This document shows, in pieces, positions 1 through 6,951 of a stretch of 6,951 nt of DNA; positions within the stretch are counted from its first letter, which is position 1; every line of letters starts with the position of its first letter. The translations under genes and the position numbers were made by a program. The notes below the pieces were generated by a model. That model ran no database searches, was not told the origin of the DNA, and saw only the letters and a program-made list of their open reading frames with translations. Origin of the DNA: a bacterium (GTDB lineage Bacteria; Chloroflexota; Dormibacteria; UBA8260; Bog-877); assembly GCA_021817025.1 (NCBI GenBank), contig JAKAWF010000176.1:1-6951 (forward strand). The letters are read 5' to 3'.

Positions 1-2
1 GG

Positions 3-1058
3 CGGGTGGGCATCCAGTTCCATCCCGAGGTCGCCCACACTCCCCAGGGGGCGGCGATGCTGGCCAACTTCCTGTATCAGACCTGCGGTTGCCAGGGGAA
101 CTGGGAGGCGACCAGCTTCGTCGATCAGGCGGTCGCGGAGATCCGGCGCAAGGTCGGCGAGGCGAGCGTGATCTGCGCGCTCTCTGGGGGGGTCGACTCA
201 GCGGTGGTCGCCACCTTGGTCCACCGCGCGATCGGGGACCAGCTCACCTGCATCTTCGTGGACAACGGCCTGCTGCGCCGGGGTGAGGCCGACCGGGTCA
301 TCGACGTCCTCACCCGCAGCATGCGGATGAAGATCGTCCGGGTGGAGGCTGAGGACAGATTCCTGGATGCCCTGGCGGGTGTGGTCGACCCTGAGGAGAA
401 GCGCAGGATCGTGGGCCGTGAGTTCATCTCCGCCTTCGAGGAGGAGACCGGCCGCCTGGGTCCAGTGCCTTTCCTGGCCCAGGGGACCCTGTACCCGGAC
501 GTCATCGAGAGCACCTCGGCCGACACCTTCGGCGCGCGCAAGATCAAGACCCATCACAATGTCGGCGGGCTGCCCTTGGGAATGCGCTTCGAGTTGGTGG
601 AGCCGCTGCGCTACCTCTTCAAGGACGAGGTGCGCCGGGTGGGAAGGGCGTTGGGACTGCCTGACGACCTGGTCATGCGCCAGCCCTTCCCCGGGCCGGG
701 GCTGGCGATCCGGATCATCGGCGAGGTCAACCGAGAGCGCCTGGAGACGGTGCGAGGGGCGGACTGGGTCGTGATCGACGAGATCAAGCACAGCGGCCTC
801 TACGGCAAGGTCTGGCAGAGCTTTGCGATCCTGACCCCCGTCAGCAGTGTGGGCGTGATGGGCGACTTCCGGACCTACGCCAATGTCGTCGCGGTCAGGA
901 TCGTGACCTCCGAGGACGGGATGACAGCGGACTGGGCGCGGGTTCCCTACGACGTTCTGGCCGACATCAGCCGGCGGATCGTGAACGAGGTGCCCGGGGT
1001 CAATCGGGTCGTCTACGACATCAGCAGCAAGCCACCCTCGACTATCGAGTGGGAGTGA
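3..1058 (+). CDS. guaA: GMP synthase (glutamine-hydrolysing), 5'-truncated by the window edge
   Basis: GuaA makes GMP from XMP, glutamine and ATP in the cytoplasm, the last step of de novo guanylate synthesis. About 351 residues are visible of a family length near 510-525; the reading frame is open to the left edge, so most of the N-terminal amidotransferase domain, including its catalytic Cys, is missing. The first visible residues include the QFHPEV motif, whose His and Glu complete the class I amidotransferase triad. The linker CGCQGNW follows, then the ATP-pyrophosphatase P-loop SGGVDS (about nt 183-200), [19 protein letters not shown], and the dimerisation-domain motif [11 protein letters not shown] (nt 684-716). 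The C-terminus ends in the family signature KPPSTIEWE. The GTG at 6-8 is an internal Val codon, not a start. The stop overlaps the start of purD. No frame break or missing motif is seen in the visible part. Identification is certain at family level. Confidence 0.97.
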
Positions 1059-2341
1059 CCGAACCCGCGGGCGCGGCCGGGCTGCACGTGCTGGTGGTCG
1101 GCGGTGGGGGTAGGGAGCATGCCCTCGCCTGGGCCTGCGCGCGCAGCCCGGAGGTGGCCCGGGTCAGCTGTGCCCCGGGCAATGGGGGCACAGCCCAGCT
1201 GGGATCCAACTGGAATGTTGCCGCCACCGATGCTGCCGGCATCGCGGGGCTGGCCCGGGCGGAGGCCGCCGATCTGGTCATCCTGGGACCCGATGCGGCG
1301 GTGGCGGCCGGGGTTGGAGATGCCCTCGGCGCCAGCGGGATCAGCTTCTTCGGGCCCACCCGGGCCGCTGGTGAGCTGGAGATCAGCAAAGCGTTCGGCA
1401 AGGAGTTGATGGCTCGGGTCGGTATCCGCACCGCCCCCTTCGCCGTCTGCCGCGATCCCGACCAGGCGCGCCGGCAGGTGCGGCTCCGTGATGGCCCGGT
1501 GGTGGTGAAGGCGGACGGCCTGGCGCTGGGCAAGGGAGCATTCGTGTGCCAGGGCCCGGAGGAGGCGGCTTCCGTCATCGACCGGCTGATGGTGAGGGGC
1601 GCGCTGGGAGAGGCGGGTCGGACGGTGATCATCGAGGACCGGCTCGAGGGGCCCGAGGTCTCCCTCTTCGCGCTCTGTGACGGCGAGCGGGCGGTGATGC
1701 TGCCCCCGGCGTGTGACTACAAGCGCGCCCTGGACGGGGACTTGGGCGGCAACACCGGTGGCATGGGCTCCTATGCGCCGCCGCGGCTGGCGCCTGCCGA
1801 CGAGCTGAACCGAAGGGCCCTGGCCGAGATCGTGGCGCCGACGCTGGCCGAGATGTCGCGGTTGGGAAGGCCGTTTCGCGGCTGCCTCTACATCGGAGGC
1901 ATGCTGGTCGGGAACGAGATCAACGTGCTGGAGTACAACGCCCGGTTCGGGGACCCCGAAGCCGAGGTGCTTCTCCCCCTGCTGTCCGATCCCGTGCCCC
2001 TGCTGCGGGCAGTTGCGGCGGGCGACCTCGGGCTTGCAGGTCCTCCGGCTTCAGCCGCCGCCTGTTCGGTGGGCGTGGTGGCGGTCAGGGAGCCGTACCC
2101 AGAACCGGTCCAGGAAGGAGGCTTGATCGAGGGCGTGGCGGACGCTGAGGCTCTGGGCTGCCTGGTATTCCACATGGGCACCAAGGCCGTCGCCAACAGG
2201 GCGGTGGGGGTCGCGGGCGGCCGTGTGCTGATCTGTGTCGCCACCGGGGTCGATCTCCGCGCCGCTCGAGGGGCGGCCTACGCCGGGATGGCCCAGATCC
2301 ACTTTGAGGGGATCCGCTACCGTTCCGACATCGCCGCCTGA
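1055..2341 (+). CDS. purD: Phosphoribosylamine-glycine ligase (GAR synthetase)
   Basis: PurD joins glycine to 5-phosphoribosylamine with ATP, the second step of de novo purine synthesis. The protein is about 428 residues, normal for the family. Its nucleotide-fold start carries [11 protein letters not shown] (about residues 16-26). The ATP-grasp core follows with [10 protein letters not shown] (about 152-161), the EGPEVS strand, NTGGMG (about 233-238) and the metal-binding [12 protein letters not shown] (about 293-304), where many homologues have PETQ instead of PEAE. A C-terminal domain completes it. I chose GTG at 1055 because it gives a GTGA four-base overlap with the guaA stop and has a GAG five bases upstream. 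In-frame alternatives are GTG 1049 (two residues longer) and GTG 1088, which would begin with LVVGGGG like many homologues but has no visible ribosome site. Overlap with guaA implies one operon and translational coupling. The function call is firm; the start is uncertain. Confidence 0.96.
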
Positions 2342-2377
2342 TTACGCTTCGACCAAGCTGGGTAGGCAGTTCTGCGT

Positions 2378-2755
2378 ATGCCTGACGCCAACCCCCAACC
2401 GGCGAACCCAGGCACCGAGGGAGAGGCTCGGGTCCGCCTCGAGACCAAGCTGGTGGAGCTGGATTCGGAGCTGGCCGAGCTGAGTCTCGGCCTCGGCGCG
2501 CCCACCGCTCCCGTGCAGTATGGCAAGCGCGCCGGCGATCACATCAACGAGGTCTCAGATCGGCTCGCCCGAGCGCGAGCGGCGGAGCAGCTGGAGAAGT
2601 TGGCGGATCAGGTGCGAGCCGCCCTCCAGCGGCTGGGGACCGGCGGCTACGGTCGCTGCGAACGCTGCGGTCGTGCCATCCCGGCGGGGCGGCTGGAAGC
2701 CCTGCCCTGGGCGGTCAGGTGCGTCGAGTGCGCCGCCTTGCGGGGTCCGGCCTGA
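2378..2755 (+). CDS. DksA/TraR-family C4 zinc-finger protein
   Basis: This 125-residue protein has the architecture of DksA/TraR proteins, which enter the RNA polymerase secondary channel and alter promoter response, often with ppGpp. Residues about 15-85 are heptad-rich and charged (helical hairpin: LETKLVELDSELAEL, then DRLARARAAEQLEKLADQV). The C-terminus has a C4 zinc finger, CERC (94-97) and CVEC (115-118), separated by 17 residues, with the family signature GRCERCG and the segment RLEALPWAVRC. It is shorter than E. coli DksA (151) and longer than TraR (73). The hairpin-tip region (about 48-62, QYGKRAGDHINEVSDR) lacks the acidic DxxDxA motif of E. coli DksA, so an identical activity should not be assumed. 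ATG 2378 is the start; GGTAGG at 2361-2366 is a possible but distant ribosome site. It lies 36 bases after purD, probably the same transcript, and a strong hairpin follows its stop. Family is clear; targets are unknown. Confidence 0.88.
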   Translation: MPDANPQPANPGTEGEARVRLETKLVELDSELAELSLGLGAPTAPVQYGKRAGDHINEVSDRLARARAAEQLEKLADQVRAALQRLGTGGYGRCERCGRAIPAGRLEALPWAVRCVECAALRGPA

Positions 2756-2790
2756 GGGCTGGCTGGGGGAGCCGAGCCGCCCACCAGCCC
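2756..2790 (+). terminator. Bulged GC-rich hairpin, probable end of the guaA-purD-dksA-like transcript
   Basis: GGGCTGG (2756-2762) pairs perfectly with CCAGCCC (2784-2790). After a single bulged C (2763), TGGG (2764-2767) pairs with CCCA (2780-2783). This gives 11 base pairs around a 12-base loop, beginning on the base right after the TGA of the zinc-finger gene. There is no T-run after it (the next bases are AGGAAGTTGGG), so it is not a textbook intrinsic terminator. U-less GC hairpins are often proposed as terminators or 3'-end stabilisers in high-GC bacteria. The placement supports a 3'-end role; termination itself is inferred. Confidence 0.5.
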
Positions 2791-3280
2791 AGGAAGTTGG
2801 GAAGAGGTGAGCTGGGGCGGTCCGCCTTTGACTGCTGGGGCCAGGTCGCGATCGGCGCGCCCGGGTCGGCTGGGTCGACCGGCTGTCGGTGAGTCGTCTG
2901 GCCAGGCTGGTCGGGGTCCGCGAACTGTTCGCGCGGGGTGACAAGAGCGAACAGAGAGTCGTACGTCGACACTGGGGCCGCTGAGAACCAGGCCGGACTC
3001 ACGGCGCTGACAGCCCAGGACCGGGCGGGTCGCCGCCCCTGCGGCAGAGGTCGAGAAGGCGTGTGAGGCGGACGTCGAGACCGGGAGCGGTCTCAGCCGA
3101 CCAAGCGACGAAGTGAGAACCGGAACTGTCGCGGAGCCTCGAGACCAGAGCCAGAGCCATGAGCCAGGCGGCGCCATGGTCCCCCTTGGGGACGGCAGCC
3201 GGTCAGTTGAAGACCGGAGCATTGCGAGGTGGGAGGCCGGCGGCGGCGGGCCGTCTCGGCAGGCGGTGCCCAAAGCCCGC
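2791..3280. other. Non-coding intergenic region with several short perfect hairpins
   Basis: I find no convincing protein gene here: open frames on either strand give low-complexity Pro/Arg/Ser-rich translations or very short peptides with no ribosome site. I recognise no tRNA, RNase P RNA, tmRNA or SRP RNA signature. The + strand holds perfect self-complementary elements: CGCGAAC/GTTCGCG (2919-2933), GGGCGG/CCGCCC with a 4-base loop (3023-3038), GAGACC/GGTCTC with a 6-base loop (3077-3094), GTCCCC/GGGGAC with a 3-base loop (3179-3193), and CCGGTC/GACCGG with a 7-base loop (3199-3217). The spacing could suit a structured leader or a small RNA upstream of the carboxylase genes. Such short GC stems also arise by chance in GC-rich DNA, so RNA function is unproven. 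Confidence 0.4.
2919..2933. repeat. 15-base palindrome, 7-1-7
   Basis: CGCGAAC-T-GTTCGCG is a perfect inverted repeat with a single central base. The symmetry fits a dimeric regulator's operator, or a small RNA stem. It superficially resembles the GAAC-N4-GTTC LexA box of Gram-positives, but the arms are separated by one base, not four, so it is not a LexA site. It lies about 360 bases upstream of the carboxylase start, far for a classical operator. No second copy was noticed in the window. Confidence 0.4.
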
Positions 3281-3286
3281 TAATCT
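3281..3286 (+). promoter_or_regulatory. Possible -10 box for a near-leaderless carboxylase mRNA
   Basis: TAATCT fits the TAnnnT -10 pattern and stands nine bases before the ATG at 3296. Transcription from it would begin at about 3293-3295, leaving almost no leader. The ATG has no usable Shine-Dalgarno sequence (AGG at 3291-3293 is too close), which agrees with leaderless translation, common in actinobacterial and related genomes. No recognisable -35 hexamer is present at the expected distance. The call rests on one short motif and its position. Confidence 0.35.
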
Positions 3287-3295
3287 GGGCAGGCA

Positions 3296-5134
3296 ATGGC
3301 CGCTGTAGGACTGATCGAGAGCTGCCTTCGTCACGGGCAGCAGACTCTCCTCTCCAGTCGGCTGAGGACCCGCCACCTCACCGCGCTGGCCGAGCAGTTG
3401 GACGGCAGTGGCCTGGCGGGCCTTGACGTGTTCGGCGGCGCGACCTTCGGGGTAGCTCTCAGCAATCTTGGAGAGGACCCGTTCGACCGGCTGCGGGCCG
3501 TCCGGGCGGCCACCTCGCTGCCCCTCTACGGCCTGATTCGGGGGCAGGCTCTGGTCGGCAACAGGCCCCTGCCGGACGATGTGGTGGACCGCTTCGTGGC
3601 CACGGTGGCGAGCCTGGGGCTGGATGTGTTCCGGTGCTTTGATCCCCTCAACGATGTGCGCAATCTGGCGCGCGTGGTCGAGGCCGTCCGCGCCGCCGGC
3701 AAGCTCGCCGAGGCCGCCCTCGTGTACACGGAGAGTCCGGTCCACTCCAACGATGGCTTCGTGCGCCTGGGCGTGGACCTGGCTGGGATGGGATTCCAGA
3801 GCCTCAGCCTCTTCGACCCAGCGGGTATGCTGGGCGCCGGCAGTGCGAGGTCGATCGTCTCCGGCCTGGTGGCCCAGACCGGCCTACCGGTCAGCGTCCA
3901 CTGCGCCACGATCACGGGCCAGGCCGCCTTTGCCTACCTGGCCGCCGCCGAGGCGGGGGCCACTTCGCTCGACGTCTGCCTCTCGCCGCTGGCGGGGGGG
4001 GCATCACTGCCGGGCACCGAGGGGGTGCTGGCCGCGCTGCGCGGAACCGAGCTCGCCCCGGATGTGGATCCAGCCGCGGTGCTGGCGGCGGCGGACAGCC
4101 TGGATCGACTGATGCCCCTCTACGGCCTCGTCGCCGACCCCAACGGATGGCAGCTGGATTCGAGCACTCTGAGGACCCAGATGGCTCCCTCCGTCCAACA
4201 GCACCTGGTTTGGGAGTGTGAGGCCCAGGGGGTCGAGGAGCGCCTTCCGGCGGTGGTGGAGGAGATCTCCCGGGTTCGGGCCGACATGGGTTACCCGGCA
4301 TTGATCAGCCCCGTGGCCGAGGTGGTGGTGAGCCAGGCGGTGGCCAACGTGGCCTCGGGGGATCGCTACCTGATCGTTGGGCAGGACCTGAAGGACTATT
4401 TCCTGGGGCTTTTCGGGGAGCCGCCGGGGCCCCCGGACCCAGAGGTCAGACGACGGGTGATCGGCACCGAGGAGCCGATCACCGTGCGCCCGGGCGACGT
4501 GCTCGAGCCGATGCTGGGGGCCGCTCGCCGGCGCCTGGTCCGCCGCGGGCTGGGCGAGCCATCGGATGAGAAGCTGCTGGAGTTCGTGCTCTTTCCCGAG
4601 GCGACCGCCAACGCCATTCGCGGTGAGCTGAGAGGCGAGCGCCTCGGAGACGAGCCGGAGCTTGAACCGGCGGTTGTCATCAAGGAAGCGGCCGCGGCGC
4701 TGGTGGATGGCGGGGATCTGAGTGAGCCGATCGGGGACGCGGCGGGGATCCCCATGGCCGCGCCGCCCATGCCCACAGCGGCCCCGGAGCGGCCGGTGGA
4801 GGAGGCCGCGGCGGCCAGGCAGTTCACAGTCGAGGTGGACGGGGAGCTGTTCGAGGTCAAGGTGGTGGCCAGGGACCTGGGCTCCGTCGGTGCGGCTCAG
4901 AGGCCGCCGACACCGGCTGGCGGGGGGGCGGTGAAGGCCCCCATGCAGGGGCTGATCGCGAAGATCCCGGTCAGGGTCGGCGACCACGTCGAGGTCGGCC
5001 AGACAATCGCCGTGCTGGAGGCGATGAAGATGCAGAACGACATCCCCTCTGATGTCGCCGGCATCGTCCAGGCCGTCAACGTGGCCGAGGGGCAGGTGGT
5101 CAGCCGGGGCGACTCCCTGGTGACCATCGCCTGA
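3296..5134 (+). CDS. PycB/OadA-type carboxyltransferase-biotin carrier subunit with a degenerate carboxyltransferase active site
   Basis: The family moves CO2 from carboxybiotin to pyruvate (PycB), 2-oxoglutarate (CfiA) or the reverse from oxaloacetate (OadA). The 612 residues form a normal-length PycB: a TIM-barrel carboxyltransferase (about 5-290), the helical domain (about 290-470, with SRVRADMGYP and IGTEEPIT), Pro/Ala linkers (about 484-508 and 534-545) and a biotinyl domain (about 546-612) with intact EAMKM, Lys578 being the expected biotin site. Kept barrel motifs are GGATF, RGQ, LNDVRN, YTESPVH and LSPLA. However, residues aligned with known pyruvate carboxylase active-site positions differ: LRDGQQ is LRHGQQ (His13), GGATFD ends in Gly52, VGY is VGN (Asn89), IKDxAG is LFDPAG (Phe173), HxHD is HCAT (His202, Ala204), GTSQP is GASLP (Ala236). 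The QxPGG loop is also lost. The frame is intact, so it is not an ordinary pseudogene. No OadB/OadG genes are visible; the biotin carboxylase follows 11 bases later. Family is sure, reaction is not. Confidence 0.9.
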   Translation: MAAVGLIESCLRHGQQTLLSSRLRTRHLTALAEQLDGSGLAGLDVFGGATFGVALSNLGEDPFDRLRAVRAATSLPLYGLIRGQALVGNRPLPDDVVDRFVATVASLGLDVFRCFDPLNDVRNLARVVEAVRAAGKLAEAALVYTESPVHSNDGFVRLGVDLAGMGFQSLSLFDPAGMLGAGSARSIVSGLVAQTGLPVSVHCATITGQAAFAYLAAAEAGATSLDVCLSPLAGGASLPGTEGVLAALRGTELAPDVDPAAVLAAADSLDRLMPLYGLVADPNGWQLDSSTLRTQMAPSVQQHLVWECEAQGVEERLPAVVEEISRVRADMGYPALISPVAEVVVSQAVANVASGDRYLIVGQDLKDYFLGLFGEPPGPPDPEVRRRVIGTEEPITVRPGDVLEPMLGAARRRLVRRGLGEPSDEKLLEFVLFPEATANAIRGELRGERLGDEPELEPAVVIKEAAAALVDGGDLSEPIGDAAGIPMAAPPMPTAAPERPVEEAAAARQFTVEVDGELFEVKVVARDLGSVGAAQRPPTPAGGGAVKAPMQGLIAKIPVRVGDHVEVGQTIAVLEAMKMQNDIPSDVAGIVQAVNVAEGQVVSRGDSLVTIA

Positions 5135-5145
5135 GGCCGGCCCAG

Positions 5146-6594
5146 GTGTTCGACACCGTCCTGGTGGCCAACCGCGGCGAGATTGCGGTCCGGGTGATCC
5201 GGGCCTGCAGGGATCTTGGGCTGCGCTCGGTGGCGGTCCATTCCGAGGCCGACCGGGGCGCCTTCCACACCCGATTGGCGGACGCGGCCGTGGAGATCGG
5301 GCCAAGTCCGGCCGCGCAGTCCTATCTCGACTTGAACCGGCTCATCGCGGCCGCCAAGGAGAGCGGCGCGCAGGCGATCCATCCCGGCTACGGATTCCTG
5401 TCCGAGAGCCCCAGGCTGGCCCGGGCCTGCGCTGACAACGGCCTGGTGCTGATCGGGCCGCCCGAGGAAGCCATGGCTGCCATGGGCGACAAGGTCACCG
5501 CTCGCGGCAGGATGCGGGCGGCGGGCGTCCCGGTGGTGCCTGGGACCGATGCCATCGCAGACCAGGGGGAGGCCGTGGCGGCTGCCCACGAGATCGGCTA
5601 CCCGATCCTGGTCAAGGCCTCCGCCGGGGGCGGGGGCATCGGCATGCGGGCGGCCCGGGACGAGGACGAGCTCAAGTACGCCATCCAGGTTTGCAGCGAC
5701 GCCGCTGCCCGCTCCTTCGGAGATCCCCGGGTGTTTCTGGAGCGGCTGGTGGACGAGCCCCGCCACATCGAAATCCAGGTGTTGGCCGACTCCCACGGCA
5801 ACACCATCCATCTCGGCGAGCGCGAGTGCTCGATCCAGCGGCGCCACCAGAAGCTGCTCGAGGAGAGCCCCTCCACCGCGGTGACCGAGGAGATGCGCCA
5901 GCGGATGGGGGAGGCCGCGGTCAGAGCCGCCCGGGCGGTCGGCTACGTCAACGCGGGCACCGTGGAGTTCATCGAGTCCCGAGGCTCGTTCTACTTCCTC
6001 GAGATGAACACCCGGCTTCAGGTGGAGCATCCGGTGACGGAGCTGGTGACCGGGGTCGACTTGGTGGTGGCCCAGCTGAGGGTCGCCTTGGGCGAGCGTT
6101 TGTCGCTCACCCAAGAGCAGGTGCGCCGCGACGGCTGGGCGATCGAGTGCAGGGTCAACGCCGAGGACCCGTGGGAGGACTTCCTGCCCACTCCGGGCCG
6201 GGTCTCCGCCTACCACGAGCCCTCCGGCCCGGGCGTCAGGGTGGACAGCTCGCTGGCCGGCCCAGGGGTCGTGAGCCCCTTCTACGACCCCATGATCTCC
6301 AAGTTGATAGTGCATGGGCCCACCCGGGAGCAGGCCGCGGCCCGGGCCCGCCGCGCCCTCTGGGAATACTGGATCGCGGGGATCACCACCAACATCCCGT
6401 ATCACGCCGTCCTGCTGGAGGACGCCGACTTTCTGGCGGGGCGACTGACAACCGAGTTCATCCCCACCCACCCGGACCTGATGGGCAGGGCTCGAGATTG
6501 GCAGCAGCGGCAGGCTCAGGTGATGGCCCAGTTTGGAACCGACAAGCGTCGGCTGGCGGCCATGGCTGCCGCCCTGGCCGTCGCCGGAGTCTGA
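5146..6594 (+). CDS. accC: Biotin carboxylase subunit (PycA/AccC type)
   Basis: This ATP-grasp enzyme uses ATP and bicarbonate to carboxylate biotin on a carrier domain, here most likely that of the gene just upstream. The 482 residues match the usual 445-500 of stand-alone subunits. Motifs in order: VANRGEIAVRVIR (7-19), HPGYGFLSE (79-87), DK (115-116), KASAGGGGIGMR (157-168), GERECSIQRRHQK (224-236), VEF (273-275), EMNTRLQVEHPVTE (286-299), ECR (334-336). With a constant offset of two, the E. coli AccC residues Lys159, His236, Lys238, Glu276, Glu288, Asn290, Arg292, Glu296 and Arg338 are all present, so activity is expected. The glycine loop has GIGM where E. coli has GRGM, a variant I believe occurs in other biotin carboxylases such as urea carboxylase. 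GTG 5146 is chosen because FDTVLVANRGE follows at once; GAGG at 5133-5136 is a weak ribosome site. Whether it also serves acetyl- or propionyl-CoA carboxylases cannot be told; pycA is an equally fair name. Confidence 0.93.
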   Translation: MFDTVLVANRGEIAVRVIRACRDLGLRSVAVHSEADRGAFHTRLADAAVEIGPSPAAQSYLDLNRLIAAAKESGAQAIHPGYGFLSESPRLARACADNGLVLIGPPEEAMAAMGDKVTARGRMRAAGVPVVPGTDAIADQGEAVAAAHEIGYPILVKASAGGGGIGMRAARDEDELKYAIQVCSDAAARSFGDPRVFLERLVDEPRHIEIQVLADSHGNTIHLGERECSIQRRHQKLLEESPSTAVTEEMRQRMGEAAVRAARAVGYVNAGTVEFIESRGSFYFLEMNTRLQVEHPVTELVTGVDLVVAQLRVALGERLSLTQEQVRRDGWAIECRVNAEDPWEDFLPTPGRVSAYHEPSGPGVRVDSSLAGPGVVSPFYDPMISKLIVHGPTREQAAARARRALWEYWIAGITTNIPYHAVLLEDADFLAGRLTTEFIPTHPDLMGRARDWQQRQAQVMAQFGTDKRRLAAMAAALAVAGV

Positions 6595-6874
6595 CGGGAC
6601 GAAGCTGGCGCGGAGCTGCCCTCCCTGGCCCCTGGCTGGCCCGGGTGCGGGGTTGGCGCTCAGCCACGGGGCCTCGGTGGTGGCCCAGGCCAGGAGTAGC
6701 CGCGGGATTGAGCCGTAGGGGACCCCAGTCTTCGACCGGGTTGGAACGGTCAGCTCGACCCGACCGTTCCGGCGGACTACCCTAAGCCTGGATCTCTCAA
6801 CTTTGCCCGTGGATCGCCCACATGAATGCCGGGAGGCCCGAAATTGGCGACGCCAGGAGCCGCGGTCGCTGACG
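6595..6874. other. Convergent intergenic region
   Basis: This 280-base gap lies between the biotin carboxylase stop and the stop of a gene on the opposite strand. I see no credible gene or RNA signature in it. It contains a perfect 9-bp inverted repeat at 6743-6770 and a short palindrome GGGGACCCC at 6718-6726. A shared transcription end zone is the simplest reading. Confidence 0.5.
6743..6770. terminator. Inverted repeat between convergent genes, possible bidirectional terminator
   Basis: GGAACGGTC (6743-6751) and GACCGTTCC (6762-6770) are perfect reverse complements around a 10-base loop. On + strand RNA the stem can be lengthened by two U-G pairs and one G-C pair (6740-6742 with 6771-6773). 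It sits between two genes that point at each other, where terminators are expected. There is no T-run on either side, so intrinsic termination is inferred from position and symmetry only. An operator for an unseen gene is possible but less likely, since no gene is seen to start nearby. Confidence 0.4.
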
Positions 6875-6951
6875 TTACTCGACGCCGATGGCTCCGAGGA
6901 CATCGAGCCGGGCCGCGCGGCGGGCGGGCCAGCTAGCCGCGGCCAGACCAA
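6875..6951 (-). CDS. C-terminus of an FtsX/MacB-family ABC transporter permease (partial)
   Basis: Reading the minus strand from the right edge, the frame ending at the TAA on 6877-6875 gives GLAAASWPARRAARLDVLGA followed by IGVE and the stop. This closely matches the usual end of FtsX/MacB-type permeases: the cytoplasmic tail after the last membrane helix, P-A-R-R-A-A-R-L-D-x-L-x-A-I/L, with a terminal acidic residue. Such permeases work with an ATPase partner in lipoprotein, peptide or drug export or in mechanotransmission; nothing here shows which. Only about 24 residues are visible and the rest lies outside the window. A long open frame on the same strand in another register (reaching 4897) covers this stretch but is an antisense shadow. 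The gene is convergent with the carboxylase pair, so it is not part of that operon. Confidence rests on one short but characteristic motif. Confidence 0.72.
   Translation of the reverse strand, partial: GLAAASWPARRAARLDVLGAIGVE

Follow-up and report, generated by a model that had tools for sequence, protein, structure and literature searches.

The window, by which we mean the whole 6,951-nucleotide stretch of DNA that was analysed, carries all of its genes, and every feature described below, on the + strand. It opens with guaA (GMP synthase, 3..1058), the 5′ end of which is cut by the window, and purD (phosphoribosylamine-glycine ligase, 1049..2341), both conserved upstream neighbours. Between purD and the carboxyltransferase (CT) gene lies a DksA/TraR-type zinc-finger gene (2378..2755; PF01258), a match to which was present in 10 of 79 loci. 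The CT gene (3296..5134) encodes a CT-PT-BCCP protein of 612 amino acids that is ‘pyruvate carboxylase subunit B’-like and has a degenerate metal site. A 482-amino acid biotin carboxylase (BC, 5146..6594) starts 11 nt past its stop. A BC gene adjoining a CT-BCCP gene is the layout of two-subunit pyruvate carboxylase (PC), and BC lies no more than 700 nt from the end of the CT match in 27 of 32 degenerate loci.

The CT protein comprises an HMGL-like TIM barrel, which is the carboxyltransferase domain (residues ∼5–300, 3308..4195; PF00682, residues 5–266), a PYC_OADA conserved carboxylase domain (4217..4615; PF02436, 89.6 bits, residues 308–440) and a biotinyl (BCCP) domain (4931..5128; PF00364, residues 546–611). 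The biotinylation lysine, Lys578 (5027..5029), stands in the motif EAMKMQN, and its column is invariant in an alignment of 56 relatives. With 459 bits, the protein exceeds the 402-bit cut-off of the NCBIfam domain-level model PRK09282 (pyruvate carboxylase subunit B); it falls below the cut-offs of oadA (411.5 against 756.5) and PRK12330 (270.4 against 827), as it does for each equivalog model listed.

Loss of the metal ligands from the carboxyltransferase barrel

The initial annotation had proposed that three of the four metal ligands of the barrel are replaced and His747 kept, in motifs that align without gaps. Alignment to three solved chains, 1rqb (transcarboxylase 5S), 2nx9 (OadA) and 5ks8 (the β-subunit of Methylobacillus flagellatus PC, MfPC), bears this out. 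Opposite D, K, H and H of these chains stand His13 (3332..3334), replacing the metal ligand Asp549; Phe173 (3812..3814), replacing the carbamyl-lysine ligand Lys718; His202 (3899..3901), equivalent to His747 and the single ligand kept; and Ala204 (3905..3907), replacing the metal ligand His749. The nearest gap, of two residues in 1rqb, sits just ahead of the HxH strand, outside the motif. Residue numbers of the R. etli enzyme are taken over from the initial annotation. The metal ligands of transcarboxylase 5S are D23, K184, H215 and H217; its K, H and H fall at 1rqb chain indices 195, 226 and 228, an offset of 11 from these numbers. There is no HxH within residues 1–445 of the CT protein, and K136 is the sole Lys of the barrel.

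Beyond the metal site, Gly52 (3449..3451) replaces Asp590, at a position that is E, G or Q across the window's subclade (subclade A, below), and Asn89 (3560..3562) replaces Tyr628, at a position highly variable within that subclade. Four further residues are kept: Arg12 (Arg548; 3329..3331), Gln16 (Gln552; 3341..3343), Arg82 (Arg621; 3539..3541) and Asp116 (Asp655; 3641..3643). R548, Q552 and R621 bind pyruvate in PC. Together with Ala236 (4001..4003) in the Thr882 column, all eleven residue assignments of the initial annotation (R12, H13, Q16, G52, R82, N89, D116, F173, H202, A204 and A236) were reproduced from the window, and the six codon positions that it gave for altered residues match. 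One argument drawn from them, the loss of a catalytic Thr, fails when taken alone: MfPC (5ks8), for which PMC5059739 reports robust PC activity, also has Ala at this column, which is therefore not diagnostic. In the R. etli enzyme, T882A abolished oxamate-induced oxaloacetate decarboxylation, according to PMC5895798.

Different states of one orthologous locus

We scored 7,996 candidate proteins and used the best 120 of 289, and the best 80 of 175 places yielded 79 loci. The sample consists of the nearest kin of the query, with a small canonical outgroup of 15 loci. The closest named proteins among the best 120 of 289, 96% identical, come from ‘Candidatus Dormibacteria’ metagenome-assembled genomes (MAGs). 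Organism names among the matches listed are mostly Dormibacteria/Dormibacterota or Chloroflexi; two other labels occur among them, Acidoferrales (P0030) and Micrarchaeaceae (P0042). Our residue table holds 196 sequences, 76 of them from the loci and 120 from the database search, the window protein being one of the latter; L020, L067 and L075 had no suitable frame and stand outside it. Alignment A3 omits L074, the translation of which contains X.

Fifteen of the 196 sequences are canonical at the eleven trait columns (RDQDRYDKHHT) and belong to archaea, Dehalococcoidia and one other Chloroflexi-labelled MAG. Thirty-two are intermediate, keeping D549, H747 and H749 with other columns changed: E or A stands at D590, Tyr is never found at 628, K718 is kept in 21 with Glu in its place in 9, and Thr is present at 882 in 8. 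The remaining 149 are degenerate. None of these has K718 or H749, none of the 144 having a letter at that column has D549, and H747 is kept in 122. Once rows are dereplicated, Asp655 does not vary in any group; one degenerate sequence, P0084, has Asn. Since two further MAG proteins share 96% identity with the window CT protein and 149 degenerate sequences are without the ligands, the altered metal site does not stem from an isolated error.

Phylogenetic reconstruction used 54 of the 196 sequences, after removal of short rows and those more than 80% alike, and excluded the eleven trait columns. The degenerate rows (40 of 54) lie together on one side of a branch with support of 100/99.8 and form one clade. 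Of the degenerate loci reaching 2.8 kb or more upstream, 22 of 26 have guaA-purD ahead of the CT gene (the exceptions being L006, L007, L010 and L077). With the same requirement, the counts are 26 of 26 for intermediate loci and 0 of 12 for canonical ones. This synteny implies that the degenerate and intermediate sequences represent one orthologous locus in different states, and across these states of the guaA-purD-CT-BC locus we infer an order of losses.

A predicted intact fold and a conserved biotin carboxylase

An AlphaFold2 (AF2) model of the CT protein, built on 56 sequences (mean pLDDT 85.9), superposes on 2nx9_A at 1.9 Å over 453 columns, the domain after the barrel included, and on transcarboxylase 5S at 1.8–1.9 Å. 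The predicted structure, placed on solved carboxyltransferases, thus retains the barrel fold. Loop disorder was considered as evidence of metal loss and rejected: the model has low confidence at residues 14–18, and a control model of a canonical relative, built on 13 sequences, is low at 11–16.

Conservation extends to the partner subunit. Ten BC catalytic residues, numbered after E. coli BC, are kept in all degenerate rows covering them (24–25 of 25). On the CT side, a linker β-hairpin between the CT and BCCP portions (4814..4867; model strands 507–514 and 517–524) has the core EVDG in the ten rows shown of the alignment. On the BC side, the chain ends in an Ala-rich, hydrophobic segment, LAAMAAALAVAGV (6541..6591). 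In MfPC, as described in PMC5059739, the BT-like coupling domain has a BC C-terminal helix and a linker β-sheet. Judged from sequence and predicted strands, the window's linker hairpin and BC tail likely resemble these elements, the tail being a likely BT-like helix that holds both subunits together. A crude threshold for the tail, which called for small or hydrophobic residues at 12 of the final 15 positions and was chosen after viewing the window, was passed by 13 of 24 complete degenerate BCs, by 6 of 18 and 6 of 10 BCs in the two intermediate groups and by 0 of 9 canonical BCs. The last figure is expected, because archaeal α-subunits are described as having a longer C-terminal extension (PMC5059739).

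A single biotin carboxylase and carrier in most close relatives

We took an inventory of genomes related to the window, which are largely MAGs and incomplete; 31 of them hold a degenerate copy, L006 and L007 being treated as one genome because the L007 record names the same bin. Thirty of the 31 encode one PYC_OADA protein and G006 encodes two, both degenerate. The second copy in G006, L007, equals L002, and G006 may be a mixed bin. No intact PC was found in the 31 genomes with the PYC_OADA profile and the residue table. BC occurs exactly once in 23, while 5 have more than one and 3 have none, and by coordinates the single BC adjoins the CT gene in 20 of the 23. All 31 genomes have Carboxyl_trans matches, with AccD- and AccA-type both present in 29. 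Searches for AccB and for phosphoenolpyruvate carboxylase (PEPC) covered 50 of 78 genomes (for AccB, 31 degenerate, 14 intermediate and 5 canonical), and AccB (TIGR00531) exceeded its cut-off in 0 of the 50, with 7 of 14 controls over it.

In nine close relatives of the window (G001–G007, G010 and G022) we compared 40 biotin/lipoyl stretches, three of which are the CT-BCCP itself. No EAMKM-type motif occurs in the other 37, a count that leaves out six further PF00364 matches of these genomes and covers the second domains of four double stretches by motif scan only; those of the 37 that were read are lipoyl (TDK, TEK or TAK). Besides the CT-BCCP, matches to the AccB model in the nine comprise one lipoyl domain (G002) and one lysine-less BCCP-like domain (L120, G006). 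BC is present once each in eight of the nine, the profile search giving no match in G007. Going by best model, G005 encodes AccA, AccD, methylmalonyl-CoA mutase, SucC and two MmdA proteins, and G022 encodes two MmdA proteins. AccA exceeds a subfamily cut-off, and the scores of SucC and of the mutase domain are likewise above their own; AccD and MmdA score under theirs, and these names are therefore given by best model. The window-type BC/BCCP is thus the only such pair found in close relatives holding several acyl-CoA carboxyltransferases, with the exception of G008, which has two BCs and four AccB-model matches.

The reading that we lean towards, and consider somewhat more probable than not, takes the barrel for the scaffold of a pseudo-carboxyltransferase; its BC and BCCP would charge AccA/AccD and MmdA/PCC-β instead of making oxaloacetate. 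It is favoured because these transferases need a BC and a carrier and no others were found in the nine close relatives. The locus would have descended from a two-subunit PC (BC α, CT-BCCP β), and in part of the group the metal centre of the barrel would have disappeared, very probably together with the ability to carboxylate pyruvate. The β-subunit would persist as a folded scaffold, continuing to bind BC and to bear biotin, with the barrel holding the complex together. BC would charge BCCP with CO2 from ATP and bicarbonate, and carboxybiotin would be delivered to AccA/AccD for malonyl-CoA and to MmdA/PCC-β-type enzymes for propionyl-CoA. We infer the loss of metal and PC activity, the formation of the complex and the delivery to other transferases alike. 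Sharing of BC seems to precede loss of the metal site, as all 32 intermediate genomes have a single BC (a partial match in one of them) and each of the 15 of 32 examined has four to eight Carboxyl_trans matches.

Other genomes restrict how far this can be taken. A short biotinyl carrier (ESMKM) lies beside a PCC-β-type gene in G012, which belongs to subclade B, and in G013, G014, G016, G017, G018 and G030, six degenerate genomes that do not belong to the window's subclade; in G024 such a carrier is encoded elsewhere in the genome. In these genomes the putative pseudo-carboxyltransferase is retained although it is not the only carrier, which counts against our preferred reading. Given these second short carriers, sole-carrier status was rejected as a general cause of decay.

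Anaplerotic enzymes in the same genomes

If the carboxyltransferase is dead, its anaplerotic role might have been taken over by PEPC or malic enzyme. Such replacement is uneven over the 31 genomes. PEPC is present in 14 and was not found in 17, malic enzyme is present at E <1e-20 in 19 (a looser tally of 26 includes weak partial matches), and the search for GTP-dependent PEP carboxykinase gave 0 of 31. One or other of PEPC and malic enzyme (E <1e-20) occurs in 23 genomes. Eight have neither PEPC nor a strong malic enzyme match, including the close relatives G002, G003, G005 and G022; an anaplerotic role is therefore conceivable, a point against the reading that we prefer.

These gaps, the lack of an intact PC, the intact operon architecture and carrier, and the Ala shared with active MfPC at the Thr882 column would all suit a protein that is still a pyruvate carboxylase, using His13 and His202 with other ligands. 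We regard this as very improbable, given that K718 and H749 are missing from 149 of 149 degenerate sequences and D549 from 144 of 144; nor is a two-His site conserved, because 6 of the 32 members of subclade A have Gln at position 13.

Purifying selection on a fast-evolving barrel

The barrel is under purifying selection, with dN/dS about 0.1. Values were 0.078–0.126 in nine pairs, eight of them distinct, as L007 is identical to L002 over 1,731 nt and two of the nine are one comparison. For BC, dN/dS was 0.046–0.095 in seven of the eight pairs having one and 0.354 in L010/L012, the BC of L012 being split over two frames. Such a split, and sources that are largely MAGs, are what an assembly artefact or a decaying pseudogene might leave behind, an explanation made scarcely credible by the open frame, the dN/dS, the many genomes and the conserved synteny.

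Rates were compared over 63 rows, the window among them, from loci in which frames for CT and for BC were both available; L020 was excluded. The median ratio of barrel to BC distance is 1.94 in degenerate (298 pairs) against 0.91 in canonical rows (36 pairs), the canonical sample being small at nine rows, while the median BC distance is similar (0.41 and 0.44). The PYC_OADA domain follows the barrel (1.85 against 0.99), whereas the BCCP/BC ratio is 1.43 against 1.42. Resampling of disjoint pairs gave barrel/BC ratios of 1.93 (1.76–2.11) for degenerate and 0.89 (0.72–0.99) for canonical rows. Relative to BC, therefore, the barrel evolves about twice as fast as canonical CTs do, a sign of relaxed constraint. 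Individual pairs in the degenerate group range from 0.43 to 4.43, and intermediate groups, at shallower depth, have barrel/BC ratios of 1.11 and 0.87 and BCCP/BC ratios of 1.02 and 0.59; this scatter and the inconstant BCCP/BC ratio count against reading the barrel as a scaffold.

The pattern of conservation differs among subclades. In subclade A (32 dereplicated members), R548, Q552, R621, D655 and H747 are invariant; the D590, Y628, K718 and T882 columns vary above the mean barrel entropy of 0.76 bits, and those of D549 (0.70 bits) and H749 (0.40 bits) lie below it. All eleven trait columns are invariant in the canonical rows. Subclade B (34 members) has E590, H628 and Y718 conserved or nearly so, with the pyruvate-binding residues and D655 invariant or nearly so. 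Subclade C has lost R621 (Ala, Gly or Ser) and, in 19 of 21 members, carries Ser instead of H747.

The five invariant residues of subclade A exceed what a mere scaffold needs and count against that reading, and the conserved trio of subclade B hints at a new site. Both would be accounted for if the barrel were an active carboxyltransferase of a new type, with a metal-free or rebuilt site and a keto acid or carboxylate acceptor bound through R548, Q552 and R621, for which the low dN/dS and the fold kept in the AF2 model also speak. We judge this unlikely, though not negligible, as the D590, Y628, K718 and T882 columns of subclade A vary above the mean where canonical columns are fixed, the barrel has about twice the canonical rate relative to BC, and subclade C has lost both R621 and H747. 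Equally tentative is a related reading in which a DRE-TIM-type carboxyltransferase became metal-independent and either gained another acceptor for the carboxyl group or came to sense a ligand, its BC/BCCP supplying all acyl-CoA carboxylation in the cell; the states of the locus, from intact ligands through Glu in place of the carbamyl-lysine to a lost metal site with E/H/Y conserved anew, would then be a record of that change. A regulatory sensor, in which a keto acid or carboxylate on the retained arginines tunes BC/BCCP output to acyl-CoA carboxylation, would explain the constancy of R548, Q552, R621 and D655 and the kept BC-coupling features, and appears distinctly improbable with R621 gone from subclade C.

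The initial annotation held that the protein is no ordinary pyruvate carboxylase, being either a pseudo-carboxyltransferase or one with another acceptor and mechanism. Its first part is supported by the clade of ligand loss, the faster barrel relative to BC and a BC/BCCP tied to other carboxyltransferases; of its two options the data favour the pseudo-carboxyltransferase and leave some room for the other.

Relation to known biotin-dependent systems

A search of the open-access literature, with subscription papers outside its range, returned no paper joining pyruvate carboxylase with Dormibacter*, no description of a degenerate or inactive carboxyltransferase and none of a pseudoenzyme in connection with a biotin-dependent carboxylase. 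The accessible part of PMC3199775 has nothing on degenerate CTs.

MfPC (M. flagellatus, 5KS8) is the best match by sequence and fold, its β-subunit having a CT, a PYC_OADA domain, a linker β-hairpin and a BCCP. Its BC α-subunit is of ∼480 amino acids with an Ala-rich C-terminal segment, as given in PMC5059739. MfPC, however, keeps the metal ligands, Asp590 and Tyr628, whereas the window protein is without three of the ligands and both of the latter. The barrel fold is also that of 1RQB (5S) and 2NX9 (OadA α), at 1.8–2.1 Å over ∼450 columns, and these differ in having metal ligands. Transcarboxylase 5S and OadA α work with different partner subunits. In actinobacterial acyl-CoA carboxylase α-subunits of the AccA3 type, BC and BCCP lie on one chain and this one unit serves several CT-β subunits. 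The shared role is what we propose for the window system, in which, by contrast, the BCCP shares its chain with a degenerate PC barrel and BC is a separate chain. If this is right, the window system is a variant of two-subunit PC that functions like a shared acyl-CoA carboxylase α unit without being one.

A central enzyme would then have lost its eponymous reaction and yet been kept because its BC and carrier are shared with lipid and propionate metabolism, and the loss of a metalloenzyme active site could be traced at one orthologous locus. The annotation ‘pyruvate carboxylase subunit B’ would be misleading here, with consequences for anaplerosis in metabolic models, and these natural barrels without metal ligands would be useful for probing the role of the metal.

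Variant metal sites and biotin-carrier domains

In the residue table, the orthologous PycB proteins of nine loci (L028, L042, L049, L053, L056, L062, L063, L065 and L071) carry Glu in place of the carbamylated lysine ligand Lys718 (Rhizobium etli pyruvate carboxylase numbering) and retain the other metal ligands, Asp549, His747 and His749. The same nine proteins have Ala at position 590 instead of Asp, Gln or Thr for Tyr628, and Ala for Thr882. Judged from these residues, the Glu718 orthologues may possess a metal site for which carbamylation has become unnecessary. At a separate locus (L120, G006:C93:7900-8400), a BCCP-like domain has VMTQ at the position of the biotinyl motif and hence lacks the biotinylation lysine.

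Gene neighbourhoods and genome bins

The DksA/TraR-type zinc-finger gene (2378-2755, + strand), which sits between purD and the CT gene, has a match in 10 of the 79 loci sampled from the query's nearest kin (best 80 of 175 places). Opposite the biotin carboxylase (BC) gene, an antisense open frame of 684 aa (4897-6951, - strand) is probably a GC-rich artefact.

Two differing degenerate CT-BCCP copies (L006 and L007) occur in the metagenomic bin DS3.bin64. Across 1,731 nt, L007 matches without a difference the L002 sequence, which comes from a different bin, so DS3.bin64 is likely a mixed bin. The BC adjoining the degenerate CT of L012 (G011:C162) is broken over different frames, and several further BC matches are present in that genome. 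Elsewhere, a single open frame appears to hold both AccD- and AccA-type matches in G023:C92 (651 aa), G026:C179 (726 aa) and G027:C35 (618 aa), an arrangement that suggests fused AccDA proteins.
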